Origin: Longitalea arenae
Lineage (GTDB): Bacteria > Bacteroidota > Bacteroidia > Chitinophagales > Chitinophagaceae
Assembly (NCBI RefSeq): GCF_016924755.1
Contig: NZ_JAFFJX010000001.1
Location: forward strand, 930,001 to 994,000
DNA: 64,000 nt
Reading direction: 5' to 3'
Shown here piece after piece: positions 1-64,000 of the stretch (within the stretch, counting starts at the first letter, position 1; each line of letters opens with the position of its first letter). The notes under the pieces were generated by a model, which ran no database searches, was not told the origin of the DNA, and saw nothing but the letters and a program-made list of their open reading frames with translations. The position numbers were made by a program, and so were the translations under genes.

Positions 1-1
1 A

Positions 2-214
2 TTTCACTTTGAGAATGCCGATGTAAGTACGGTTATGCGCCAGTTGGCCAGATGGTATGATGTAGAGGTAGTGTACCAGGGCGCCTCAGTGAAAAACGAT
101 CCGCTCTTTGTTGAAATTTCAAGGAACACCAGGTTATCAGACGTGTTAAAGATCCTGGAGGAGTCAGGCAGTGCGAAATTCAACATCCAGGGAAAAAAGG
201 TCATTGTAAAATAA
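2..214 (+). CDS. FecR-family anti-sigma factor, C-terminal fragment
   Basis: Only the last 70 codons are present; the gene starts left of the window. The fragment has the pattern of the periplasmic C-terminal domain of FecR proteins (DUF4974, an STN-like fold): a helix around VMRQLARWYDVEV, the conserved LSDVLKILE segment, and the closing strand GKKVIVK followed by TAA at 212-214. FecR proteins hold an ECF sigma factor (FecI type) inactive until a TonB-dependent outer membrane receptor with an N-terminal STN domain signals substrate binding. The next gene is a SusC-like receptor with such an STN domain, so this gene very probably regulates PUL 1. The sigma-factor gene is expected just left of the window; that part is inference. 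Confidence 0.85.
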   Translation, partial: FHFENADVSTVMRQLARWYDVEVVYQGASVKNDPLFVEISRNTRLSDVLKILEESGSAKFNIQGKKVIVK

Positions 215-356
215 CCCCATTTATATGCATATCCTATTTGAGGCCATCCCTGTTAGCCAGAACAGGGACTGTACATCTAAACCAAAAAGGCTCTATTATT
301 ACCATGGAGCAGGTACCCGTTCACTGGGTACATCATTCAAACGACTTTACTCATGC

Positions 357-376
357 CAGGCTGCAACCATTTCAAT
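357..376 (+). promoter_or_regulatory. 20-base element, copy 1 (possible ECF-type promoter element)
   Basis: The sequence CAGGCTGCAACCATTTCAAT matches 9101-9120 at 19 of 20 positions. Both copies are noncoding and upstream of genes in the same orientation: here before PUL 1 susC, there before the first RND efflux operon. The TGCAACC core resembles the -35 element of some ECF sigma factors, but no clear -10 partner was found, so the promoter reading is a guess. Confidence 0.35.
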
Positions 377-430
377 TCTTTTGCAGCCACAGAACGATCC
401 ATATAGAAAATATTGAACGCTGAAGGCAGC

Positions 431-451
431 ATGCTGAATGCTGAATGCTAA
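431..451. repeat. Degenerate 7-bp tandem repeat
   Basis: Three head-to-tail 7-mers: ATGCTGA, ATGCTGA, ATGCTAA. Short, but it belongs to the same style of heptamer array seen at 14270-14311, 43159-43186, 61491-61511 and 61578-61633. Confidence 0.6.
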
Positions 452-620
452 AAGCGCAAGGCAGCTTTGATCTAAACTCTGCGTTTATAAAACTGATGAT
501 TGTTAGCAACAGATCAGTGGGGGCATACCATGTGTGCACGTAAAAGCGCAACGCATACTTATGACGCTGGCCTTATGCCTTATGCAATGAGCCTTAAGCG
601 TAAACAGCCTGAATAAAAAA

Positions 621-648
621 AACCGCCCCGAAGGCGATCGGTGCGGTT
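621..648. terminator. Stem-loop with A-run on its 5' side
   Basis: AACCGC (621-626) pairs with GCGGTT (643-648), and CCGA (628-631) with TCGG (638-641), separated by one C/T mismatch. A run of eight or nine A precedes it on the plus strand and no T-run follows, so as an intrinsic terminator it would work for minus-strand transcription. No minus-strand gene is visible here, so it may instead be a leader structure for susC. Confidence 0.5.
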
Positions 649-708
649 CTGTTGAATTCAGGTTAAGGCAATAGAAGATGCTGATATCCTTATTGTTTAA
701 CCCCAACA

Positions 709-728
709 CCCTGACCGCAAGGTCAGGG
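709..728 (+). promoter_or_regulatory. 8-bp hairpin with GCAA tetraloop just before susC
   Basis: CCCTGACC (709-716) pairs perfectly with GGTCAGGG (721-728) around the loop GCAA, a GNRA tetraloop. The hairpin ends 14 bases before the ATG at 743 and has no T-run, so it is not a normal terminator. In mRNA it would sit over the initiation region if translation begins at 743, or in the leader if it begins at 812. Confidence 0.55.
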
Positions 729-742
729 GTAAATCCAAATTT

Positions 743-3700
743 ATGTATTTAATTCATTGCCTCCACCGCTATTTGCGGAAAATTAAGGTGGGGCGAAAAG
801 AACTGATCCTGATGAATTACCTAACCATTTTTCTATTAGCCACCTGTTTGCATCTCACGGCAGGCGTGTATGCCCAAAAGGTTACCATGTCGGGTGAGAA
901 CATTTCATTAAAGCAGGTTTTTAAAGAGATCAAAAAGCAAACGGGTTACACCTTTGTTTACCGGGAAGTATTATTACAAAAGGCCGGCAAGGTGAATATA
1001 AACGTAAAGAACGCATCGGTTCAGCAGGTGCTGGATCATTGCTTCAGAAACCAGCCGCTGTCATACACCATTATCAATAACAACATAGTGGTGGTAAAAG
1101 AAACAGTGGTTGTTCGCCCGCCGGCCCCCACAGTAACCGTTGAGAAACCGGTGCGGCTGAATTTTCCGCCCATTAAGATCACGGGGCGGGTATTATCAGA
1201 AACCGGTCAGCCGCTGGCCAATGCCAACGTAGGCGAAAAAGGAAAAGGCAATGCAGTAATGACCAAAGCCGATGGAAGTTTTACCATGCTGGTAGAAGGT
1301 CCCGGTTCCATCCTGGTAGTATCCTATGTAGGTTGCGATGATAAACTGGTACCTGTTGGTAACCAGACCGAGCTTGTAATAAAATTAACGACTACACAGG
1401 CCCCCATGGAAGAGCAGGTAGTAGTAGGTTATGGTACTTCAAAGAAAGCAACGGTTACCGGTGCGCTGGAACCCGTGAACAACCGGATCTTTGACAGCAG
1501 AGCGGTAACCAATCCGGCGCTGGCCCTGCAGGGTAGCACGCCAGGCCTGGTGATCACCAGAACATCTTCCCGCCCGGGCAATGAAGAGTTGAATATGCAG
1601 ATCCGTGGCGTTACTTCTGTGAACGGCGGTTCTCCCCTGATCGTTATCGATGGAATACCTGTTGCCGACAACAATATGTTCTATACCATGAACCCCGATG
1701 ATATTGAATCGGTGAACCTGTTGAAAGATGGTATGGCCGCTATCTTCGGTAGCCGTGCTGCAAATGGTGTTATCCTGGTAACAACCAAACGGGGTAAGGG
1801 CAAGATCAGGATCGACTATAATTACAATGCCCGCATCAATACTTTAGGTATTAAAACCCCTACTGCAAACATGCAGGAGTATGCAACCATGTGGATAGAA
1901 GCCCTGCGTGCAGAGCCAAAGCCCGATTACTGGGGATGGCAGTCGATGGATAACCTGAAGAAAATGCAGGAAGGGTACGAAGGCATTTATTCAACTTCTA
2001 TGTGGGGCGATATTTTCATTGGTAATGCCAACCGGTACGATGAGCTGTTTGCTACGCGCCTGTCGCAGCAGCATAGCCTGAGCATTTCCGGCTCAAGCGA
2101 CAAAACCGCCTATCGCTTGTCGGCTGCTTATGCCGATAACCGGGCACCCCTGGCAACGGCTTACGATGGCCGTAAACAATACAACCTGCGCCTGAACTAC
2201 GATTATAAACTGGCGGAAAAAGTAAAGCTGCAAACAGGTGTTACTTATCAGAAAGATATCACCTCTGCTCCATCGAGCAGTATGCGTTTCGAGCTGATCG
2301 CATGGGACCCTGCTTTATTCCCCGCCAAAAATCCATTCGGCCAGTGGTATGCAAACTTTGGTTCAGCAGGTGACAGGAACTCTACCGCAGCTACCATGGA
2401 TGGCGGAAGGGATATCCGTGGCAACGACCTTGTACGCGCCGATATCAAAGGTACCGCCGAGCTGTTGAAAGGACTTGAGCTGGAAGGTACCGCTTCTTTC
2501 CAGGTGAACCAGTATCGCATGGATAACTACCGCCTTACCGTTCCCCTCTACCAATGGGATGGAACACTCGCGGAGAAAAAGATCAATCCTGAATCAGACA
2601 TCAGGGCACAATCAGACAATACCTTATATCAGAACTATACAGGATTATTGCGTTACACCCGGTCATTTGGTGGTCATCGCATCGTAGCTATGGCCGGCAT
2701 AAATGCAGAGAAGAACGATTATAAGAGTTTGTATGCATACCGTACCAACATCATGAATAATGGTGTGTACGACCTGAATGTTGCCCCCACCGATTATGTA
2801 GAAGGCAGAGGCGGCCGCAATCAATGGGGATTGTATTCCTATATCAGCCGGATAAACTATTCTTTCAGGGGTAAATACCTGGTGGAGTTGCTGGGACGCC
2901 GCGATGGTTCTTCGCGTTTTGCACCTGGTAATAAATGGTCAAATTTTTATGATGTGTCAGCAGGCTGGGTGGTGACCAATGAGAACTTCATCAAAGACCT
3001 CGACATCCCCGAACTGAACTACCTGAAGATCCGTGGTGGCTATGGTGTAATGGGTAACAACGTTAACATTGGCGACTACGATTATATTTCCGACATTCTC
3101 ATGGGTACTACCATCTTCGGCAGCCTGGCGCAAAATCAAACAGCCGCCCGCTTAAGCCGCAATGGTCTTACCAGCAACGACCGTACCTGGGAGCGCGTGA
3201 ATATGGCCAACGTTGGTATCGACCTTATTATGTATGGCAACAAGCTGACCGGCCGCTTCGATGTATACAAGAAAAGGAATGATGGCATGTTGATCAATAT
3301 CGTTTATCCTTCCATCCTGGGTGGACAAGCACCTCAGACCAATAATGGTGTGCTCGACGTAAAAGGTTGGGAAGCCATGCTGGGCTGGCGCGACAAGATC
3401 GGCGATTTCAGCTATAATGTTTCTGTAAACGTATCTGACAGCCGCAATAAACTGGTAGCCCTGGATGGTGCAGTCGCTGCAAATCCGGGGTTGGTAACGG
3501 CCGTTGAAGGCCGCCCGCTCAATTCCTGGTTCATGTATTCTACCAGGGGCTTTTTAACCGATCAGAAAATGGTTGATCTCTATTACAACAGGTATACAGC
3601 CGTTGCACAGGGTGAAATTCCGGCAACAGCTGATGAAGAAAGACTTCGCCCCGGTGATACCAGGAAACGCGATCTGAACGGCGACCAGATCATCGACCAG

Positions 3701-4219
3701 AAAGACGTGGAATATAAAGGCGATGCGGCCCCACACTATACCTTCGGCATTACGCTCGGAGCTAACTGGAGAAATATTGATTTTTCTGCCTTTCTGCAAG
3801 GCGTGGGTGAACAATATGTGCAGCGCAGCGGCGCACTCGCTTATCCGTTCTGGGATGGATATACGAACCTGAACGTGTCATTCCTTGGCAACACCTGGAC
3901 GCCCGAAAATACCGGCGCGAAATACCCCAGGCTGACGACCAATAAAGTACGGTCAAGATGGAATTACCTGAACAACGATTTCATGTTGCAGAACAACCGC
4001 TATGTGCGTTTGAAGTCTTTGATCATAGGTTATACCCTGCCACAATCAATAATTGCAAGAGTGAAACTGGAAAGAGTACGGGTTTATTTTTCAGGTAACG
4101 ACCTGTTTGAATTGACATCTATTAAAGACGGATTCGATCCGGAGCAGGGCAGGGATTCCCAATTGAATGGTTATCCGTTCATGAGAACCTGGTCCTTTGG
4201 CGTTAACCTTGGTTTATAA
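743..4219 (+). CDS. SusC-like TonB-dependent outer membrane receptor with STN domain (PUL 1)
   Basis: Outer membrane porin of the SusC/RagA family that imports oligosaccharides with energy from TonB. The order is signal peptide (hydrophobic segment around residues 27-42, ending AGVYAQ), STN domain (about 44-118), carboxypeptidase-regulatory-like domain (about 146-220, ITGRVLSETGQPL), the SusC signature VVVGYGTSKKATVTGAL, a plug (to about 345) and a 22-strand-type barrel ending in an aromatic strand (FGVNLGL). The STN domain marks receptors that signal to a FecR anti-sigma factor, and fecR lies directly upstream. At 1158 residues the length fits the STN-bearing subfamily. An in-frame ATG at 812 gives a more standard signal peptide; N-terminally extended forms are also common in this family, so the start is open. 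The susD gene follows after 33 bases. Confidence 0.95.
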   Translation: MYLIHCLHRYLRKIKVGRKELILMNYLTIFLLATCLHLTAGVYAQKVTMSGENISLKQVFKEIKKQTGYTFVYREVLLQKAGKVNINVKNASVQQVLDHCFRNQPLSYTIINNNIVVVKETVVVRPPAPTVTVEKPVRLNFPPIKITGRVLSETGQPLANANVGEKGKGNAVMTKADGSFTMLVEGPGSILVVSYVGCDDKLVPVGNQTELVIKLTTTQAPMEEQVVVGYGTSKKATVTGALEPVNNRIFDSRAVTNPALALQGSTPGLVITRTSSRPGNEELNMQIRGVTSVNGGSPLIVIDGIPVADNNMFYTMNPDDIESVNLLKDGMAAIFGSRAANGVILVTTKRGKGKIRIDYNYNARINTLGIKTPTANMQEYATMWIEALRAEPKPDYWGWQSMDNLKKMQEGYEGIYSTSMWGDIFIGNANRYDELFATRLSQQHSLSISGSSDKTAYRLSAAYADNRAPLATAYDGRKQYNLRLNYDYKLAEKVKLQTGVTYQKDITSAPSSSMRFELIAWDPALFPAKNPFGQWYANFGSAGDRNSTAATMDGGRDIRGNDLVRADIKGTAELLKGLELEGTASFQVNQYRMDNYRLTVPLYQWDGTLAEKKINPESDIRAQSDNTLYQNYTGLLRYTRSFGGHRIVAMAGINAEKNDYKSLYAYRTNIMNNGVYDLNVAPTDYVEGRGGRNQWGLYSYISRINYSFRGKYLVELLGRRDGSSRFAPGNKWSNFYDVSAGWVVTNENFIKDLDIPELNYLKIRGGYGVMGNNVNIGDYDYISDILMGTTIFGSLAQNQTAARLSRNGLTSNDRTWERVNMANVGIDLIMYGNKLTGRFDVYKKRNDGMLINIVYPSILGGQAPQTNNGVLDVKGWEAMLGWRDKIGDFSYNVSVNVSDSRNKLVALDGAVAANPGLVTAVEGRPLNSWFMYSTRGFLTDQKMVDLYYNRYTAVAQGEIPATADEERLRPGDTRKRDLNGDQIIDQKDVEYKGDAAPHYTFGITLGANWRNIDFSAFLQGVGEQYVQRSGALAYPFWDGYTNLNVSFLGNTWTPENTGAKYPRLTTNKVRSRWNYLNNDFMLQNNRYVRLKSLIIGYTLPQSIIARVKLERVRVYFSGNDLFELTSIKDGFDPEQGRDSQLNGYPFMRTWSFGVNLGL

Positions 4220-4252
4220 TCCTAATATCTGATGCGCGTAAAAATTCTACAA

Positions 4253-6070
4253 ATGAAAAACTTTATAGTTCCTGCAGTTATCGGCGGTATGATCTTAGGC
4301 GCCGCTGCCTGCACGAAAAACTTTCTCGATCTGAAGCCCCTCGACAGGTTGAATGAAGCAAGCTATTTTACCACTCCCGATCAGTTTAAATTTGCTACCA
4401 ACGATTTTTATGAAAAAATGATCAGCTGGGAGCCGATCGATGGTAGCAGTATCTATGATTTCATGGATTTTGGTTCCGACATCTCGGGCTATGTAGGCCA
4501 GGATGGCCAGGGTAAATATGGCCGTGGCGCCATCAATGTACCGCTCGATGATAAATACTGGAACAATCCTTATGCATATATCAGAAGTATTAATATCGTT
4601 CTTAAAAAAGCGGAATCCTATCCCGGTAAAAAGGACGAAATAAAACAGTATGTAGCCGCTGCCAAATTCTTCCGGGCATGGCAATATTTCTTCCTGTTAA
4701 AACGCTTCGGCGGTGTGCCGGTCATTACAACAGTACCCGATGTGGGTGGCGCTGAATTGATGGCGCCCCGCAACAGCCGCTATGAAGTGGTTGACCAGAT
4801 CCTGGCCGACCTAACAGATGCCATTGCTGGTCTTCCTACCGAGCAGGCAATTCCTGCCAGTGAAAAAGGCCATGTAAGCAAATGGGCAGCCGAAGCATTT
4901 AAAGCACGGGTATTATTATACGAAGCTACCTGGCGCAAATACACCGGCACCAGCACAGATTTTGAAGGTTCTGCCGGTCCGGCCACTGACCAGGTGAACA
5001 GCTTTTTAACCGAAGCGGTTAGCCTGGCAAAAGATGTAATGCTGAATGGCGGTTATAAGTTATGGAACTATAACGCTAATAATTCCATGGCCAATCGCAG
5101 CAACTATTACCTCTTCAATATCGATGGTACAGGCGGAAACCCCGCCGGCCTGGATAAAACCACCAACACAGAGTTTATCCTTAAAAGCATGTACGACCTT
5201 AACCTGCGCCCGGGAAGTATTAACCTGTCGCATACCGTGCAAACACGTATGCTGCCCAACCGCAAGATGATGGATATGTACCTGTGCACAGACGGATTAC
5301 CGGTGAGCAAATCAGCCAGGTTTATGGGCTATCACAATGTGGCCGACGAATACGCGAACCGCGACTACCGCATGCTGAGTTATGCATTGGGAAGCGGAAG
5401 CGTTCCCGGCGAAGGCGATATTAAACTGGACGGTAGGCTCGGCTATACCAATTACAAATTTTCAGCTTACCGATATCCTACTTACCGGGCCATGAACCAG
5501 GAATCACAGGATTACCCACAGATCCGCCTGGCCGAAGTATACCTGATCTATGCAGAAGCATTGATGGAAAAGAACGGCGCCATCAGCGATGCAGAACTGA
5601 ACAGCTCCATCAATCTCTTAAGAGCAAGGGCAGGCATTGCGCCACTGACCAATGCACTGGTGAATGACAATGGACTGAACATGCTGGATGAGATCAGAAG
5701 AGAAAGAACCGTTGAATTATATGGAGAATGCTTCCGTTATGATGATCTGAAACGCTGGGGCATTGCAGAGCGCCAGTTGAACCAGGATGTTTGTGGAATG
5801 ATCGTGGGCGGTGCTTCTTATGAAACAGATTTCAAGGTGAGTTCGAAGGTCAACCCCGGGGTCGATAGCACCACAAGCCTGTATATTCAAAAGAATTACG
5901 AAAACGGTGGCGTGGCTGAAACCAGTGTGCCTACAAAATTTGGCGATCTGAAAGCAATATTACTGGATGCAGGCTCTAATCGCAACTTTAAAAGAATGCA
6001 TTATTTGTATCCGATACCATTGCGGCAGATCCAGTTAAATCCAAACCTCGTTCAAAATAATGAATATTAA
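4253..6070 (+). CDS. SusD/RagB-family nutrient-binding lipoprotein (PUL 1)
   Basis: Surface lipoprotein that caps the SusC barrel and binds the glycan. I chose the ATG at 4253 rather than 4232 because it gives a compact lipoprotein signal: MKNFIVPAV..., lipobox LGAAAC with the modified Cys at residue 20. The mature start KNFLDLKPLDRLNEASYFTT is typical of SusD. TPR-like helical regions follow (YIRSINIVLKKAESYPG, AAKFFRAWQYFFLLKRFGGVP), and the late RLAEVYLIYAEALME, LLRARAGI and RRERTVELYGECFRYDDLKRWG segments are family hallmarks. About 605 residues is slightly longer than the average SusD. It lies 33 bases after its susC partner and should be co-transcribed. Confidence 0.95.
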   Translation: MKNFIVPAVIGGMILGAAACTKNFLDLKPLDRLNEASYFTTPDQFKFATNDFYEKMISWEPIDGSSIYDFMDFGSDISGYVGQDGQGKYGRGAINVPLDDKYWNNPYAYIRSINIVLKKAESYPGKKDEIKQYVAAAKFFRAWQYFFLLKRFGGVPVITTVPDVGGAELMAPRNSRYEVVDQILADLTDAIAGLPTEQAIPASEKGHVSKWAAEAFKARVLLYEATWRKYTGTSTDFEGSAGPATDQVNSFLTEAVSLAKDVMLNGGYKLWNYNANNSMANRSNYYLFNIDGTGGNPAGLDKTTNTEFILKSMYDLNLRPGSINLSHTVQTRMLPNRKMMDMYLCTDGLPVSKSARFMGYHNVADEYANRDYRMLSYALGSGSVPGEGDIKLDGRLGYTNYKFSAYRYPTYRAMNQESQDYPQIRLAEVYLIYAEALMEKNGAISDAELNSSINLLRARAGIAPLTNALVNDNGLNMLDEIRRERTVELYGECFRYDDLKRWGIAERQLNQDVCGMIVGGASYETDFKVSSKVNPGVDSTTSLYIQKNYENGGVAETSVPTKFGDLKAILLDAGSNRNFKRMHYLYPIPLRQIQLNPNLVQNNEY

Positions 6071-6103
6071 AGCAGTTGACAATAGGCAGTTGACATACAG
6101 AGA

Positions 6104-6128
6104 GGAGCAAAAAACAATTTGTTGCTCC
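6104..6128 (+). promoter_or_regulatory. Stem-loop between susD and the surface lipoprotein gene
   Basis: GGAGCAA (6104-6110) pairs with TTGCTCC (6122-6128) around an 11-base A/T-rich loop in the 141-base gap. No T-run follows. Intra-operon stem-loops after susCD often mark an mRNA processing or attenuation point; that role is inferred. A doubled GCAGTTGACA word (around 6072-6095) precedes it. Confidence 0.5.
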
Positions 6129-6211
6129 TATCCAATCGGGAGATAGCAAATTGATGTCGATTGCCTATTGCCAACCGGCTGTTTTGAAAAACTGTTTTAA
6201 TTCCTTACAAT

Positions 6212-7543
6212 ATGAAATCGTTTATAAGAAATTGGAAGTTCGTGCCTGCGGTTTTAGCGGCAGCAGCTATCTATGCAGGCTGTACGAAAGGACCAGAGAT
6301 CAAATCCTATACATATCCTGCCCCGGAACCAACAGGCATGTTCCCGGAAAGAGGTTACGCAAATTTTGCGGAAGTGACGATCGACGGCTCCAGTTTTGGG
6401 GATTATAAAAATGCGGTAAAGGTTTTTTTCAATGGTATTCCGGCAGATACGGTAAGATCCTGTGCAGACGGCAGAATTGTGGTAAAAGTGCCTGCTAACG
6501 CTATTAGTGGTAAAGTAAGTTTACAGGTATGGAATCACACCGTTGACTCTGTAGGTGCATTCACGGTAGTTCCATATCCCGTCGTAAAAACAGCCAGCAG
6601 GGATATTGGCTTACCCGGTGAAATAGTTGAAATAACAGGAACTGGTTTTGGAACAGACCTGGCAAAAGTAAAAGTTGATTTTAACGGTACCACCGGTACG
6701 ATCACTGAGATCAGCGATACCTTGTTGAAGGTGGCTCTACCCGTAGGATTTTCATCAGGCAATATTAAGGTGGCCGTTAATGACTATCCGGTTGCCGGAC
6801 CCGTAGTAAGAGCCGTTGCTACAGTGCCTGATCCCATTTACTGGCTTTCATTCGAAGGCGACCTGAAGGACAATATGGGCGGCGCCTCCGCAACATATAC
6901 CTATTCCGCAACAGACGGTACCGCCAAACCCATAGCCTGGGCCGCTGGTAAAAAGGGACAAGCCGTAAAACTGGCTGGTAGCGGTAACAGAAAAGCGACC
7001 AATAGCCAGTTCATCGCATGTCCGCCACAGATCAGTAAGTATCCAGAGCTTACGGTAACCGCCTGGGTAAACTGGGGTTCCAAAGATCATCCTGACTCCA
7101 GCTGGTTCCAGGAGCCTATTTTTGATTTTGGCCAGGCGCGGGGTCTTCGTACCGCTTTAATGACCAGGATGCAGGCAAACCAGGGCCCGAATATGGTTGG
7201 CCGCCTGATCTTTGAAAAGATTCCTGAGTTCACTGCCTTCAAAGCTTTCGATGCAAAGGCCGACAAAGAACTCAAGAAGAATGACTGGAGCCACGTGGCC
7301 ATGACAATATCTACTGCAGATCATGTATTGAAAGTTTATATAAACGGCACACTAACAGGTAGCATCGTATTGGATAACGCGGCCAGTCCAACGCTGTTCA
7401 ATCATAATAAAGTCTATATCGGCGCACCCACCAATGGGGTGTTGAACGAACCGGCATTCGGCGGACTGATTGATGAGTTTGAGATCTTCAACCAGGCATT
7501 GAATGCAGACCAGGTATTCGCCAATTATTATAAGAACAGATAG
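6212..7543 (+). CDS. IPT/TIG and LamG-like domain surface lipoprotein (PUL 1)
   Basis: Probable surface glycan-binding protein, occupying the place of SusE/F-type binding proteins. The signal peptide has a lipobox around YAGC, Cys24. Two IPT/TIG immunoglobulin-like folds follow (about 30-115, and about 120-200 with the typical GEIVEITGTGFGTDLAKVKV). The C-terminal half (about 215-443) looks like a concanavalin A/LamG domain: YWLSFEGDLKDNMGG start, LTVTAWVNW strand, WSHVAMTIS and LKVYINGTLTG, ending in GGLIDEFEIFNQALNADQV. IPT-domain lipoproteins placed after susCD usually bind glycan at the cell surface. No catalytic motif is recognised. The lyase gene follows after 39 bases. Confidence 0.85.
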   Translation: MKSFIRNWKFVPAVLAAAAIYAGCTKGPEIKSYTYPAPEPTGMFPERGYANFAEVTIDGSSFGDYKNAVKVFFNGIPADTVRSCADGRIVVKVPANAISGKVSLQVWNHTVDSVGAFTVVPYPVVKTASRDIGLPGEIVEITGTGFGTDLAKVKVDFNGTTGTITEISDTLLKVALPVGFSSGNIKVAVNDYPVAGPVVRAVATVPDPIYWLSFEGDLKDNMGGASATYTYSATDGTAKPIAWAAGKKGQAVKLAGSGNRKATNSQFIACPPQISKYPELTVTAWVNWGSKDHPDSSWFQEPIFDFGQARGLRTALMTRMQANQGPNMVGRLIFEKIPEFTAFKAFDAKADKELKKNDWSHVAMTISTADHVLKVYINGTLTGSIVLDNAASPTLFNHNKVYIGAPTNGVLNEPAFGGLIDEFEIFNQALNADQVFANYYKNR

Positions 7544-7582
7544 TACCAACAATCATCAATTTTGAAAAAGTTCCAACATACT

Positions 7583-8863
7583 ATGAAACGACTTCCTGTT
7601 ATCTCTGTACTTGCGCTGCTGTTGAGTGTATCGATGGTAGATTGCTCTAAAAAAGGCGGCGAAGAATACGACGAATTATACGACACCACGAACATTGTGG
7701 GTTCTGTAAAATACATTGATACATTACCGCCCGGCACTCCGCTGGTGCATCCGGGTGGATTAAATGTGACCGAAGACTTTGCGCGCATCGATGCAGCCAT
7801 AAAAGCAAAAAATGAAACAATACTGGCCGGCCTGGCAAAACTGGAGGCCAATTCGCATGCAGATTCAAATTATAATCCCAACCCGGTTGCCAAACTGATC
7901 CGTGGTGGAAAGAGCCGCGAAGAACCGGAGCCGGATAACTATTCACGCGCTTTTAATGATGTAGCGGCCGCCTATCAATTGGCGCTCCGCTGGAAGATCA
8001 GCGGAAGGGATGGTTATGCGAGGAAATCGATCCAGATCCTCAATGCATGGGCAGCTACCTGCAAGCAATTAAGCGGTGACCCGAACGTGTTCCTTGCAGC
8101 CGGTTTCTATGGTTATCAATTCGCCCTGGCGGGTGAACTGATGCGCGATTATCAAAACTGGGATCCCAAAGATTTTAAAGCCTACCAGGATTGGATGCTG
8201 ACCGTGTTCTATCCCAGGAACCACGATTTCCTCGTGAACCACAACGGTTCCTGCATCGACCACTACTGGGCCAACTGGGACCTGGGCAACATTGCTTCTG
8301 TGATGGCCATCGGTATTCTCACCGACAGGCGCGAATTGTACAATGAAGCAGTGAATTATTTACAGCGCGGCGCCGGGAATGGCAATATCAGAAAGGCGAT
8401 CTATTATGTGCACAAGGAACAGGGGCTGGCGCAGTTGCAGGAAAGCGGCCGTGACCAGGGGCATGCAACACTGGTCATTGCGATGTTGGCTACCATTTGT
8501 GAAATAGCCTGGCACCAGGGCGATGATTTCTATGGCTTCAATGACAATATGTTCCTGAAAGCATCGGAATATAATGCCAAATACAATATAGCTATGGAAG
8601 ATGTTCCGTGGAAGCCATATGACTACAAGGATTGTGATACAACAATCGTGCATAGCCAGATCAGCGAGGCGGAAAGAGGCGAGGTGCGCCCGATATATAC
8701 CATGATCTACAACCACTATGTAAAACGCAAGGGATTAACAGCGCCTTACACCCTTATTGGTGTCAACAGAACTTATCCTGAAGGCGGTGGTGGTGATTAC
8801 GGTCCAAACAGCGGTGGTTTCGACCAGCTTGGTTTTGGCACCTTGTTATATACAAGACCCTGA
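7583..8863 (+). CDS. Alginate-lyase-like polysaccharide lyase, lipoprotein (PUL 1)
   Basis: Predicted (alpha/alpha) toroid lyase of the alginate_lyase superfamily (PL5/PL38-like), which cleaves uronic-acid polymers by beta-elimination. I start at ATG 7583, not the upstream TTG at 7562, because it gives MKRLPVISVLALLLSV and a probable lipid-attached Cys21; the Asp before the Cys makes a weak lipobox. Typical features are NYSRAFNDVAAAYQLALRWKI (about 119-139) and ILNAWAATC. Candidate active-site residues lie in DHYWANWD (about 226-233, including His227, Tyr228 and Asn231) and in ESGRDQGH (287-294, including Arg290 and His294). As the only enzyme in PUL 1 it suggests a uronic acid-containing substrate such as alginate or glucuronan. 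The family placement comes from motif pattern, not from a search. Confidence 0.78.
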   Translation: MKRLPVISVLALLLSVSMVDCSKKGGEEYDELYDTTNIVGSVKYIDTLPPGTPLVHPGGLNVTEDFARIDAAIKAKNETILAGLAKLEANSHADSNYNPNPVAKLIRGGKSREEPEPDNYSRAFNDVAAAYQLALRWKISGRDGYARKSIQILNAWAATCKQLSGDPNVFLAAGFYGYQFALAGELMRDYQNWDPKDFKAYQDWMLTVFYPRNHDFLVNHNGSCIDHYWANWDLGNIASVMAIGILTDRRELYNEAVNYLQRGAGNGNIRKAIYYVHKEQGLAQLQESGRDQGHATLVIAMLATICEIAWHQGDDFYGFNDNMFLKASEYNAKYNIAMEDVPWKPYDYKDCDTTIVHSQISEAERGEVRPIYTMIYNHYVKRKGLTAPYTLIGVNRTYPEGGGGDYGPNSGGFDQLGFGTLLYTRP

Positions 8864-8971
8864 TTCGTATTTAATATCTCATCAAGATAGAAGATCCAAC
8901 ATCCTAGTATTCCTACATTTTTTTCTGCGCCCATTGGAAGTCAGGAGACATGGGAACAGAAACTTAAAAGG

Positions 8972-8996
8972 CCCCGGTAGATCGCCGGGGTTTTTT
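8972..8996 (+). terminator. Rho-independent terminator of PUL 1
   Basis: CCCCGG (8972-8977) pairs with CCGGGG (8985-8990) around a 7-base loop and is followed at once by TTTTTT. It ends the susC-susD-lipoprotein-lyase unit. Confidence 0.9.
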
Positions 8997-9100
8997 ATTA
9001 TAGTCGTTTTAGCATTTAGCGCGAATTAGAAAGGTATTAGAATTGATTTAATATTGTTGATAATACATTAATAAAGTGCTGGAAAACAAATTATTTGCAG

Positions 9101-9120
9101 CAGGCTGCAACCGTTTCAAT
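9101..9120 (+). promoter_or_regulatory. 20-base element, copy 2
   Basis: CAGGCTGCAACCGTTTCAAT differs from the copy at 357-376 at one base. It lies 82 bases upstream of the small exported protein gene that precedes efflux operon 1. A shared regulator or sigma factor for PUL 1 and the pump is possible but unproven. Confidence 0.35.
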
Positions 9121-9163
9121 AAATATTTAATCCTTTAAGAGGGAAATATTCTTTCTGCCTTAG

Positions 9164-9171
9164 TAATTTTG
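9164..9171 (+). promoter_or_regulatory. Bacteroidota-type -7 element TAATTTTG
   Basis: This fits the TAnnTTTG consensus for the housekeeping sigma factor of Bacteroidota and lies 31 bases before the GTG at 9203. No good -33 TTG is seen at the expected distance, so the call is tentative. Confidence 0.4.
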
Positions 9172-9202
9172 CGGGGCAGTTAATCTGGAAAAATCCTGAT
9201 CT

Positions 9203-9571
9203 GTGAATAACAAGTATTTATTTCAATGTATTGTTTATATACTGTTAGGGACCATCGCAGTGGCTGGCACCGGCAGGCAGAAGCAGTCGCAACCATGCGA
9301 TCCTGTTGCTAATGCCATTAGCGTGTCGGTAGAAGCACAGGCTATTGGTCAGCAAGATCAGGCTGATTATATCAGCAATCATCCTGCTAAAAAACAGTCA
9401 AAGATCAGGACCAGGTTCCGGGCAGCCTCTTACCTAAGGATCAGTCCGGTTGAAACCACCGCACCGGTTGAAGTGTATTGTCCATTAAAGGAAACAACCC
9501 TTTCAAACCGGCGTACAGCGCATTTGCCTCCCTTTTATTATCTCTTTCTCTTCAGGCTTACACCCTTCTGA
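9203..9571 (+). CDS. Small exported protein of unknown function preceding RND operon 1
   Basis: 122 residues from a GTG start; no in-frame ATG is available near the beginning. The N-terminus is a signal peptide (NNKYLFQCIVYILLGTIAVAG). The mature part is polar and Gln/Lys-rich and ends in a strongly hydrophobic aromatic tail, FYYLFLFRLTPF. I do not recognise a family. The gene at 24783-25184 has the same size, an export signal, a hydrophobic tail and the same position ahead of an RND operon. The pair may be accessory or leader proteins of the pumps; this rests on position and architecture only. Confidence 0.6.
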   Translation: MNNKYLFQCIVYILLGTIAVAGTGRQKQSQPCDPVANAISVSVEAQAIGQQDQADYISNHPAKKQSKIRTRFRAASYLRISPVETTAPVEVYCPLKETTLSNRRTAHLPPFYYLFLFRLTPF

Positions 9572-9692
9572 ATTTTATACAGATATATGCCGCCTGCCTG
9601 CTTATGACATAAGTATGGCAAACGTGTGCTTATTGATCCCTCATTAAATTGTTTGGGCCCGGGCCCTTCCATTCATATACTTAAACTATTGT

Positions 9693-10814
9693 ATGAGCAT
9701 GAAAGCTTTTGCAGCAATTAATTTTTTGTGCATGATCTGGTTAGCAGGTTGTGGTGTTAAAGGAAATACGGAAAAAGAAGTAGAAGATATTGAATTACCT
9801 GTTTTTACATTGAAGAGCAAGGATACTACCCTGCACCGGTCCTATGTGGCCAGCATCAATGCTTATCAACACGTTGAACTGCGCGCCAAGGTATCAGGGT
9901 TCCTCGAGAATATCCTGGTTGATGAAGGCCAGCTGGTAAAAAAAGGGCAGGTAATGTTCACCCTGAATGATGCGGAATTTAAAGTGCAGCTGTCTGAAGC
10001 AAAAGCTTCATTGTCCAGCGCACAGGCCGAAGTAAAAAGTGCAGAAGTAGAGCTGCGCCGGGTTCAGTCGCTGGTTGACAAAAAGATCGTTACGGCGAGC
10101 GACCTGGAACTGGCCAATGCCAAGCTGGCCGCTGCAAAAGCGAAAGTAGATGAAGCCCTGGCCAAAGAAGAAAAAGCCAGGATCAGTCTTTCCTATACAA
10201 CCGTACGGGCGCCCTTCGATGGCATCATCGACCGCATTTTGCAAAAGCGCGGAAGCCTTATCTCTGAAGGTACCCTGTTGACCAGCGTGTCAGACATTCA
10301 TGCCATGCACGTGTACTTCAAGGTGTCTGAAAAAGAATACCTCAGTTATGTAAAAACGAAACAGGAAGGTGGCCGCCCGCAATCTGCAGCTGAATTGCAG
10401 CTGGCAGACGGTTCTGTTTATAAATATCCCGGGAAAATTGAGACGATGGAAGGGGAGTTTGATACAGAAACAGGCTCTATCGCATTCCGGGCGGTGTTCC
10501 CCAATCCCACCAAGATGCTGAAACATGGGGCCAGCGGTAATATCCTGCTTACCACCAATGTTAAAAATGCATTGATGATACCCCAACGCTCAGTGCTGGA
10601 GATCCAGGATCGCAACTATGTATTTGTATTAGGGAATGATCTGAAAGTGCGGATGAAAGGTTTTGAACCTGAATCGAGGATCGATGATTTTGTGCTCGTT
10701 AAGTCGGGACTCGACGAGGGCGACCGCATCATCTATGAAGGTGTACAGAACATCAGGGAAGGAAGTACGATCAAACCGCGGATGATAGCTGCCGACAGCC
10801 TTGCTGTGAATTGA
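9693..10814 (+). CDS. RND efflux periplasmic adaptor, lipoprotein (pump 1)
   Basis: Membrane fusion protein of the AcrA/HlyD family, linking the inner-membrane pump to the outer-membrane channel. The lipoprotein signal ends WLAGC with Cys20. Then come a barrel-sandwich half (VELRAKVSGFLENILVDEGQ, about 52-71), an alpha-hairpin (about 95-155, rich in Ala/Lys/Glu), the returning lipoyl half (SYTTVRAPFDGIIDRIL), a beta-barrel domain and a membrane-proximal domain (RSVLEIQDRNYVFVLG). 373 residues is normal. ATG 9699 is an alternative start two codons in. The pump gene follows after 62 bases. Substrates cannot be read from sequence. Confidence 0.93.
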   Translation: MSMKAFAAINFLCMIWLAGCGVKGNTEKEVEDIELPVFTLKSKDTTLHRSYVASINAYQHVELRAKVSGFLENILVDEGQLVKKGQVMFTLNDAEFKVQLSEAKASLSSAQAEVKSAEVELRRVQSLVDKKIVTASDLELANAKLAAAKAKVDEALAKEEKARISLSYTTVRAPFDGIIDRILQKRGSLISEGTLLTSVSDIHAMHVYFKVSEKEYLSYVKTKQEGGRPQSAAELQLADGSVYKYPGKIETMEGEFDTETGSIAFRAVFPNPTKMLKHGASGNILLTTNVKNALMIPQRSVLEIQDRNYVFVLGNDLKVRMKGFEPESRIDDFVLVKSGLDEGDRIIYEGVQNIREGSTIKPRMIAADSLAVN

Positions 10815-10876
10815 TCGTTGCCAAAACGATCAACCGTACTTACACCACATTCTAAAAAGTAGAAAAACCAGCAAGC

Positions 10877-13800
10877 ATGTTTGAGCTATTTATCAGGCGG
10901 CCTATATTGTCGCTTGTAATTTCCATTGTCATATTATTACTGGGTGTGCTCGCCTTATTTTCGCTGCCGGTGACCCAGTTCCCCGATATCGTACCACCAT
11001 CGGTAGTGGTAACTGCCACTTATAATGGCGCCAATGCCGACGTGTGTACCAAAGCAGTAGCAGTACCGCTCGAACGGGCCATCAACGGTGTACCCGGTAT
11101 GACCTATATGAGCTCCGTGAGCAGTAATAACGGAGTAACGCTGATCCAGGTATTTTTTGAAGTAGGCACCGATCCCGATCAGGCGGCGGTAAATGTGCAG
11201 AACCGGGTAATAACGGTATTGGATGAGCTGCCCGAAGAAGTAATCAAAGCCGGTGTTACCTCAGAAAAAGAAGTGAACTCGATGCTGCTGTACCTGAACA
11301 TCATGAGCGATGACAGTACGGCCGATGAAGAATTCATTTACAATTTCACCGACATTAACGTATTGCAGGAGTTAAAACGGATCAACGGGGTGGGCCTTGT
11401 TGATATCATGGGCGCCCGCGACTATTCCATGCGCGTATGGTTAAAGCCTGATAAATTATTAGCCTATAATATCTCAACCGACGAGATCATTGGCGCATTG
11501 CGCCAGCAGAATATCGAAGCGGCGCCCGGTTCAACCGGTGAAAACTCCGGCAAGGACAAACAGGCGAAACAATATATCTTAAAGTATACCGGTAAATTCA
11601 ATACGCCCGACCAGTATAAGAATGTGATCTTACGGGCCAACGACGATGGTTCGCTGTTGCGGTTAAAAGATATTGCCGATGTGGAGTTCGGTACGGTGAG
11701 TTACGACATGGTGTCAAAAACAGATGGCCGGCCTTCGGCATCTATTCTCATTAAACAAAGACCGGGATCCAATGCGCGGGAAGTGATCCAGACGATCAAA
11801 GCCAAGATGGAAGAATTGAAAGAAACCTCTTTCCCGCCCGGCATGACCTATAACTATGCCTACGATGTATCGCGTTTCCTGGATGCCAGTATCCACGAAG
11901 TATTGCGCACTTTGATGGAAGCGTTCATCCTGGTGTTCATCGTAGTGTTCATCTTCCTGCAGGACTTCCGTTCCACCCTGATCCCCGCACTGGCGGTGCC
12001 GGTGGCGCTCATCGGTACCCTGGCATTCATGCAGATGCTGGGTTTCTCCATCAATATGTTAACGCTGTTTGCGTTGGTGCTGGCCATCGGTATCGTGGTA
12101 GATAACGCGATCGTGGTGGTGGAGGCGGTGCACGTAAAAATGACGGAGGAGCATTTGCCGCCAACCGAGGCCACCATTGCGGCCATGAAAGAAATTGGCG
12201 GCGCCATCGTTGCCATCACCGGCGTAATGTCGGCGGTGTTCGTACCGGTTGCTTTCCTGTCGGGTCCCGTGGGAGTGTTCTACCGGCAATTCTCACTTAC
12301 GCTGGCGATGTCGATCGTGATCTCCGGTATCAACGCGTTAACGCTTACCCCCGCCTTATGCGCTTTGATGTTAAAGCACAATACGGCAAAAAGACGGAAG
12401 AAGAACCTGTTGGATAAATTCTTTGCCGGCTTTAACCGGGTGTACAATAGAACGGAAACATCCTATGGCCGCATGGTGCAAAAAATGGTGAAACGCAGGG
12501 TCATCACCATTGGTATGCTGGCCTTATTCTGCCTGGCTACCTGGGGCATTTCAAAGTTCCTGCCTTCCGGTTTTATTCCTGCCGAGGACCAGAGTATGGT
12601 GTACGTGAACGTTACTACGCCGCCCGGTTCAACCGTTGAACGTACGGAGGAAGTGCTTGACCTGGTGCAAAAGGCCATAGCCAATGAAAAGAGTATCGAC
12701 AACGTGAGCACCCTGGCCGGTTATAGTTTGATGAGTGACGTTACCGGCGCTTCCTATGGCATGGCCATGATCAACCTGAAGACCTGGGAAGACAGAGATG
12801 AAACGGTGCATGAGATCATCAAACTGTTAAAGACCCGTACCAGTCATATCTCCGATGCAGTGATCGAATTCTTCGAACCGCCTACCGTGCCGGGTTTTGG
12901 TAATGCCGGTGGGTTTGAGTTCCGCTTATTGAACAAGAACCGCAATTCGAGTTTGCAGGAAATGGCCGAGGTATCCGATAAATTCCTCACCAGCCTGAAA
13001 CAGCATCCTGCGATTGCAGGCGCCAATACCAGCTTCGATCCCAATTTCCCGCAATACCTGATCCATGTTGACCAGGAAATGGCCGCCAAACAGGGGGTAA
13101 GTGTCGAGAATGCGATGAACACCCTGCAAACATTGCTGGGTAGTTATTATGCCACCAACTTTATCCGTTTCGAACAGATGTATAAAGTGATGCTGCAGGC
13201 ACTGCCATCTTACCGCGCCAACCCCGAAGACGTATTGAAGCTCTACGTCAAAAACGACAAGGGCGAAATGGTGCCTTATTCCAATTTTATCAGAATGGAA
13301 AAGGTGTACGGTCCGGAACAGATAACCCGCTATAATATGTACACGGCGGCCATGATCAATGGAGATGCGAAGCCGGGGTACTCGAGCGGACAGGCCATCA
13401 ATGCCATTCAGGAAGTTGCGCAAAACGTGTTGCCCAAAGGGTATACTTATGAATGGAGTGGTATGACGCGGGAGCAGATCATTTCGGGTGACCAGGCCAT
13501 TTATATTTTTATCGTTTGTCTGGTGTTTGTATACCTCCTGCTGGCCGCACAATATGAAAGTTTCACCTTACCGCTGGCGGTAATCCTCTCACTGCCGGCC
13601 GGTGTGGCCGGCGCTTTTGCCTTGCTGTGGGCAATGGGCCTGGAAAATAATATCTATGCGCAGGTAGCGCTGATCATGTTGATCGGTTTGCTGGCCAAGA
13701 ACGCCATCCTGATCGTGGAAGTGGCTGTGCAAAGGCGGCGCGCCGGTGCTTCCGTCGTAGAAGCTGCCAAACAGGGGGCTGTATCGAGGTTGCGTCCGAT

Positions 13801-14053
13801 CCTGATGACCTCATTCGCTTTTATTGCCGGTTTAATACCCTTGTGTATTGCCAATGGCGCCGGCGCTATGGGTAACCGTTCGATCGGGAATGCCGCTGCG
13901 GGTGGTATGCTGGTGGGTACCCTTGCTGGTATTTTCCTCATCCCCGGCCTCTATGGCCTGTTCATGCTCAGCCGCAAAAGAAGATTGAAGAAGCATGCGA
14001 AGATCGCCGACGGTGAGCCATTGACAGAGCAAATGGTGAATGAGGAAGGATAG
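10877..14053 (+). CDS. RND efflux pump inner-membrane permease, AcrB/HAE-1 type (pump 1)
   Basis: Proton-driven drug or small-molecule exporter of 1058 residues, with the typical duplicated layout of twelve membrane helices and two large periplasmic loops. The start MFELFIRRPILSLVISIVI, the LPVTQFPDI segment, the TM4 motif GIVVDNAIVVVEA and the TM10 motif GLLAKNAILIVEV are family hallmarks. The TM10 Lys (AcrB Lys940 equivalent) is present. In TM4 only the first acidic residue of the AcrB Asp407-Asp408 pair is kept: Asp409 is followed by Asn410. The pump 2 permease has the same substitution at the same residues. It forms a tripartite complex with the upstream adaptor and the downstream TolC-like channel. 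Confidence 0.95.
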   Translation: MFELFIRRPILSLVISIVILLLGVLALFSLPVTQFPDIVPPSVVVTATYNGANADVCTKAVAVPLERAINGVPGMTYMSSVSSNNGVTLIQVFFEVGTDPDQAAVNVQNRVITVLDELPEEVIKAGVTSEKEVNSMLLYLNIMSDDSTADEEFIYNFTDINVLQELKRINGVGLVDIMGARDYSMRVWLKPDKLLAYNISTDEIIGALRQQNIEAAPGSTGENSGKDKQAKQYILKYTGKFNTPDQYKNVILRANDDGSLLRLKDIADVEFGTVSYDMVSKTDGRPSASILIKQRPGSNAREVIQTIKAKMEELKETSFPPGMTYNYAYDVSRFLDASIHEVLRTLMEAFILVFIVVFIFLQDFRSTLIPALAVPVALIGTLAFMQMLGFSINMLTLFALVLAIGIVVDNAIVVVEAVHVKMTEEHLPPTEATIAAMKEIGGAIVAITGVMSAVFVPVAFLSGPVGVFYRQFSLTLAMSIVISGINALTLTPALCALMLKHNTAKRRKKNLLDKFFAGFNRVYNRTETSYGRMVQKMVKRRVITIGMLALFCLATWGISKFLPSGFIPAEDQSMVYVNVTTPPGSTVERTEEVLDLVQKAIANEKSIDNVSTLAGYSLMSDVTGASYGMAMINLKTWEDRDETVHEIIKLLKTRTSHISDAVIEFFEPPTVPGFGNAGGFEFRLLNKNRNSSLQEMAEVSDKFLTSLKQHPAIAGANTSFDPNFPQYLIHVDQEMAAKQGVSVENAMNTLQTLLGSYYATNFIRFEQMYKVMLQALPSYRANPEDVLKLYVKNDKGEMVPYSNFIRMEKVYGPEQITRYNMYTAAMINGDAKPGYSSGQAINAIQEVAQNVLPKGYTYEWSGMTREQIISGDQAIYIFIVCLVFVYLLLAAQYESFTLPLAVILSLPAGVAGAFALLWAMGLENNIYAQVALIMLIGLLAKNAILIVEVAVQRRRAGASVVEAAKQGAVSRLRPILMTSFAFIAGLIPLCIANGAGAMGNRSIGNAAAGGMLVGTLAGIFLIPGLYGLFMLSRKRRLKKHAKIADGEPLTEQMVNEEG

Positions 14054-14056
14054 GCA

Positions 14057-14229
14057 ATGTGCTGATGTGCTAATGTGCTGATTTGCTGATGTGCTAATGT
14101 GCTGATGTGCTGATGAAATACAGAAAGCAATGTGCTGATTAGCTGATGTGCTGATTTGCTGATGTGCTAATGAAATACAGAAAGCAATGTGCTGATGTAC
14201 TGATTTGCTGATGTGCTAATGAAATACAG
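14057..14229. repeat. Degenerate 8-bp-period tandem array with higher-order units
   Basis: Units such as ATGTGCTG, ATGTGCTA and ATTTGCTG run head to tail (seven perfect-phase units from 14057). A GAAATACAG word closes three successive blocks at 14115, 14172 and 14221, giving a higher-order repeat of about 50-57 bases. There is no coding capacity. It sits between the permease and channel genes of one pump, where pump 2 has an overlap instead. Confidence 0.85.
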
Positions 14230-14269
14230 GGGCGATGCGCCGGTAGTTTAAAATATCGCGAGCTATTGG

Positions 14270-14311
14270 CCATTGGCCATTCACCATTGACCATTGACCA
14301 TTCACCATTCA
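14270..14311. repeat. Degenerate 7-bp tandem array
   Basis: Six in-phase heptamers: CCATTGG, CCATTCA, CCATTGA, CCATTGA, CCATTCA, CCATTCA. The first five positions are constant and the last two vary. It lies in the 289-base gap before the channel gene. Confidence 0.85.
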
Positions 14312-14342
14312 AGTTTCATGTAACGCATAATGTAATTAACGA

Positions 14343-15779
14343 ATGAAACATATATTTTCACGGATCCTCATAGTTTTAGTTGTGGGCGCGGCAGCGGGTT
14401 GCAAAGTGATGCAACCTGCACCCTTGCCCCGGGTGAACCCATTGCCGGAGCGGTATAGTGACTCAACTGCCTCAACGGATTCAACCCGCCTGGTGTTCCG
14501 GGAGATCTTTCCCGATACCCGGCTGCATAGTTTTATAGCATCGGCATTGAAAGACAATACCGATCTGAACATGGCCCTGCAACGTATAACCATGGCGCAT
14601 GCCCGCCTGGCCGAACGCAAAGGCGCTTTTCTACCGGCTGTCAATGGCGTTGTAAGCGCAGCGGCCGACAGGTATGGCGATTACACCCTGAATGGAGTGG
14701 GTAATTTCGATACGAACCTGTCACCGAATATCGGCAAAGACCAAAAGATCCCCGTGAGCCCCACCACGGATATGTTCATTGGTTTAACCAGTTCCTGGGA
14801 AATTGATCTCTGGGGCAAGCTGCGGCACCAGAAAAAAGCGGCGCAGGCCGAACTGCTGGCTACAGAGAAAGGAAGGCAATTGATCATTACGTCACTGGTA
14901 GCAACACTCGCAGAAGGTTATTATAATTTACTGGGGCTGGATACGGAGCTTGGCATTGTAAGAAAGAACATAGCACTGCAGCAGCAGGCACTCGAGATCG
15001 TGGAAGCGCAAAAAGCCGGCGGTCGCGCCAATGAACTGGCGGTACAACAATTCAGGGCCCAGCTACTAAATACCAGGGGCATTGAATTTCGTATCCTGCA
15101 GGACCGCACCCGTATTGAAAATGAGCTGAATGCCCTTGCCGGTAAATACCCCGGACAGATCATTCGCGATACTGCATTGCCCGAATCGATCGCTGTTTCT
15201 TTGGAAACCGGTTTACCCGCCAGCCTCTTATCGGCCCGGCCCGATGTACAGCAGGCAGAATATGAAATGCGGGCTAACAACGAAATGGTGCAGGCAGCCC
15301 GCGCGGCTTTCCTGCCTTCATTAACACTTAATCCGTATGTGGCGCTCAATGCATTTACGCCTTCATTATTATTTAATGCAGGCAGTGCCGCCTATGGCGT
15401 AGCCGGTGCGCTTACCGCCCCGCTGTTTCAGCAACGCCGGTTGAAAGCGCAGTTTGTTATGGCCAATGCTGCCAGCAAAGCATCGGTATATAACTACCAG
15501 CAAAAACTGCTGAATGCCTATAGTGAAGTAGTCACCAATATGAGTGCGGTGGAAAATCTTAAAAAAGAATATGCCCTCAAATTACAGGAGGTGCAGGAAT
15601 TACAGCGCGCCGTGGCATCGGCCCGCGAGTTATACCTTACGGGTTATGCTACTTACCTGGAAGTGATCACGGCACAAAAGAATGTGCTGGAAGCGGAGCT
15701 CCGGTTACAGGAACAGAAAAGGAATATTTACATATCGCTGATCCAGCTCTACCGTTCCCTGGGCGGAGGCTGGGAATGA
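14343..15779 (+). CDS. RND efflux outer-membrane channel, TolC/OprM family (pump 1)
   Basis: Outer membrane factor that completes pump 1. It is a lipoprotein, with lipobox GAAAGC and Cys20, as in OprM/NodT-type channels. The internal duplication of the family is visible: SALKDNTDLNMALQRI and the AARLAERKGAFLP-type segment in the first half, and SLLSARPDVQQAEYEMRANN plus AARAAFLPSLTLNPYV in the second. The end TAQKNVLEAELRLQEQKRNIY...LYRSLGGGW is typical. 478 residues is the usual length. Unlike pump 2, a repeat-filled 289-base gap separates it from the permease gene, so it may be transcribed less tightly with it. Confidence 0.93.
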   Translation: MKHIFSRILIVLVVGAAAGCKVMQPAPLPRVNPLPERYSDSTASTDSTRLVFREIFPDTRLHSFIASALKDNTDLNMALQRITMAHARLAERKGAFLPAVNGVVSAAADRYGDYTLNGVGNFDTNLSPNIGKDQKIPVSPTTDMFIGLTSSWEIDLWGKLRHQKKAAQAELLATEKGRQLIITSLVATLAEGYYNLLGLDTELGIVRKNIALQQQALEIVEAQKAGGRANELAVQQFRAQLLNTRGIEFRILQDRTRIENELNALAGKYPGQIIRDTALPESIAVSLETGLPASLLSARPDVQQAEYEMRANNEMVQAARAAFLPSLTLNPYVALNAFTPSLLFNAGSAAYGVAGALTAPLFQQRRLKAQFVMANAASKASVYNYQQKLLNAYSEVVTNMSAVENLKKEYALKLQEVQELQRAVASARELYLTGYATYLEVITAQKNVLEAELRLQEQKRNIYISLIQLYRSLGGGWE

Positions 15780-15815
15780 TGGGTCGCAAAGAATAATCCA
15801 GGGAAGCGAAAAGGT

Positions 15816-15845
15816 GGGCAGCGGTATTTACCGTTGCCCTTTTTA
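15816..15845 (+). terminator. Rho-independent terminator of efflux operon 1
   Basis: GGGCAGCGG (15816-15824) pairs with CCGTTGCCC (15831-15839), with one G-T wobble, and a TTTTT tract follows. It lies just after the channel gene. Confidence 0.8.
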
Positions 15846-15913
15846 ATGGCAGTAATGGCTCTTTTTCCACTCTTTATACATCTGAATAAAAATTAAACCA
15901 GATGCCACAATTA

Positions 15914-15948
15914 TTGAACCTGCATGTAGCCGTTCCGAAATAGGTTTG
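15914..15948 (+). promoter_or_regulatory. Bacteroidota-type promoter for the GH95 gene
   Basis: A perfect -7 element TAGGTTTG (15941-15948) lies 36 bases before the GH95 start. A TTG at 15914-15916 could be the -33 element; the 24-base spacing is slightly longer than usual. Confidence 0.5.
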
Positions 15949-15984
15949 TAAGATCAGTAAAGTGTAATAATTTTCAGCTTACAT

Positions 15985-18486
15985 ATGAAAAAAACGATCT
16001 GCCGGCTGTTTCCCGTATTATTACAGGGCTGTTTGGTCCTGCTCCTGGTCTTCCCGCTTAACGCACAACAAGAAAAACCTGAGCCCATGCGGCTTTGGTA
16101 TGATAAACCAGCCGCAAATTGGAATGAAGCTTTGCCCATTGGGAATGGACGCCTCGCAGCCATGGTGTTCGGGGACATAGCCAATGAACGCCTGCAGCTG
16201 AACGAAGAAACCATCTGGGCCGGTGAACCCGGCAATAATATCATTCCTGATGTATACGATTCCATTCTGCGCATAAGGAAGCTGCTGTTCGAAGGCAGGA
16301 ACAGGGAAGCGCAGGACCTTTCGAACAAAACATTTCCACGCAATGCGCCGGCCGGTAGCAACTATGGAATGCCCTACCAAACAGCCGGCAGTTTAATGAT
16401 CCGGTTCAACGATCACGATAACATCGCTGCATATGAGCGCGACCTCGATATCAGCAAGGCCGTGGCCAGCGTTTCTTATGAGCTACATGGCATCAGATAT
16501 AAGCGCGAATATATAGCGCCGGTTACCGATAACATTATTATGGTGCGTTTCACGGCCAGCAGGCCTGGCAGTATTTCCTGTATGCTGGGTATGCAAACGC
16601 CTTATAAGTCCTGCACCGCCCAAAGCTTGCAGGGAAAATTATTGTTGAAAGGCCAAACGTCTTCGAAAGCCAATAAAACAGGCCGCGTGCGCTATGAGGT
16701 ACAGGTACTGCCAAAGACGGAAGGCGGCAGTATTTCGTTTACAGATACCAGTATTGTTATAAACAAGGCCAATGCCCTTACCTTGTATATTGCTATCGGG
16801 ACTAATTTTATCAGTTATAAAGATGTCAGCGGGGATGAAGCGGCAAAAGCCACCCATTCATTACAGACCGCAACGGCTAAGCCCTATGAGGCTATAAAAA
16901 CGACCCATATAACGGCCTATCAGAAATTTTTCAACCGCGTTCAACTTGACCTCGGCACTACCGCTTCCATCAGGAAACCAACGAATATTCGCATTGCTGA
17001 ATTCGGCAATGGGAATGATCCTGCCCTGGTGCCCCTGTATTTTCAATTTGGCCGCTACCTGTTGATCACCAGTTCCTGGCCCGGCAGTCAGCCCGCCAAC
17101 CTGCAGGGGAAATGGAATGATAAGCTCAGTCCGCCCTGGGATAGCAAATACACGGTGAACATCAATACCGAAATGAATTACTGGCCGGCAGAAGTAACTG
17201 CATTGTCCGAAATGCATCAACCCCTGTTCGCTATGCTGAAAGAATTAGCCGTAACAGGGCAGGAGAGTGCGCAGCAAATGTATCATGCCCGCGGCTGGAA
17301 CCTGCATCACAATACCGATCTGTGGCGGATCACCGGACCCGTAGATGGTGGCTTTTATGGCATGTGGCCCATGGGTGGCGCCTGGTTGAGCCAGCATCTC
17401 TGGCAGCATTACCTGTACACCGGTGATAAGGTTTTCCTGAAAGAGATGTACCCGGTATTAAAAGGCGCTGCATTGTTCTATGTAGATGTATTGCAACCGG
17501 AACCATCGCATAACTGGCTGGTGGTGGCGCCTTCCATGTCGCCGGAGAATACCTATATGAACGGGGTGGGCGTCAGCGCGGGCACTACTATGGACAATCA
17601 ACTTGTATTTGATGTGTTCTCCAATGCCATTCGTTCAGCCGCTATTCTTGGTGTAGACAAGCGTTTCAGCGATACCTTACAAACGATGATCAAACGTTTG
17701 CCGCCCATGCAGGTAGGCCGGTACGGGCAGTTGCAGGAATGGCTGCAGGATCTTGACAACCCGGATGACCGGCACCGTCATGTATCGCATTTATATGGAT
17801 TGTTTCCAGGCAACCAGATCTCGCCGGTGAATAGTCCGGATTTATTCGAAGCAGCCCGGAATTCGCTGGTGATGCGCGGCGATAAGTCAACCGGCTGGTC
17901 AATGGGCTGGAAAGTGAATTTATGGGCCCGCCTGCTCGATGGCAACAGGGCCTACAAACTGATAACCGATCAGCTTACACCGGCGCCCCTGGAGCAACAA
18001 GGCCAGAACGGGGGTACCTATCCGAATTTGTTTGATGCGCATCCGCCATTCCAGATAGATGGTAATTTCGGTTGTACTTCAGGGATCGCTGAAATGCTCC
18101 TGCAGTCACACGACGGTGCAATACATCTCTTACCGGCCATACCTGATCAATGGAAAGCCGGCAGTGTAAAAGGGCTGGTGGCCCGGGGTGGTTTTATTAT
18201 AGACCTGAAATGGGCAGCAGGCAGGATCACTTATTTAAAGATACGATCCAGGCTGGGCGGCAACTGCCGCTTACGGATCGCCGGCACATTGATGTCGCGT
18301 GGGAAGCAAATATTAAAGCCGGGCAGCGGCCCTAATCCCAATCCTTATTATACTGTGGCGGCCATCAGCAAACCTATAATAGCTGAAAAAGCAACACTGA
18401 AGGGTGTTGCTCTAGATCTGGGTAATTTATATGATTTTAATACGGTGGCTGGTATGTCGTATGAGTTTATGGGCCCTGGCCTGTGA
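15985..18486 (+). CDS. Glycoside hydrolase family 95 (alpha-L-fucosidase/galactosidase)
   Basis: Secreted enzyme that removes terminal alpha-1,2-linked fucose (or L-galactose) from glycans by inversion. It has a signal peptide ending LNAQQ and about 833 residues, the size of a single-module GH95. The N-terminal module contains MRLWYDKPAANWNEALPIGNGRLAAMV (in part residues 35-61). The catalytic module keeps the key set: NIN at 392-394 in front of MNYW (equivalents of the paired Asn residues), the general acid Glu521 in the SPEN motif, and Asp692 in IDGNFG. It stands alone with its own promoter, between a pump operon and a convergent lipoprotein gene, and is not inside a PUL. Fucose and L-galactose side chains occur on xyloglucan and rhamnogalacturonan, so a link to the pectin PUL is possible. 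Confidence 0.92.
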   Translation: MKKTICRLFPVLLQGCLVLLLVFPLNAQQEKPEPMRLWYDKPAANWNEALPIGNGRLAAMVFGDIANERLQLNEETIWAGEPGNNIIPDVYDSILRIRKLLFEGRNREAQDLSNKTFPRNAPAGSNYGMPYQTAGSLMIRFNDHDNIAAYERDLDISKAVASVSYELHGIRYKREYIAPVTDNIIMVRFTASRPGSISCMLGMQTPYKSCTAQSLQGKLLLKGQTSSKANKTGRVRYEVQVLPKTEGGSISFTDTSIVINKANALTLYIAIGTNFISYKDVSGDEAAKATHSLQTATAKPYEAIKTTHITAYQKFFNRVQLDLGTTASIRKPTNIRIAEFGNGNDPALVPLYFQFGRYLLITSSWPGSQPANLQGKWNDKLSPPWDSKYTVNINTEMNYWPAEVTALSEMHQPLFAMLKELAVTGQESAQQMYHARGWNLHHNTDLWRITGPVDGGFYGMWPMGGAWLSQHLWQHYLYTGDKVFLKEMYPVLKGAALFYVDVLQPEPSHNWLVVAPSMSPENTYMNGVGVSAGTTMDNQLVFDVFSNAIRSAAILGVDKRFSDTLQTMIKRLPPMQVGRYGQLQEWLQDLDNPDDRHRHVSHLYGLFPGNQISPVNSPDLFEAARNSLVMRGDKSTGWSMGWKVNLWARLLDGNRAYKLITDQLTPAPLEQQGQNGGTYPNLFDAHPPFQIDGNFGCTSGIAEMLLQSHDGAIHLLPAIPDQWKAGSVKGLVARGGFIIDLKWAAGRITYLKIRSRLGGNCRLRIAGTLMSRGKQILKPGSGPNPNPYYTVAAISKPIIAEKATLKGVALDLGNLYDFNTVAGMSYEFMGPGL

Positions 18487-18533
18487 GGTCAGTATAATCA
18501 ATTTGTAGGGCCGCTTAGGTTAAACCCGGCAGG

Positions 18534-18986
18534 TCATTCTCCTTTCACCCGTACATATTTTTCAATATTCAGCCGGTCGATATTCGTACCGGCTATTTTT
18601 TCTGTTCCCCGTTGGATCAGCGTATCGTTATGAATGGTAACCGTAAAATGAAATTCATTGTTCTCCCACGCACGGTCGCTGCAATATTGCAGATGTTCGG
18701 TATAGGTACTGTCTTTTAATGTATAGGTGCCGCCACCCGCAGAGAAAAAAGCATTGGCGGAATCTTTTCCCTGTTTAAGGTCATGACCCAAAAAAGTAAA
18801 ATGGGAATCATTGATGACCTTGATGAATTTTTTGTCCCGGGTATAATCCGTAACGGTTGTGTCATTTTTCTCAATAAGGGTTCCGGTAAGTAATTGCCAG
18901 GTGCCGGCGATGGGTACCGCAGGTTCCCTGTTGGTATTGCAGGCGGCCAGTAATGCAATCGGAATAAATGCAGCGATCAGTCTCAT
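18534..18986 (-). CDS. Small lipocalin-like (DUF4488-type) lipoprotein
   Basis: 150 residues. The lipoprotein signal MRLIAAFIPIALLAAC has Cys16. The mature chain begins with IAGTWQLLTGTLI, the usual first strand of lipocalin-like DUF4488 proteins, followed by alternating beta strands (FIKVINDSHFTFLGHD, GGGTYTLKDSTYTEHLQ, HFTVTIHNDTLIQRGTEKI). Such proteins are periplasmic or outer-membrane lipoproteins of unknown ligand. It is convergent with the GH95 gene and divergent from the patatin gene. The fold assignment is by pattern only. Confidence 0.72.
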   Translation of the reverse strand: MRLIAAFIPIALLAACNTNREPAVPIAGTWQLLTGTLIEKNDTTVTDYTRDKKFIKVINDSHFTFLGHDLKQGKDSANAFFSAGGGTYTLKDSTYTEHLQYCSDRAWENNEFHFTVTIHNDTLIQRGTEKIAGTNIDRLNIEKYVRVKGE

Positions 18987-19170
18987 GTGGTGGTTATTTT
19001 TCTAAAGATATTATAATTGAGGTATTCCGGCAGCAAGGGTTTTGCCATAAAAGGGTTTTTTCACGGTATTTTTTGACGGGGGTAATCAGTTAAATTGCAG
19101 TAGCTGAACCTGGCATCCTCCTAACGTATCCTACCTGTCTTAGATCCTTGCTAATCTTAAATAACTAACC

Positions 19171-21798
19171 ATGGAATACCCCAATAACGATTTTAACGCA
19201 TATGTACATCACGTCTATGACGAATACAAATTACAGAAGACCAGCAATTTTTTATTGAAGGTCATTAAGATCCTGCCAGTGCTTATCTGGCGAACCTTAA
19301 AAGATGCCTTTATAGAGTTATTATTCCTGGTGCTCTTCTGGGTGGTGCTGGCAAAAATGTCGCAGGGACGCGACCTGGTAGTGAGCCTATTTGAACCGGA
19401 TGGCATCTATGGCTATAAGAGGATCATCTTTACCACACTGGCTGTTTTAAGTTTGTCGCTCTCCATGTGGATCATTCCGGCCTTCATGTTTCACCAGCGG
19501 GAAAAGCGCTCGCTTACATCGGGCAAATTGCAGCATCCTTTTCATAATCATTTGTTCTTCATGCACCGGGTGCTGCCCCTGGTGCCATTCTGGTTAATGG
19601 CATCTGTATTGTTCAGCAAATACGGGACGGTGTTTGTACTGGCAAGTATAGCCGAACTGATATTATTGTATTTTTTTAACCGGTGGGTGATCAGTGAACG
19701 CAAACGCCGCTGGGCCCTGGTATCGGTTGCGATGTTGTTCTTATTGTCTTCCGTTTATTTCTTCATGATCTTTCATAAGGAGTATACGGCAGCGAAAACA
19801 GTGTTGGCCATCAACCTGTATCTCTTATCCATCTTGATGTATTTGATCTATCACGAAGCCGACAGCCGTATTTTGCGGGCCCATGCCAGGGGTGAAGATC
19901 ATCACCTGTCGTTGATAGCCAAATATCATATTAACAGCATCATTTATTTTTCGTTACTGGCCATTCATATTGCCGCTGTGTTATTGATCTATTATATGCC
20001 ATTTCATTTTACCATTGCGCCGGAATCTATGTTGTTGTACATGTTTTCCGTCTATGTATTTGCAATTGACCTGTTCTTCTATATAGTAAATGTATCGCGC
20101 AAAAGGCAATTAGTCGCTGCGGCCGCCTGTATGTTATTGGCGGTATTCATACTTACACCGAAATGGCAGCTAAATACCAGTCATTACGCAATGGATAAGA
20201 ATCTCGAGAAGACGATCTTTGAAAAGTTTTCCAGGGATGACTTTGCAAAACGGTATGAGGCGCTCACGGCGGCGATCAGGGATAATAAAAGCAGCCAGCC
20301 TTATCCAATAATACTGGTAAGCGGAGAAGGAGGCGGATCGAGGGCCGGTCTCTGGTTCAGCCAGAACCTGATCAATTATGATTTTGATACCAAAGGAACA
20401 TTCCGCAATCATATTTTTTCCATCTCCACCGTGTCGGGCAGTTCCATCGGATTAAGCACTTATTTTACCTATTTGGAAAACACCCGTAATGTGGATATGA
20501 TCGATGGCAAGTGGGTGAATTTTCCGGCAGCTGTATATGAGAATAATTTTGTAGGCAGTTCCATAAGAGGTTTATTGCTTACCGATCTGTACAAATCCCT
20601 GGTGCCGGGCAACTGGATAAAAGACCGCAACAGTACCCTGCAAAACGAAGAAGCATCTTATACAGAACGCGCCATACTCAAGGTGAATAAAGATGCTGAT
20701 TGGAATGGAAAGGAAATACCTGATTCAGCCATGACCTTAAAGAAAGATTTCATGTCTTTCTTTTATGAAAAGAATGGCAGCGGATTTGAATACCGGAAAA
20801 ACACCCCGATCGTATTGATAAATACCTGTAGAAGCAATGATGGCCGAAGAGGCATCTTTTCATCTATCAAGCTCGACGCCATTCATTTCAACGAAGCCAT
20901 AGATGTAGCCGGCTATTTATATGAGGACTCTATCTGCGATATAAACGGCGTAACCCAATGTTACGGAAGGAAAATGCCCGTTTCCTTAGGGCAGGCTTGT
21001 AATACAAGTGAGTTATTTCCCTTGTTCAGCGCGCCGGCTTATGTTAAAAAACTGGGCAGTTTTGTAGATGGCGGGTATCATGAAAATTCAGGTTTGAAAT
21101 CTACCCTCGACATTTATCAGCAACTGAAATTGAGATTGGAAAAGGATCCTGCCCTGCAGGGAAAATATAAGATCTATATTTTATACCTGAAGAACGGCTC
21201 AGGCGACAAGCAGTTGTATAAAGAATTGGAAAGTGAGTCGGTTTTATTACAGCCATTGAATGCCCTCTTCAATCAGCCCTTTGAAGGAAGCGCTTCTTAT
21301 TTTGAAGAAAGAGCCAGGGTCTTAAGCGCCATTGACGACAATACTGAGTTTATTCCCATTAAATTGAATCCCAAAAAGCTGGTCGATACAAGCCTGCTTG
21401 TTGCAACCGGCGCTAACCTGAAAAATACCAGCGAACCCGAAATGCGGCGAAAGCAGTTGGAGCCCGAGATCCTGCCAGACCTTATCAACGATATTGTAAC
21501 AGATACTACCAGGCGAGACATAGTTACCGGTGAGTTTATTAAAGACACTATCCTTCGGTTCCCACTGGCCCGCTGGCTTTCCAAAACCGTGATCGATCGT
21601 ATCCAAATGTGCGCCAAACGCGAGCACCGCGGATCGCTGCTGCAACAACTGATCGGGCAGGTGAATGCCGTAAATACCACCTCAACGCCCCCGGCAAAAC
21701 CGCAGGAGAATTTTTCCATACATAAAGAAATAAAGAAAGAAATGGAGGAGGATACCTCATATAAACGCAAGATCAGGAATGCCTATTTGATCAATTAA
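19171..21798 (+). CDS. Polytopic membrane protein with C-terminal patatin-like phospholipase domain
   Basis: 875 residues. The first 330 hold about eight hydrophobic helices (for example around 45-62, 85-105, 183-200, 211-228, 255-278 and 285-330). The C-terminal part starts with a Gly-rich oxyanion motif GEGGGSRAG (385-393), then the nucleophile elbow GSSIG (423-427, Ser425) and the catalytic aspartate in DGG (Asp633). These three elements define the Ser-Asp dyad of patatin-like lipid acyl hydrolases. The catalytic domain begins right after the last helix and should face one side of the inner membrane. The membrane half is not one I recognise. It is a single-gene unit with a strong terminator at 21882-21917; substrate and role are unknown. 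Confidence 0.82.
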   Translation: MEYPNNDFNAYVHHVYDEYKLQKTSNFLLKVIKILPVLIWRTLKDAFIELLFLVLFWVVLAKMSQGRDLVVSLFEPDGIYGYKRIIFTTLAVLSLSLSMWIIPAFMFHQREKRSLTSGKLQHPFHNHLFFMHRVLPLVPFWLMASVLFSKYGTVFVLASIAELILLYFFNRWVISERKRRWALVSVAMLFLLSSVYFFMIFHKEYTAAKTVLAINLYLLSILMYLIYHEADSRILRAHARGEDHHLSLIAKYHINSIIYFSLLAIHIAAVLLIYYMPFHFTIAPESMLLYMFSVYVFAIDLFFYIVNVSRKRQLVAAAACMLLAVFILTPKWQLNTSHYAMDKNLEKTIFEKFSRDDFAKRYEALTAAIRDNKSSQPYPIILVSGEGGGSRAGLWFSQNLINYDFDTKGTFRNHIFSISTVSGSSIGLSTYFTYLENTRNVDMIDGKWVNFPAAVYENNFVGSSIRGLLLTDLYKSLVPGNWIKDRNSTLQNEEASYTERAILKVNKDADWNGKEIPDSAMTLKKDFMSFFYEKNGSGFEYRKNTPIVLINTCRSNDGRRGIFSSIKLDAIHFNEAIDVAGYLYEDSICDINGVTQCYGRKMPVSLGQACNTSELFPLFSAPAYVKKLGSFVDGGYHENSGLKSTLDIYQQLKLRLEKDPALQGKYKIYILYLKNGSGDKQLYKELESESVLLQPLNALFNQPFEGSASYFEERARVLSAIDDNTEFIPIKLNPKKLVDTSLLVATGANLKNTSEPEMRRKQLEPEILPDLINDIVTDTTRRDIVTGEFIKDTILRFPLARWLSKTVIDRIQMCAKREHRGSLLQQLIGQVNAVNTTSTPPAKPQENFSIHKEIKKEMEEDTSYKRKIRNAYLIN

Positions 21799-21881
21799 GG
21801 CTGCTGCGCCTGATGCCACCAGTCACCAGCGTTTTTGCATTAAAGGCAGATTAGAAGCGTATTGTATTTAGATTAATAAAA

Positions 21882-21917
21882 AAGATCCCTGAAAGTTAAC
21901 ATTCAGGGATCTTTTTT
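21882..21917. terminator. Strong bidirectional intrinsic terminator
   Basis: AAGATCCCTGAA (21882-21893) pairs perfectly with TTCAGGGATCTT (21902-21913), with an A-run before and a T-run after. It ends the patatin gene. Confidence 0.9.
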
Positions 21918-21997
21918 ATTGGCAGGCGTAAGTATCCATGGCACAGAATTTTCGATGATACTGCGCTAGATTTTCTCGAGAACTAAAACAGTACACT

Positions 21998-23098
21998 ATG
22001 CAATGGTGGGATAAGGTCTTTCTGGGCAATACTTTGTTAAACTGGTTCATTGCTTTAGGCATTATTATTGGTTCCTGGGCTGTTATCCGCATAGGGCGAT
22101 CGATTTTGTTAAAACGGTTTAAAAGTTTTTCAGCGCATACCCGTACAACGATCGACGATTTTATTGTACAACTGGCAGAAGGGGCGCTGGTGCCCGCTTT
22201 GTATCTCGGGGCCTTATATGCAGGTGTTTCCTACCTGACATTAAGTCCTAAAGTTGACAAGCTGCTGCATATTGCCGTCATGGTCGTAGTTACATTTATT
22301 ATCATAAAAACGATCACCTCTTCATTAAATTACCTCATCAATCATGCATTGGGGCATAGCCGGGAAGACCTGGAAAAGCGAAAGCAGGTGCGGGGCATCA
22401 TTATCATTGTGAATGTGGTGTTGTGGATCCTGGCCCTGGTTTTCCTGATAAACAATTTAGGCTATAATATAACGTCTGTGATCACTGGCCTCGGTATTGG
22501 TGGTGTGGCCATAGCCCTGGCATCGCAGAACATCCTCGGCGACCTGTTCAACTACTTTGTTATTTTCTTCGACAAACCATTTGAAGTAGATGACTTTATC
22601 ATAGTAGACGATAAAATGGGTTCGGTAGAATATATAGGAGTAAAAAGCACCCGCATCAGAACCCTCAGTGGCGAGCAGCTGATCTGTTCAAACACCAACC
22701 TGGTAAATTCCCGCATACATAATTTTAAACGCATGGAAAAGCGGCGGGTACAGTTCAATTTTGGCGTTGTTTACAACACACCGCCTCATAAAATTGAAAA
22801 AATACCGGCTATGGTAAAAGATATTATTTTATCGCAGAAGGATACTACCTTCGACCGCGCGCATTTCTCCGCGTTTGGACAATTTAGTCTGACCTTCGAA
22901 GTGGTATATTTTATTTTAAGCCCTGATTATAATTTGTATATGGACCGCCAACAGGCTATTTACCTGGCTATATTAAATGCTTTTAAAAAGGAAGGTATCC
23001 AGTTCGCATTACCAACACAAACATTGCTCTTCAGTAATGGCTCGGGGCCTTTCGCCAATGGCGGGGTAAACAGCCCTCAGCCCGAAATAAAGAGTTAA
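21998..23098 (+). CDS. MscS-family small-conductance mechanosensitive channel
   Basis: 366-residue inner-membrane channel that opens under osmotic downshock. There are four hydrophobic segments, the last being the Gly/Ala-rich pore helix GLGIGGVAIALASQNILGDL, the hallmark of MscS. The beta-domain segment follows (FEVDDFIIVDDKMGSVEYIG, then TRIRTLSGEQLICSN), and then the alpha/beta C-terminal domain. The extra N-terminal helix relative to E. coli MscS is common in this group. Transcribed alone, between the terminator at 21917 and a convergent gene. Confidence 0.93.
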   Translation: MQWWDKVFLGNTLLNWFIALGIIIGSWAVIRIGRSILLKRFKSFSAHTRTTIDDFIVQLAEGALVPALYLGALYAGVSYLTLSPKVDKLLHIAVMVVVTFIIIKTITSSLNYLINHALGHSREDLEKRKQVRGIIIIVNVVLWILALVFLINNLGYNITSVITGLGIGGVAIALASQNILGDLFNYFVIFFDKPFEVDDFIIVDDKMGSVEYIGVKSTRIRTLSGEQLICSNTNLVNSRIHNFKRMEKRRVQFNFGVVYNTPPHKIEKIPAMVKDIILSQKDTTFDRAHFSAFGQFSLTFEVVYFILSPDYNLYMDRQQAIYLAILNAFKKEGIQFALPTQTLLFSNGSGPFANGGVNSPQPEIKS

Positions 23099-23179
23099 CA
23101 ATAAATTAAAGGTGCGGGCAACATTTATCAGCTTGGGGTACGCATACCACGTTAGTAGAAGGATTTCCCCTTTCTGGAA

Positions 23180-23845
23180 TTAATTCAGCAGGCGCCGGTA
23201 TTCCAGGTAATAAATAGTAAAACTAAGTGCTGTGCAAACGGTTGACAGGATCATCATGATGCGCCCATGCCTGCGGCTCCACTTGTCATACATCTTTACG
23301 GTAGTACCGTTCTTCAATGTTTTTTTAGCCTGGTTTACAACCAGTCCGGCCAGAAAGCCGGCGATCGCGAGATAAAAAAAGTAAGAGGCGCCCAGCACAC
23401 ACACCAGGTAACCAAGAATGATCCAGCCCAGTTCCAGTTTTAATGGAACAAATGTTTCTTCGTTTACCGGAGCTATCACCACGCCTTTTGTTCTTTCTGC
23501 CAGCAGCGAAGCAGCTACCTGCAGATCATAAGCACTCCAGCCGGCAGGTGATCCAATGATCTCCCGCAGTTCTTCCGTCGAATACGATTGCATCAGATGT
23601 TCAAAACCTGGTTTCGCCATATCTGCTTTGGCCTGTTCAGCCAGCAGGGCGTTCACATCACCAAAGCGGTTGGCCGGAATTTGCAAAGCAAACATAGGAG
23701 CAATAGCATCGCCGATATACACTTTATCAAGCGGGTTCACCTCATGTTCAAGCGAGTAGGGGATCTTGTGCTCTTGTAATAACACGATCAGGAATTGTGC
23801 ATCATCAGGCGAATAGAACCTTGTGTAAGTGGCTAACTGTGACAT
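23180..23845 (-). CDS. DUF2007-like membrane-anchored protein
   Basis: I chose the ATG at 23845 (MSQLATYTRFYSPDDAQFL) because the longer frame to 23923 overlaps the neighbouring gene and has no signal-like start. The N-terminal about 70 residues (TYTRFYSPDDAQFLIVLLQEHKIPYSL, in part) look like the DUF2007 / putative signal-transducing fold found in many Bacteroidota proteins. A central region contains repeated ELREII/LLAERT helices. The C-terminus has two or three membrane helices (WIILGYLVCVLGASYFFYLA, and one near the end). Function unknown. Divergent from the HAD gene. Confidence 0.65.
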   Translation of the reverse strand: MSQLATYTRFYSPDDAQFLIVLLQEHKIPYSLEHEVNPLDKVYIGDAIAPMFALQIPANRFGDVNALLAEQAKADMAKPGFEHLMQSYSTEELREIIGSPAGWSAYDLQVAASLLAERTKGVVIAPVNEETFVPLKLELGWIILGYLVCVLGASYFFYLAIAGFLAGLVVNQAKKTLKNGTTVKMYDKWSRRHGRIMMILSTVCTALSFTIYYLEYRRLLN

Positions 23846-24007
23846 AGGAAAATGGGGAATCGCCACAAGATAAGGTAAAAAATCAAATTGCTTCCTTAAC
23901 CGCGGTATTCCAACGAAATGCATCCCATGAAAGGCAGCATCTGTCGCCTTTGTTATACAGGCTGCGCAATTGGAATAGTTTTAGCTTTGGAATGGCAAAC
24001 CCGGTTT

Positions 24008-24631
24008 ATGAAGAAGAAAGCGATCATATTCGACCTTGACAATACTATTTTTCCTGTTCCGCAGATCGGCCATGAACTCTTTGCTCCTTTATTTACACTG
24101 ATCGAGCAGGATGGAAGCCAGGCGGATAATCTGCCCAAAATAAAAGACGAAGTGATGCGCCGGCCCTTTCAGCTGGTAGCGGAGGATTATGGCTTTAGCG
24201 CCGAATTAAAGGACAAGTGTATTGCTCTTTTAAAAGAACTGGCATATCAAGGCAAAATAGATCCCTTCGAAGACTATGCCCTGGTGAAACAGTTACCGGT
24301 TGATAAATTCCTGGTCACCACCGGTTTTAAAAAGATGCAGCAAAGCAAGGTTGAGCGGATGGACCTGGAAAAAGATTTTAAGGAAATACATATTATAGAT
24401 CCCACGGCCACTACCCAGGTGAAAAAAGATGTGTTTGCTGAAATACAACACCGCTATGGCTTTGCCCCCGAAGAGATGCTGGTCGTGGGCGATGATCTGC
24501 ATTCAGAAATAAAAGCCGCGCAGGAGCTTGGCCTCGACGCCCTTTGGTATGATAAGTATCAGCGATATGAAGAAAAGCCGGGTGTGAAAAAGATCGCCGA
24601 TTACAACGAATTACTTGCATTTGTAAGATAG
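24008..24631 (+). CDS. HAD-superfamily hydrolase
   Basis: Haloacid-dehalogenase-fold phosphatase of 207 residues. I start at ATG 24008 because the catalytic motif I, DLDNT (Asp9 nucleophile, Asp11), is then at the normal distance from the N-terminus; the upstream 30 codons carry no recognisable sequence. Motif II is TTGF, motif III a Lys in the following helix, and motif IV is VVGDDLHSEI with tandem acids for magnesium. The cap is a small helical insertion (about 20-100), as in phosphoglycolate-phosphatase-like members. The substrate is unknown. The AAQELGLDALWYDK end is typical of the subfamily. Confidence 0.88.
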   Translation: MKKKAIIFDLDNTIFPVPQIGHELFAPLFTLIEQDGSQADNLPKIKDEVMRRPFQLVAEDYGFSAELKDKCIALLKELAYQGKIDPFEDYALVKQLPVDKFLVTTGFKKMQQSKVERMDLEKDFKEIHIIDPTATTQVKKDVFAEIQHRYGFAPEEMLVVGDDLHSEIKAAQELGLDALWYDKYQRYEEKPGVKKIADYNELLAFVR

Positions 24632-24782
24632 CGAAGTGTGCTACACCCTGGAAGTGTGCGATACCTGGTTTTCCACCGGTCAATTGTTAACGGGATGTTT
24701 TTGCTGCCCTTAATTGAGAAAAAGTTTCAAAGAATCACTTATTTGCAGCCTGTTGATAAGACAAACCTTTTGGAAACCAGGT

Positions 24783-25184
24783 ATGAAGCTGTTCCTTAGA
24801 TTTTTGTTGCTATGTATTTCATTATGGACGGGATATGCGCAGGCAGCTCCTGTTCAAACCGGCTGTTTCCCAAAGGATATTATAAATAAGGCCCAAGCCG
24901 CCAATGATCTTTCCCTGCATAATCACCGGCTTTGGCAAGGCCAGGCACCTTTCTCTGCAAGTCATAATGCCCATGACGCCATAGCAGATTCGGAAGTCGA
25001 CGACGATGATGACGACAACGAATCAAGACCAGGCAAAAAGAATTTACCCAACGATCGCTGCTCATTCATCCAATCACCTGCATTTACAGGATTGTATCAT
25101 TATAATAAGCGCCTGCCATTTTGTGATCATTTCTCCGGGGCGGCTGCCTGTAAATTCATCTTCCACTGTGTCATCAGGATCTGA
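24783..25184 (+). CDS. Small exported Asp-rich protein of unknown function preceding RND operon 2
   Basis: 133 residues from ATG 24783; an upstream TTG at 24714 is less likely. The signal peptide is MKLFLRFLLLCISLWTGYAQA. The mature part contains an acidic stretch (SEVDDDDDDNESRPG, about 93-107) and four Cys residues (positions about 29, 92 onward and near the end), and ends in a hydrophobic tail CKFIFHCVIRI. I know no family. It precedes the second pump operon just as the 9203 gene precedes the first, although the two sequences share little beyond length, export signal and aromatic/aliphatic tail. The acidic patch could bind metal or cationic compounds; this is speculation. Confidence 0.6.
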   Translation: MKLFLRFLLLCISLWTGYAQAAPVQTGCFPKDIINKAQAANDLSLHNHRLWQGQAPFSASHNAHDAIADSEVDDDDDDNESRPGKKNLPNDRCSFIQSPAFTGLYHYNKRLPFCDHFSGAAACKFIFHCVIRI

Positions 25185-25198
25185 TTAGCTCTGTTAAC

Positions 25199-25244
25199 AG
25201 GTGTGCCGCAGCTCCTGTACGTCACGTATAGGTATGGCACACCT
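25199..25244 (+). promoter_or_regulatory. Structured intergenic element before RND operon 2
   Basis: AGGTGTGCC (25199-25207) pairs with GGCACACCT (25236-25244). The loop contains a second palindrome, TACG-TCA-CGTA (25218-25228). No T-run follows. It lies between the small exported protein and the adaptor gene and could be an attenuator or operator. Confidence 0.45.
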
Positions 25245-25370
25245 ACGGATCATTAGTCATTCCCTGAAGTTTACCGCACCGCTGTATAGTTTTCAGCTAT
25301 AGGGATCGCGTGTGTAATGCAATGCGCAATGAATATTGCCAGGAATCTGAATTAAGACCCCATACATATT

Positions 25371-26453
25371 ATGAAAAGACTTTTCCAACTCACGGGCTTG
25401 TGTGCTGTGTTGTGTTATGCAAGCTGTAAATCAACAGAAGAAAAAAAGGAAGAACCTGTCAAATTACTGGTCACCAGCGCCATTAAAATGGATACGACCA
25501 TAACGAAAGAATACGTATGCCAGATAAGATCGATCCGCAATATTGAAGTAAAAGCCCAGGAAAAGGGCTATCTGGAACGTATATATGTGGACGAAGGCCA
25601 GTTTGTAAAAAAAGGACAACTGTTATTCAAGATCATGCCTACCCTTTACCAGGCCGAGCTGGAAAAAGCAGATGCGGAGGCCCAGGCCGCCGAGATTGAA
25701 GTGCAGAACACCCAAGCGCTGGCCGACAGAAATGTGGTCTCGAAAAACGAACTGGCCCTGGCCATTGCGAAAGCAAAAAAAGCGAAGGCGGAATTGTCGC
25801 TGGCCAAAGCGCACCTGGCCTTTACCGAGATCAGGGCGCCTTTCGACGGGATTGTAGATCAGCTGCATTTGAAACTGGGATCTCTGGTGGAAGAAGGCGA
25901 GTTGCTCACCAGCCTCTCAGACAATAGCCAGATGTGGGTCTATTTCAACGTGTCGGAACCCGAATACCTGAACTATCAGGGCAGCATGAAACCAAAAGAA
26001 AAAGGAAAAGTACAGCTGCTTATGGCCAACAAAGAAGTGTTCAAACATCCCGGTTATGTAGAGACCATCGAGGCCGAATTCAACAATGAAACAGGCAATA
26101 TCGCCTTCCGCGCAAGCTTCCCCAACAGGGAAGGATTGTTACGGCATGGTGAAACCGGCAGCATCTTGATGAAAGAGCAGCTGAAAGACGCCATTATCAT
26201 ACCACAGAAAGCCACCATGGAGATCATGGACCGGAAATATGTTTACGTAGTAGATAAGAACAATGTGGTTAAACTAACGCCGGTAACCATTGCTGCTGAA
26301 ATGCCCGACCTGTATGTGATCAAAGAAGGTGTAAAGGAAAATGATAAAATATTGCTGGAAGGTTTACGCAAGGTGAAGAATGAAGAGAAGATAGCATTCG
26401 ATTATGAAGAACCTGCTCAGGTGATCGCTCATCTAAAGCTGGCCACTGAATAA
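25371..26453 (+). CDS. RND efflux periplasmic adaptor, lipoprotein (pump 2)
   Basis: AcrA/HlyD-type membrane fusion protein of 360 residues. The lipoprotein signal ends CYASC with Cys19. The barrel-sandwich segment (IEVKAQEKGYLERIYVDEGQ), the alpha-hairpin (about 85-150, with a highly charged Lys/Ala repeat), the returning lipoyl segment (FTEIRAPFDGIVDQL) and the beta-barrel and membrane-proximal domains (KATMEIMDRKYVYVVDK) are all clear. It is a paralogue of the pump 1 adaptor. The permease gene starts 31 bases downstream. Confidence 0.93.
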   Translation: MKRLFQLTGLCAVLCYASCKSTEEKKEEPVKLLVTSAIKMDTTITKEYVCQIRSIRNIEVKAQEKGYLERIYVDEGQFVKKGQLLFKIMPTLYQAELEKADAEAQAAEIEVQNTQALADRNVVSKNELALAIAKAKKAKAELSLAKAHLAFTEIRAPFDGIVDQLHLKLGSLVEEGELLTSLSDNSQMWVYFNVSEPEYLNYQGSMKPKEKGKVQLLMANKEVFKHPGYVETIEAEFNNETGNIAFRASFPNREGLLRHGETGSILMKEQLKDAIIIPQKATMEIMDRKYVYVVDKNNVVKLTPVTIAAEMPDLYVIKEGVKENDKILLEGLRKVKNEEKIAFDYEEPAQVIAHLKLATE

Positions 26454-26484
26454 ATTAACCGGCAGTTTTGAAAAATGAAAATAC

Positions 26485-29400
26485 ATGTTTAACATATTTA
26501 TGAAAAGGCCGGTCTTTGCGATCGTGCTGTCTGTGATGATCATCTTCATGGGCGTACTGGCCATTAAAACACTTCCAACTTCCCAGTTCCCCTCTATTGC
26601 GCCGCCGCGCATCGTGGTCAGTGTATCGTATCCCGGCGCCAGTGCCGATGTACTGGTTAACTCCGTACTGATCCCAATGGAAAAAGCGGTAAACGGCGTG
26701 CCGGGCATGAAGTATATGACCTCAGATGCTACCAGCGCCGGCGAGGCCAATTTACAGGTAGTATTTGACCTGGGCGTTGATCCCAACCAGGCGGTGGTCA
26801 ATGTAAAGAACCGCATTGAGCAGGTAACGAACCGCTTACCGGTGCTGGTGCAACGGGAAGGGATCATAGTCAATATTTTACAGCCAAACATGCTGATGTA
26901 TGTGAATGTATTCAGCAACGATCCCAAAGCCGATGAAAATTTCCTGTACAATTTTACCAATATAAATATCATTCGCGAGTTGAGCCGGGTGAAGGGTATC
27001 GGCAGCGCCAAGATCCTGGGCAGCCGGCAATATGCCATGCGCATCTGGCTAAAGCCCGACCGCATGCGGGCTTATAATGTGTCAACCGATGAAGTGATGG
27101 AAGCGCTGGCCAGCCAGAGTATCATTGGCTCGCCCGGGCGTTTGGGAAGAAGTGATGGCAAACGTTCAGAAGCGCTGGAATATGTATTAACCTACCAGGG
27201 CCGTTATAACCAGCCGCAGCAATACCAAAATGTTATTATCCGTGCGAATGCCAAAGGTGAGCTCCTGTACCTCAAAGATGTAGCCGATGTAGAATTGGGT
27301 AGTGAATATTATGACATTTATTCCAACCTCAATAACCATCCCTCAGCGGCCATTGTGTTAAAGCAAACCTATGGCAGCAATGCCAGTGATGTGATCAAAG
27401 CGATCAAGGAAAAACTCAATGAGATCAAAGCAGAATCATTTCCGCCGGGTATGGATTATGAGATCAGTTATGACGTGAGCAACTTCCTCGATGCTTCCAT
27501 TGAAAAAGTCTTGCATACGCTGGGCGAAGCCTTCGTATTGGTGGCCTTTGTGGTGTTCCTGTTCCTGGGCGACTGGCGCTCTACCCTGATCCCTACCCTG
27601 GCTGTACCGGTATCGCTGATCGGGTCCTTCTTTTTCATGCAGTTATTTGGATTGAATATCAACCTCATTACATTGTTTGCGTTGGTGCTGGCGATCGGCA
27701 TTGTAGTGGATAATGCGATTGTGGTCATTGAAGCGGTGCATGCGAAAATGGAAGCGACGCATTTGTCGCCCTACAAAGCAACCAAACAGGTATTGCATGA
27801 GATCAGCGGCGCAATTGTCGCCATCACCTTTGTAATGGCGGCGGTATTTATTCCGGTGGCCTTTATGAGCGGACCCGTAGGCATCTTTTACCGGCAGTTC
27901 TCCATTACCATGGCTACGGCCATTGTGCTCTCGGGCGTAGTCGCGTTGACCTTAACCCCGGTATTATGCGCAATGTTATTGAAGAATAACCATGGTAAGC
28001 CCCGCAGGAAGACACCCATCAATATATTCCTCGATGCTTTTAACCGGGGATTTGAAAAGATCACCGGCCGCTATACGAAGCTGATGGAAAAGATCGTGAG
28101 CCGGCAATTGATCACCTTTCTTTTATTAGGCGCATTTGCCTTTGGCATTTTTGGCGTGGGTAAGACCCTGCCGGCTGGTTTTATTCCCAGTGAAGACCAG
28201 GGAATGATCTATGCCATTATTCAAACGCCGCCCGGTTCTACACTGGAACGTACCAATGATATGGCGCGGCGTGTACAGGAGATCGCGGAGCATGTAGAAG
28301 GCATTCAATCTGTATCGGCACTGGCCGGTTATGAAGTATTGACGGAAGGCCGCGGGTCCAACGCAGGTACCTGTTTGATCAACCTGAAGGGCTGGGACGA
28401 GCGGAAGCACTCGGTGAACGAGATCATTCATGAGCTGGAAGAAAAATGCCACGGGATACCCGGCGCTACCATCGAATTTTTCGGTCCGCCCGCAGTGCCG
28501 GGTTATGGGGCGGCAGGAGGTTTTGCTTTGCGCCTGCTCGATAAGACAAATAGTGATGATTACAAGAGCATGGAAAAGGTGAACGACGATTTTATGGAAG
28601 CGCTGCATCAGCGGAAAGAGCTCACCGGATTGTTCACTTTCTTCAGCGCCAACTATCCGCAGTATGAGTTGGTGATCGATAATAAGGCAGCAATGCAGAA
28701 AGGGGTATCTATTGGAAAGGCGATGGATAACCTCTCGGTTCTGATCGGAAGCAGCTATGAGCTGGGTTTTATTCGCTTTGGCAATTTCTTGAAAGTGTTC
28801 GTGCAGTCCTCACCCGAATACAGGGCCCTGCCGGAAGACCTGTTGAAGCTATATGTAAAGAACGATAAAGAGGAGATGGTGCCTTATTCAGCCTTTATGT
28901 CAATTAAGAAGACGCATGGATTGAATGAGATCACGCGCTACAATATGTACAATTCATCTGCCATCCGCGGGGAACCCGCCCCGGGTTACAGCAGTGGAGA
29001 AGCGATCAGGATCATCCAGGAAGTGGCAGCGAAAACTTTGCCGCGCGGTTATGGAATAGATTGGGAAGGTTTATCGAAAGACGAATCCGAACGCGGGAAT
29101 GAGGCCATCTATATCTTCCTCATCGTGCTGGCCTTTGTGTACCTGATCCTGGCGGCGCAGTATGAAAGCTTTATTCTGCCCTTGTCGGTTATTCTGTCTT
29201 TACCTGCCGGGGTATTCGGCTCTTTTTTGATGATCAAGCTGATGGGATTGGCTAATGACATTTACGCCCAGGTAGGATTGATCATGCTGGTAGGATTGCT
29301 GGGTAAAAATGCCGTATTGATCGTGGAATTCGCGGCGCAGAAACACCGGGCGGGTATGTCGGTCTTTAAGGCGGCCATGGAAGGCGCGAAAACACGATTC

Positions 29401-29658
29401 CGTCCTATCCTGATGACCTCCCTTGCGTTTATTGCGGGTTTGATCCCACTGGTATTTGCAACAGGACCAGGGGCTATCGGTAACCGTACGATCGGTTCTT
29501 CCTCATTAGGCGGTATGCTGGTAGGCACCTTGGCGGGGGTAATTGTAATACCCGGATTGTATTACATGTTCGGCAAACTGGCAGCCCGGCGGAAACTAAT
29601 TAAGGACGAAGATGAAAATCCATTAACAGAAGAAATTGATCACCATGTTGAAAACTAA
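26485..29658 (+). CDS. RND efflux pump inner-membrane permease, AcrB/HAE-1 type (pump 2)
   Basis: 1057-residue proton-driven exporter, a close paralogue of the pump 1 permease in length and layout. Landmarks are the start MFNIFMKRPVFAIVLSVMII, LPTSQFPSIAPP, TM4 GIVVDNAIVVIEA and TM10 GLLGKNAVLIVEF. The TM10 Lys is present. In the TM4 acidic pair Asp409 is followed by Asn410, the same exchange as in pump 1. The 3' end overlaps the channel gene by 14 bases, which implies tight co-translation. Confidence 0.95.
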   Translation: MFNIFMKRPVFAIVLSVMIIFMGVLAIKTLPTSQFPSIAPPRIVVSVSYPGASADVLVNSVLIPMEKAVNGVPGMKYMTSDATSAGEANLQVVFDLGVDPNQAVVNVKNRIEQVTNRLPVLVQREGIIVNILQPNMLMYVNVFSNDPKADENFLYNFTNINIIRELSRVKGIGSAKILGSRQYAMRIWLKPDRMRAYNVSTDEVMEALASQSIIGSPGRLGRSDGKRSEALEYVLTYQGRYNQPQQYQNVIIRANAKGELLYLKDVADVELGSEYYDIYSNLNNHPSAAIVLKQTYGSNASDVIKAIKEKLNEIKAESFPPGMDYEISYDVSNFLDASIEKVLHTLGEAFVLVAFVVFLFLGDWRSTLIPTLAVPVSLIGSFFFMQLFGLNINLITLFALVLAIGIVVDNAIVVIEAVHAKMEATHLSPYKATKQVLHEISGAIVAITFVMAAVFIPVAFMSGPVGIFYRQFSITMATAIVLSGVVALTLTPVLCAMLLKNNHGKPRRKTPINIFLDAFNRGFEKITGRYTKLMEKIVSRQLITFLLLGAFAFGIFGVGKTLPAGFIPSEDQGMIYAIIQTPPGSTLERTNDMARRVQEIAEHVEGIQSVSALAGYEVLTEGRGSNAGTCLINLKGWDERKHSVNEIIHELEEKCHGIPGATIEFFGPPAVPGYGAAGGFALRLLDKTNSDDYKSMEKVNDDFMEALHQRKELTGLFTFFSANYPQYELVIDNKAAMQKGVSIGKAMDNLSVLIGSSYELGFIRFGNFLKVFVQSSPEYRALPEDLLKLYVKNDKEEMVPYSAFMSIKKTHGLNEITRYNMYNSSAIRGEPAPGYSSGEAIRIIQEVAAKTLPRGYGIDWEGLSKDESERGNEAIYIFLIVLAFVYLILAAQYESFILPLSVILSLPAGVFGSFLMIKLMGLANDIYAQVGLIMLVGLLGKNAVLIVEFAAQKHRAGMSVFKAAMEGAKTRFRPILMTSLAFIAGLIPLVFATGPGAIGNRTIGSSSLGGMLVGTLAGVIVIPGLYYMFGKLAARRKLIKDEDENPLTEEIDHHVEN

Positions 29659-31078
29659 GCTTTGGAAGTTCCTTGTCTTGGCCTGTTTGTGCGGCGCTTA
29701 TGTCGCCTGTAAAACACCGGCATTAACAGGGAAAACGGAAAACAAAACGGTGCCCGCAAGTTACAATACGGCAACGGATACGGTGAATACAGGGGCTTTA
29801 CCCTGGAAGAACTGGTTCACCGATCCTTACCTCGTGGCCCTGATCGATACGGCGTTACAAAACAACCAGGAGTTGAACATCACCTTGCAGGAGATTGCCA
29901 TTACACAAAATGAAATAAAGGCCAGGAAAGGGGAGTACCTGCCGTTTGCAGGAATACGGGCCGGCGCAGGGATAGAGAAAGTGGGGCGGTATACGAGTCA
30001 GGGCGCAGGGGACGCCACGACCGATATTAAACCCGGCAAAGCAATGCCTGACCCGCTGCCCGATTTTTTGATAGGCGCGTACGCCACATGGGAAGTAGAT
30101 ATCTGGCATAAGCTGCATAATGCAAAGAAGGCAGCGGTTGCCAGGTATTTATCAACCGTAGAAGGGCGGAACTTTGTGATCACTACGCTGATCGCAGAGA
30201 TCGCCAATTCATATTATGAATTGCTGGCCCTCGACAACCAGCTGAGTATTGTGAATAATAATATCCGCATTCAGAACGATGCATTGGAAGTGGTAAAATT
30301 GCAGAAAGAGGCGGCCCGGGTAACGGAGCTGGCTGTCCGGAAATTTGAAGCAGAGGTGCTGAACACCCGCAGCCTGCAGTATGGCATCCAGCAGCAGATC
30401 ACGGAAACGGAGAACCGCATTAACTTTTTGTTGGGACGTTTTCCACAGCACATTGAGCGGAATGCGCAAACATTGGATAGTGTATTGCCGGCGGCGGTTC
30501 AAACCGGGATACCATCGCAGTTGCTGAGCAACCGGCCCGACATAAAACAAGCCGAGCTGGAACTGGCGGCTGCGAAGCTCGATGTGCAGGTGGCTAAAGC
30601 CCGTTTTTATCCATCCCTGGGCATTTCAGCCGGTATTGGTTACAATGCATTTAATCCAGCCTATTTGTTCCGTACGCCGGAGTCGATGCTGTATTCGCTG
30701 GCAGGAGAACTGGTAGCGCCGTTGGTGAACCGGAATGCGATCAAGGCAGATTATCTGAATGCGAATGCCAGGCAATTGCAGGCGGTATATAATTATGAGC
30801 GAACCATCTTAAATGCGTATATGGAGGTGGCCAATCAGATGGCGAAGATCAGCAACCTGGAGAACAGTTATGCGTTGAAGTCGAAACAGGTAGATGCATT
30901 GACCCAATCGATTACCATATCAAATGACCTGTTTAAATCGGCAAGGGCCGATTACATGGAGGTGTTGATGACGCAACGGGATGCGCTGGAATCGAAGTTT
31001 GAATTGGTAGAGACAAAGGTGCAGCAGCTGAAGGCAGTGGTGAATATCTATCAGGCATTAGGCGGGGGATGGAGGTAA
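29645..31078 (+). CDS. RND efflux outer-membrane channel, TolC/OprM family (pump 2)
   Basis: Outer membrane factor of about 477 residues completing pump 2. I prefer ATG 29645 over the TTG at 29636: it gives MLKTKLWKFLVLACLCGAYV and a lipobox ending AYVAC (Cys22). The typical duplicated helical hairpins are present (IDTALQNNQELNITLQEIA in the first half, LLSNRPDIKQAELELAAAK in the second), with the usual end QRDALESKFELVETKVQ...YQALGGGWR. It overlaps the permease gene by 14 bases and is followed by a terminator at 31183-31211. Confidence 0.93.
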   Translation: MLKTKLWKFLVLACLCGAYVACKTPALTGKTENKTVPASYNTATDTVNTGALPWKNWFTDPYLVALIDTALQNNQELNITLQEIAITQNEIKARKGEYLPFAGIRAGAGIEKVGRYTSQGAGDATTDIKPGKAMPDPLPDFLIGAYATWEVDIWHKLHNAKKAAVARYLSTVEGRNFVITTLIAEIANSYYELLALDNQLSIVNNNIRIQNDALEVVKLQKEAARVTELAVRKFEAEVLNTRSLQYGIQQQITETENRINFLLGRFPQHIERNAQTLDSVLPAAVQTGIPSQLLSNRPDIKQAELELAAAKLDVQVAKARFYPSLGISAGIGYNAFNPAYLFRTPESMLYSLAGELVAPLVNRNAIKADYLNANARQLQAVYNYERTILNAYMEVANQMAKISNLENSYALKSKQVDALTQSITISNDLFKSARADYMEVLMTQRDALESKFELVETKVQQLKAVVNIYQALGGGWR

Positions 31079-31433
31079 GACAATTAGCTAATTTGCTGAT
31101 CCCGACTGAAGTCGGGACAAGTTGTACTGATTCGCTGATCAGGCATTGTTATACAAGTGGCTATTTTTGATTTGAACAAACGGCCCCTGGCGATATGGTC
31201 AGGGGCTTTTTACACACTTATTGGCCAAATTAACACGGTTATTGAGTGATGGGTATATAATTGCAGGACGTAAACCTGGAGGCTGTAAACCAGCATGTGA
31301 TTCTGCGCAGGTAGCAAAATTGACATTGGATGGGAGAGTGAGCGCACGACTGTTAGTTAAGTTATCATATTCTCCGATTGGAAATTCTTTGCTATCTGAA
31401 TTTAGCTGCAAATTGCCGCTTTAACCAGGAGCT
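31079..31433. other. Gene-free interval after efflux operon 2
   Basis: 355 bases. It holds a short 8-bp-period stretch (ATTAGCTA/ATTTGCTG, 31083-31098), a compact hairpin CCCGAC-TGAA-GTCGGG (31101-31116) and the operon terminator (31183-31211). I see no gene. Confidence 0.6.
31183..31211 (+). terminator. Rho-independent terminator of efflux operon 2
   Basis: GCCCCTG (31183-31189) pairs with CAGGGGC (31200-31206), followed by TTTTT. It lies 105 bases after the channel gene. Confidence 0.88.
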
Positions 31434-32402
31434 ATGCAAAACAAATTTAGACGAAGCTTTATCGTAACGGCTTTCCTTTTAACGGGATTAGTGAGTAAAG
31501 CGCAACATGCCGATTCATCATTTTCAGGAATAAGAACAGCCACGCAGCAAAAATATGGATTGAACCCTTCTGTATCATTGTCCGCCCGGGTGATCGCAAC
31601 ACCAAAAGATGTATTGGCCATGTTTCATGAAGCCGGTATGGCGCCCACCGAACATCAGTTAACGGCAGCAGAGCAGCAGAAAGTAGAAACCGCCTTTGCC
31701 ATGTTACCGCCCTTGCATCAACGGGTATTAAAAGATCGATTGCGCAGCATCAGTTTTTTGGATAATATGCCGAATACTGCCTTAACCTCAACCCTCAATT
31801 ACGATGAGCGGTATAATGTTTTTCATATAACATTCAGGGCAGCTATTTTGCATGAGACCGTGACGCATTGGCTTACTGAAAAAGAACGGACCTGTTTCGA
31901 TACGGCGCATTCGCCAGCACGGGTTAATATCAATGGCGGACAGCTCGACGCTTTTGTCTATGTGCTGATACATGAAACCACGCATGTGGTGGATGCCTCG
32001 CTCGGCATTACAGACAAACGCCCGGGAAAATTATCAGAGAGCAACCAGGTAGCCGATTTTGCAGCCGGGATCTGGGAAGACCGTACAACCCTTACCCCCA
32101 CATTGCGGGATTCTGTATTGCAGGGCATTGCATTTCGTTATGGCGGTAAGAAGGTAGCGGTAACACAGGCGCCAGACTTGTATAAGGCATTGCAAAAGAC
32201 GCCCTTTGTTTCATTGTATGGCAGTTGCGCCCGCAGTGAAGATCTTGCCGAGTATGTAACTGTATACCACATGACCCAACACCTAAAGCAGCCATTTCGA
32301 ATTGAAGTGAGCAGTAAGGGGAAAAAGTTATTGGCGTATGAACCGATGCAGTCGAAGTTGGTGAGAAGAAGGCTTGGGATGATGCGGTGGTTTTATGTGT
32401 AA
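31434..32402 (+). CDS. Secreted putative zinc metallopeptidase (zincin) of unknown family
   Basis: 322 residues with a signal peptide (RSFIVTAFLLTGLVSKAQ). A zincin motif HETTH lies at 180-184, in VLIHETTHVVDASLG. Downstream acidic residues in SEDLAEYVTVYH (Glu269 or Glu273) could supply the third zinc ligand, and the helix-turn spacing resembles gluzincins. The rest (DAFVYVLIHE before, DFAAGIWEDRTT after) does not match a family I can name. No propeptide or sorting tail is evident, so it is probably periplasmic. It stands alone between the pump 2 terminator and the SulP gene. Peptidase activity is inferred from the motif only. Confidence 0.68.
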   Translation: MQNKFRRSFIVTAFLLTGLVSKAQHADSSFSGIRTATQQKYGLNPSVSLSARVIATPKDVLAMFHEAGMAPTEHQLTAAEQQKVETAFAMLPPLHQRVLKDRLRSISFLDNMPNTALTSTLNYDERYNVFHITFRAAILHETVTHWLTEKERTCFDTAHSPARVNINGGQLDAFVYVLIHETTHVVDASLGITDKRPGKLSESNQVADFAAGIWEDRTTLTPTLRDSVLQGIAFRYGGKKVAVTQAPDLYKALQKTPFVSLYGSCARSEDLAEYVTVYHMTQHLKQPFRIEVSSKGKKLLAYEPMQSKLVRRRLGMMRWFYV

Positions 32403-32835
32403 TAGGAGCGGCTGGAACACTCATGTTGTGTATGCCGTCTTTTGACGCCAATTAACTAAAGTTGAATTACATTAGGTGTGATTTGCTGCATATTGAATAA
32501 GGTTTGGATGCGGAAGGAGTAATCCTTTTAAATAAAGTTTATGAACTATCCAAGGCAACAGATACTTTAATAGGTTCTGCGCAAATAACCCTGCTTTCTT
32601 GAATCAGCAACCGCGAATGACTGGTATCTAACAAAGTAGAAATCTTCTATTAAAGGGCCATGCACAAAAACTCCCCCATTTTCCCTACTTTCGCCCCTGA
32701 AATGAATAGCCTTACTACAACTTCTGCGGTTGCTCCATCTTAATACAGTTGCCAACTGTGCCTTTTTCCTGAAAAACGTAAGGTGGATTGTCCATTTCAT
32801 TAGCACAACATTTATTTCCCGGTTAAACCAACCAT
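32403..32835. other. Gene-free interval before the SulP gene
   Basis: 433 AT-rich bases with no convincing gene, repeat or terminator. The open frames here have no signal, domain or conserved pattern. It must contain the SulP promoter, but I see no clear TAnnTTTG element. Confidence 0.5.
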
Positions 32836-34368
32836 ATGAGGGCGTACCTTAATCTATTTGATTTCAAACAGAAAGTAAATTATAAATCAGAGATCCTGGC
32901 CGGTTTTACCGTGGCCATGACCATGATCCCCGAATCCCTGTCCTTTGCCATTCTGGCGGGATTGTCGCCCCTAACCGGTTTATACGCCGCCTTTATGATG
33001 GGATTGATCACTGCCGTTCTGGGCGGACGCCCCGCCATGGTATCAGGCGGCGCCGGCGCCACCGTCGTGGTACTGATCGCACTCATGCAATCTCATGGGG
33101 TTGAATACGTCTTTGCTGCAGTCGCCCTGGCTGGTTTGCTGCAAATATTAGTAGGGGTCTTCCGCCTTGCCAAGTTCATCCGCCTCGTGCCGCAGTCCGT
33201 CATGTATGGCTTTGTAAACGGCCTCGCCATCATCATATTCATGGCGCAGATCAACCAATTCAAAGTATCCAATGCGCCTGGCTCACCCTGGCTCTCTGGT
33301 CCTACTTTGTGGACAATGCTCGGCCTGGTAATATTAACTATACTGATCGTGCTGGTATTTCCAAAAATAACCAAAGCAGTACCTGCTTCTTTGGTCGCCA
33401 TCATCATTATATTTCTCCTCGTAATGGGCTTCGATATCGAAACAAAGACCGTGAAAGACATTGCTTCCATCAGCGGTACCTTACCTCCTTTTCATATTCC
33501 CATGGTGCCATTTACCCTGGAAACCTTGAAAACCATCTTCCCGTATTCACTCGTGATGGCCGGTGTGGGATTGATCGAAAGTTTATTAACCCTCAATATC
33601 GTTGATGAAGTAACCGGCACCAGGGGCCGCGGTAATAAAGAATGCGTCGCCCAGGGAACAGCAAACCTGTTCAACGGCTTCTTCACCGGCATGGGCGGCT
33701 GCGCTATGATCGCTCAATCCTTTGTGAATCTGTCGGCCGGCTCCCGCGCAAGACTATCGGCTATCGTTGCTGCCATAATGATCCTCATCATCATTTTAGT
33801 GGGTGCGCCAATCATCGAACGCGTACCCATGGCGGCCCTGGTAGGCGTCATGATCATGGTGGCTATTGGTACTTTCGAGTGGACCAGCCTGAAAATAATC
33901 AACAAAATGCCGCGCCATGACGTAATTGTCGGCATCCTGGTAGCCATTATCACTGTATGGTTGCATAACCTGGCGCTGGCCGTTTTAATTGGCGTCATCA
34001 TCTCCGCCCTTGTCTTTGCCTGGGAAAGCGCCAAGAGAATACGCGCCCGAAAATATATCGATGAAAAGGGCGTAAAACAATATGAAATGTATGGCCCTCT
34101 ATTCTTTGGTTCCATAACCACTTTCCTTGAAAAATTTGATGTGGCAAACGATCCTCCGGAAGTCATCATCGATTTCAAAGAAAGCCGCATCACCGATATG
34201 AGCGCCATCGAAGCATTGAATAAACTGACCGAACGGTATCATAAAGCGGGTAAGAAATTACTACTGCGCCATTTGAGTCCCGATTGCCGCGCCTTATTAA
34301 AAAATGCCGAATCGGTCATCGACGTAAATGTGATCGAAGATCCGGAGTATAAGGTGGCGGCGGATTAA
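32836..34368 (+). CDS. SulP-family anion transporter with STAS domain
   Basis: 510-residue inner-membrane transporter for sulfate, bicarbonate or another anion. The family start (YKSEILAGFTVAMTMIPESLSFAILAGLSPLTGLYAA, in part residues 17-53) and the repeated Gly/Ala-rich helices (MVSGGAGATVVVLIAL) show the SulP 7+7 inverted-repeat fold. A cytoplasmic STAS domain forms the last about 110 residues (YGPLFFGSITTFLEKFD...VIIDFKESRITDMSAIEAL). The shorter-than-plant length is usual for bacterial members. The substrate is not readable from sequence. Single-gene unit with its own terminator. Confidence 0.92.
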   Translation: MRAYLNLFDFKQKVNYKSEILAGFTVAMTMIPESLSFAILAGLSPLTGLYAAFMMGLITAVLGGRPAMVSGGAGATVVVLIALMQSHGVEYVFAAVALAGLLQILVGVFRLAKFIRLVPQSVMYGFVNGLAIIIFMAQINQFKVSNAPGSPWLSGPTLWTMLGLVILTILIVLVFPKITKAVPASLVAIIIIFLLVMGFDIETKTVKDIASISGTLPPFHIPMVPFTLETLKTIFPYSLVMAGVGLIESLLTLNIVDEVTGTRGRGNKECVAQGTANLFNGFFTGMGGCAMIAQSFVNLSAGSRARLSAIVAAIMILIIILVGAPIIERVPMAALVGVMIMVAIGTFEWTSLKIINKMPRHDVIVGILVAIITVWLHNLALAVLIGVIISALVFAWESAKRIRARKYIDEKGVKQYEMYGPLFFGSITTFLEKFDVANDPPEVIIDFKESRITDMSAIEALNKLTERYHKAGKKLLLRHLSPDCRALLKNAESVIDVNVIEDPEYKVAAD

Positions 34369-34390
34369 AACGAACTGATAGAACACCGGG

Positions 34391-34425
34391 AAGCGGTTAT
34401 GCAATGATGCCTAACCGCTTTTTTT
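34391..34425 (+). terminator. Rho-independent terminator of the SulP gene
   Basis: AAGCGGTTA (34391-34399) pairs perfectly with TAACCGCTT (34412-34420), followed by TTTTT. Confidence 0.92.
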
Positions 34426-34658
34426 ATGGTTATATGAAAACTTTTGATGTATTATAATTCTTACCATTTAATTATCCGTTTTTCACTTGTTCACACTTAG
34501 TCAAATATTTCTTCACGTATTATCGCTTGCGCAAAAATGTAATACCCAAACTGCATGAAATGCGGGCACCTACTCAACACCCGGCGGTAATTATCTTGAT
34601 AGATTTTGTTTAAATTCAGCCAGGTTCAGATACTTATAAACCATAAACTAAAAGTCAC

Positions 34659-37600
34659 ATGAGAAAAAAGCTAGCCGTTTTTTTACTGGCAACGCTATGC
34701 GCATTCGTCAGTAATTCCCAGGTCCTCACCATCTCCGGCAGGATCACAGATGAACAAGGAGCTCCCATTCCTTTCGTTTCCATTGTCATCAAAGGAAAAT
34801 CAAGATCAGGTACCACTTCAGATCCCGATGGAAATTTCAGCATCCAGGCCTCCAAAGGCAATGTGCTGGTCGTATCCGCTGTCAACTATGCTCCCCGCGA
34901 AATAACCATTGGTGCAGGCAGTTCTTTAGAGATCAAACTGACTGCTGCCAAAGTGGATCTCTCCGAAGTTGTAGTAACAGCCATGGGCATTAAACGTTCG
35001 GAACGCGCACTCGGTTATGCGGTATCGAAAGTTGATCCCAATACCATGTTGCAGAAATCCGAACCCAATATCCTGAACACATTGGCCGGTAAAGTACCCG
35101 GTGTAGATATCCGCGCTGGTCAGGGCGCACCAGGTGCCGCTTCGCGCGTGCAGATCAGGGGCGTTTCTTCTTTCAGCGGTGGTGAACCCCTCATCGTTGT
35201 CGATGGTGTGCCTTATAGCAATCCGCTTATAAATACCTCTAATCCGTTCACCGGGGGTGGAACCTATGGTTCCGGTTTAAATAATATTGATCCGAATGAT
35301 ATAGAGTCTATCAGCGTATTGAAAGGCGCTGCAGCTGCTTCCTTATATGGCTCCAGGGCGGCCAATGGGGTGTTGCTGATCACTACCAAATCAGGCGCTC
35401 CCAAAAAAGGCGCCAAACCTTTGAATGTAACTTACCGCGCCGGATACAGTATCGAGAAGATCGCTGATCTGCCCGAGTTCCAGAATCTCTATGGCGCCGG
35501 CGCCAACTTCAGAACACAATCTTCCAATGGTTCCTGGGGCGCCAGGTTCGGCAGAGGCGTTATTTATGATGCGGCCGGACAGGTCATTGGCACTTCAGCA
35601 TCAGGCATAGATTCTATTCCCGCTACCACCTGGGCCACGATGTATGCTTCCTATCCCGAACTTTTTCCCAATGGCAGAATCGCTTATAAGGCAGTGCCTG
35701 ATAATGTGAAATCCCTTTTCAATACCGGCAACCTCATGGAACACTCCATTGGTCTGAATGGCGGTGAAGGAAGATCGCTTTTTAATGTTACCCTTTCGCA
35801 TGTGGATCAGAAAGGGTATATCACCAATTCCAGTTATAAGAAAAGTAATGTGAGTGTGGGCGGACAAACAGCTTTTGGTAATCTCACCATCGGCGCCAAT
35901 GTATCTTATGCCAGGTCGAAACAAATAGGCGGTTTCATTGGTGCGGCCCAAAGCTTTTTATCGCAGTGGGGCCGTACCTATACAATGGCCAGGAACTGGG
36001 ATATTACCGGCTGGCCTTCTGAAAACAAAGCCGGCCAACAGATCGGCTTTAACGATGGCCAGTACACGAACCCGGTATGGGGTGCTTATCACAATGTGAT
36101 CACCTCCTTCGATGACCGTATCGTGGCCAACGTCAGGGCTTCTTATAAATTCAATAAATGGATCCGGCTCGACTTCAATGCCGGGGTTAATAACTATGCG
36201 CTGTCGAGAGACCAGGTAATTGACAAATCTTCTTATGGTAGTGCCGATAATGCACTGGGTACAATTACTGAAGTGCTCAACCGGCAGCAGGAGATCCAGG
36301 GTAAGCTGGTGGCAGTGATCAGTCCGAAAGTATTTAAGAACTGGAGCCTCGACCTTACGCTGGGCAGCGATGTGAACGAACGCAACAGCCGTCACCAGCA
36401 GGTCTATGGCGTTGATTTTGTGATCCCGGGTTTATTTACCCTTACCAATACCCGCCGCCAGACCTTCAGCGACGATAACAGAACGAAACGAAGACTGGTC
36501 GGTTTCTTCGGCGATGCGTCTATCGGCTACAAGAACTATGCATTTCTCAATCTTACGGGACGAACCGATCTTACCTCAACGCTTCCTTATAAAAATGCAC
36601 GCTATTTCTATCCCGGCATTTCCGGGTCGCTTGTTTGGTCAGAAGCACTCAATCTGAAGTCCCGTTGGATCGATTATGGCAAGATCCGCGCAGGCTATGC
36701 CCGCGTGGGTAATGATGCTGCGCCACACAATGGCGAGCCGATCTTCAATCTGAATGCAGCCGGTTTCCTGGGCCAGCCATTGGCAACAAGAGGCGGCTCG
36801 AGCTACGATCCCGAATTGACGCCAGAGTTTACCACCGAGCTTGAATTGGGCTATGATATGCGTTTTTTCAATCAGCGGGCAGGCTTCGAAGTTACCTGGT
36901 ACGACAAAAGATCTACTGATCTTATCTATGCGATCGCATTGCCCCAAACAACGGGTTACAGTTCTTTCTATACCAACCTGGGCGAGATCCGCAATACCGG
37001 CTGGGAGATCGCGGTGGATGTTAGTCCGGTCGTTACCAGCAATTTTCGCTGGGACATGCGTGGTGTTTATACAAAGAATGAAAATACAGTGGAGAAATTG
37101 ATCGAAGGACTTACCCGCAGTCAGCTGGGCGGTTATAACTGGATCGAAGCCGGTTATCCCTACGGTTATCTGCGCGGTTCTTATTCGGCCCGTTCAGAAG
37201 ATGGCCAGTTGCTGATCAATCCCATTTCAGGGATGCCTTTCCTCGATCCGAACGACGGCATGGTGGGCGATCCCAATGCCGACTTCAAACTGGGCCTTAC
37301 CAATACGATTTCTTATAAAGGATTTTTATTGAATGTGCTCTTTGATATGACGAAGGGCGGTGATTTTTATTCCGAGACCATCAGCACCATGTTGGGAAGA
37401 GGCGTGACCCGGGATACGGAAGACCGCGAGAAGAACGCCGTTATCACTGGCATATACGGTAATCCTACGCCGGTCACAGGACCCGATGGCCTTAACCACT
37501 ATACACCGATGATCGTAAATGGGAAAACAGTGCCGAACCAAACGCGTGTTACCACGAATGACCTGTTTTTTACAGCAGGAACCGGCGCCAGCTTCGCTAC

Positions 37601-37886
37601 CAATGGCGCTTTTGAATATATGGTATTTGATGGCACTGTTTACAGGCTGCGGGAGATCAGTTTAGGTTACACGCTGCCGGCGAAATGGGTGAGCGCGCTC
37701 AGGCTCAGTACGGTTACTTTATCGGTGAATGGCCGCAACCTCTGGTACCTGGCGCCCAACGTACCTAAGTACACGAATTTCGATCCCGACATGAACTCTG
37801 TTATTGGAAGCGGAACACAAGGTGTTGATACCGGTGGTGCTCCCAGTACAAAGCGGTATGGAGTGAACTTAAACATTACTTTCTAA
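34659..37886 (+). CDS. SusC-like TonB-dependent outer membrane receptor (PUL 2)
   Basis: 1075-residue SusC/RagA-family importer without an STN domain. It has a signal peptide (MRKKLAVFLLATLCAFVSNSQ, in part), a carboxypeptidase-regulatory-like domain (about 25-100, ISGRITDEQGAPIPFVSIVI), the linker VVVTAMGIKRSERALGYAV in place of the more usual VVVGYGT signature, a plug (VQIRGVSSFSGGEPLIVVDG) and a barrel ending YGVNLNITF. Lack of the STN domain means it is not controlled by a FecR pathway. The partner susD gene follows after 19 bases. No enzyme or regulator is nearby, so the substrate is open and could be something other than a glycan. Confidence 0.94.
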   Translation: MRKKLAVFLLATLCAFVSNSQVLTISGRITDEQGAPIPFVSIVIKGKSRSGTTSDPDGNFSIQASKGNVLVVSAVNYAPREITIGAGSSLEIKLTAAKVDLSEVVVTAMGIKRSERALGYAVSKVDPNTMLQKSEPNILNTLAGKVPGVDIRAGQGAPGAASRVQIRGVSSFSGGEPLIVVDGVPYSNPLINTSNPFTGGGTYGSGLNNIDPNDIESISVLKGAAAASLYGSRAANGVLLITTKSGAPKKGAKPLNVTYRAGYSIEKIADLPEFQNLYGAGANFRTQSSNGSWGARFGRGVIYDAAGQVIGTSASGIDSIPATTWATMYASYPELFPNGRIAYKAVPDNVKSLFNTGNLMEHSIGLNGGEGRSLFNVTLSHVDQKGYITNSSYKKSNVSVGGQTAFGNLTIGANVSYARSKQIGGFIGAAQSFLSQWGRTYTMARNWDITGWPSENKAGQQIGFNDGQYTNPVWGAYHNVITSFDDRIVANVRASYKFNKWIRLDFNAGVNNYALSRDQVIDKSSYGSADNALGTITEVLNRQQEIQGKLVAVISPKVFKNWSLDLTLGSDVNERNSRHQQVYGVDFVIPGLFTLTNTRRQTFSDDNRTKRRLVGFFGDASIGYKNYAFLNLTGRTDLTSTLPYKNARYFYPGISGSLVWSEALNLKSRWIDYGKIRAGYARVGNDAAPHNGEPIFNLNAAGFLGQPLATRGGSSYDPELTPEFTTELELGYDMRFFNQRAGFEVTWYDKRSTDLIYAIALPQTTGYSSFYTNLGEIRNTGWEIAVDVSPVVTSNFRWDMRGVYTKNENTVEKLIEGLTRSQLGGYNWIEAGYPYGYLRGSYSARSEDGQLLINPISGMPFLDPNDGMVGDPNADFKLGLTNTISYKGFLLNVLFDMTKGGDFYSETISTMLGRGVTRDTEDREKNAVITGIYGNPTPVTGPDGLNHYTPMIVNGKTVPNQTRVTTNDLFFTAGTGASFATNGAFEYMVFDGTVYRLREISLGYTLPAKWVSALRLSTVTLSVNGRNLWYLAPNVPKYTNFDPDMNSVIGSGTQGVDTGGAPSTKRYGVNLNITF

Positions 37887-37905
37887 TCATAAAGCCATAT
37901 TCGTT

Positions 37906-39585
37906 ATGAGAAGAAAATACATTATATACGCATTCACAGTCTCAATGGTATTGTTCCTGACCGGTACGGGCTGTAAGAAATTTCTCGATGTAAATAAGAA
38001 CCTCAATAACCCCACACCTTCATCCGTGAATTTGTCGCTTGTCTTGAGTGCCGCTGAACGCAATATTGCCAACAACATGGCACTGGGTTCTACCCTGGGC
38101 AATACCATATCGTTATATACGCATCAGCTCACAGGCCGCATTGCGGCGGACAGGTACAATGCGGGTGCCTCGGGCTGGGATAATTTATACGCTGCTATTT
38201 CGAACCTGAATGTGATCATTAAACGGGCGCCGGAGGAGAACCGTTTTGTATATGCAGGAATTGCCAGGATACTGAAAGCTTATACAGTGAGTATGATGGT
38301 AGACCTTTGGGGCGATATCCCTTATTCGGAATACGACCGCTTTGATGAAGGCATTTCACAACCGAAATTCGATAAAGGGGCGGAGATCTATCCCAGGTTA
38401 TTTGCCCTGCTCGATGAAGGTATTGCCGATATCAATAACACGACTGTCAATCCTTCCAAACCCGGCACCGATGATTTTATTTATAAGGGAAACACCACCA
38501 ATTGGATAAAAGCCGCCAATACCATCAAGTTGAAACTGTATACGCAGATCCGCCTGGTGCAGGATGTGAAGGCCCAGGTAACAGCATTGTTGGCTTCTCC
38601 CACTACCCTTATCAATGCCGAGGCAGAAAGTTTTATGATGCCATATGGCCCCATTGGTAATACCGATGACCGGCATCCCGCCTATGGCGACTATACCGCC
38701 ACGCAAAGGGGCGGGCAGTTGTTCAGTCCCTGGTTGTATGAGATCATGAAGGGCAGAAATCCCGAGATCCTTACCGGGCTGGCAGATCCAAGGGTACCGT
38801 ATTATATCTATAACCAGAAATCAGCGCCGGGCGGGTTGAACCCAACGCCGGAGAATTGTACGGAGTTCCGCGATGGCGGTTTCATTTCCATTCTATTTGG
38901 TTCGAATGGTCCCTGCCGAGATGGGTCTAACAGTCAGACCTATTCCCTGATGGGCATTTACCCGGCGGGCGGCCGGTTTAATGACAGTGCCGCCAGAAGT
39001 ATCAATGCGATCGGTAACCAGAATGCAGGCACGGGCGCGCGGCCGCATGAGTTTATTACTTATGCCGACAGGTTGTACCTGGAAGCGGAACTGATCCATG
39101 CAGGATTGGCGCCCGGGGATGCAAGAGCAACCTTCAGCAAAGCGCTGGATGCAACATTTGCGCATGTAGATAATGTGGTAGCGAATCATGTAAAGCCGGG
39201 ATCGGCAGGAGCGGCGCAAACAGTGCCGGTAATAGCGACATTGGCGGCGACAAAAACGTATAAAGACGGCGTATTGGCGGCTTATGATGCCGCGAGCGAA
39301 GCCAAAAAGCTGGAGTATATCATGACCGAGAAATGGATCAACCGGATCGAAAATCCCCTCGATAATTATACCGATTACCGCAGAACGAAATACCCCGTAT
39401 TGTTTGCACCGGCGCCCGAGGGAACGGTGACCAGTGTGACCGGGCCCGACGGCCGGGTAACGCCCGTATCGAATGACCGCAAGTATCCATGGAGTTTGCC
39501 TTTCAGCACAGGCGAGATCGGACTGAACGCCAATGCACCGCCGCAGAAAGTACCCGAAACCTTCAAAGTATTCTGGCAACCTTAA
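37906..39585 (+). CDS. SusD-like nutrient-binding lipoprotein, SusD-like_2 group (PUL 2)
   Basis: 559-residue surface lipoprotein that pairs with the PUL 2 SusC. The lipobox LTGTGC gives Cys23, and the mature start is KKFLDVNKNLNNPTP. The DVNKNLNNPT motif, SVNLSLVLSAAERNIANNM and the TVSMMVDLWGDIPYSEYDRF segment (in part) are typical of the SusD-like_2 group (PF12771 type), which differs from classical SusD. The end has YADRLYLEAELIHAGLA and LEYIMTEKWINR. These proteins often sit in susCD pairs lacking enzymes. 27 bases separate it from the next lipoprotein gene. Confidence 0.92.
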   Translation: MRRKYIIYAFTVSMVLFLTGTGCKKFLDVNKNLNNPTPSSVNLSLVLSAAERNIANNMALGSTLGNTISLYTHQLTGRIAADRYNAGASGWDNLYAAISNLNVIIKRAPEENRFVYAGIARILKAYTVSMMVDLWGDIPYSEYDRFDEGISQPKFDKGAEIYPRLFALLDEGIADINNTTVNPSKPGTDDFIYKGNTTNWIKAANTIKLKLYTQIRLVQDVKAQVTALLASPTTLINAEAESFMMPYGPIGNTDDRHPAYGDYTATQRGGQLFSPWLYEIMKGRNPEILTGLADPRVPYYIYNQKSAPGGLNPTPENCTEFRDGGFISILFGSNGPCRDGSNSQTYSLMGIYPAGGRFNDSAARSINAIGNQNAGTGARPHEFITYADRLYLEAELIHAGLAPGDARATFSKALDATFAHVDNVVANHVKPGSAGAAQTVPVIATLAATKTYKDGVLAAYDAASEAKKLEYIMTEKWINRIENPLDNYTDYRRTKYPVLFAPAPEGTVTSVTGPDGRVTPVSNDRKYPWSLPFSTGEIGLNANAPPQKVPETFKVFWQP

Positions 39586-39612
39586 TTGAAGCTAATTATT
39601 AAACCAACAATT

Positions 39613-40122
39613 ATGAAACGCTTAATAACTATACTAACAGCCATTGCAGTTACACTCATAGGATGTTCCAAGGATGATGGCGCTATCCCTGTGCGGGTGG
39701 GCATTGAAGATGTGCCCGCTATTACCACGAATCTTGAAACGGGTGGTACCACAGGTACTATCTCTTTTAATAACCAAGGCACCTTTGAAGGGAAATTTAA
39801 AGTAGCCTTGTATTTTGCCGATGCCAAACCGCCGGCCAAAGTGGATCTTGTGGTGCGGAAGAATGCATCCCTGGCCCATGTAAAATTGTTCAAAGCGGAT
39901 ATTACGACATTACCGGCCAGCTTTACTGTGAAGGCGGCAGACATAGAGGCGCTATTTGGCGCACCCCTTGCGCTGAACGATACCTACGATTTCGCTCCTG
40001 ATATTTATGTGGGCGATAAAAAATATGAAGCCTGGCCGGCAGTGGGGCAGGGGAATGGACAGGGCGTGCAGGGAATGAGTGCGATCGGCTTTGGGGAGTT
40101 TGTACGGTTTTCGGTGAAGTAG
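39613..40122 (+). CDS. Small surface lipoprotein, third gene of PUL 2
   Basis: 169 residues from ATG 39613; the TTG at 39586 is rejected because it would precede a normal lipoprotein signal. MKRLITILTAIAVTLIGC places Cys18. The mature protein is beta-rich (GGTTGTISFNNQGTFEGKF, FKVALYFADAK, KVDLVVRKNA) and keeps the LFGAPLALNDTYDFAPDIYV segment that recurs in lipoproteins encoded after susCD pairs. I would place it as a SusE/F-like accessory binding protein; no exact family is recognised. It ends the operon before a large inverted-repeat terminator. Confidence 0.7.
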   Translation: MKRLITILTAIAVTLIGCSKDDGAIPVRVGIEDVPAITTNLETGGTTGTISFNNQGTFEGKFKVALYFADAKPPAKVDLVVRKNASLAHVKLFKADITTLPASFTVKAADIEALFGAPLALNDTYDFAPDIYVGDKKYEAWPAVGQGNGQGVQGMSAIGFGEFVRFSVK

Positions 40123-40139
40123 GTGATGAAAAAGGCTTC

Positions 40140-40227
40140 GGACCTGTCGGGGCTTCTCGGTTGTTGGTGGAGCGCCATGGAAACTTGTGAAAGAGTTTGG
40201 GGTTGGTGCGCCCTGACAGGTCCTTTT
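40140..40227. terminator. Long bidirectional terminator between convergent genes
   Basis: GGACCTGTC (40140-40148) pairs with GACAGGTCC (40215-40223), and GGGG with CCCT next to it; TTTT follows. On the minus strand the A-run at 40129-40133 supplies the T-tract. The 60-base interior can pair further (GCGCCA near 40173 with TGGTGC near 40205). It separates PUL 2 from the convergent ankyrin gene. Confidence 0.65.
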
Positions 40228-40236
40228 ACATTGTTG

Positions 40237-40668
40237 CTATACATTGCTCTGGTAAGCCACGAGCTCGTCGACGTTTGGAATCGCTGGCCTGAATTGATTT
40301 ACCAGGGAATCCCAATCTGCTTTGTTATTAAAATGGTATGCATTGATAACATCCAGGGGCTTTTTGCCTTTGTCGTTTTTTTTATGAAGATCCCCACCGT
40401 TTTGCACCAGGATCGTCATTATTTCCAGTAATTCGGGGTAGAATTCACTCCGCTGGTTTTGGATCATGCTATCGATGGCATAGGCGCAAACCTTATGTAA
40501 AAGCGACCAGCCACCGCCGATATCGACATTGGGATCGGCGCCGGCTTTGATGAATCTTTTTAACAAGACGGGATCATGCTCGAGCAGGGCGAATTCTATG
40601 GGGTAGATGGGTACCTGCCATTGGCCAAACAGCTGGCGTTCGTTTATATAGAAAGGGTCAGGTAACAT
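40237..40668 (-). CDS. Ankyrin-repeat protein
   Basis: 143 residues, no signal peptide, probably cytoplasmic. Two to three ankyrin-like repeats are visible: YPIEFALLEHDPVLLKRFIKAGADPNVDIG, with the GADPN turn at about residues 43-47, WSLLHKVCAY, and LEIMTILVQNGGDLHKKNDKGKKPLDV (each given in part). Ankyrin repeats mediate protein binding; small single-gene members in Bacteroidota are sometimes immunity proteins for toxins, but no toxin gene is adjacent. Convergent with PUL 2 and divergent from the SDR operon. Confidence 0.8.
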   Translation of the reverse strand: MLPDPFYINERQLFGQWQVPIYPIEFALLEHDPVLLKRFIKAGADPNVDIGGGWSLLHKVCAYAIDSMIQNQRSEFYPELLEIMTILVQNGGDLHKKNDKGKKPLDVINAYHFNNKADWDSLVNQFRPAIPNVDELVAYQSNV

Positions 40669-40850
40669 AGGGTTGGTTCGGATTGTTATCGGGTCATAAA
40701 TATAAAAACTTTAACGAATAAGCACGGCATTTTGGTATTTTTTCAAACCAAAAGATCAAAAACTGCCCAGCATGGCTATATCTTCCCTATTTCTTACCAA
40801 ATGGTAATTGCCGGCCAGCGCCCCAAAATGACATTTGCGTCAAAAAAGCA

Positions 40851-41882
40851 ATGAACCGTAAAAAAGTGTTGTTAACAGGCGTTACCGGATTTCTGGGATC
40901 ACATACCACCATTCAATTGTTGGAAAAAGGCTACGAAGTGGTTGGTACTTTACGCGACAAACGCAAAGCAGCAGCCATCAGAAGCGTTATTGGGAAACAC
41001 ACCCAAAATATAGACGGGTTGACACTGGTGGAGGCCGATTTGAATGACAGGGAACGCTGGTATGAACTTACCAGGGATATTGATTATGTGCAGCACATTG
41101 CATCGCGATTTCCGAGGGAAATGCCCAGGTTTGAAAATGACCTGATTGTGCCGGCAAAAGAAGGAACGCTGAATATTTTGAACGCGGCTTCGGTCAACAA
41201 AGTAGAAAGAGTAGTGATCACTTCTTCGGTGGCGGCCATTGTTTATGGAAAGACAAAAAAGGAATTGCTCACCAGGACCTTTAATGAAACTGACTGGACG
41301 GACGAATCGAACCTAAAGGACAGTACACCCTATTTCAGAAGTAAAACCATCGCCGAAAAAGCGGCCTGGGAATTTCATGAAAATGACCAGTCAGGTATGG
41401 AATTGACAACTGTTTTGCCGGGAGCAATATTAGGACCTGTACTGGAAGAAGATTTTGGTACTTCCGCCAACATAGTTATCAAAATGCTGAATGGAGCTGC
41501 GCCGGCATTGCCCAGGATCGGGTTTGATATAGTAGATGTACGATCCGTTGCGGATCTGTTGATCAAAACGATGGAAATGAAAGAAGCCGCCAATAAGCGC
41601 TACATAGCATCAGCAGGATATCTGACCTTTAAAGAGGTAGCGCAGATCCTGAAAGAGCAGTATCGGGATAGAAAGATTCCTGGTGCCGAACTGCCGGATT
41701 ATTTGGTTCGTTTGTTTTCTTACTTCGATGCCTCATTGAAACCTATTTTGGTAGATCTTGGGGTGAAAAGAAGAATAGACAACACAAAAGCCGTTAAGGA
41801 ACTTAACTGGCAGCCATTGCCGGCAAGGGAAGCAGTTCTTTCCTGTGCAAAAACTATCTTTGAAACAGGAATCGTGCAATAA
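40851..41882 (+). CDS. Extended SDR, NAD(P)-dependent epimerase/reductase
   Basis: 343-residue Rossmann-fold oxidoreductase like dihydroflavonol or cinnamoyl-CoA reductases, which reduce aldehydes or ketones with NADPH. The nucleotide-binding motif is TGVTGFLGSH (Gly10, Gly13, Gly16), followed by TLRDKRK as in NADP-preferring members. The active site is SS in VVITSSVAAIVYG plus Tyr161-x3-Lys165 (YFRSK). The substrate is unknown. The stop codon touches the start codon of the following Crp-family gene (TAAATG), so the two are co-transcribed. Confidence 0.9.
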   Translation: MNRKKVLLTGVTGFLGSHTTIQLLEKGYEVVGTLRDKRKAAAIRSVIGKHTQNIDGLTLVEADLNDRERWYELTRDIDYVQHIASRFPREMPRFENDLIVPAKEGTLNILNAASVNKVERVVITSSVAAIVYGKTKKELLTRTFNETDWTDESNLKDSTPYFRSKTIAEKAAWEFHENDQSGMELTTVLPGAILGPVLEEDFGTSANIVIKMLNGAAPALPRIGFDIVDVRSVADLLIKTMEMKEAANKRYIASAGYLTFKEVAQILKEQYRDRKIPGAELPDYLVRLFSYFDASLKPILVDLGVKRRIDNTKAVKELNWQPLPAREAVLSCAKTIFETGIVQ

Positions 41883-42458
41883 ATGGAAAAATTACAACAG
41901 GCGCTGGCGTTTGGCGGCATACTTTCGAAAGATGACCTCGCCAGGGTCTTATCACATTTCAGGAACAAAAAGCTGAAGGCAGAAGCGCATTTTCATTCCA
42001 TGCACAGCATTGCGAGGGAAGTTGCGTTTGTAGAGATGGGCATCCTAAGGGTTTATTCGGCTGACCTGCATGGTAATGAGGTTACCAAATTTCTTATCAG
42101 GGAGAATCAGTTTGTGGTGGATCTGCAAAGTTATTATACGGCAACGCCGGGCCGGGATGCGATACAGGCTGTGGTGCCATCGGAGATTTATACCATTCAA
42201 AAACTGGTGCTTGACCGGTTGATAGAGGAGATCCCGAACCTGTATATTTTTTTAAAAAGTATAACCGAAGCCCATTTGCTGAATAAGATCAGGGATAATG
42301 ATTTTTTGAATTTCGGCGATGCCAGAACAAAGTATCTTGAGTTTATAAAACGGTATCCGGAAGTCGCGTCCCGGATACCGCAGCAGTATATTGCCTCTTA
42401 TCTGAAAATAACGCCACAGTCATTAAGCAGGATCAGGAAGGAGTTGGCGGGAAAGTAG
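41883..42458 (+). CDS. Crp/Fnr-family transcriptional regulator
   Basis: 191 residues. The N-terminal beta-roll of the cyclic-nucleotide-binding fold is present (AFVEMGILRVYSADLHGNEVTKFLI, in part about 48-75), but without the Arg/Glu cassette that binds cAMP, as in many Bacteroidota members. A dimer helix follows (LVLDRLIEEIPNLYIFLKSI), and the C-terminal helix-turn-helix is YIASYLKITPQSLSRIRKEL (about 169-188). It starts immediately after the SDR stop codon and is probably a local regulator of this operon, though that is inference. Confidence 0.88.
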   Translation: MEKLQQALAFGGILSKDDLARVLSHFRNKKLKAEAHFHSMHSIAREVAFVEMGILRVYSADLHGNEVTKFLIRENQFVVDLQSYYTATPGRDAIQAVVPSEIYTIQKLVLDRLIEEIPNLYIFLKSITEAHLLNKIRDNDFLNFGDARTKYLEFIKRYPEVASRIPQQYIASYLKITPQSLSRIRKELAGK

Positions 42459-42461
42459 AAA

Positions 42462-43079
42462 ATGCATTTGTCATCTTTATCATTGCACGGCATGACACCA
42501 AAACAAGAGGAGCGGATCAGAACAAAGATCTCCAACATCAGGAAAGCATTGGCGGCCGAAAAACGCAGGTTTGGCGGTTATGACGACAGCCGCGGATTGC
42601 GCTATATGCCGGCCAGTTACTTTATTCAGCTCGCTGACTATAAAGGCGGACTTGCCTATCTGCGTTGGTTCGGGAGGAATTTTCCGGACGATGGTGGTTT
42701 TCCCGACTTTTTGTTTGAGTGGACCATCATTCTTTTTCAATGTGGCAAGACGAAGGAAGCCGGCAGGAAAGCATTTGAAACATTTTGTGCCAATGCATAC
42801 CTGTTTGATAAATTCTTCGACAGGCCCGTTATGCCGATTGACAAATGGCATAGTTCAAATGTAGATATACCGGAATTTACTGACCAGTTGACCTATTCAG
42901 CCAAACAGCCGGAATTGGCCGCTTTTAGCGTTTGGCTGAACGATCTTATTGAGACAGCAGATTTCAGAAACCGTTGCGACCAGTACATTGAGATTTACAA
43001 GCGGCTCGGGACGGAAGATGACCGCGAGGCACGACGTGCCCTGCTCATGGAGGCCAGACAGCTGATTGAATCAGCGTGA
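42462..43079 (+). CDS. Uncharacterised protein, third gene of the SDR/Crp operon
   Basis: 205 residues with no signal peptide or membrane helix. The N-terminus is basic and helical (TPKQEERIRTKISNIRKALA); a start at ATG 42492 (MTPKQEERI) is equally plausible. The chain continues with GLAYLRWFGRNFPDDGGFPDFLFEW and a tetratricopeptide-like helix pair (WTIILFQCGKTKEAGRKAFE), and ends in helices with RLGTEDDREARRALLMEARQ. I do not recognise a family. Only three bases separate it from the regulator gene, so it belongs to that operon. Confidence 0.65.
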   Translation: MHLSSLSLHGMTPKQEERIRTKISNIRKALAAEKRRFGGYDDSRGLRYMPASYFIQLADYKGGLAYLRWFGRNFPDDGGFPDFLFEWTIILFQCGKTKEAGRKAFETFCANAYLFDKFFDRPVMPIDKWHSSNVDIPEFTDQLTYSAKQPELAAFSVWLNDLIETADFRNRCDQYIEIYKRLGTEDDREARRALLMEARQLIESA

Positions 43080-43158
43080 CAGACGCCGTTGCTACCAGTA
43101 ATCTGCATTCTAATTTAAAATTACACCTCCAATTTGTAGCTTGTTCTCCTGGACAGCA

Positions 43159-43186
43159 GTTACAAGTTTCAGGTTGCAGGTTTCAG
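43159..43186. repeat. Degenerate 7-bp tandem array
   Basis: Four in-phase heptamers: GTTACAA, GTTTCAG, GTTGCAG, GTTTCAG. Related in sequence to GTTACAG, GTTCCAG, GGTACAG at 61491-61511. Confidence 0.75.
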
Positions 43187-43603
43187 GGCTTGCTTGCCCT
43201 AGGACTGAGTTGGGGATTTTAAAGGAGTCCTGGTAAATAGCGGCTCGAAGATTGCGTTCCTGGCCAATAAATTGTTTTATGTAGATAATACGCCTTTGCG
43301 TTAATGCAATTCATAGTATCGGGCTGAAATGAGCTTAAAAAAAGTGAATGTCAGTTTGCAGCGAGCAATGCTCGATTTAAAGCAAAATCTATATCGATAT
43401 AGAACCAGAATGCTTACCCGATCTTGCCGAATTCAATACTTTCCTCCATTCCGCATGCTAAATATTTTCTCTAACGCTGTAGCATGTATGATGTCCCACT
43501 TAAGCAAAAAAGCATGACACCAAAATAGATCTCAACTGTTTGAATTGCTTGCAATTATCTTCGTTAATATACCAGGATGCTGCTGAGTACAAACTCATCG
43601 GTG

Positions 43604-43674
43604 TTCGGGATTTCTTCGGGTCTTCCCTAGGGCAGTACCGGGTTTTCATTGGGATATCCCGAAGAAATCCCGAA
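43604..43674. repeat. 17-bp perfect inverted repeat with 37-base spacer
   Basis: The left arm 43604-43620 (core GGGATTTCTTCGGG) is the exact reverse complement of 43658-43674 (core CCCGAAGAAATCCC). A second overlapping pairing exists: GGGTCTTC (43618-43625) with GAAGACCC (43687-43694). So at least two alternative hairpins are possible. No transposase flanks it. Confidence 0.8.
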
Positions 43675-43812
43675 GCCGTCTTAGCGAAGACCCGGCTAAT
43701 ACCGAAAGCGGGCCCTAAAGTCGCTACGGCCTAAGGCAAAGCAATTAGCCATGGGCAATTGAAGCGGAATTGTACGAAAGGGGTAGCCTCATGGTGTGCA
43801 ATAGTATTGAGA

Positions 43813-43845
43813 TAGCTCTGAAATAGCTCTAAGATTGCTCTAGAG
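43813..43845. repeat. 11-bp-period array A
   Basis: Three in-phase units: TAGCTCTGAAA, TAGCTCTAAGA, TTGCTCTAGAG. Confidence 0.7.
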
Positions 43846-43861
43846 ACCCTAGTGCACAAGG

Positions 43862-43894
43862 CAAGTCCCAGACAAGTCTTAGACAACTCCCTGA
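43862..43894. repeat. 11-bp-period array B
   Basis: Three in-phase units: CAAGTCCCAGA, CAAGTCTTAGA, CAACTCCCTGA. Same period as arrays A and C but unrelated sequence. Confidence 0.7.
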
Positions 43895-44069
43895 ACACAC
43901 TTAGAGCTCTCAACATCAATTCCTGAAGCAGTCTGTACGTACCTGGTACGAAGTCCCAAACCAATTCAACCTGATCCGGTTTGTACTAACAACACATTTG
44001 TTTCATGTTAAGTATTCGAATTAGTATGAGCACTTCATAACTGATTGATTTTATCAACATGGGAGTAAG

Positions 44070-44157
44070 TATGGCTGATGTATGGCTGAAGTACGGCTGA
44101 TGCTGGCTTAATCTATACTGAGTGTGTACTGAGTGTATGCCGGGTCTGTGCTGATCA
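44070..44157. repeat. 11-bp-period array C, ending at the broken YgjP gene
   Basis: Eight in-phase units: TATGGCTGATG, TATGGCTGAAG, TACGGCTGATG, CTGGCTTAATC, TATACTGAGTG, TGTACTGAGTG, TATGCCGGGTC and TGTGCTGATCA. The first three are near-identical; later ones drift. The array merges with the first codons that still resemble the YgjP protease. Confidence 0.75.
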
Positions 44158-44560
44158 GCAAAGAGGGCCGATATATAAAAGGTATTGTTAAAACGAAGGG
44201 GAATCAGAAAAATATAGAACGCCTGGTTATGGATTGGTACAGGCAGGAGGCGAAAAGGGTGTTCTGGGAGCGGTTTGAGCGATATAAATATATATTAAAG
44301 CGGGAAAAATAGCTGTTAATCAGTTACTCGTTCGCCGTCTGGAAAAACGGTGGGGTAGTTGCACTGAATTGGGAAATGTTGTATTGAACTTGTCGCTTAT
44401 TCAAGCGCCGGTACAGTGTATAGATTATGTATTAGTGCATGAACTTTGTCACCTGAAACACCTAAATCATGGCCCTAAGTTTTACAGTATGCTAGCGCGT
44501 TATATGGAGGATTGGGAAAAGAGTAGGGGCCGGTTACAAAAAGTGAAATTATTCGCTTAA
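44151..44560 (+). pseudogene. YgjP-family (DUF45) zinc metallopeptidase, 5'-truncated and frameshifted
   Basis: The first frame reads ...EGRYIKGIVKTKGNQ..IERLVMDWYRQEAKRVFWERF (from about 44160) and stops at TAG 44310-44312. Moving to the next frame at the five-A run 44305-44309 restores the family pattern at once: VRRLEKRWGSCTELGNVVLN, then IDYVLVHELCHLKHLNHGPKF with the zinc motif HELCH at 44438-44452, ending TAA 44558-44560. A one-base deletion in the A-run explains the break. About the first half of the usual roughly 230-residue protein is missing, and array C takes its place. YgjP genes are often neighbours of type I restriction genes, so this may be the remnant of an earlier defence locus beside the present McrBC genes. 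Confidence 0.85.
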
Positions 44561-44782
44561 TTTACGAAGCTGATTGCCAACTCCTACATGTTCCTGCCTG
44601 CTTATTTAAAATACTTGAAATTGATCTGACTCAATAAATTGCAGTCTCGAGGCTATCTCACCTATAATTTTCCAAAGAATTGTTCCAAAAGCTCATAATT
44701 AATTATTTTAGTATAGTGTATGGATCGCCGGTAAACGACTGTACGCTTAAAGCACCATCAAGATAACCCCTAACCGATTAAT

Positions 44783-47164
44783 ATGAGCATCGATAAAATA
44801 TCCAAACAACATGTCTTGCAAGCTGTTGATAAAATTGAACGCGAAGGGATTCAATTAGAGCCATCTACAAAGTATGATGTGATTATTAATGGTAATCTTT
44901 ACCCGCCCAAAGAAGTAATGCGATACGCAAATTTGTTAGCAAATGGAACTAAAGATTGGGAGTTTAGTGGCGGGGAGCCCACAAATAAATTTTTAAGAGC
45001 CTTCGGTTTTGACATTATTGATAAGGGAGGAACGGTTCCTGTTATTCCGATAAATAACGCGATCCCTTTGTCATATCGGGTGTGGAAGTTAGGTTGTAAT
45101 TGGGGTAGGGGTAAACCGAGCTTTTATGATTTAATCAAAGAAAGATCTATTGTTATTGGAGTTAATGATAAATTGTATTCACCGGGTGATTTGATTATAA
45201 TAACCAAAGGTTATACTGTATATGCATTAGGAAAGGTATTGGAAGAGTGCAAACCTGTTACATCTAATATAGACCTGGAGTCTGAATTTGAGGAGTTTGA
45301 AATTGAATATGAAGATTGGGTTGTCTATGCGAAAGTTGAATGGTATGAATTAGAAAGCGAGGAAATATTTACATATCAGTTACAAGTTGGTATCTGTAAT
45401 GTTAATGACTACAAAACTAAATATAGGGCTATTTCAATTTGGGAGGATCGATTTATTAATTATTGGATTTTTCAATGTAATCCCAATGATTTTGATTTTG
45501 AAACGGCTGTTAAAAATAAATTACTTAAGCAGTGGACGGTAGTTGCGCATAAAGACAAGATAAAAATTGGCGATAAAGTAATCCTTTGGCTAACTGGCAA
45601 AAGGGCCGGTTGCTATGCCCTTGCCCGGATTACTTCTGAGCCAACATTTTCAGCAACATCACCTGATGATCGTTTGTGGAAGACAACGCCTAAAGAAGCG
45701 CTTAAGGCTGGTATAGAGCTCATCCATAACCTTATCGATAAGCCTCTTCTTTGGCAAAACATAAAAGGTATTGAAGGATTAGAAGATCTGAATGTGGGGA
45801 ATCAAGGCACCAATTTTTCAGCCACTCGAAAACAATACAACTTACTTCTGCAGCTTATGGAAAATAACACCCAAAATAGCACCGGAAAATTCGATGTCTT
45901 CATCAATACTATATTGTATGGTCCTCCTGGCACAGGCAAGACTCATCAATTAAATAAGTATAAAGAAAACTACTTTACCGATAAAGGGATTAACCAAGAC
46001 GCAGAAGAAGCGCTGAAAGACAAGATAGCCGACTATCCGTTATGGCAGGTAGTTGCAGCTGTTTTACAAAAGTACAAGGAACCCACTTCTGTTACAGAAC
46101 TTTTAAATGATCCTCTTATCAAAGCTAAACTTAATCCATTGGCTAAAGCTCCAAGGCAAGCGATCTGGAGAGTTTTGCAGTCTTATGCTGATGATAGTTC
46201 TACAGAGTTGGAAGCTAAATACAGAGGCTCAATTCAGGTATTTCAAAAGGTAAAAAAAGGTAAATGGGGTATCATTGAGGATGAAAGAGCCGAACTACAG
46301 GATATCATTGGCCAGGAGCTTATCGATCTTGCTGCTAATCCGGTGTTACCACCCATTGAAAGTACTTCACTGAAGAAGCGATATAACTTCATAACCTTTC
46401 ACCAAAAGTATAGCTATGAAGATTTTATAGAAGGAATAAAGCCGCTGTTAAAAGATGATGATGTTGTAGAACAAGCTGGTCAGTTGCAATTCGAGTTGAA
46501 AAAGGGAATATTTTACAATAGTTGTTTGGAAGCTTTAAAGTTAGCGGGATACGAGTCATTTAAAGAATGTTATAATGATTCTAGAGGTAATCGTACATTA
46601 AAGTTTGAAGACGCCAAAGGAAACGCATCAATGCAATTCGCACTATTTATCGACGAAATAAACCGGGCGAATATTTCGGCCGTTTTTGGTGAGTTAATTA
46701 CTTTATTGGAAGATGACAAAAGAATTGGTGCACCAAACGAAATGTGGATTGAACTGCCGGCTTCTAAGGAAAAATTCTGTGTTCCGCCTAACTTATACGT
46801 CATTGGAACAATGAACACTGCCGATCGCTCTATTGCTTTATTAGATATAGCTCTTAGAAGACGATTTGAATTTATATCGCTCTATCCGGAATATATTGAA
46901 TCTGAATGGTGGTCACCTTTATTAGAAAAGTTAAACCTGGCCATTTATAATTGGAAAAAGAATCCTGACTTTTTCATCGGTCATGCCTTTTTCCTTGACA
47001 AGCCAGAAGCAGACCGCACGAAAATCCTAAACACCAGGATCATTCCCTTGTTGTACGAGTATTGCCAAAATAATGTTGGTACGATTACTAAGATATTAAA
47101 TGAAGCGGATATTAAAATAAAATTGGGTGGTATTAAAGAGAACTTTCAAATTGTTGCCCAGTGA
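44783..47164 (+). CDS. mcrB: McrB-like AAA+ restriction GTPase with N-terminal reader domains
   Basis: 793-residue motor subunit of a modification-dependent restriction system. The AAA+ core has Walker A GPPGTGKT (380-387), Walker B LFIDEINRANIS (Asp624, Glu625), the McrB signature MNTADRS (677-683) and the arginine-rich DIALRRRFEF. N-terminal to it are three regions: a small head (about 1-80, INGNLYPPKEVMRYAN...EPTNKFLRAFGF) like the head domain of ScoMcrA-type enzymes; a PUA-like region (about 95-210, SPGDLIIITKGYTVYALGKV); and an EVE-like domain (about 226-345, YWIFQCNP, KIGDKVILWLTG, YALARITSEP). EVE and related PUA folds read modified bases. The stop overlaps the mcrC start (GTGA). Base composition is visibly more AT-rich than the flanking genes, which suggests transfer. 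Confidence 0.9.
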   Translation: MSIDKISKQHVLQAVDKIEREGIQLEPSTKYDVIINGNLYPPKEVMRYANLLANGTKDWEFSGGEPTNKFLRAFGFDIIDKGGTVPVIPINNAIPLSYRVWKLGCNWGRGKPSFYDLIKERSIVIGVNDKLYSPGDLIIITKGYTVYALGKVLEECKPVTSNIDLESEFEEFEIEYEDWVVYAKVEWYELESEEIFTYQLQVGICNVNDYKTKYRAISIWEDRFINYWIFQCNPNDFDFETAVKNKLLKQWTVVAHKDKIKIGDKVILWLTGKRAGCYALARITSEPTFSATSPDDRLWKTTPKEALKAGIELIHNLIDKPLLWQNIKGIEGLEDLNVGNQGTNFSATRKQYNLLLQLMENNTQNSTGKFDVFINTILYGPPGTGKTHQLNKYKENYFTDKGINQDAEEALKDKIADYPLWQVVAAVLQKYKEPTSVTELLNDPLIKAKLNPLAKAPRQAIWRVLQSYADDSSTELEAKYRGSIQVFQKVKKGKWGIIEDERAELQDIIGQELIDLAANPVLPPIESTSLKKRYNFITFHQKYSYEDFIEGIKPLLKDDDVVEQAGQLQFELKKGIFYNSCLEALKLAGYESFKECYNDSRGNRTLKFEDAKGNASMQFALFIDEINRANISAVFGELITLLEDDKRIGAPNEMWIELPASKEKFCVPPNLYVIGTMNTADRSIALLDIALRRRFEFISLYPEYIESEWWSPLLEKLNLAIYNWKKNPDFFIGHAFFLDKPEADRTKILNTRIIPLLYEYCQNNVGTITKILNEADIKIKLGGIKENFQIVAQ

Positions 47165-48477
47165 GATTATTTGAATGGAATAGCAAATCCTTTGAAGGAG
47201 ATAAAAGACAGTTAACTGGATTTATCAATTATCTATCTGGTGTTTGGCAAAATCGAAATCGTTATATTGAATTGAATGAGGAAAATACCGAGGAAGAAGA
47301 ACAAGAAGTAAAAATTCAAGGCCAACGTTTTTTTGATTTCACCATAGATGGGAAGATTTCAGCGAGAAATTTTGTGGGTGTTGTACAATATGAAGGGATA
47401 AGAATTGAAGTATATCCTAAGATATTTGCCAGCGAACAAACGGAAAATGTTAAAAAATGGCAACTCAACTTATTGTATTGGCTTACCTATTGTCGCAAAA
47501 TTAAATTTCCCTTTTCTTTCGCCGATGTGTCTAAGTTGGAGTTTGACGATTATTTGGAACTCCTTATTTACATTTTTGCAAATTATACAGAGGAAGTGAT
47601 TGCACGCCAGCCATTTCAGACGTATCATTTAGTTGAAGAAGAAGCTTCTTTTCTAAAGGGGCGTTTGTTATTTGATGAATATACAAAGCAGCATCTATCT
47701 ACAGGTAACTGGCAAAGCTTTTATTGCGCTCATCAACCGTTTGTTTATGACAATTTATTCAATCGGATCATTAAATATGTTGCAAAAAGGTTGTCGGCAG
47801 TTAGCACCAACCATTTGAATATTGAGAAATTGAATGAATTGTTGTTTCTACTTCATGACGTAGCGGATGTAAGCTGTATTGCAGAGGATTGTGAAAAAGT
47901 GAAATTGAATCCCTTATTTGAAGATCATAAGCAGGTGTTGGAATTATGTAGATTGTATTTATCCAACCAGGTAATAGATATGGATTCAGAGGATAGTAGA
48001 AATTTCTGCTTTCTTATCCCTATGGAGTATATTTTCGAAGAATTCATTTTTGGTTTTATTGATGATAAATGGCCATTGATAAATGCAAAACCCCAAAGTA
48101 TTGGTTACCTGGCTTTGAATGGCGATAGGCAGGTGTTTCAAATTAGAAATGATATCTACATTAACAAGCGGCTGATTATTGACACAAAGTATAAAATTCG
48201 GAAAAATGCAAACGACTTAAAGGCTGGTGTAAGCCAAAATGATTTATACCAGATGGTCAGCTATGCTCTACGAAGAGGCTGCACAAATGTCTTACTGTTG
48301 TATCCAGCTTCGAACAATACCACAAATGAACCCACTATTTTTCAAGTGCCTTCTCGAATGTTATCAGATAATATTAACATACAGGTTTCTGATATTGACA
48401 TAATGTTCGAGAACATTCATCAGGCTGATAACTTAATGGTGAAACGGATAAAAGAATTGAGTCCGATATTTCGATAA
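47161..48477 (+). CDS. mcrC: McrC-like nuclease subunit
   Basis: 438-residue partner of McrB that supplies the endonuclease. It begins at GTG 47161, overlapping the mcrB stop by four bases, the usual arrangement. The N-terminal part has the McrC pattern (FVGVVQYEGIRIEVYPKIF). The C-terminal PD-(D/E)xK nuclease motif is visible: an acidic residue in FQIRNDIYINKR, then IIDTKYK with Asp341 and Lys343, and QNDLYQMVSYALRRG. All expected catalytic positions look intact. With McrB it should cut DNA carrying a modified base or backbone; the actual target cannot be deduced here. Confidence 0.92.
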   Translation: MRLFEWNSKSFEGDKRQLTGFINYLSGVWQNRNRYIELNEENTEEEEQEVKIQGQRFFDFTIDGKISARNFVGVVQYEGIRIEVYPKIFASEQTENVKKWQLNLLYWLTYCRKIKFPFSFADVSKLEFDDYLELLIYIFANYTEEVIARQPFQTYHLVEEEASFLKGRLLFDEYTKQHLSTGNWQSFYCAHQPFVYDNLFNRIIKYVAKRLSAVSTNHLNIEKLNELLFLLHDVADVSCIAEDCEKVKLNPLFEDHKQVLELCRLYLSNQVIDMDSEDSRNFCFLIPMEYIFEEFIFGFIDDKWPLINAKPQSIGYLALNGDRQVFQIRNDIYINKRLIIDTKYKIRKNANDLKAGVSQNDLYQMVSYALRRGCTNVLLLYPASNNTTNEPTIFQVPSRMLSDNINIQVSDIDIMFENIHQADNLMVKRIKELSPIFR

Positions 48478-48832
48478 AACTTGTATAACAGAATAGTCTT
48501 AACTTAAATCGATTTGAACCGAATAAAGCGCCAATTCCGCCGCGACGGTTTTGTCGCTTTACGGCGGGGCCACCTAAATCCCGCCTCACCACCACCCGTT
48601 CCCTTACCGCCCCCAATTACCTCCTAACCAGCCGCTAAGTTTCACTGGTGGGGATAAATACAACGAAACCTATCCCACGCAATAAAACATCATACTCAGA
48701 AGTGCCGAATTCAAGACCGCTTACAATAACAGCCCAACGTTTCCCCCATATTTCCCGATTTCGTAACCCCAGTACGCGCTGACTGGCACGGTTTTGCGTG
48801 TCCCTTCGACCTAACTACTTTTTGAAGAAACT
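48478..48832. other. Gene-free interval after mcrC
   Basis: 355 bases with no supported gene. One stem-loop is visible at 48537-48567 (CCGCCG with CGGCGG outside, GCGAC with GTCGC inside), without a T-run directly behind it; it may terminate mcrBC weakly. Confidence 0.5.
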
Positions 48833-50527
48833 ATGAAACGCACTATCTACTCTTTTTTCGTTCTGTTACTTGTTGCAACATCATTGTTTAGTTACGCGAC
48901 CGACTACTATGTTGATCCTTCTTCCAGCGGTAAAAACCTGGGCACCTACAACGATCCCTGGCACAACATTCGCGACATTCCATGGTCTGTTAACTATTTT
49001 CAACCGGGCGATGTCGTTTACTTCCGGCGAGGGCAACAATACTGGGGCACCTTGTCAATCAATAGCAGCGGCAGGGAAGGGGCGCCCATAACGTTCATGC
49101 CCTATGGTGAGGGCGCGGCTCCTCTCTTTAAGTACAGCCCCTGGGACTTTACCGAGCCATTGGTCCAAAACCGCGTGTTTATCAGGCTGAATCAATGTAA
49201 TTACATCGTTATCGATGGTTTTGAACTTACCGATCATTCCATCCGCGATTATGATCGCTACACCTCCGCCAACGTGGGCTATGGTATCTATATTTATAAA
49301 GGTCACGGTAATGGCGGCTCGCATAATGTCATTAAAAATTGCACCATCTCGCGATTAGGTGCAGGGGTCAATATCGACGGCGGCAGCTTCAATACCGTCA
49401 CCAATTGCTCGATCCGCAACCTGCGCATGATCATCAATACTTCCTATCAAATGTGGGACGATTTCGGCGCAGTGGGCATCGTAGTCGGCGGGTCTAACAA
49501 TTCCATCACACACAATCAGATTCACGACTGTTGGAGCAACAGCTACGATTATAAGCTCGACGGGGGCGCTATTGAAATGTTCGGTGAGGTGTCCAACAAC
49601 AAAATATTGTACAACACCGCCAGCGACAACATCGGCTTTATGGAATTCGGCAGCGGTTGGGGGGCTCATGCGTTCAATAACCTGGTTGGCTATAACCTGC
49701 TTGTGAACAACGGGCATGTATTCTGGATCAACTCCAGCAGCGTCTTTCACCAGGACGTTCGTAACCTGCAGTTTGTCAATAATAATGTCGTTGAAACAAA
49801 AGCGCCGCGGCTGCCTGATGTGCATAACCTCATCGGTATTATGTCTACGCCATGGGTACCGAATGTGCTTACCATGAAGAATAATATTTTCTGGATCAAC
49901 ACGTCTTCCAATATCACCGATCCGACGACGAAACCTTTTAACGGCCCGCAGTTGATCCATCAGAGCAATATCTTTCATCTGAATGGCGGCAGCCTTGGCT
50001 ACGATCCGGATTATTCCGAACAAAAACTTCCCAACGATGTAGAGGTGTTTGCCAATAGTTATTCATCCGATCCGCTTACCTGGAACTATGATCTGCGGCC
50101 AACTGCTGCTGCCGTCAACTGGGGTCAATGGACCGGGATAGAAAAAGACTTCTGGGGTAAGCCGGTGCCGCAGAGCGGTGTTCCTGATGCGGGTATTTCC
50201 GAGAGCCATTCAAACATCACCCCCGCCCGCGTATCCATCGCTTCAACCGGTCCGGTTATTGTTGAGAACCGCGAGCAGACGGGCGCCCTCACCGTTTCGC
50301 CCAACCCCGCACAGGATCATATCTACCTGAAATTGCCGGGCAATAACTTCCTGAACAAGGAGGTATTACTCGTGAATATGGCCGGCGCAGTGCTCCAAAA
50401 GCAACGGCTAAACGATGCGGGCGGCCAGGTAAAGCTGAACGTTAGCATGTTGCCCCGCGGTACTTTTGCGGTCAAGCTGATCGACACCAAAACCGGTCAG
50501 TCGCAAAGCACTTCATTTATAAAATAG
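48833..50527 (+). CDS. Type IX-secreted right-handed parallel beta-helix protein, copy 1
   Basis: 564 residues: signal peptide (TIYSFFVLLLVATSLFSYA), a long region of PbH1-type coils (for example NYIVIDGFELTDHSIRDYD, HNVIKNCTISRLGAGVNIDG, NTVTNCSIRNLRMI, NNKILYNTASDNIGFMEFG), and a C-terminal Por_Secre_tail domain (VSPNPAQDHIYLKL... to the end), the signal for export and surface attachment or release by the type IX system. The beta-helix fold is typical of pectate-lyase-like carbohydrate enzymes, but I cannot assign a CAZy family. It is a paralogue of the next gene and lies back to back with the pectin PUL, so a plant-wall polysaccharide target is likely but unproven. Confidence 0.85.
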   Translation: MKRTIYSFFVLLLVATSLFSYATDYYVDPSSSGKNLGTYNDPWHNIRDIPWSVNYFQPGDVVYFRRGQQYWGTLSINSSGREGAPITFMPYGEGAAPLFKYSPWDFTEPLVQNRVFIRLNQCNYIVIDGFELTDHSIRDYDRYTSANVGYGIYIYKGHGNGGSHNVIKNCTISRLGAGVNIDGGSFNTVTNCSIRNLRMIINTSYQMWDDFGAVGIVVGGSNNSITHNQIHDCWSNSYDYKLDGGAIEMFGEVSNNKILYNTASDNIGFMEFGSGWGAHAFNNLVGYNLLVNNGHVFWINSSSVFHQDVRNLQFVNNNVVETKAPRLPDVHNLIGIMSTPWVPNVLTMKNNIFWINTSSNITDPTTKPFNGPQLIHQSNIFHLNGGSLGYDPDYSEQKLPNDVEVFANSYSSDPLTWNYDLRPTAAAVNWGQWTGIEKDFWGKPVPQSGVPDAGISESHSNITPARVSIASTGPVIVENREQTGALTVSPNPAQDHIYLKLPGNNFLNKEVLLVNMAGAVLQKQRLNDAGGQVKLNVSMLPRGTFAVKLIDTKTGQSQSTSFIK

Positions 50528-50561
50528 ATGAGCGGCATACTGCCTTTCATTAATAAACAAG

Positions 50562-50589
50562 ACCGCCTTTGGCGGTTTTGTCGTTTTTA
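50562..50589 (+). terminator. Intrinsic terminator between the two beta-helix genes
   Basis: ACCGCC (50562-50567) pairs with GGCGGT (50571-50576) around a TTT loop, followed by TTTGTCGTTTTT. Copy 1 therefore ends separately from copy 2. Confidence 0.75.
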
Positions 50590-50764
50590 TGCTATGCCAG
50601 ATCATTATCCACAATCTATTTGAACTCCTAAGCATTCCCCCTCCAAGCCCGCTAAGTAGTTTCGTGTATTGAAGACATTTAACGTTATCGATCATTCCCA
50701 ATGGCATAATTTTTTCGACCCTCTCACTACGCAATTAAGCGCCTGATTTAATCATACATACTCT

Positions 50765-52678
50765 ATGAAAAACGTGAGAGTCCAATTGCTCATGCTGCTC
50801 CTCATTGCAGCTTCTTTTTCCGTGTCCGGCAAAGCCTATTTCGTAGATCCCTCCTCCTGGGGATCCAACCAGGGAACCTGGTTTGACCCCTGGAAGTCTA
50901 TCTGGGATATCCCCCAAAACGTTGGTTATTTTCAGCCGGGTGATTCTATCTTCTTCAAAAGCGGTCACGAGTACATGGGTACCTTATCTATCAATAGCAG
51001 TGGCCGCGAAGGCGCACCCATCGTTTTAATGCCTTACGGCGAAGGAAAAACACCGGTCTTTAAATACAATGCCGGGCACTTTACCGATCCCATGATCTAC
51101 AACCGCGTCATGATCCGCCTCAACCAATGTAATTACATTGTTATCGATGGTTTCGAACTAACCGACTATACCATCCGTGACTACGATCGTTACTCCTCTG
51201 CTAATGTGGGTTACGGGGTGTATATCTACAAAGGCTCGCATAATATTGTGAAGAATTGTAAGGTATCGCGCCTGGGCTCGGGTGTTTGTATCGACGGTGG
51301 CAGCTATAACACCGTTACTCATTGCGACATCCGCAACCTGCGCATGATCATCAATACACCTAATGATCCCTGGGACGACTTCGGCGCCATGGGCATCATG
51401 GTCGGCGGCTCCCATAATAACATTACCTATAACCAGATCCACGATTGCTGGGCCAACAGTTACGACTATAAGATCGATGGCGGCGCTGTTGAAATGTATG
51501 GTCCCGTTTGTAACAACCGGATCCTGTACAATACCTGCAGCGAAAACCTCGGTTTCATGGAGTTTGGCAGCGGCTCGGGTGGGCAGGCACTCAATAATGT
51601 CGTGGGCTACAATCTGCTCGTGAATAACGGCCATATATTCTGGATCAATTCCAGCAGTATCTATAGCCTCGATGTGCGGAACCTGCAGTTCCTCAACAAC
51701 AATATCGTTGAAACGCATGCGCCGCGCATCCCGGAGGTGAGGAACCTCATCGGCATCATGAATACGCCCACCGTTGCAAATGTGCTTACCATGAAGAACA
51801 ATATCTTCTGGCTTACCACGGGTCAAAATATCACGGATCCGCATTGGCAGCCTTTTAATGGCCCGCAGTTGATCCACCAGAACAATCTGTTCCACCTCAG
51901 CGGCGGCAGCCTCGGCTATCCTATGGATTGGTCTGAACAAATGCTTTCTGCCGGTGCATCACCTTTCACTGATATCAGTTCTTATGATCCCCTTTCCTGG
52001 AATTATGACCTGCGGCCCTGGTCCGTCGCCGTGAATTTTGGTCAATACATCGGTATCGATAAAGACTTCTTCGGTAAATCCGTTCCCTTAAGCGGCGCTC
52101 CGGATGTTGGCATTGCTGAGAACATACTTGGTGCGCAACACCTGGAAATTGTATCCACCCGGGCCTATGAAGCTGCTGACGGAAATGTCGTTGAGTGGGA
52201 AACCAATAACGAATCGGCGAATCATTTTGAGCTCCAGAAAAGCACCGACGGCAAGGCCTTTACTACCGTTGCCACCATTCCCAACAAAACGGATGCAGTT
52301 GCTGCGCTTAAATTCCATTTTACCGATAATGCGAAAAAGGGCAACGTCTTCTATTACCGGGTGAAAGCGGTGGAAAGGGACAAAAAAGAATTGTATTCTA
52401 AAGTAGTTACTATCAAAAACAACCAGCCGGCCGGCAGCCTCAGCGTTTTCCCCAATCCCGCACAGGATCATGTGTACCTGAAATTGCCAGGATTCGATTT
52501 TCTAAATAAAGAGATCCAGATCGTTAATATGGCCGGTGTTGTATTGAAAAAGCAGGTGCTGAATGAGGCCGGCAGCCAGGTCAAACTCGACATCAGCAGC
52601 CTGCCCAAAGGCGCATTTGCTATAAAAATGATCGATAGTAAAACCGGTCAAAGCCAAAGCTCACTGTTTACAAAATAG
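50765..52678 (+). CDS. Type IX-secreted right-handed parallel beta-helix protein, copy 2, with extra Fn3-like domain
   Basis: 637 residues. The signal peptide is NVRVQLLMLLLIAASFSVSG, and the beta-helix region closely matches copy 1 along its length (IVIDGFELTDYTIRDYDRYS, GGAVEMYGPVCNNRILYN, LGFMEFGSGSGGQALNNVVG). After the helix it has an insertion of about 85 residues absent from copy 1 (about 460-550: VVEWETNNESANHFELQKST..., FYYRVKAVERDKKELYS), a fibronectin-III-like fold often seen before type IX tails. The final sorting domain again matches copy 1 very closely (NPAQDHVYLKLPG, SQVKLDISSLPKGAFAIKMI). The pair is a tandem duplication with gain or loss of one domain. Confidence 0.85.
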   Translation: MKNVRVQLLMLLLIAASFSVSGKAYFVDPSSWGSNQGTWFDPWKSIWDIPQNVGYFQPGDSIFFKSGHEYMGTLSINSSGREGAPIVLMPYGEGKTPVFKYNAGHFTDPMIYNRVMIRLNQCNYIVIDGFELTDYTIRDYDRYSSANVGYGVYIYKGSHNIVKNCKVSRLGSGVCIDGGSYNTVTHCDIRNLRMIINTPNDPWDDFGAMGIMVGGSHNNITYNQIHDCWANSYDYKIDGGAVEMYGPVCNNRILYNTCSENLGFMEFGSGSGGQALNNVVGYNLLVNNGHIFWINSSSIYSLDVRNLQFLNNNIVETHAPRIPEVRNLIGIMNTPTVANVLTMKNNIFWLTTGQNITDPHWQPFNGPQLIHQNNLFHLSGGSLGYPMDWSEQMLSAGASPFTDISSYDPLSWNYDLRPWSVAVNFGQYIGIDKDFFGKSVPLSGAPDVGIAENILGAQHLEIVSTRAYEAADGNVVEWETNNESANHFELQKSTDGKAFTTVATIPNKTDAVAALKFHFTDNAKKGNVFYYRVKAVERDKKELYSKVVTIKNNQPAGSLSVFPNPAQDHVYLKLPGFDFLNKEIQIVNMAGVVLKKQVLNEAGSQVKLDISSLPKGAFAIKMIDSKTGQSQSSLFTK

Positions 52679-52716
52679 GAGAGATTGCTTTGCTTCTCCT
52701 TCTACAGTTCTAAAGA

Positions 52717-52770
52717 AAAGAGGCTGTCTCCTATGTTTGTGAAACATGGGGGCGGCCTCTTTCATTTTCA
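52717..52770. terminator. Long bidirectional terminator between the beta-helix gene and PUL 3
   Basis: AAGAGGC (52718-52724) pairs with GCCTCTT (52755-52761), and TATGTTT with AAACATG inside. Pyrimidine-rich tracts flank it on both sides, so it can serve the plus-strand beta-helix gene and the minus-strand GH28 gene. Confidence 0.7.
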
Positions 52771-52932
52771 GTTCCTAAGGCGGGTTTATCTAAACAGCTG
52801 TATAACTAAAAGGGTTGCCTTTTTAGGAATAAGAACTGGTCAGGTTGTTTTTAGGTGTATGGCGACAGGTGAAAGATTATCGGTTGTATGTAAAAGCAAT
52901 CCTCTTACTTTTATCCTATTATGTAACGCATC

Positions 52933-54561
52933 TTACTTGCCCGGACGAACAGCGCCTTTCTCCGCCCCATAATTAAAGATCACGCTTTGCTCCGCTTCAG
53001 CATCCACCTGGATGCCTTTTGACCGGTCTCCATTGATACTGTAAAATTGTTTGGGTGTTCTTAATGCGGTCACCTTCCTGAACGAAAGATCCCGGCTGTT
53101 CTCCACATTGATCAGGGCATTCGCAGTATCGCATAACAAGGCCACATTGACCAGGCTCACATCCTGCGCTTCGATCAGCTCTGGGCCCCGTCGGCTTTTG
53201 ATCACCACATCTCTGAGATGAATATCCCTGATGCTCATCTCGGGCAGGCCGCGAATGAGCATGGCTCTGTCTGCCCCTTCACACACTATATTATCAATAT
53301 AGAACTTACGGAACTGGGGCGTGCCTTGATTCACCGGTGGGATCTCCACCTTGCCATTGGTCTGCGCCAAACCCGGCGCCTTGGTAAAATAATACATATC
53401 GAAGGAAATGGCATCGTGCTGGATGTCGCGCATGTTGATGTTACGGATATGGATATTCTCCACAACACCGCCGCGACCCCGCTGGGTCTTAAATCGCAGG
53501 CCAATATCGGTGCCAATAAAGGTGCAGTCGCTGACAAAGATATCATGCGCCCCGCCGCTCATCTCACTGCCGATCACAAAGCCGCCATGTCCGCGGTAAA
53601 CCACATTATTGCGGATGATCATATACTGCGAAGCCTTGCCTACCTTACGGCCCTCTTCATCCTTACCGCTTTTAACGCAAATACCGTCATCCCCGCAATC
53701 GAAAGTGCTGTTCTTTACTTCTACATAGGAACAGGATTCAAGATCGAGCCCATCGCCATTTTGCGCATAGGATGGATTGCGCACCTTGATGCCGTCCACC
53801 GTCAGGTTCTCACAATAAATAGGATGCAAACACCAGCAGGGTGAATTCTGGAAGGTGGTTCCCTGCAACAATACTTTCCGGCAATTCATCAACACCACCA
53901 TATTGGGCCGCAGCACATCTTTGATGGGTTCGTAGTCGGCCACCGTTTTGCCAATGAAGCCGCGGTTCTGTTCCCCCTGGCGATAGCCTTCCGAAGGGTA
54001 CCAGCTCCTGCCATCGGCGCTTAACACACCGCCCGAGGCTACCAGTTTTTTCCAGTCGTTTTCCGTCAACTTATCTTTCTTTACCATGCGCCAGCCATCG
54101 CCATTTCCGTCAATAACGCCTTCGCCTGTGATAGCTATATTTTCCAGGTCACGGCCAGCAATGGGCGGCTGGTTGCGAACGGTCTTTTTTCCTTCAAAAT
54201 TCGTCTCTACTAATTTGTACTGGCTCTTATCGCCCGTGAATTGCAACAAGGCTGATCTGCTCACATGCAGGTTCACGTTGCTTTGCAATTCGATGGGGCC
54301 GGTGAGCCAAATGCCCTGCGGGATGTACACTACGCCGCCGCCTTTTTTGCTGCAGCTGCTGATGGCTTTGTTGATGGCTTCCGTATTCAGCGTAATGCCA
54401 TCGGGCTTCGCCCCAAAGCGTATGATGTTAAAGGTATCCTTCTTAAACACAGGCACCTGGATCCTGGGCAAATTCGCCCAGGAATAGGGGGCTGATTGTG
54501 CATGGGTGATCATACTCGCACTGGTCAGTAAAGCCAGTAATAATGTCTGGTTCAGTTTCAT
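52933..54561 (-). CDS. Glycoside hydrolase family 28 polygalacturonase (PUL 3)
   Basis: 542-residue inverting pectinase that hydrolyses galacturonan backbones. It has a signal peptide ending ITHAQ and no lipobox. The four GH28 motifs are intact: NGDGLD (Asn268, Asp270, Asp273), the acid pair GDD (Asp291, Asp292), GHG (His325) and RFK (Arg356, Lys358). The N-terminal FNIIRFGAKPDGITLNTEAI is the usual entry to the beta-helix. No type IX tail, so probably periplasmic, acting on imported oligogalacturonides. It is the last gene of a five-gene group (HTCS, susC, susD, DUF5123, GH28) on this strand and follows the DUF5123 gene by 27 bases. Confidence 0.93.
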   Translation of the reverse strand: MKLNQTLLLALLTSASMITHAQSAPYSWANLPRIQVPVFKKDTFNIIRFGAKPDGITLNTEAINKAISSCSKKGGGVVYIPQGIWLTGPIELQSNVNLHVSRSALLQFTGDKSQYKLVETNFEGKKTVRNQPPIAGRDLENIAITGEGVIDGNGDGWRMVKKDKLTENDWKKLVASGGVLSADGRSWYPSEGYRQGEQNRGFIGKTVADYEPIKDVLRPNMVVLMNCRKVLLQGTTFQNSPCWCLHPIYCENLTVDGIKVRNPSYAQNGDGLDLESCSYVEVKNSTFDCGDDGICVKSGKDEEGRKVGKASQYMIIRNNVVYRGHGGFVIGSEMSGGAHDIFVSDCTFIGTDIGLRFKTQRGRGGVVENIHIRNINMRDIQHDAISFDMYYFTKAPGLAQTNGKVEIPPVNQGTPQFRKFYIDNIVCEGADRAMLIRGLPEMSIRDIHLRDVVIKSRRGPELIEAQDVSLVNVALLCDTANALINVENSRDLSFRKVTALRTPKQFYSINGDRSKGIQVDAEAEQSVIFNYGAEKGAVRPGK

Positions 54562-54588
54562 TGGTAATGTCTGCGTTTAGTCTGCTGT

Positions 54589-56229
54589 TTAATATGTCCA
54601 TCTGGGATCGCCAATCGCTCCGCCGGAACTGCTTACCGTGCGTAAGACCGAATTGGCGGGTAAGGTGAAATCGGTGGTGGTGCTCGTCCAACCAAGATCA
54701 ATGGCATTGTTGCCCACCATCGTAATATTCGTTGCGGGGAATGTCAGGGGCGCCGGTGTTGCGGCCCCATTCATAAGGTTAAACGTGTTGTTATTGCTGA
54801 AGGTAATAGCCGTTCCTGCACCGCTTGCATTCATGGCTTCCGTTCTTACGGCGCCGCCCGGCCGCGGTATATTGGCCACAATACTGTTGGTGATATTGCA
54901 TTTGACCGGATTGCTGCCGGCGTTCAGCAGCACATTCAAATTACCTGCGCCAAAATTATTCAGGGTGCAATTGTCAAAGCTAATGTTGGGTGCTGTTGTA
55001 AGCACGGTGGAAGCGGTGAGTAATTGCCGTCCTATATTGTAAAAAGTCGATTTGCTTACCTGCATGGTATTAAATGCCAGCTTGTCGAGGTGGAAACAGG
55101 TATAGTTAAGCGCTGCGCCAATATCATAGACCAGGGTGTTCTTTATAATGATCTGGTTCATGCTATAATCGCCTGCAGCTGCCCCGCGATTGGCCCGCAT
55201 AAAACTGGTGGTGGCGGCATGCACCACACAATTGCTGATATTTACCTGCGTATAAGCACATTTTTCTGCGTCGGCCAGCACGCCCGTCAGATTTATAAAG
55301 TAACCTGCATTGGCTGCCGTTCCATCCAGTTCGATGCCCTCGAGGTTAAGGCCTGCGCCATTGCCGCGCAGGGTAAATTCCCTGAAATTTATTTTGGTGT
55401 CAGCCGGATTATTAGAGATCGATTTAATCGTGATCGTTTTTTGCACCAGGTTGAAATTAATTCCGTTGGCATTGTAGGTGCCGGGGTTCAAACCAATAAT
55501 GGCTTTATCCGCAGCCGCCGTGATTGCTGTTGCCAGGTCATCACCGGGATTCAATACAGTGGTGTACACGGTTGGCACCGGGGTTCTGAAGACCAGGAAG
55601 CCCTTGCTCTTGCTGCCCTGCCAGATCTCGGCGACATAGGTGGTATCGGCGAGCAACCCGCTTATTTGTTTAACGCCGCTGCTGAGCTCGGCCGGAGTAA
55701 GTGTATACTTCACCGGTGTTCCTTTGTTCAATCCTATCGAGAGGGTCGTGAATCCGGCATTCGGTCGCCAGCGTAAGGTAACTGCATTTTCATTCAGCTC
55801 TACATCGCGAATGGGGTGGAACCATTGTTCACCGGTGATGGAAAAAGCGCTGCTTCTTTCCCATTTCGATTCAGGTTGGTTCTCATAAGCATCGGCTTTT
55901 ACCCGCACGAAATATTTTGTGCGCAATTGCAGTTTTTCAGCGGTAACGACAATATTGGTGGTATCCGTGGTCACTGCAAATTCTGAAGTGGCAAATGTTG
56001 AATCCTGCGAGAACTCTGCGGTATAGGAAAGGGGTAATCCCCTGGCCAGGATGGGCGCGGTCCAGCTAACCGTGGCCGTGGTATCGCCTGTTTTTACCGA
56101 AATGCCCTGGGGTTTGAATAAGCGCGGTGTTTCAAGCCCATCGTTGTAATCATTCTTCTTACAAGAGATGGAATAAACAGCCACTGTCAACAGCAGCCAT
56201 GTTAATATATTGATAGTAATACGGTTCAT
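54589..56229 (-). CDS. Fn3 / DUF4957-DUF5123 beta-helix surface lipoprotein (PUL 3)
   Basis: 546 residues when started at ATG 56229 (MNRITINILTWLLLTVAVYS, lipidated Cys23); the longer frame to 56382 overlaps the susD gene and is rejected. An Fn3-like domain follows (about 35-125, PQGISVKTGDTTATVSWTAP), then a second beta domain (about 130-200), and then a parallel beta-helix with the patterns of DUF4957 and DUF5123 (YTTVLNPGDDLATAITAAAD..., IKNTLVYDIG, KSTFYNIGRQLLT). Such lipoproteins are regular members of pectin PULs and are thought to bind galacturonan at the surface. Ten bases separate it from susD. Confidence 0.85.
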   Translation of the reverse strand: MNRITINILTWLLLTVAVYSISCKKNDYNDGLETPRLFKPQGISVKTGDTTATVSWTAPILARGLPLSYTAEFSQDSTFATSEFAVTTDTTNIVVTAEKLQLRTKYFVRVKADAYENQPESKWERSSAFSITGEQWFHPIRDVELNENAVTLRWRPNAGFTTLSIGLNKGTPVKYTLTPAELSSGVKQISGLLADTTYVAEIWQGSKSKGFLVFRTPVPTVYTTVLNPGDDLATAITAAADKAIIGLNPGTYNANGINFNLVQKTITIKSISNNPADTKINFREFTLRGNGAGLNLEGIELDGTAANAGYFINLTGVLADAEKCAYTQVNISNCVVHAATTSFMRANRGAAAGDYSMNQIIIKNTLVYDIGAALNYTCFHLDKLAFNTMQVSKSTFYNIGRQLLTASTVLTTAPNISFDNCTLNNFGAGNLNVLLNAGSNPVKCNITNSIVANIPRPGGAVRTEAMNASGAGTAITFSNNNTFNLMNGAATPAPLTFPATNITMVGNNAIDLGWTSTTTDFTLPANSVLRTVSSSGGAIGDPRWTY

Positions 56230-56239
56230 GTTGTTGCGT

Positions 56240-58072
56240 TTAATAACCAAAGTTTTGTACGGTATTGGTGTTCTGTAACAGAATGGTCTGATGAAAAGGG
56301 AACACTTCACTCTTGTTCGGCTCGAAATAAGTGGCAAAACCGCTGCTCTTGCCGGTAATATATTCTTCGTTGATGGAAGCACGCCAGTTCTTGGTGGTCC
56401 AGCCGCCGGCAGGAGGCGTTGAAGTGCCTAAACCAGGTTGGAACAAAACGGCATTTGGCGAACCGCCATAGGTGTCGAGGGTGGCAAACTCCTGCTGCGA
56501 TTCAATCACATTGTAAACGGCCGGCTTTACATACACATATTTCGGCACATTGGCATAGGGGCCTTCACCATTCATCAACTGGCGCAGCTTTACGCGGGTC
56601 TCTTTAAACTTGGCATCCATCAGATTCCAGCGAATGAGGTCATATTTGCGAATGGCTTCGCCGCCAAATTCCAGCAAACGTTCTTTTACAATCGCATCAA
56701 AGAAGGCAGTATAGTCGGTTGGTATCGCCGGAATGCGGCCTTCATTGCCTTTGAAGGCGCGTTTCCTTACTTCCAGCAATGCTTGCTGTGCTTCTGCGGA
56801 CGGGCCTCCATTCAATTCATTATCGGCTTCGGCAAACATCAACAGGATATCTGCAAAGCGCAGCACCGGCCAGTTCACCGCCAGGGTTTGCGTGGTGCCC
56901 ACCATGTTCGTCCACGACCTTCTGAACTTGGCATCGGTCATATTATTAAGTGTGTTTAACACCTTTTTACTGCTGTCATTGATCTCATAAGAACCAATGG
57001 TCACGTCGCGGCGTACATCGCCCAGTTGATCAAACTCATAGAAGTAAGTAGCAATACACATTTCGCCGCCACCGCCACCGCCAAAGCGGGAAGAGCTGTT
57101 GATGCGGATGCCATTGTAATACCCTAGCTTGGTATCGGTACGCGCACCGGCGCCATAAGCGCCCACTTCGAACATCAGTTCATTGGCAGGGTCATTGCGG
57201 GTGGCGCTGTGCAATGATTTGAAAATATTTTCATAACTGGGGTTCAGGTCATGCTGGTCGCGGCGGGCCATAATTTCCTTACATTCATCATAGGCGATCT
57301 TCAGGTAGTCTTTATAATTATCGCTGCGCAGCATGGTATGTGATTCTTTGTCCATCATATACCCGCCCCGGAACATCGCAACACGGGCACGCAATCCTTT
57401 AATAGCGCCTTTGCTCAGCCGCGTATTGGGAAAAGCCGATTCCTTGATCCAGGGAACCAATGTGGCTGCTTCTTTCAGATCATCGAGTAAATGCTCCAAG
57501 ATTGCTGTGCCCGGGGTCACCGGCACATCGAGCATCGTTTGCCGGGAAGATGGTTCCCATTGGGCCACCACACTGCCCCAGTTCTTAACCAATGTAAAGT
57601 AGAACCAGGCGCGCAAAGCCAGGGCTTCGCCCAGATATTGATCCATTTGTTGCTTGCCGGCCGATCCTTCCACCGACAGCGGTGAATTGCGAATACCATG
57701 GATACAAATATTTGCTCTTTCAATACCGGCATAGAGCTGGGTGAAGCCGTTCAACAATTCGCCATTTTCTTTATTGGCGCCGTACATGCTTACGCCTCTC
57801 CGGTCCTGCGCACTATAACTGCCCGAGGTCTTAAAATCATCGGCCGATAAGGCCCAGATGGTGCCTTCCTTCGTGGCCCCATTGTCGCCGCACATTTGAT
57901 TGTACACACCGATGATGGCGGAATTGGTATAGGATGTGCTTTTGAAAGCGGCTTCCTGGGAAACGGTAGACGGGTTCTCGATCTCCAGGTATTTTTTACA
58001 GGAGCTTGCACTAAGCAGGGCCAGGGTTATGGCAAAGAATCCGGCCAGGGGCTTATTATTATGGACTGTCAT
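56240..58072 (-). CDS. SusD/RagB-family nutrient-binding lipoprotein (PUL 3)
   Basis: 610-residue surface lipoprotein pairing with the PUL 3 SusC. The lipobox SASSC gives Cys25, with the mature start KKYLEIENPSTVSQEAAFKS typical of the family. It contains YAGIERANICIHGIRN, a TPR-like EALALRAWFYFTLVKNWG segment, FADILLMFAEADNELNGGPS and RLLEFGGEAIRKYDLIRWN, all SusD hallmarks. The susC gene lies 19 bases upstream on the same strand. The ligand is presumably pectin-derived oligosaccharide, from the GH28 and DUF5123 neighbours. Confidence 0.95.
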   Translation of the reverse strand: MTVHNNKPLAGFFAITLALLSASSCKKYLEIENPSTVSQEAAFKSTSYTNSAIIGVYNQMCGDNGATKEGTIWALSADDFKTSGSYSAQDRRGVSMYGANKENGELLNGFTQLYAGIERANICIHGIRNSPLSVEGSAGKQQMDQYLGEALALRAWFYFTLVKNWGSVVAQWEPSSRQTMLDVPVTPGTAILEHLLDDLKEAATLVPWIKESAFPNTRLSKGAIKGLRARVAMFRGGYMMDKESHTMLRSDNYKDYLKIAYDECKEIMARRDQHDLNPSYENIFKSLHSATRNDPANELMFEVGAYGAGARTDTKLGYYNGIRINSSSRFGGGGGGEMCIATYFYEFDQLGDVRRDVTIGSYEINDSSKKVLNTLNNMTDAKFRRSWTNMVGTTQTLAVNWPVLRFADILLMFAEADNELNGGPSAEAQQALLEVRKRAFKGNEGRIPAIPTDYTAFFDAIVKERLLEFGGEAIRKYDLIRWNLMDAKFKETRVKLRQLMNGEGPYANVPKYVYVKPAVYNVIESQQEFATLDTYGGSPNAVLFQPGLGTSTPPAGGWTTKNWRASINEEYITGKSSGFATYFEPNKSEVFPFHQTILLQNTNTVQNFGY

Positions 58073-58091
58073 GATAATCTCTTTTTAATCG

Positions 58092-61000
58092 TTAAAAACT
58101 TACATCGATACCTGCGAGCATATAGCGGCTGCGGGGATAAGCTGCATAATCAACACCCGGGGTAAGCGGGTTGCTGCGGCGGGTATTGGCTTCGGGGTCA
58201 TAACCGGTGTAGCGGGTAAAAGTGTGCAGGTTGTTCACCGTTGCGTATACCCTGACACGGGAGAAGACCTTTGTGCGTTTCAATATTTGCTGTGGAATGG
58301 AATAGCCCAGGGTGATATTGCTTACGCGCAGGAAGGATCCATCCTCAATAGCATAAGAAGTGAGAATGTATTGTCCGCCGGGCGGCGTCCAGAAATGGGT
58401 ATTTGCGTTCATAGCTTCCAGTTTCGCCGGGTCAGTCACTTTCACGCCATTCTCATCGAACCATTTCCAGCGGTCTTTTACCACTTCCAGACTGTTGTTG
58501 TCTTTATACAGGTATTGACCGGTAAACTCCGTCTTATTCGCATTATAGGTTTCATTGCCCAGCGAGAAATTTACAAATATGCTGGCATCAAAATTCTTCC
58601 AGGCAAACTGGTTATTCAAACCGCCGGCCACCACCGGGAAGGCATTGCCCAGGATGGTTCTATCTGATTCGGTTATATTATCACCACCTACATCAGATAA
58701 CTTTTTCAATTTCATATCACCGGGTTGCGGCGCCCTGTTGCCGAGCGCAATGTCTTTTGCATTGGCAATACCCGGTTTCAAGGTATAGGTGTAGGTGTTG
58801 TTCGATGTATTATGCACTATATCGAAATCACTGAGCTCATAGCGGCCGTCACTTACATAGCCGTAGAACTGACCAACAGAACCACCCACTTCAGCCAGGA
58901 AATCATTGCCATTGATGCCGCCTGATGCTACGGTGTAAGAACTCTTCGGCACGCCATATTGATCAAGCCCGAGGCTTTCGATCTTGTTCTTGTTATGCGA
59001 GATATTGAAGTTGATGCCATAGCTGAAATCTTTGGTGCTGATGATCCTGGCGGCCAATTGCAATTCAATGCCTTTGTTGCTTGTTTTGCCAATGTTTTGC
59101 AACTGCGAGCCATAGCCCGATGTTGTGGGGATCTGCGCCGTTAACAAGAGGTCTTTGGTATTGTTGCTGTAATAATCCAGGGTGACATTCAGCCGGTTGT
59201 TGAAGAGGTCGATATCCAAACCCAGGTTGCGGCTGATGGTGGTTTCCCATTTAATATTCGGATTGGCCAGCGTACTGGATGCAAACCCGGGGGTAACCGC
59301 TTCAGTAACGGCATAGCCGAAATTACTGCTGGCGCCGAATAAGGTTTTATACAGGTCGATGCCAATACGGTTATTGCCGCCGGCGCCATAACTGGCCCTG
59401 AACTTTAAACTGTTCATCCAGGGTAGATCCAGCGCGGTAAAGAAGGGTTCGTCGCTGATACGCCAGGCCACTTGCGCCGATGGGAAGACGGCATAGCGGT
59501 TATGTGGTGCGAATAAACTGGAACCATCGCGCCGCACAATGAACGAGGCCATGTATTTGTCCTGGTAATTATAGGAAGCTCTTCCAAACAAGGAGAACAA
59601 ACGTGTAGCAACTTCGGAAGTCGTGGGCGGGTCCTGCACGGCGCCGGTGGGTGGTTGTGCTTTCTGGATACCGGCAAATGCTTCATCGGCGGTAATATCA
59701 ACGGGCAACCATTTTACGGTTGAACCGAAATTTCGGCCATTGCTTTGGTTGATCTCTTGTCCGGCCAGCAGGGTAAAGTGGTGATCCTTCTTTATTTTAA
59801 AGTCATAGGAAATGGTATTGGTATTGGTGATGGTAAGTGTAGCACTGTTCGACAGCTCAACCACCGGCATATTGGCGTTTTGTCGCGCTACGCCGGTAAT
59901 GGCGCTGCTGAACTGGTCGGTACGTCTTTCTGTATTGGTGATACCAAAAACAGTTCTTACGACCAGTCCGGGAATGACAGCGTATTGCGCATTACCGCTG
60001 GTAATGATCTGGTTGTTATAATCATTTTTGGTCACCGCATGTGCATCGAGCACGGGGCCGGTGAGATTGGTGAGATTGGCATAGTCAGGATCGAATTCAT
60101 CGATGGTCTCCTGCAGGCCGGGTCCTTCGAAAGGCCGGTAGCGAACGGCATTGCGTAAGCGGTTATTGCTTTGGGAACCGGTGCTGGAGGTACCGGCGCC
60201 CCATACTTTCATGCGGCTGTAGCGCGCATTGAAGCCGAAGCGAAATTTCTCAGAACCGGTATGGTCATAGCGGAAGGCGGCAAAGACGCGTTTGGCGCCA
60301 GAGTTCAACATGATGCCGTCTTCCTTATAATTATTGAGGGTGAAATTGAAGTTTGAATTTTTGGTGCCGCCGTTCAGGTTCAGGTTTTCCGTATGTGATA
60401 AGGCGTTCCGACCAAAGACCCGCTCCTGCCAGTCGGCAAAAGGAACATTCTTATAAATCTCCAGGTCTTCAAAAGTGCCATAGGCCTTGGTAAAGGCGTC
60501 TTTGGTTTGCTGGTCGGTATTGTTATTGTACAGCTGGTACTGGTACATCACATAATCATAGGGTTTCATTACTTCCAGCTTGTTCACGATATTACGGATA
60601 CCGGCAAAACTGCTGAGGGAGGCAGTGGTGCGGCCGGTCTTCCCGCTTTTTGTGGTAATAAGCACCACGCCATTAGCGCCGCGGGCGCCATAAACGGCTG
60701 TAGACGCCACGTCTTTCAATACATCGATGCTTTGAATTTCCTGGGGTGAAATGACGGACAGCGCATTTTCTACCTGGATACCATCTACGATGTAGAGGGG
60801 CGAGTTGTCCTGCGTAATGGAGCCGCCGCCGCGTACCCTAATCGTGATGTCGGCGCCGGGTTTTCCTTCCGATGTAACGACTGATACACCTGCGAGTTTA
60901 CCAGCCAGCGCTTCTGCAGCGGTCGCTACGGGAAAATCTTTCAGGTCTTTGCTGCCTACGGAGGAAACGGCGCCGGTCACCGCATTTTTGGAAACGGTGC

Positions 61001-61340
61001 CATAACCGATGTTCACGACAACTACTTCATCCAGCGACTTATTGTCTTCCTGGGTGAGGGTGATCGCAATCTCTTTTTGGTCAGTGACCACATACTCCAG
61101 CTTCTTATAACCTACATAGCTGGCGACCAATATTGTTTTTCCGTCGCCGGGAATACTGATCTTAAACTGGCCTTTGCCGTCGGTGAGGGAATAAATTTTA
61201 GTGCCTTTAATAAGGATGGTGGCGCCAACCAGTTCTTCGCGGTTGGTACCCACCACTTTTCCGCTGACGGTGCGGGTTTGTGACCATACGGATGGGGTCA
61301 GGAGCAAACACAGCAGTGTTTGAATGACAAGCTTTCTCAT
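58092..61340 (-). CDS. SusC-like TonB-dependent outer membrane receptor (PUL 3)
   Basis: 1082-residue importer with signal peptide (VIQTLLCLLLTPSVWSQ), a carboxypeptidase-regulatory-like domain (about 22-95, VSGKVVGTNREELVGATILI), the signature VVVNIGYGTVSKNAVTGAV, a plug (TIRVRGGGSITQDNSPLYIV) and a long barrel. There is no STN domain, which agrees with control by the neighbouring HTCS regulator rather than an anti-sigma factor. The last barrel strand ends YMLAGIDVSF with a terminal Phe, as usual for outer membrane barrels. A -7 promoter element lies just upstream at 61362-61369. Confidence 0.95.
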   Translation of the reverse strand: MRKLVIQTLLCLLLTPSVWSQTRTVSGKVVGTNREELVGATILIKGTKIYSLTDGKGQFKISIPGDGKTILVASYVGYKKLEYVVTDQKEIAITLTQEDNKSLDEVVVVNIGYGTVSKNAVTGAVSSVGSKDLKDFPVATAAEALAGKLAGVSVVTSEGKPGADITIRVRGGGSITQDNSPLYIVDGIQVENALSVISPQEIQSIDVLKDVASTAVYGARGANGVVLITTKSGKTGRTTASLSSFAGIRNIVNKLEVMKPYDYVMYQYQLYNNNTDQQTKDAFTKAYGTFEDLEIYKNVPFADWQERVFGRNALSHTENLNLNGGTKNSNFNFTLNNYKEDGIMLNSGAKRVFAAFRYDHTGSEKFRFGFNARYSRMKVWGAGTSSTGSQSNNRLRNAVRYRPFEGPGLQETIDEFDPDYANLTNLTGPVLDAHAVTKNDYNNQIITSGNAQYAVIPGLVVRTVFGITNTERRTDQFSSAITGVARQNANMPVVELSNSATLTITNTNTISYDFKIKKDHHFTLLAGQEINQSNGRNFGSTVKWLPVDITADEAFAGIQKAQPPTGAVQDPPTTSEVATRLFSLFGRASYNYQDKYMASFIVRRDGSSLFAPHNRYAVFPSAQVAWRISDEPFFTALDLPWMNSLKFRASYGAGGNNRIGIDLYKTLFGASSNFGYAVTEAVTPGFASSTLANPNIKWETTISRNLGLDIDLFNNRLNVTLDYYSNNTKDLLLTAQIPTTSGYGSQLQNIGKTSNKGIELQLAARIISTKDFSYGINFNISHNKNKIESLGLDQYGVPKSSYTVASGGINGNDFLAEVGGSVGQFYGYVSDGRYELSDFDIVHNTSNNTYTYTLKPGIANAKDIALGNRAPQPGDMKLKKLSDVGGDNITESDRTILGNAFPVVAGGLNNQFAWKNFDASIFVNFSLGNETYNANKTEFTGQYLYKDNNSLEVVKDRWKWFDENGVKVTDPAKLEAMNANTHFWTPPGGQYILTSYAIEDGSFLRVSNITLGYSIPQQILKRTKVFSRVRVYATVNNLHTFTRYTGYDPEANTRRSNPLTPGVDYAAYPRSRYMLAGIDVSF

Positions 61341-61361
61341 CGTTAGTTAGATTGTTCAGTC

Positions 61362-61369
61362 CAAACATA
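61362..61369 (-). promoter_or_regulatory. Bacteroidota-type -7 element TATGTTTG for PUL 3 susC
   Basis: On the minus strand this reads TATGTTTG, matching TAnnTTTG, 21 bases before the susC ATG. No -33 TTG is seen at the right spacing, as expected for a promoter that needs an activator such as the HTCS protein. Confidence 0.45.
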
Positions 61370-61490
61370 CGGGTTGGTGCTGTGGAGGAGGTCCTGGAAT
61401 TGACCGAAAAGGTTCATTTTTTGGTGAAGGCTTGTGCTGGTTGCATGTATACTTATAACAGGATGATTGTGAATGGATGCGGTATTGCAG

Positions 61491-61511
61491 GTTACAGGTT
61501 CCAGGGTACAG
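61491..61511. repeat. Short 7-bp tandem repeat
   Basis: GTTACAG, GTTCCAG, GGTACAG in phase; similar to the array at 43159-43186. Confidence 0.65.
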
Positions 61512-61577
61512 GACCGACAGACAGGAGGCAGGTTAACAAGGTGACCAGTTCACAAGGGATGTCAGGGGGTGCTACCT

Positions 61578-61633
61578 GGTAACAGGCGACCGGTAACTGG
61601 TGACCGATAACTGATAACTGGTAACTGGTAACC
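61578..61633. repeat. Degenerate 7-bp tandem array
   Basis: Eight in-phase heptamers: GGTAACA, GGCGACC, GGTAACT, GGTGACC, GATAACT, GATAACT, GGTAACT, GGTAACC. It lies directly downstream of the HTCS stop codon. Confidence 0.85.
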
Positions 61634-61649
61634 GGTTAAGGCAATACTA

Positions 61650-64000
61650 TTACTGCTTTTCTTTCAGTTGTTTGATATACTCACTCGGCGTCACCTCATA
61701 CTTCGCCTTAAAACAGGTGCTGAAATATTTCGCATTATTGAAACCGACCGCATAAGCTACATCGGAAATATTCCCATACCCGGAATCGAGGAGTTGTTTG
61801 GCGCGCTTCAGGCGCATTTCACGTACAAATTCAACCGGGGCCAGTCCGGTCAGACCTTTGAACTTGCGGTAAAAAGTGGTTCTGCCCATGGCAATGGTCT
61901 CCGCAACGGTCTCAATATTGAAATCCACATCGGCCATTTTATCTTCCACAATGGCCACGATCTGTTGCAGGAAACTTTCGTCGCGCGAGGTGATGATCAC
62001 TTCGCCGGGTTCCAGTTGAAGGGTCTTTTTACCTTCCAGGGCAGCCGCCAGCACTTTTTTGCGCTGGTCGATGAGGTTGCTGATAGCGGCTAGCAGGAAA
62101 TCGTGCCGGAAAGGTTTGGTGATATAATAATCGGCGCCGTATTTCAGTCCTTCGATCTGGCTTTCAATGGCGCTTTTGGCGGTCAGTAAAATTACGGGGA
62201 TATGACTGGTGGCCAGGGTATTTTTTACTTTATCCAGTAATTGAATGCCGTCCATTTTAGGCATCATGATATCGCTGAGGATGAGATCGGGCTGCCATTC
62301 CAGCGCTTTGGCCAGGCCTTCTTCGCCATTGCTGGCTACCTCTACGCGGTAGCTGCTGGTTAACTGCGCTTTCAAAAAGGCCTGCAGGTCGGTATTGTCT
62401 TCTACTACTAATAAAAGCGGTTGATTAGCGCCGGAAGATGGGCTTGCTGTTGTTGTAACCGGGGGTTGCGATTGGTAACCGGCCAGCATATCGCCTGCTT
62501 CGGCCTGGGCCAGGAAGGCTGCTGTCGTTTTTTGCGCCGGGCCCTTACCGACGGGCAGGGTTATGGTCACGGTCAAACCGCCGTCTTCATTGTTACGGGC
62601 ATTTATATTTCCCCCATGCAGGGTGATCATTTCTCTCGAAAGCGCCAGCCCGATGCCCGTGCCTTTCATTTGTTTGCCATCGCTTCCCTGTTCTTCATAG
62701 AACAGTTCAAAGATTTTATCCAGCAAATGCGGTGGAACGCCTTTGCCCTGGTCGCAAACATCTATTTGTATCCGCTGCTGTTGCGGCAACAAGCCAATAA
62801 ACACCCGGATGGATCTACCTTCCGGCGTAAATTTGAACGCATTGGCCACCAGGTTATAAATGACCGTTTCTACTTTGTCAAGATCCAGCCAGGCATCGAT
62901 GACCGGTGCATCGCTTATCACCTGGAAGTCGATCATTTTCTCCCGCGCCAGCTCCAGAAAATATTCGCCAATGCTTTTTACAAAGGATACCACTTCCACC
63001 TTCGAAGGATGAATGACCGCTTTACCGCTTTGCAGTTTCCGCAGATCGAGCAGCTGGTTCACGAAGCGCGCCATGCGGTTTGCATTTTTGCGCACCACTT
63101 CTACATACTGGCGGCTTTGCGCACTCAGGTTATTCTGTTTACCGATCTCTTCAATAGGATTCAGGATCAGGGTCAGCGGCGTGCGGAGTTCATGCGATAC
63201 GTTGGTAAAGAAGTTCAGCTTCAGCTCGGCCAGTTTTTTCTCTACCGCTATGCGGTGGCGTAGGCGCAGCATCGTGAGGGCTGCCCGCCGCACGATCCCG
63301 ATGATGATGGCCGCTATGAAAATATAGATTAAATAAGCCCACCAGGTCTTCCACCAGGGTGGTAAAATGGTAATGCGCATGCTTTTCACCGGTATATTGC
63401 TATACAGTTCCTGGTTGGTACATTTCACCTCGAACACATAATCACCGGGTGGCAGGTTGGTATAGGTAGCCCGGCGTTCACTGCGGTTGTAATGCCAGCC
63501 GGTATCGAAGCCCTGCAGGCGGTAGGCGTACGATTGTTTGTCGCTCGACCGGTAGTCGAGCACCACATAATCGATGCTGATGATGTTTTGGTGATGCTGC
63601 AGGGTCAATTCGCTGGTATGGTTCACCGAATGGCTGAGAATATTGGTCTTGTCGCCCGCAACTATATCGGTATTGTTGATCTGCAGGTTGGTCAATGCGA
63701 TGCCGGCATGGATCGGATGATCTGTTATGGCGGCCGGGTCGAAGGTCAGGTACCCTTTGATGGTACCGAAGACCAGCCGGCCGTCGAGCCGGCGTACACC
63801 GGATGCTTCTGAAAATGCGAAGTTCGGCACGCCGTCGTAAGAGTTGTAATTGCGAAAGATCTTGCGTTGCAGATCAAAGCGCGAAAGACCGGTTTGGGTG
63901 GCGATCCATAAATGATGGTTATTATCTTCCATGCAACTTACCAGGTAATCATTCGGCAAACCATCCTGCGTGGTGTAGACCTGGAATTGTAAACCCTTCC
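61650..64000 (-). CDS. Hybrid two-component system regulator (HTCS), partial (PUL 3)
   Basis: The frame is open to the right edge, so the N-terminus, including most of the periplasmic propeller, is missing. In order it shows propeller blades (QVYTTQDGLPNDYLVSCMED, in part), a Y_Y_Y domain (SYAYRLQGFDTGWHYN), a membrane helix (WWAYLIYIFIAAIIIGIV), HisKA with the phospho-His in NVSHELRTPLT, HATPase (NLVANAFKF, DQGKGVPP, GTGIGLALSREM), a receiver (LVVEDNTDL, phospho-Asp in LILSDIMMPKMDG, and the conserved Lys in the YYITKPF motif) and a C-terminal AraC-type helix-turn-helix (AYAVGFNNAKYFSTCFKAKY). All key residues are present. HTCS proteins sense an oligosaccharide in the periplasm and activate their own PUL, here most likely the pectin genes downstream. 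Confidence 0.93.
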   Translation of the reverse strand, partial: KGLQFQVYTTQDGLPNDYLVSCMEDNNHHLWIATQTGLSRFDLQRKIFRNYNSYDGVPNFAFSEASGVRRLDGRLVFGTIKGYLTFDPAAITDHPIHAGIALTNLQINNTDIVAGDKTNILSHSVNHTSELTLQHHQNIISIDYVVLDYRSSDKQSYAYRLQGFDTGWHYNRSERRATYTNLPPGDYVFEVKCTNQELYSNIPVKSMRITILPPWWKTWWAYLIYIFIAAIIIGIVRRAALTMLRLRHRIAVEKKLAELKLNFFTNVSHELRTPLTLILNPIEEIGKQNNLSAQSRQYVEVVRKNANRMARFVNQLLDLRKLQSGKAVIHPSKVEVVSFVKSIGEYFLELAREKMIDFQVISDAPVIDAWLDLDKVETVIYNLVANAFKFTPEGRSIRVFIGLLPQQQRIQIDVCDQGKGVPPHLLDKIFELFYEEQGSDGKQMKGTGIGLALSREMITLHGGNINARNNEDGGLTVTITLPVGKGPAQKTTAAFLAQAEAGDMLAGYQSQPPVTTTASPSSGANQPLLLVVEDNTDLQAFLKAQLTSSYRVEVASNGEEGLAKALEWQPDLILSDIMMPKMDGIQLLDKVKNTLATSHIPVILLTAKSAIESQIEGLKYGADYYITKPFRHDFLLAAISNLIDQRKKVLAAALEGKKTLQLEPGEVIITSRDESFLQQIVAIVEDKMADVDFNIETVAETIAMGRTTFYRKFKGLTGLAPVEFVREMRLKRAKQLLDSGYGNISDVAYAVGFNNAKYFSTCFKAKYEVTPSEYIKQLKEKQ

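Follow-up and report, generated by a model that had tools for sequence, protein, structure and literature searches.

An McrBC-type restriction pair of Longitalea arenae whose McrB carries two PUA-superfamily modules

Described systems closest to the locus

Fusions of an EVE domain to the McrB GTPase, an arrangement shared by the protein analyzed here, have been reported from nearly 300 genera, are abundant in Firmicutes and Bacteroidetes and often include further domains (Bell et al. 2020, PMC7641849). The portion of that account available to us names neither a head domain nor a second barrel comparable to residues 98-222 of the present McrB, which has both. The McrBC system of E. coli K-12, which restricts DNA containing 4mC, 5mC or 5hmC, has the GTPase motifs, McrC and the operon organization in common with our locus, whereas its McrB possesses one DUF3578/ADAM domain (PMC11090510), as opposed to the head and paired barrels found here, which are accompanied by an insert in the GTPase. 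In the YTH-McrB of T. gammatolerans, which binds 6mA (PMC7641849), a PUA-superfamily reader is likewise mounted on McrB, in this case one reader rather than two barrels. Two HNH nucleases are also relevant: VcaM4I (EVE-HNH), in which EVE is a base-flipping reader, resembles our locus in this domain but has one reader and no motor (PMC7897488), and HHPV4I (PUA/SRA-winged helix-HNH) similarly has a pair of sensor-type domains within a single Type IV enzyme, although these are a PUA domain, apparently silent, and a winged helix rather than PUA and EVE (PMC10101028). Finally, the CoCoNuT McrBC systems belong to the same McrB superfamily but are characterized by an NxD motif and coiled coils, whereas the motif of the present protein is MNTAD, that is, NxxD, which places it outside CoCoNuT under the rule given in the source (PMC11090510).

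Our literature searches turned up no description of a PUA and EVE tandem in McrB. The initial annotation of this DNA had allowed that the layout might be that of a common, characterized McrB subtype; no such subtype was found, EVE-McrB fusions themselves being common and published.

The gene pair and its motor

The locus lies in a stretch of 64,000 nt of Longitalea arenae (GCF_016924755.1, NZ_JAFFJX010000001.1, positions 930,001 to 994,000, forward strand), hereinafter the window, and comprises the following features, given in window coordinates:

44166..44557, forward strand: fragments of a YgjP-like metallopeptidase gene (PF01863), out of frame with each other, at 44166-44309 and 44297-44557
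44783..47164, forward strand: McrB-type GTPase with N-terminal sensor arm, intact frame of 793 aa, start ATG
44783..45028, forward strand: head, residues 1-82; in the model a helix, two strands, two helices and a strand
45074..45448, forward strand: predicted first PUA-superfamily barrel (EVE/YTH-like), residues 98-222, from the model, an EVE profile match and occurrence without EVE
45458..45829, forward strand: EVE domain, residues 226-349 (PF01878, E 3.5e-12)
45920..45943, forward strand: Walker A motif GPPGTGKT, residues 380-387
45983..46372, forward strand: GTPase insert, residues 401-530, modeled with low confidence as helices followed by two strands
46373..47161, forward strand: remaining AAA+ GTPase core, with Walker B (623-628), MNTAD (677-683) and ALRRRF (690-695)
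47161..48477, forward strand: McrC nuclease subunit, intact frame of 438 aa, start GTG (PF10117 and motif)

The initial reading of the pair as McrBC, with an AAA+ McrB core containing all GTPase motifs, holds: both frames are intact, they overlap by 4 bases, and the motifs GPPGTGKT (380-387), IDEINR (623-628), MNTADRS (677-683) and ALRRRF (690-695) were all located in McrB, which is also matched by AAA_5 in Pfam. When the GTPase was compared with PDB sequences, the top matches were 6ut3 (E 9e-48) and 6hz4, both McrB-type GTPase subunits, which we take to be the McrB proteins of T. gammatolerans and E. coli, respectively. The downstream protein matches PF10117 (Pfam, E 4.4e-66) and retains a PD-(D/E)xK-type nuclease motif, D331...D341-T-K343, in which the positions of both aspartates and the lysine are conserved in 16 of 16 aligned McrC proteins. 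With the GTPase motifs (Walker A, DEINR, NTAD) and an adjoining McrC both present, the pair has the sequence hallmarks of a Type IV McrBC. The McrB start (MSID...) is the same in the related loci L055, L057, L058, L080 and L083, and the McrC start is the same in L055 and L056; in L056, the longest McrB frame begins further upstream than that of the window.

Between Walker A and the FITFHQ segment, the GTPase contains an insert of about 130 residues (401-530), a feature that the initial description lacked. Insertions in McrB GTPase domains have been reported to be frequent and likely to represent specificity domains (Bell et al., PMC11090510). The structure model of the insert has a mean pLDDT of 50, and a Pfam search in which winged helix and HARE-HTH domains were looked for gave a best E of 0.044, below the cut-off. 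A 5-row profile of the insert found matches in 6 of 295 genomes of the class, the window's own included; in 4 of these 6 genomes the matches are more distant McrBs. Comparison of the insert with PDB sequences also returned ubiquitin matches that arise from repeated chains and lack any single significant stretch, as well as a match to 3ism_C (E 0.0015, 69 residues).

The sensor arm

Walker A is preceded by 379 residues, in agreement with the approximately 370 given previously. An AlphaFold2 model of residues 1-365 (23 rows; mean pLDDT 83, pTM 0.62) shows three bodies. The first of these, the head, occupies residues 1-82, essentially as originally delimited (1-80), and is followed by a linker (83-92) with pLDDT below 50. 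For the head, Pfam returned nothing even with E values up to 10, and neither the head nor residues 95-222 had a credible match in Pfam, NCBIfam, PHROG or PDB sequences (best E about 0.1); the head also occurs on other McrBs and on HNH proteins.

The third body is an EVE domain: PF01878 scores 47 bits over residues 226-349, the Pfam cut-off being 23, so that the region previously called EVE-like (226-345) belongs to this family. For the second body, residues 98-222, PF01878 gave no Pfam match, and the assignment comes from the model and from profile comparison. In the model, this body is a barrel with the order strand, helix, three strands, helix, strands, helix (pLDDT 90-96 for residues 101-190, 78-87 for 191-220). 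The EVE barrel (pLDDT 58-91) shows the same order, its second strand being just two residues long. A first-barrel profile of 25 rows, when aligned to an EVE profile of 32 rows, scored 37.0 (probability 83%, 51 columns), compared with at most 17.0 in 100 column shuffles and with 13.8 for the reversed EVE profile, 13.1 for the head and 11.5 for the insert; the match depends on profile depth, the probability falling to 25% (local) or 3% (global) with 12 EVE rows and to 26% with 19 housekeeping EVE rows alone. Among the best 50 of 319 Foldseek matches in PDB (best E 2.7e-07), structural-genomics proteins including 2eve and THYN1 were followed by YTH domains, the EVE- and YTH-type matches not being tied to one particular barrel. 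Against viral models, 4 of 302 Foldseek matches had E <=0.001, a set that includes an EVE protein but is not decisive.

Taken together, the strand order in the model and the EVE profile match indicate that residues 98-222 probably belong to the PUA superfamily. The PUA-like region of the initial annotation (95-210) is thus borne out as a barrel, with its end moved from 210 to about 222. Eight residues of this barrel, K102, L103, G104, W107, D136, G143, L190 and G203, are invariant in 23 of 23 aligned rows. That residues 95-345 might instead fold as one reader domain, as had been considered, does not agree with the model, the profile comparison or the natural splits described below, all of which support an arm in which a head is followed by two distinct PUA-superfamily modules.

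Module combinations among relatives

A scan of genome contigs yielded 24 loci (L075 to L098), in which modules were assigned by BLAST of the window's modules. Head, PUA, EVE and GTPase occur in one frame in 4 of the 24 (L075, L076, L077 and L079), L075 and L076 being near copies; two more (L080 and L083) have the same four modules, head and PUA being separated by about 160 additional residues, in one (L084) the layout is interrupted by the contig end, and in one (L082) sensor and GTPase are encoded by two neighboring genes. The full layout is also present in L055 and L056. PUA, EVE and GTPase with no detected head were found in three of the 24 (L081, L086 and L095) and in L078, where the 5' end is cut and the GTPase is split over two frames. 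This split GTPase of L078, as well as the short McrC frame of L077 (124 aa), give these two loci a damaged appearance.

Other relatives carry one barrel without the other, indicating that the two are separate modules. L085 (1 of 24) combines head, PUA and GTPase without EVE according to BLAST and likewise to Pfam, with motor, insert and McrC of the same kind as those of the window. In L092 and L094, and partly in L097, PUA runs directly into the GTPase. Head and PUA are found on a different protein in 4 of the 24 loci (L087-L090); L087 and L059, which encode the same protein, match AAA_15/AAA_21 (Pfam), and L091 and L093 encode proteins of the same size as those of L087-L090 with no significant head match. 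In L096 the PUA module is located on GmrSD (GmrSD_N, Pfam), L062 encodes a lone PUA protein of 137 residues, and L098 (1 of 24) is a trivial match. Conversely, EVE without a PUA match on McrB was observed in L074, L102, L103, L104 and L105 (Pfam EVE in all three of those scanned), these proteins having long stretches with no assigned domain, so that a single barrel is not proven for them. A second barrel-like segment noted by eye in L114 was rejected, having neither a Pfam match nor profile support. Pfam detects EVE in L055, L056, L079, L080, L082, L086 and L095; in L075 it misses an EVE domain that is 65% identical to that of the window by BLAST.

Judging from sequence, residues 98-222 appear to be a reader-like module, missed by Pfam, that is common to McrB, GmrSD and ATPase proteins. 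Both barrels are present on or beside McrB in 14 loci (the window included, L084 excluded, and L082 counted as a neighboring gene), which span two motor clades with McrC proteins about 35% alike between the clades.

Distribution, phylogeny and transfer

The layout of head, PUA and EVE recurs in Bacteroidota, sometimes adjoining Type I restriction genes. At E <=0.001 and with the window's own genome counted throughout, the arm (1-365) was matched in 13 of 195 genomes of the family and 31 of 298 of the order, and head plus PUA (1-225) in 17 of 395 of the phylum, in overlapping samples and with many single-module matches among these counts; PUA alone was matched in 10 of 395 genomes of the class. 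Six plasmid records matched, each over part of the arm only, and none of 6 pattern stretches in viral contigs was confirmed as a relative.

In trees built under LG+G4 without mixture, the motor clade of the window is united firmly by EVE (18 rows; 100/98) and weakly by PUA (20 rows; 80/83, 75% of 200 bootstrap trees), and the readers therefore seem to have traveled with their motors. Swapping of reader cassettes between motor lineages had been considered because the PUA of the window is 61% identical to that of L075 but 51-57% identical to the PUAs of its own motor clade; the idea was abandoned, neither tree contradicting the motor clade. Within this clade (7 loci; 6 for EVE), mean identity is 81% for the AAA core, 76% for the head, 74% for EVE, 62% for PUA and 56% for the insert; such faster change of PUA and insert is as expected if these are the target-facing parts.

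In a genome of the same genus, window positions 43555-48722 are replaced by about 750 bp, between flanks of 84-88% identity, a value that drops to 75% in the final 300 bases on the left. Among 10 genomes of the genus, this McrB is confined to that of the window; of the others, one shows a distant GTPase match and 8 show no match. The AT-richness relative to the neighbors that was pointed out at the outset is evident in GC3, which is 0.34 in both McrB and McrC compared with 0.46-0.61 in five flanking genes. The recent transfer proposed on that basis is likely, given this odd codon composition and the absence of the pair at the matching place in the related genome; it is the composition that favors gain over loss, between which a comparison with one genome cannot distinguish.

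YgjP-like metallopeptidase genes are frequent in Type I operons, and the remnant upstream of McrB (PF01863, E 4.5e-30 for 44297-44557; the E of 3.9e-4 for 44166-44309 does not reach the curated cut-off) may be a relic of arrival with a Type I restriction operon. Among the relatives, the McrBC pair of L080 is located downstream of Type I genes for an N6 methylase and the S and R subunits (Pfam), that of L083 downstream of a Type I R subunit gene (Pfam), and that of L055 behind R- and S-like genes whose starts are, by eye, near-identical to those of L080; the lone PUA gene of L062 also lies among Type I genes. Association of McrBC with Type I systems has been published (PMC11090510).

Mode of action and alternative explanations

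The most probable reading, to which we assign a probability of roughly 0.65, is that of a Type IV (modification-dependent) McrBC in which the two barrels widen or sharpen recognition without both being strictly needed. McrB would form a GTP-driven hexamer carrying McrC, and each barrel could flip a single base from the helix into a pocket; on binding altered bases in foreign DNA, the complex would hydrolyze GTP and translocate, after which McrC would cut. The two barrels might differ in the mark that they accept, or recognize a single mark in two different contexts. Both barrels may act as readers.

It is possible, albeit rather unlikely, that one barrel alone senses a mark, with the other serving a structural role or binding DNA non-specifically. 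HHPV4I provides the precedent, its PUA-type domain showing no detectable sensing next to a sensing winged helix (PMC10101028, PMC11037411), so that the PUA-type domain may be silent here as well, and L085 combines this motor with an arm that lacks EVE. However, L092 and L094 use PUA without EVE, 14 loci retain the two barrels as a pair, and the eight invariant residues of the first barrel also argue against an idle module.

Doubtful, in our assessment, is a strict coincidence reader, in which cutting by McrC would require occupation of both barrels, whether by two marks or by one mark present on both strands. PUA and EVE do remain paired across two distant motor clades, with the EVE tree tracking the motor firmly and the PUA tree weakly, and E. 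coli McrBC already requires two separated modified sites (PMC1459862). Nevertheless, L085 dispenses with EVE while retaining the same motor, insert and McrC together with head and PUA, and L092 and L094 lack EVE as well, so that a strict two-mark rule is not general for the family; the two required marks, or the one mark read on each strand, that the initial annotation had suggested are conjectural for the present enzyme. A more elaborate version is less probable still: a detector firing only on two different marks, or on one mark repeated in a defined arrangement, through the two PUA-superfamily barrels, perhaps assisted by the GTPase insert as a third DNA-binding element of winged-helix-like type. 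Residues 98-222 would then represent an unnamed reader family that Type I systems have in common with McrB, GmrSD and ATPase proteins.

Recognition of unmodified sequence with paired methyltransferases, as in LlaJI, an McrBC-like enzyme that cuts unmethylated DNA (PMC1459862), is very unlikely: L080 and L083 do follow Type I genes and the gene run of L057 holds an N6 methyltransferase, but no methyltransferase was detected in the six flanking genes scanned in the window (two of which matched no family), and the arm contains EVE and an EVE-like barrel. An RNA target or co-option for another cellular task, which the RNA binding of YTH domains and the predicted RNA targeting by CoCoNuT McrBs (PMC11037411, PMC11090510) might bring to mind, is the least credible option given NTAD (NxxD) rather than the CoCoNuT NxD in McrB and the retained nuclease motif of McrC.

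Implications

The locus represents a real, recurrent and apparently uncharacterized variant of Type IV McrBC. Its novelty is modest and consists in a Pfam-invisible reader-like module common to several proteins and in the recurrent tandem. Type IV enzymes are one of the chief defenses against phages whose bases are altered, and tools for mapping such bases are made from their readers; a module of the 98-222 type occurs in McrB, GmrSD and ATPase proteins, and a Type I operon contains it as a stand-alone gene. Comparison of L085 with the window and L055, that is, of one barrel with both on the same motor, would make the contribution of the second reader directly testable.

Sensor modules in other protein contexts

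The head module of the window McrB also precedes the MrcB_N-McrB proteins of three loci from other genomes (L067, L068 and L071) and, likewise, small HNH proteins of L073 and L146, the latter a Sphingobium plasmid locus whose head-bearing protein is annotated as an HNH endonuclease. The PUA-like barrel is fused to GmrSD_N and DUF7834 in L096 (1093-2844), and a lone PUA protein of 137 aa is encoded amid Type I restriction genes in L062 (6135-6548).

In the related systems of L080, L082, L083 and L084, about 160 additional residues, not assigned to a family, separate the head from the PUA module; a Pfam scan of the L080 segment gave no match. The McrBC of L083 follows a Type I R subunit gene and is adjoined downstream by a gene for a 686-aa Piwi-domain protein (6669-8729).

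In the window, a YgjP-like metallopeptidase gene (PF01863) lies in two out-of-frame pieces immediately 5' of mcrB (44166-44557). Two neighboring similar proteins of 564 and 637 aa, both with Por_Secre_tail, are encoded at 48833-52678 and, judging from their cross-matches, are apparently duplicates.

The head and PUA modules also occur together in 690-697-aa proteins of L087-L090 and L059, and in L087-L089 the gene for this protein is followed by one of about 280 codons. An AAA_15/AAA_21 ATPase domain was found in the L087 protein, which is identical to that of L059. These head-PUA proteins possibly represent a separate defense system.
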